A stretch of 10,198 nucleotides of DNA from Micrococcales bacterium. Lineage in GTDB: Bacteria; Actinomycetota; Actinomycetes; Actinomycetales; Microbacteriaceae. The DNA lies in assembly GCA_947441105.1 (NCBI GenBank), contig CANESN010000021.1, forward strand, positions 1 through 10,198. Direction: 5' to 3'. Made by a program: the position numbers and the translations under genes. Every line of letters starts with the position of its first letter. Positions within the stretch are counted from its first letter, which is position 1. The notes beneath the pieces were generated by a model that saw nothing but the letters and a program-made list of their open reading frames with translations, had not been told where the DNA came from and did no database searches. Shown in pieces: positions 1-10,198 of the stretch.

Positions 1-753
1 CACCTGCCCGACGGTGTCGTTGGTGCCAACCGAGTGAGCAGCGGGATAGCGAACTCCTTCGGCATACAGGTAGCCGGCATAGACGCCATCTCCCGGAAGA
101 TAACCTTCCGCACTTCTAGAAATGTTTGCGGTCGGGAAGCCAAGGGTTCTACCAAGCTTTCGACCGTGCTCAACGATTCCGGTCACCTGGTGATTGCGTC
201 CGAGAAGCAAGCTCGCAACCTCGACCTTTCCAGCATCGAGAATCGCCCTTAGGTCAGTAGATGAGATTTTTCGACCGGCGGCCTGCACGTGCGCAACCTC
301 GCGCACTCTAAAACCAAACTGCGGACCGAAGTCCCTTAGATCATTTACAGTCCCGGTGCCGTGGCTTCCAAACCTAAAGCCTTCACCAACGAAGATCATC
401 TTCACACCGAGCGGGGTAATCACCTGCTCAATAAAGTCCTTTGGGCTGAGGTCTGCAAGCTCCTGTGTAAATGGCAGAGTCAATAGAATCTCTACCCCTG
501 CCTCGGTCATAAGTGCAGCCTTTTGTCTAGGCCCGATAACTGGCCGAGGGCAATTCTCGGGATCTAATAGAGCCTTTGGGTGACGATCGAAGGTGATGAC
601 AGCCGGCACCAAGCCGGCCTCCTCGGAATACTCCATTAGTTCGTGAATCAGCTGCTGGTGCCCAAGGTGAAGGCCATCAAACTTGCCAATGGCAATTGCT
701 GTGCCAGGGCTTGATTCAAGGTCGATTTCAGACGGGTTAGTTATTTCAAGCAT
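1..753 (-). CDS. ribF: Bifunctional riboflavin kinase / FAD synthetase RibF (3' end off the window)
   Basis: Converts riboflavin to FMN (C-terminal flavokinase) and FMN to FAD (N-terminal adenylyltransferase) in the cytoplasm. Reading the minus strand from the ATG at 753 gives 251 uninterrupted codons to the window edge; the family is about 310-330 residues, so roughly 60-80 residues are missing. The nucleotidyltransferase motifs are visible: GKFDG at 23-27 and HLGH at 29-32, VGEGFRFG at 122-129, ISSTDLR at 163-169. The kinase domain begins near 190 with GRTLGFPTAN (201-210), whose Thr-Ala-Asn binds Mg-nucleotide in this family, then GVYAG (223-227). The usual Asn-Pro-Thr motif reads Asn-Asp-Thr here (245-247). 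The start is supported by AGGAAG at 763-758, four bases upstream. It overlaps the preceding membrane-protein gene by 8 bases (ATGCTTGA), so the two are probably translationally coupled. Identity is certain; only the C-terminus is unseen. Confidence 0.97.
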   Translation of the reverse strand, partial: MLEITNPSEIDLESSPGTAIAIGKFDGLHLGHQQLIHELMEYSEEAGLVPAVITFDRHPKALLDPENCPRPVIGPRQKAALMTEAGVEILLTLPFTQELADLSPKDFIEQVITPLGVKMIFVGEGFRFGSHGTGTVNDLRDFGPQFGFRVREVAHVQAAGRKISSTDLRAILDAGKVEVASLLLGRNHQVTGIVEHGRKLGRTLGFPTANISRSAEGYLPGDGVYAGYLYAEGVRYPAAHSVGTNDTVGQV

Positions 754-1132
754 TGCGCTTCCTAAGCCAGAGCAATCCAAGTATTGGAAGCAGTAGCGGG
801 ATAAAGGCATAACCCGCACCGAAATTCGACCAAACCGAAGGATGGGCAAAATACTGCGGCAAAGCCAAACTCAGCGACCCAACAGCTATCACACCCACAA
901 GTTCAAACCAGATCGTAAACAAAGCTACGCGCTGCCACTTTGGCTCCGGCTTTGAAAGCGAGTAGGTGGCCAGCAAATAGACCACGGCTGAGATTGCAGA
1001 GAGCGAATATGCCAGCGGAGCTTGGTCAAACTCACGAATTAGCTGGTAGCTAGCCCTAGCGGTAGCGGAGACTGCAAAGACTGCGTAGATAGCAATCAAC
1101 ACTCTTCCGACACCCAAGGATTGTTTTGGCAC
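746..1132 (-). CDS. Small four-helix integral membrane protein upstream of ribF, function unknown
   Basis: A 128-residue protein with four hydrophobic segments, at roughly 10-25, 38-60, 70-92 and 106-124, and a basic C-terminus (LRKRNA), so it should sit in the cytoplasmic membrane. I see no catalytic motif. The segment around 34-45 (EFDQAPLAYSLS) and the pattern WSNFGAGYAF before helix 4 resemble, from memory, a conserved actinobacterial membrane protein encoded just before ribF; no function is established that I know of. The start is a GTG without a Shine-Dalgarno sequence. A TANNNT element (TACACT, 1144-1139) lies exactly at -12 to -7 from it, which suggests a leaderless message. The stop overlaps the ribF start by 8 bases. 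The gene begins 20 bases after the PstS-like lipoprotein gene. Real gene: confident. Exact start: moderately sure. Confidence 0.8.
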   Translation of the reverse strand: MPKQSLGVGRVLIAIYAVFAVSATARASYQLIREFDQAPLAYSLSAISAVVYLLATYSLSKPEPKWQRVALFTIWFELVGVIAVGSLSLALPQYFAHPSVWSNFGAGYAFIPLLLPILGLLWLRKRNA

Positions 1133-1138
1133 CGGATA

Positions 1139-1144
1139 AGTGTA
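1139..1144 (-). promoter_or_regulatory. Possible -10 element for leaderless transcription into the membrane-protein/ribF pair
   Basis: TACACT fits the actinobacterial TANNNT -10 consensus and ends six bases before the GTG at 1132. That spacing puts the transcription start on the start codon. The GTG has no Shine-Dalgarno sequence, as expected for a leaderless gene. No convincing -35 is visible; it would fall in the last codons of the lipoprotein gene. This is inferred from spacing only. Confidence 0.35.
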
Positions 1145-1152
1145 ATTGAGAG

Positions 1153-2205
1153 CTACTGAGTTACCTCAGCATCGAGGTCGATGCTTGGGTTTCCAGCATC
1201 AATCAGAGCTGCGGCTGCGATTCGGATGTGCTCCGGTAGCGGAGATGAGACACCGGTGGCGACTACACCCTGGGCATCAAGACGCAGAAGGTAACGGGCG
1301 GTATTGCGAAGATCTACAGTGTCCTCACCGCAAAGACCCATCTTGATGGCATAAACAGGAGCGTATGGCACCAGAGCATCTACGGCACCCAGAAGCGGCT
1401 TCACTTCGTTTTCCTTGTTGTAGACAAAGTTCACGGTTTGCGCATCTAGGTCTTTGACCACATCAACCTGCGTACCTGCGGTCTGAATCAAACGAGCATC
1501 AGGAACCACGACACTTGCCAGATCTCCAGGAATGGTTGCGATATTCGCCAGTGGGTAACCGGTTGTTAGCGTGCTCGAAAAAGCAGTGATTCGAATCTCG
1601 CCGTCTGCCAGGGCGTAAAGCCTCTCAGACTCCAGACCTGGAGAATCTTCGATAAAACTCAAGTCGAGATCCGCCCCGATCTCGCCTTCTAGCCATGTCT
1701 CCATGGCATCTCTAGCAGGGCCTAGCGCAGATGGTGAAACAACAATTTCCTGGTCGGGCAAGATCGCGTATTCATTCAGCGCGACCATAGCTGGGTCTGA
1801 CCAGTTGGTAATTGCGCCAGAGAAGATTCCGGCAAGCGTCGGCGCATCAAGAGTGAGCTCGTAGTTATCGCCGACCATGAAGGAAATCACCGCTGCATCC
1901 ATCGCTACCGGCACGGTTAGGAACGGCTCGCATTTGAAGGACTCGTGATCGGTTATTTGAATGCCGCTTGCGGCCTCTTCAACTATGTTCAGGCTAATTG
2001 CACAGGCGTTGGTAATGCTGTCATTCCAGAAGCTTGAGACATCAAGCACAGACTCTGTGACCGAAACGTCTACAGCACTCTCGGGGCAGACCACGGTTCG
2101 TTCTGCCAACTCAACCAAAAGGGAGTCAGGCATTGGAGGGTCGCAGGCTGTCAAGGTTGCCAGGATTGCTCCCGACAGTGCGATTGCAGAAACTAAGCGG
2201 CGCAT
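1153..2205 (-). CDS. Divergent PstS-like substrate-binding lipoprotein lacking the phosphate-pocket motif
   Basis: A 350-residue exported lipoprotein. The signal peptide (RR near the start, hydrophobic 7-17) ends in the lipobox LTAC at 18-21, so Cys21 should be lipidated and the protein held on the outer face of the membrane. The fold is probably the two-lobed phosphate-binding-protein type: IFSGAITNWSDP at 127-138 matches the PstS signature (IYLGKITKWND in the neighbouring PstS). However, the region that aligns with the phosphate-binding RSDGSGTT reads SPSALGPA (157-164), so the Arg, Asp, Ser and Thr ligands are gone. The protein is also unusually acidic and has extra cysteines (40, 68, 92 and one near 295). 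It follows pstS after a 37-base hairpin. GGAGG at 2219-2215 precedes the ATG. It may bind another ligand, dock PstS to the transporter, or serve as a sensor; none of this is shown. Family assignment is fairly sure, phosphate binding doubtful. Confidence 0.82.
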   Translation of the reverse strand: MRRLVSAIALSGAILATLTACDPPMPDSLLVELAERTVVCPESAVDVSVTESVLDVSSFWNDSITNACAISLNIVEEAASGIQITDHESFKCEPFLTVPVAMDAAVISFMVGDNYELTLDAPTLAGIFSGAITNWSDPAMVALNEYAILPDQEIVVSPSALGPARDAMETWLEGEIGADLDLSFIEDSPGLESERLYALADGEIRITAFSSTLTTGYPLANIATIPGDLASVVVPDARLIQTAGTQVDVVKDLDAQTVNFVYNKENEVKPLLGAVDALVPYAPVYAIKMGLCGEDTVDLRNTARYLLRLDAQGVVATGVSSPLPEHIRIAAAALIDAGNPSIDLDAEVTQ

Positions 2206-2224
2206 TTACTTTCCCTCCAAATGG

Positions 2225-2261
2225 AACATCTGGGGCACGGAATTACCGCACCCCAGATGTT
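2225..2261 (-). terminator. Long intercistronic hairpin after pstS (terminator, attenuator or mRNA stabiliser)
   Basis: In the minus-strand transcript AACATCTGGGG (2261-2251) pairs perfectly with CCCCAGATGTT (2235-2225). The stem continues inward through U-G, G-U, C-G, G-C and G-C pairs to a five-base loop (UAAUU), giving 16 pairs. Only a weak U stretch follows (TTCCATTTGG), then the Shine-Dalgarno sequence of the lipoprotein gene, so it is not a textbook terminator. It more likely caps the pstS message against 3' decay and lets a fraction of transcription through, which would give much PstS and little lipoprotein. A 5'-end stabiliser role is also possible if the TAAAAT element just upstream is a promoter. 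Confidence 0.75.
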
Positions 2262-2268
2262 TTGAATC

Positions 2269-2276
2269 ATTTTATA
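2269..2276 (-). promoter_or_regulatory. Possible -10 element before the lipoprotein gene
   Basis: TATAAAAT at 2276-2269 contains two overlapping TANNNW hexamers just after the pstS stop codon. The predicted transcription start (about 2262) coincides with the first base of the hairpin at 2261. No clear -35 is visible; it would lie in the end of pstS. AT-rich spacer sequence can mimic this motif, so the call is weak. Confidence 0.25.
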
Positions 2277-2281
2277 TTGTT

Positions 2282-3298
2282 TTAGTCGACCTTGGAAACC
2301 AGCTTCAGAGCGGTGGTCTGGAACTTTCCAGATAGCGCTACGTAACCGACAGCTGCAGCCTTTGAAGGTGCACAGTCCTTGATGAAGTAGGTCAGGTACT
2401 CGCGAACAGCGTCAGCCTTCGCGGTGCCAGCCTTGGTTGGAGCGATTCCGTAAGAAACTAGCGACAGGTTGTAAGCGCCGTTTAGCTTCTTGTTGTAGTC
2501 GAATACAACCTCACCGGTGGCCTTCATCGAGGTAGCCTCAATGAATGCCTTAGAGTTTGCGATGGTTGGCTTTAGGAACTGGCCGGCACCGTTCTGTAGG
2601 TGTGCGATTGGTAGAGCGTTCTTGTTTGCATCCGCAAGGTCGATGTAACCGAAAGAGTTAGCGGTCGACTTGATGGTGGTTGCAACAGCAGAGTTACCGC
2701 TGGCACCAACACCGACAACACCAGTTGCTGCAGTCTTGAATGCGTCGCTGAATGCCCATGCGCTGCCAGCTACCTGCTTTAGGTAGTTGGTGAAGTTAGC
2801 GGTGGTACCAGAGCCGTCCGAACGGTAAACCGGGGTGATGGTCGCGTCTGGAAGAAGAGCCTTTGCACTCTTGTTCAAGTCGACAATCGCCTTGTCGTTC
2901 CACTTGGTGATCTTGCCCAGGTAGATGTCGCTGATCACTGCTGCGGTTAGGTTTAGGCGGGTAAGGCCTGCGATGTTGTAAGAGATAGCAATTGGTCCAC
3001 CGAGTAGAGGTACGTAGGTGAAGTTCTTTGGCTTGACTTCAGAAGGCTTGAAAATGATGTCAGATCCACCGAAGTCGCTAACGCCTTTCGAGTAGTCCGA
3101 ACGGCCAGTGGTTGAACCCTTGGAAACGTAAGTCACTTGGTGCGCGGTGTACGCAGCGGCACACTCGGTCTGAAGTGAAAGGGTGTAGCTAGCACCGGTA
3201 CCGGTGATGGTCTCTGCCATTGCAGCTGATCCGCCAAAAGCGGTTGCTGCGATTAGCGCTGCACCAGCGGAAATGCTGGCAATCTTGCTCAAACGCAT
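2282..3298 (-). CDS. pstS: Phosphate-binding protein PstS (secreted, no lipobox)
   Basis: The extracytoplasmic receptor of the Pst ABC importer; it captures inorganic phosphate and delivers it to PstC/PstA. It has 338 residues. A Sec signal peptide ends at AMA-E (28/29). The mature protein shows the phosphate ligands of the family: GTGASY at 33-38, GSTTG near 61-65, GGSD at 77-80 and RSDGSGTT at 159-166. The R159/D161/S163 spacing matches R135/D137/S139 of the E. coli protein. IYLGKITKWND lies at 125-135. There is no cysteine in the signal-peptide region (first Cys is 46), so it is not a lipoprotein, unlike many Gram-positive PstS proteins. Cys46 and the Cys in DCAPSK near the C-terminus could form a disulfide. 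AGGAG (3308-3304) lies five bases before the ATG. The gene has its own PHO box and promoter after pstB. Function is certain; the anchoring mode is open. Confidence 0.96.
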   Translation of the reverse strand: MRLSKIASISAGAALIAATAFGGSAAMAETITGTGASYTLSLQTECAAAYTAHQVTYVSKGSTTGRSDYSKGVSDFGGSDIIFKPSEVKPKNFTYVPLLGGPIAISYNIAGLTRLNLTAAVISDIYLGKITKWNDKAIVDLNKSAKALLPDATITPVYRSDGSGTTANFTNYLKQVAGSAWAFSDAFKTAATGVVGVGASGNSAVATTIKSTANSFGYIDLADANKNALPIAHLQNGAGQFLKPTIANSKAFIEATSMKATGEVVFDYNKKLNGAYNLSLVSYGIAPTKAGTAKADAVREYLTYFIKDCAPSKAAAVGYVALSGKFQTTALKLVSKVD

Positions 3299-3329
3299 TG
3301 TTTCTCCTTTTAGAAAGTCTGGATGACGG

Positions 3330-3335
3330 ATTGTA
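3330..3335 (-). promoter_or_regulatory. Candidate -10 element of the pstS promoter
   Basis: TACAAT fits TANNNT and is close to TATAAT. It lies about 32 bases downstream of the PHO box and would start a message near 3323, with a 5' leader of about 25 bases that carries the AGGAG ribosome site. GGGTTA (3358-3353) is at the -35 distance but is a poor -35, as is common in activator-dependent promoters. A second weak candidate, GTTAAT (3356-3351), lies closer to the PHO box. Confidence 0.45.
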
Positions 3336-3367
3336 TTCTCGAGTTCCAGGATTAACCCACCCTGTTC

Positions 3368-3389
3368 AGCAGGTTAACCAATGGTGAAC
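3368..3389 (-). promoter_or_regulatory. PHO box before pstS (two abutting 11-base direct repeats)
   Basis: On the minus strand GTTCACCATTG (3389-3379) is followed without a gap by GTTAACCTGCT (3378-3368). Tandem 11-base units beginning GTTCACC are the PhoP-binding PHO-box pattern known from Streptomyces and related actinobacteria. The site starts two bases after the pstB stop codon, so pstS is probably induced by phosphate starvation independently of readthrough from pstB. The regulator genes (phoP/phoR, phoU) are not in the window. Confidence 0.78.
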
Positions 3390-3390
3390 A

Positions 3391-4167
3391 TCAACCAAAT
3401 CGTCCATTTACATACTCGTTTGTACGGTCGTCCTTTGGACGCATAAAGACATTCTCAGTGGTGTCAAATTCGACAACCTCGCCTGGGTTTCCGTTCTCGG
3501 AAAGGAAGAATGCTGTCGAGTCAGCAACGCGCTGAGCCTGTTGCATGTTGTGGGTAACGATGACGATGGTCATGTTCTCCTTCAGCTCCAGGATGGTCTC
3601 CTCGATGCGGCGAGTGGATCCTGGGTCAAGAGCCGAACAAGGCTCGTCCATCAATAGCACATTCGGGTCCATGGCCAATGATCTTGCGATGCATAGACGC
3701 TGCTGCTGGCCACCGGAGAGCGATAGTGCAGGCTCAGAAAGACGGTCCTTGACTTCGTTCCACATCGACGCGCGCTGGAGCGACGTCTCAACCAATCCAT
3801 CGCCATCCTCAATCTTGCGACCTGAGAGCTTTAGGCCGGACAGGATGTTCTCCCTGATTGTCATAGTAGGAAACGGGTTTGGCTTCTGGAACACCATGCC
3901 GATGTTGATGCGAACATTCACCGGGTCCACCGCCTGAGCGTAAATGTCCTCGCCGTTTAGCAAAACTTGACCGCTGAGGCCAGCGCTTGGGATGAGCTCG
4001 TGCATGCGGTTCAGGGTGCGGATAAAGGTTGACTTACCGCAACCGGATGGTCCGATTAGCGCGGTGACGTGATTGTTCTGGAACTGCAAGGAGACATCAC
4101 GCAGAACGTGGCGCTCACCAAACCAAACATTGATATCCTTGGTCTCTAGGTGATTGAGGTTGCTCAT
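3391..4167 (-). CDS. pstB: Phosphate import ATP-binding protein PstB
   Basis: The cytoplasmic ATPase of the Pst phosphate importer; two copies drive transport through PstC/PstA. It has 258 residues, normal for the family, with every ABC motif intact: Walker [10 protein letters not shown] at 39-47, Q-loop Gln94 in FQKPNPFP, signature LSGGQQQR at 150-157, Walker B LLMDEP with Asp174/Glu175, D-loop ALDP at 179-182, and switch His206 in THN. The FQKPNPFP form and the C-terminal NEYVNGRFG are typical of PstB and not of other ABC ATPases. The ATG shares one base with the pstA stop codon (TAATG) and has AGGAG upstream, so it is translationally coupled to pstA. Nothing is degenerate. Confidence 0.97.
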
Positions 4168-5249
4168 TATTTCTTTCTCCTCTTTGGCTTTGAGCCGACG
4201 CGAGTGGCTGAAGCTACACGCGCTCCGACGAACAGGATTCCAACAAAGATCAACAGCACAAGAGCTGCTCCCCAGGCACGCTGCAAGCTTGTTGCATCTC
4301 CTAGGTATAGGAAGTTGTAGATGTAGGTAGGCAGGGTTGCCATTCCGCCTGCCAATGGGTTCGCGTTGGTTTCGTTGGCAATGACCGCAGTCAAGATCAG
4401 CGGAGCCGTCTCACCAATGATTCGAGCCACACCCAAAAGCACAGCGGTTACGATTCCAGACTTCGCAGCTGGAAGAGTAACCATGAAGAATGCCTTGTAG
4501 CTTGGAGCGCCCAGAGCTAGCGCTCCGTTGCGCAGTTCACTCGGAACCAAACGCAGCGATTCTTCGGCAACACGCGAGATGGTAGGAAGCATTAGCGGGA
4601 TAAGCGAAAGCGATGCCATGACGCCCACCTGGCTAGACCAGCCGCTAACAATCAACATTGAGTAGATGAACAGACCCGCCACAACCGAAGGCAAACCAGC
4701 TAGGGCCTGTAGCAAAGTGCGCACTACCCCCCTGGCACCGTCGCGAGTCTCGGTTAGGTAAACAGCGGTTGCAATAGCCAGCGGAACTGTAATGACGGTC
4801 GTGATTCCGGTAATGATTACGGAACCAAGAATCGCGTGACCCGCTCCACCAATCTCAAGTCCGGTTGTTCCGGTGATGTAGCGATTGTTTTGGTAGATAA
4901 AGTGCGGTGAAAGCGCGGCCGCGCCTTCGGAGATAACGCTCCAGATAACCGATGCTAAAAGCACCAGCACGAAGGTCGAGAAGAAGAAGGTGACGACCAT
5001 TAATAGGCCATCGTTGACGCCCTTGCGACCGTAGGAGTAAAAACCTGCCCATGCACCAAAGGCCAACTGAATCGGCAAGAAGATTGTTAACAGTGCCGCC
5101 ATGAAGTCAAGCTGCAACCCAAGCCAAGCCGCCACAAAGATTGCTGCTGGAACCAAAGATGTGATCCAAGAGGCAAAACGAACCCGGCTTCCCAGCTTCT
5201 CCCAGGGAGCAGCGTTCTTTGGTCTTGGCTGTGCAAGTGTGTCGGTCAT
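4167..5249 (-). CDS. pstA: Phosphate ABC transporter permease PstA
   Basis: One of the two membrane subunits forming the phosphate channel, in the cytoplasmic membrane. It has 360 residues from the ATG at 5249. That start overlaps the pstC stop as ATGA and has GGAGG (5259-5255) five bases upstream; a TTG at 5261 would lie on this ribosome site and is rejected. The core permease domain spans roughly 136-345 and contains the coupling-loop region [10 protein letters not shown] (238-247) followed by RIIGETAPL (276-284), characteristic of PstA. The first 110 residues add two or three hydrophobic segments (about 27-45, 49-72 and 82-106), making it longer than the roughly 290-300-residue E. coli type; long forms occur in actinobacteria. 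The very basic tail SKPKRRKK should be cytoplasmic. Confidence 0.95.
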
Positions 5250-6220
5250 AGCTTCCTCCAAGGCTGAGCCTTAGCAACGATGTAAGAGGCGATCGTGTTG
5301 ACAATCAAAGTCACTACGAACAGCACCACACCGGCGGCGAGTAGGGCAGAAAGTTCGGTGTCTAGCGCTTCGTTGAATCGAGCTAGCACCAGCGATGCGA
5401 CCGCACCACCGGATGGCTCAAGAATCTTGAACCAGTTGAAATCGTCGAAGGTTAGGTTCAGTACGAAGAAGATTGCCACGGTCTCACCCATAGCACGCCC
5501 AAGAGCCAAAAGCACTCCACCGACGATTCCGCCGGATGCGGTAGGCAGAATCACCTTGCGGAAGATGGACTCCCTGGTGCCACCAAGAGCCATTGCACCC
5601 TTGATGATTTCCTGATCCATCTGAGAGAAGATCTCTCGGGTGATCGAAGCGATAATCGGCACGATCATTACAGCAATTACTAGCGATGCAATAAATGGCG
5701 AGCGCAGGAAGATGTCCACCGCGTTGCTGAAAATTGGGATAAAGCCGAGTGCCTCGCTTAGCATCCTTCCCCATTCGGCAGCTACCGGGGAGAAGACACC
5801 CAAGCCCCATAGTCCGATCACGATCGAAGGGATGGCGGCCAACAGGTCAACGACTACGGTTGCCACCTTGGCCAAACGCTCAGGCGCAATGAACGAGATG
5901 AAATAGGAAATTGAAATGGCCATCGGAACTGCAAGTGCCACACCAATTGCGGCGATAAGGAGTGATCCATAAAGCATTGGCCCCAGGTGGAAAATCTGTG
6001 GGTCAGTGGTTGAGTTCCAGCCCGCTCCAAAGATGAAGTTCACCACGCCTTGAGATTCAAAAGCCGGCCAGGCGCGAAGCATCAAGAAGAACAGAATTGC
6101 GGCTACCAAAACGAATGAGGAATAGCCGGCTGCCTTGGCAACCGCAAAGAACACTTTGTCCGCGGTGCGAGATGGCTTGCTGCGCAGCTTTAGGCGCTTT
6201 GGCGCGACATCATTTGACAT
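5246..6220 (-). CDS. pstC: Phosphate ABC transporter permease PstC
   Basis: The partner of PstA in the phosphate channel. From the ATG at 6220 it has 324 residues, with a basic cytoplasmic N-terminus (about residues 8-22) and six hydrophobic segments from about 33 onward. The coupling loop EIIKGAMALGGTRE (204-217) and GRAMGETVA (241-249) are diagnostic for PstC. The start is uncertain. A GTG at 6256 would add 12 residues, but it lies only four bases from the PHO box and lacks a Shine-Dalgarno sequence; it would work only as a leaderless start using TAACCT inside the PHO box as -10. The ATG at 6220 has a weak GAGA ribosome site and leaves room for a promoter, so I prefer it. pstC leads the pst operon, and its stop overlaps the pstA start by 4 bases. 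Confidence 0.94.
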   Translation of the reverse strand: MSNDVAPKRLKLRSKPSRTADKVFFAVAKAAGYSSFVLVAAILFFLMLRAWPAFESQGVVNFIFGAGWNSTTDPQIFHLGPMLYGSLLIAAIGVALAVPMAISISYFISFIAPERLAKVATVVVDLLAAIPSIVIGLWGLGVFSPVAAEWGRMLSEALGFIPIFSNAVDIFLRSPFIASLVIAVMIVPIIASITREIFSQMDQEIIKGAMALGGTRESIFRKVILPTASGGIVGGVLLALGRAMGETVAIFFVLNLTFDDFNWFKILEPSGGAVASLVLARFNEALDTELSALLAAGVVLFVVTLIVNTIASYIVAKAQPWRKL

Positions 6221-6260
6221 GTTCTCTAGCGTGGAGTCTGTGGGTTGAATTTCCACGAAC

Positions 6261-6282
6261 AGAAGGTTAACGAAAGGTTAAC
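6261..6282 (-). promoter_or_regulatory. PHO box before pstC (two abutting 11-base direct repeats)
   Basis: On the minus strand GTTAACCTTTC (6282-6272) is followed directly by GTTAACCTTCT (6271-6261); the units share their first nine bases. A third partial unit starting GTTC may follow at 6260. The 11-base period and GTTAACC core match the actinobacterial PHO-box pattern and the site before pstS. It fills most of the 38-base gap between the upstream membrane-protein gene and pstC (GTG reading), or of the 74 bases to the preferred ATG. It probably binds the phosphate-starvation regulator PhoP. Confidence 0.78.
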
Positions 6283-6294
6283 TACGAGCGAGAG

Positions 6295-6672
6295 TTACGA
6301 GAATGAAACTGGAGTTCCACTCCAGATTTGTTGCATGCGAACCAGCATTACTGTCACAGTCAAGATTCCAGCCCCCATAACCACAGTAGACCAGCGATTG
6401 CGGTCAATAAGTGCCCAAAGCGCTGCTGCTAATGGCACCATTAGCGCCACAATCAAATAGCCGAAGAACTCCCAGGTGTCGAGATTGGCCCGCTCCCCCA
6501 AAATCACCAGAGTGATCGATGCAATTAGCTGCATCAGTAATCCGAATTCGCTACCGGCAACCAGTGCCAACGAGAAGCCAGATGGCTTGCGACCGATCAG
6601 TCCCATTACAACCAGCAATAACCCAGCTACAACACCAAACCAGAGTTGGGCCTGGTACCACCACTCAACCAT
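6295..6672 (-). CDS. Small four-helix integral membrane protein downstream of truB, function unknown
   Basis: A 125-residue protein with four hydrophobic segments at about 8-27, 34-59, 69-89 and 95-112; the conserved-looking stretch ALIDRNRWSTVV (87-98) sits between helices 3 and 4. It should lie in the cytoplasmic membrane. I see no enzymatic motif. From memory it resembles a short actinobacterial membrane protein that follows truB, but no role is known to me. The start chosen is the ATG at 6672, because GGAGG (6683-6679) lies six bases upstream; an in-frame start at 6711 lies deeper inside truB and lacks that support. The gene overlaps the truB end by 8 bases (ATGGTTGA). The same kind of 8-base overlap joins the other small membrane protein to ribF. 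The stop codon is 12 bases before the pstC PHO box. Confidence 0.82.
   Translation of the reverse strand: MVEWWYQAQLWFGVVAGLLLVVMGLIGRKPSGFSLALVAGSEFGLLMQLIASITLVILGERANLDTWEFFGYLIVALMVPLAAALWALIDRNRWSTVVMGAGILTVTVMLVRMQQIWSGTPVSFS
6301..6325 (-). terminator. Weak terminator-like hairpin in the 3' end of the membrane-protein gene
   Basis: In the minus-strand transcript CTGGAGT (6325-6319) pairs with ACTCCAG (6315-6309) around a GGA loop, and UUUCAUUC follows. This lies in the last ten codons of the gene, just before the pstC PHO box. It could partly end transcription of the infB-truB operon and insulate the pst genes. Seven pairs and an interrupted U stretch make it weak; it may be chance within coding sequence. 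Confidence 0.35.
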
Positions 6673-7531
6673 TGAAGACCTCCGGGAATACGACAACTGA
6701 TTTGAGCTCATTCCCGACCGGCTCTAGCACGGCTAGCAGCTCTGAGTTCCAGGTGGCAGCGACGATCCCATTTGCTTCTGAGTTAATGCGCTTGCCGTGA
6801 ACAATATCCTGAGCTTGAGCCTCAGTTAGCTCGATGGCTGGAAACAGCTTTAGCACTGCTTCACTAAGTGGAATCACAACTGGTGGCTTATCGATTTCGG
6901 TGGCGTGAGCCAAATCGAAGTTGCCGATCTTGGTCCTTCGCAACACCGTCAGATGACCGCCAACACCTAAGGCTGCACCAATGTCACGAGCGAGTGCTCG
7001 GATGTAGGTGCCGGAAGAACAGTCAACCACGACATCGAAATCTAGAAAGTCTTGTACTTGTCTGAGGTCAGATGTCCTTTGAAAAGTGGAAACCCTAACC
7101 TGGCGGCCCTTTAGCTCAACCTCTTGGCCTTCACGCACCAGGTCATAAGCACGTTTGCCTTCGACCTTGATTGCACTGACCGATGATGGAACCTGTGTTA
7201 TTTCACCGGTCAGTTTTGCAATCTCAGCATCGATCTGCTCTTTGGTGACCGCTAGTGCGGAAGCTGAGGAAAGGATCTCGCCTTCCGCATCGTCCGTGTG
7301 GGTTGAAGCGCCCAGGCGAATGGTTGCGATGTACTGCTTATCGCTACCGGAAATGAACTGCAGCAACTTTGTGCCGCCATCAACGCCTAGAACCAAAAGG
7401 CCGGTGGCCATTGGGTCCAAAGTGCCGGCGTGACCGATTTTTCTGGTGCCCAAAATGCCGCGCAGCTTTGCAACCACGTCGTGGCTGGTCCAACCCTGCT
7501 GCTTATCGATCAGCACCAGTGCGGAAGGCAT
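6665..7531 (-). CDS. truB: tRNA pseudouridine(55) synthase TruB
   Basis: Isomerises U55 to pseudouridine in the T-loop of tRNAs in the cytoplasm. It has 288 residues. The N-terminus LIDKQQGWTSHDVV (7-20) and the catalytic motif GHAGTLDPMATG (33-44), with nucleophile Asp39, define the family. YIRALARDIG lies in the second half of the catalytic domain. The C-terminal part, from about 225, is the short RNA-binding extension of the actinobacterial form (LFPAIELTEAQAQDIVHGKRI region). The ATG shares one base with the rbfA stop (TAATG) and has GGAAGAG just upstream. The end overlaps the following membrane-protein gene by 8 bases. Nothing is truncated. Confidence 0.96.
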   Translation of the reverse strand: MPSALVLIDKQQGWTSHDVVAKLRGILGTRKIGHAGTLDPMATGLLVLGVDGGTKLLQFISGSDKQYIATIRLGASTHTDDAEGEILSSASALAVTKEQIDAEIAKLTGEITQVPSSVSAIKVEGKRAYDLVREGQEVELKGRQVRVSTFQRTSDLRQVQDFLDFDVVVDCSSGTYIRALARDIGAALGVGGHLTVLRRTKIGNFDLAHATEIDKPPVVIPLSEAVLKLFPAIELTEAQAQDIVHGKRINSEANGIVAATWNSELLAVLEPVGNELKSVVVFPEVFNG

Positions 7532-7962
7532 TACTCTTCCGAGGTCTTTGGCTTGACGTACGGATCGGCATCGCCGGCAGGCGCAGCGTTCTTGGCAATC
7601 TTTTCCAGTTCGGCATCGCGACGCTTTGCCTCGGCCAAAAGATCAGCCATGGCACCGGCAGCAACCGGCACCTCGTCGTTGATGAACTCGATCGATGGCG
7701 TGATGCGAATGCCAAGGTGGCGACCGATCTCGCTGCGAAGCTTGCCTTTGTGGCTCTCCAGAATATCTTTTGAAACCTCAAGGTCCTCGGCGCTACCGAA
7801 GACGGTGAAGTAAAGCTTTGCCTGCGAGAGGTCCGGGCTGACACGAACATCGGTAATGGTCACAAAACCTAGGTCCGGGTCTTTTACAACCTTTTCCATA
7901 GCCTCTGCGGCCAATACCTTGATTCGCTCCCCTAGCCTGCGAGCGCGTGCGTGATCAACCAC
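7531..7962 (-). CDS. rbfA: 30S ribosome-binding factor RbfA
   Basis: A small KH-type RNA-binding protein that assists late 30S assembly and 16S rRNA maturation. It has 143 residues. The core runs from about 6 to 112: DPDLGFVTITDVRVSPDLS near 28-46, then LRSEIGRHLGIRITPSIEF near 76-94. The acidic, Pro/Lys-rich tail with GDADPYVKP is typical of actinobacterial RbfA. The start is GTG at 7962, overlapping the infB stop by one base (TAGTG), with AGGG four bases upstream, so translation probably depends on ribosomes finishing infB. The infB-rbfA-truB order is widely conserved. Confidence 0.96.
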   Translation of the reverse strand: MVDHARARRLGERIKVLAAEAMEKVVKDPDLGFVTITDVRVSPDLSQAKLYFTVFGSAEDLEVSKDILESHKGKLRSEIGRHLGIRITPSIEFINDEVPVAAGAMADLLAEAKRRDAELEKIAKNAAPAGDADPYVKPKTSEE

Positions 7963-10198
7963 TAGACCCTCGGCTTCTCGACCATCTCGTAGGTTTCAAT
8001 TACGTCATCGACCAAGATGTCGTTGAAGTCACCAAGACCGATACCACACTCGTAGTCGGTCTTCACTTCGGTCGCGTCATCCTTGAATCGCTTCAAGGAG
8101 TCAACCTTCAGACCTTCCTTGATCATCACGCCATCACGCAACACGCGAGCCAATGCGTTACGTCGGATTAGACCCGAGCGAACGTATGAACCTGCGATGG
8201 TGCCGAACTTGGAGGAGCGGAAGATCTCGCGCACTTCTGCGGTACCCATCTGCTGCTCTTCGTACTCTGGCTTGAGCATGCCCTTGAGCGAGCTCTCGAT
8301 GTCATCAAGCGCGTTGTAGATGACCGAGTAGAAACGCACGTCGACGCCTTCGCGGTCGGCACGCTCTCTGGCCTTGTTGTCTGGGCGAACATTGAAACCA
8401 ATGATGACTGCAGAGTCAACAGTTGCCAGGTTGACGTCAGACTCAGTAATCGCACCAACACCGCGGTGGATGATTCGAAGCTGAACTGAATCGTCGACCA
8501 CAATCTTGAGCAAGCTGTCTTCCAGGGCCTCAACGGCACCGGAAACGTCACCCTTGATGATGAGGTTAAGGGATTCAACCTTGCCCTCTTCAAGTGCCTT
8601 GGTGAAGTCCTCAAGCGATAGCTTCTTGCGAGTCTTGGCCAATAGCGCATTTCGGTCAGCGGCTTCACGCTTCTCGGCGATCTGGCGTGCCTGACGCTCG
8701 TCTTCTGCCACCACGAAGGTGTCACCAGCGCGCGGCACTGACTGAAGACCAAGAACCTGAACCGGACGGGAAGGGTATGCCTTCTCAACCGCGACACCAT
8801 TCTCATCGAACATCGCACGAACACGACCGTGTGAGCTACCGGCAACGATTGCGTCACCAACCTCAAGGGTTCCGGACTGAATCAGAACGGTTGCAACCGA
8901 ACCGCGACCGCGGTCTAGGTTGGCTTCAATCGCAACACCGCGAGCATCGCGATCAGGGTTAGCGCGAAGGTCTAGCGCAGCATCTGCGGTTAGCAGAACT
9001 GCATCCAGCAGACGGTCAATACCCTCGTTCTTTAGTGCCGAGACGTCAACGAACATTACGTCGCCACCGTATTCTTCGGCAACCAAACCAAACTCGGTCA
9101 GCTGCTGACGAATCTTGGCAGGGTTTGCACCCTCCTTGTCGACCTTGTTCACTGCAACCACGATTGGGACCTGAGCGGCCTGAGCGTGGTTTAGCGCCTC
9201 AATAGTCTGAGGCATAACTCCGTCGTCAGCTGCGACCACCAAGATTGCAATATCGGTCACCTGAGTACCACGAGCACGCATGGCGGTGAACGCCTCGTGA
9301 CCCGGGGTGTCAATAAAGGTGATGGCGCGTTCGATGCCTTCGTGAGTGGTGTGAACCTGGTAAGCACCGATGTGTTGAGTAATTCCACCGGCTTCGCCAG
9401 CAACCACGTTCGCACTTCTAATCGAGTCCAAAAGCTTGGTCTTACCGTGGTCAACGTGACCCATTACGGTGACGATTGGAGGCCTTGGCTGTAGGTCCTC
9501 GTCATCCTCATCCTCAATGCCGGTTGAGATGTCCAAGCCAAAGCCTTCGAATAGCTCGCGCTCTTCGTCCTCAGGGGAAACGACCTCGACCTTGTAGCCG
9601 AGCTCAACACCGAGAATTTGGAAGGTGTCCTCATCCAAGGATGCAGTGGCGGTAGCCATCTGACCCAGGTGGAACAGCACGGTAATCAACTGGCCGGCGT
9701 TAGCGCCAATCTTGTCTGCGAAGTCCTGAATCGAAGCTCCGCGGCGGATGCGAACAACGGTGTTACCGTCGCCGCGTGGCACCACTGCACCACCGAGGCT
9801 CGGTGCAGATCTCTGCTCAAATTCTTCTCTCTTAGTGCGCTTGGACTTACGGCCCTTGTTCTTCGAGCCACCCTTTCCAAATGCACCTGCGGTACCCGCA
9901 CCTCGACCTCCGCGACCTGCAGGACCTGGACGACCGCCCGGAGCACCTGCACCGGGTGCACCGAATCCCGGAGCACCGCCTGGACGTGGACTACCAAAAC
10001 CAGCACCGGCTGGACGAGGTGCGCCGCCTGGGCGAGGAGCACCACCCGGACGAGGAGCACCACCCTGACCTGGGCGAGCACCGGCTGCACCGGCTGCACC
10101 GGCTGGACGTGGAGCTCCACCAGCTGGGCGAGGGCCGCGGCCCATGCCCTGGTTCGAGCTAAATGGGTTGTTACCCGGGCGAGCCATTGGGCGTGGGA
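7962..10198 (-). CDS. infB: Translation initiation factor IF-2 (5' end off the window)
   Basis: The GTPase that places initiator fMet-tRNA on the 30S subunit and promotes 50S joining. The frame is open through the right edge: the codons before the first Met at 10187 read Pro-Arg-Pro, and the following RPGNNPF is an internal segment in actinobacterial IF2, so that Met is not the start. At least the N-terminal IF2N region (probably 150 or more residues) is missing. Counting from that Met: a Gly/Pro/Ala/Arg linker (1-105), a basic patch [11 protein letters not shown] (111-121), the second IF2N-like domain (about 143-205), and the GTPase domain with G1 GHVDHGKT (243-250), GGIT (267-270), G3 DTPGH (293-297), G4 NKVD (347-350) and G5 SAL (383-385). 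The beta-barrel and fMet-tRNA-binding domains follow to residue 741. The TAG stop overlaps the rbfA GTG. Confidence 0.97.
9873..10139 (-). repeat. Low-complexity repeats encoding the IF2 linker
   Basis: This stretch encodes about 89 residues made almost only of Gly, Ala, Pro, Arg and a few Phe. It includes imperfect tandem units [19 protein letters not shown] (10064-10008) and three exact 9-base copies of CACCGGCTG on the plus strand (10079-10105) encoding alternating Ala-Ala-Gly. It is a disordered linker between the N-terminal domain and the GTPase core of IF2. Repeat number is likely to vary between strains by slippage. Confidence 0.8.

Follow-up and report, generated by a model that had tools for sequence, protein, structure and literature searches.

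What might a PstS-like protein without a phosphate pocket do beside an intact PstS? This question is raised by a pst operon in a stretch of 10,198 nt (the window), where the gene of a soluble phosphate-binding protein is followed by that of a related lipoprotein, here called X. On the minus strand the gene order is infB, rbfA, truB, h138, pstC, pstA, pstB, pstS, X, h128, and ribF (Table 1), of which infB, rbfA, truB, and ribF were assigned by reading the sequence and pstC, pstA, and pstB by NCBI curated cutoffs. The assembly has a completeness of 50.66%. Two small membrane proteins, h128 (746-1132) and h138 (6295-6711), are situated on either side of the cassette and occupy the same positions in many relatives; no family above cutoff was found for either in Pfam and NCBIfam profile searches.

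Table 1. Features annotated in the window.
Feature	Position	Strand	Evidence
X: 350-aa lipoprotein with PstS fold and no phosphate site	1153..2205	-	ORF with ATG start, Pfam match, AF2 model, homologue alignment
X signal peptide, aa 1-20, lipobox LTA-C at end	2146..2205	-	sequence; lipobox in 68/68 distinct X
X Cys21 (putative lipid carrier) and conserved membrane-proximal linker C-x-P-P-x-P, aa 21-26	2128..2145	-	sequence, conservation
pstS-X intergenic hairpin, no T-run behind	2226..2260	-	-30.6 kcal/mol, z -5.4
pstS: 338-aa PstS, not lipidated, phosphate site intact	2282..3298	-	sequence, alignment, structure model
PHO-box-like 11-nt direct repeats 5' of pstS	3346..3389	-	repeat search
pstB	3391..4167	-	TIGR00972 above cutoff
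pstA	4167..5261	-	TIGR00974 above cutoff
pstC	5246..6256	-	TIGR02138 above cutoff; GTG start assigned mechanically
PHO-box-like 11-nt direct repeats 5' of pstC	6250..6282	-	read by eye, window only

The X frame has an ATG start, a length of 350 aa, and a signal peptide, and the elements that an earlier note on this DNA had read in it, the lipobox (LTA-C21), the PstS signature IFSGAITNWSDP, and SPSALGPA, are all present. X matches Pfam PBP_like_2 (37.4 bits, cutoff 27) and falls far under the cutoff of the curated PstS model TIGR00975 of NCBIfam (45 versus 205 bits), which the neighbouring PstS misses narrowly with 196.7 bits. According to profile and AF2 model, the two-lobed binding-protein fold of PstS is retained. 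In a profile-profile alignment (E 6e-18), RSDGSGTT of the neighbouring PstS is placed opposite SPSALGPA of X, as expected from the earlier claim that the main phosphate ligands are absent, and the loss proved wider than claimed: conservation is also missing from the ligand loop of the first lobe, and 63/63 X sequences, that of the window included, have lost the helix with the Ser/Gly ligands (S62 and G65 of PstS). This helix is likewise missing from the AF2 model of X, in contrast to the PstS model, which has it at 62-70. X thus shares the fold with the PstS of PstSCAB systems (TIGR00975, PBP_like_2) and differs from it in the unconserved ligands and the missing helix, and in having beside it another PstS, which is soluble and has a full site.

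The phosphate-ligand positions of E. coli PstS were mapped onto X and PstS by alignment. Across 66 partner PstS, the entropies of nine such columns fall within the 0-3rd percentile; of the same nine, two are deleted throughout the 63 X and seven are found at the 30th-91st percentile. Besides the deleted helix, 7 of 10 other ligand columns examined in X reach the 68th-91st percentile of column entropy, and a smaller alignment of 28 X versus 28 PstS gave an agreeing picture. The most conserved X-specific residues comprise the linker, Cys40, Cys68, Glu35, Arg308, Gln312, Gly313, and Arg328, none of them an old ligand position, and are located in the linker and the C-terminal helices. The linker residues, the Cys pair, and Arg/Gln are invariant across three families. 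The conservation alignment covers 63 of 68 distinct X, five truncated or split copies being left out; in at least one case, the draft contig L094, the X reading frame is interrupted and split over two frames. The 63 long copies, in which neither the linker residues nor the Cys pair vary, rule out a mere pseudogene. Judged from its sequence, X fails the tests for a phosphate binder.

The adjoining gene encodes a true soluble PstS, as had been claimed, with its ligand residues kept and an AxA signal peptide devoid of a lipobox. The same division is found in other pairs: after removal of duplicates by the PstS C-terminus, 68 of 150 loci with the pair were kept, and a lipobox was observed in 68/68 distinct X, followed by C-x-P-P-x-P (in one variant C-A-S-P-M-P-P), and in 0/66 readable partner PstS. 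The two unreadable partners are cut at the contig start (L051) or represented by a longer copy, L190, without lipobox (L176). A C-terminal transmembrane (TM) stretch was looked for in the partner PstS read and none was found, the highest 19-residue hydropathy being 1.7 versus 2.7-3.2 in a long PstS type. From its lipobox, X is predicted to be lipidated. In the window's genus, PstS located away from X carries a lipobox in 11/11 loci (L030-L037, L039, L040, and L046), among them the second PstS of the two genomes with both systems (G007 and G020). A third kind of PstS, 520-560 aa in length, occurs in the sister genus with a C-terminal TM segment in 7/7 full-length copies; an eighth, L148, is cut. 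In this third Pst type (L134, L135, L136, L137, L141, L142, and L143) pstA is followed by the long PstS, and L134, L136, and L137 encode an additional protein of approximately 800 aa with a hydrophobic C-terminal segment and a weak PstS-profile match (26-28 bits).

Linkage of X to pstCAB holds across species. Compared with a close relative (L050), the window shows 90% identity over 1-1114; per 100 nt, most values are 86-100% as far as h138 and 86-98% beginning with h128, whereas the stretch reaching from pstC through X drops to 45-84% between flanks of about 90-95%. The flank proteins InfB, TruB, RibF, and h128 are 98, 93, 97, and 89% identical, as opposed to 73, 71, 84, 56, and 40% for PstC, PstA, PstB, PstS, and X. 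Because the divergence is confined to pstC to X between highly similar flanks, this segment (window 1115-6295, L050:3900-9060) is read as exchanged in one block between near relatives; the swap covers the whole cassette. Within the swapped block PstS and X diverge most, which could reflect selection on surface proteins.

Four genomes (G424, G462, G467, and G478) lack pstS in the operon, which runs pstC-pstA-pstB-X, and have a soluble-type pstS on a separate contig, where the stretch read contains no further pst gene. Among the three of these genomes compared, the neighbours of pstS are the same in G424 and G467 and different in G478, and at least two relocation events are therefore likely. A mirror test, corrected for TruB, RibF, and RbfA, was run on the 19 loci, out of 49 named ones, in which all nine genes are present. 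Partial correlations of X were 0.86 with PstS, 0.83 with PstB, 0.82 with PstC, and 0.79 with PstA (p 0.0005 each), versus 0.09 (p 0.28) with the other neighbour, h128, which lacks co-divergence with pst. The test shows joint inheritance of X with pst and cannot separate contact from it. X diverges fastest of the nine genes (mean distance 1.13 versus 0.88 for PstS and 0.21 for PstB). Taken together, these data show that one type of Pst cassette has a conserved fifth component, X.

In the family survey, X was found in 14/398 genomes belonging to 2/85 genera. With a cut of 278 bits or more for soluble-type PstS, chosen after the gap in scores was visible, such a PstS is present in 58/67 genomes of the sister genus, and 56 of these 58 carry X (E<=1e-30), as compared to 0/9 genomes without such a PstS; the two exceptions, G446 and G461, are cut short at this place by a contig end, which in G446 falls behind residue 40 of X. 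In the window's genus, the soluble type occurs in 7/22 genomes, each of which has X, as opposed to 0/15 of the others at E<=1e-30. One genome of this genus with lipidated PstS (G016) contains an X-like C-terminal fragment at a contig end (L258:6777-7367, E 1.4e-29), whose neighbours read like glycerol kinase and glycerol-3-phosphate dehydrogenase genes.

Among 394 genomes of the class, 132 match at E<=1e-20 and only 14 reach 175 bits or more, the next best scoring 95; in this survey, as in that of the family, at most five candidates per genome were scored and misses are possible. These 14 are the window's own genome, 11 of family f48, and two of f52. All 13 outside the window's family have the order pstC-A-B-S-X and a non-lipidated PstS. 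Ten weaker loci were read, nine of which have a readable lipobox and no X; for the tenth, L202, the excessive length of the ORF prevents a judgement. In a phylum sample of 396 genomes searched at E<=1e-40, X was detected in the window's own genome and in none of the other 395.

By score, 15 genomes of the class survey contain soluble-type PstS and 13 of them X, the exceptions being G742 of f41, a family that we assume may be the Nanopelagicaceae, and G833 of f52; conversely, G545 has X with a PstS of only 271 bits. In seven more f41 genomes, whose loci were read and found free of X, the soluble PstS is more distant, with 237-271 bits. In all X-less loci read, those of the seven genomes, G742, and G833, PstS lacks a lipobox and a TM segment; at L240, L243, and L244 the neighbours were identified by label. 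The PstS of G742 and G833 branch, with weak support, among X-associated PstS. Soluble PstS can therefore do without X in these genomes, and X is an addition to such systems or was lost from them. In the f41 genome G592 a tandem PstS pair was observed (L240:5405-7728), one member with a cleavable-looking signal peptide and the other with an N-terminus resembling an uncleaved membrane anchor, which is possibly another way of splitting the same duties.

We infer that the window's genus (g1) and its sister genus (g26) are Rhodoluna and Aquiluna. These are sister genera of the Luna-1 group, both of which have pst genes and genome sizes of about 1.4-1.5 Mb (PMC12422013), and a pocketless PstS goes unmentioned in the section of that paper on nutrient uptake. 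The same source and record titles give a hint that the X-bearing small-genome bacteria may live in freshwater (lakes and ponds).

In the trees, X groups as a clade of its own (support 100), which falls outside the one comprising all soluble PstS with or without X (support 95 and 97 in two trees); four rows, three weak matches of 800 aa and one over-long ORF, were left out. A recent tandem duplication of the neighbouring PstS is ruled out as the origin of X by this topology. Since X on the one hand and soluble PstS on the other are single clades, the number of independent events behind the lipobox pattern may be small. With lipidated PstS, X shares the lipid Cys (33/33 lipidated rows), Trp60 (16/28 X), and Gln312 (28/28 X); Trp and Gln may be ancestral, as they occur in the TM-anchored PstS type too. 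Cys40 and Cys68 are common to X and 9/13 members of one lipidated PstS subgroup. The N-terminal alignment with soluble PstS is ambiguous, placing Cys68 or Trp60 opposite PstS Cys46 depending on the rows included, and the tree is compatible with joining X to soluble (86) or to lipidated PstS (97). A descent of X from canonical lipidated PstS would fit the shared Cys residues without being proved by them.

The claim that the cluster is phosphate-regulated found support in PHO-box-like repeats with 11-nt spacing, which precede pstC and pstS in the window. They were detected upstream of 47/66 pstS, in 0/66 shuffled sequences (one shuffle each), and upstream of 0/68 X. Since such repeats precede pstC and pstS and never X, X is probably transcribed from the pstS and pstC promoters. 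Under the same rule, one of the four relocated pstS has a repeat pair. Due to the overlap of the repeats with the GTG, an ATG at about 6220 is more likely to be the start of pstC. Folding of 66 pstS-X gaps gave energies of -26.9 kcal/mol or lower in 55 and of only -12.1 to -0.9 kcal/mol in the 11 f48-type gaps. The strong hairpins are conserved in place and very different in sequence, and absent in the f48-type operons. Intergenic hairpins of this kind usually favour the upstream message, and PstS is therefore probably made in excess over X. If so, this suggests that X is unable to hold all PstS at once.

Docking of soluble PstS at the transporter explains most of these observations, and we consider it an even call that X is a fifth, non-transporting Pst subunit, i.e., a pocketless PstS-fold lipoprotein acting as a fixed membrane partner of PstS. 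Having given up phosphate binding, X would be placed on the outer membrane face beside PstC/PstA, held by its lipid and the short Pro-rich linker, and would keep phosphate-loaded PstS at the transporter mouth of a single-membrane cell. Lipid anchor and phosphate site, normally in one protein, would be divided between X and PstS. Contacts of X with PstS and PstCA, and an effect on uptake, are thereby postulated. Somewhat more tentatively, we propose a five-component Pst importer of single-membrane bacteria, in which soluble PstS carries phosphate, the fixed lipoprotein recruits it, and a mobile pool is thereby able to work without an outer membrane. Of the three suggestions of the earlier note, a ligand other than phosphate, docking, and sensing of PstS loading, docking is the most supported, through the lipobox pattern over 68 pairs, the conserved linker, the exchange as one cassette, and the retention of X with pstCAB when pstS moved; it stands as a proposal. 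The co-occurrence with soluble-type PstS in both genera speaks for it, the nine f41 and f52 genomes with soluble PstS and no X against it.

The main rival is a pseudo-binding protein that sits permanently on PstCA as gate, cap, or sensor for Pho signalling without binding PstS. The kept PstS fold, the persistence of X with pstCAB even where no pstS is nearby, and correlations of X with PstB and PstC that nearly equal that with PstS are in agreement with such a role; however, in the two fully surveyed genera X occurs only together with soluble-type PstS (the G016 fragment apart), which a pure gate would not need, and we regard it as rather unlikely. An extracytoplasmic folding or quality-control factor for soluble PstS would account for the shared operon and the tight co-occurrence, and it is also favoured by the Cys pair that soluble PstS has of its own, kept in 64/66 and jointly lost in two. 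Yet X retains a whole binding-protein fold and a lipobox and, on separation, stays with pstCAB and not with pstS, which renders this role improbable.

Fold, lipobox, and transporter operon would also suit a working binding protein that delivers another ligand to the same PstCAB. The earlier suggestion of another oxyanion or an organic ligand lost ground in the homologue comparison, since the ligand helix is deleted, most old ligand-site columns are variable, and X-specific conservation is found in the linker and C-terminal helices instead; we judge it quite improbable. Finally, the fast divergence of X and the swapping of the whole cassette between close relatives are reminiscent of a surface protein under diversifying selection, a decoy or receptor for phage or grazers associated with pst by chance. 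Considering the residues invariant over three families and the association with soluble PstS, this reading appears highly improbable.

Compared with known systems, the docking role proposed for X has partial precedents. LpqW of mycobacteria, an SBP-derived lipoprotein that probably acts without transport, resembles X in this respect and presumably differs in belonging to another SBP family and lacking a transporter operon. The mycobacterial SBP-like lipoproteins LpqZ and FecB are described as orphans without ABC transporter that partner arabinosyltransferases (PMC12802301); as in X, where this is proposed, the binding-protein fold has moved from ligand to protein partnership and conservation lies away from the cleft, whereas X is encoded in its own pst operon, with ABC transporter genes as neighbours, beside a working-type binding protein. 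In Streptomyces, PstS is attached to the membrane and subsequently released in a free form that shows no phosphate binding (PMC7866108). Like the PstS of the window it is an actinobacterial PstS free of the membrane; unlike it, the latter lacks a lipobox from the start and is accompanied by a separate pocketless lipoprotein. As far as these sources describe them, both cases are precedents and neither matches the PstS/X arrangement. Searches of the open-licence literature with a few term combinations turned up no account of what such a pair does, in agreement with the earlier note.

Genes annotated as PstS may thus be devoid of a phosphate site, which calls for caution. In single-membrane bacteria, binding proteins are expected to be anchored in cis or otherwise lost. 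The PstS/X cassette suggests another answer for small-genome bacteria, probably of lakes and ponds, in which a degenerate sister protein provides the anchor in trans, so that two jobs of one protein, anchoring and catching phosphate, may have been split between two. The use of an unanchored binding protein by a Gram-positive-type cell becomes directly testable.
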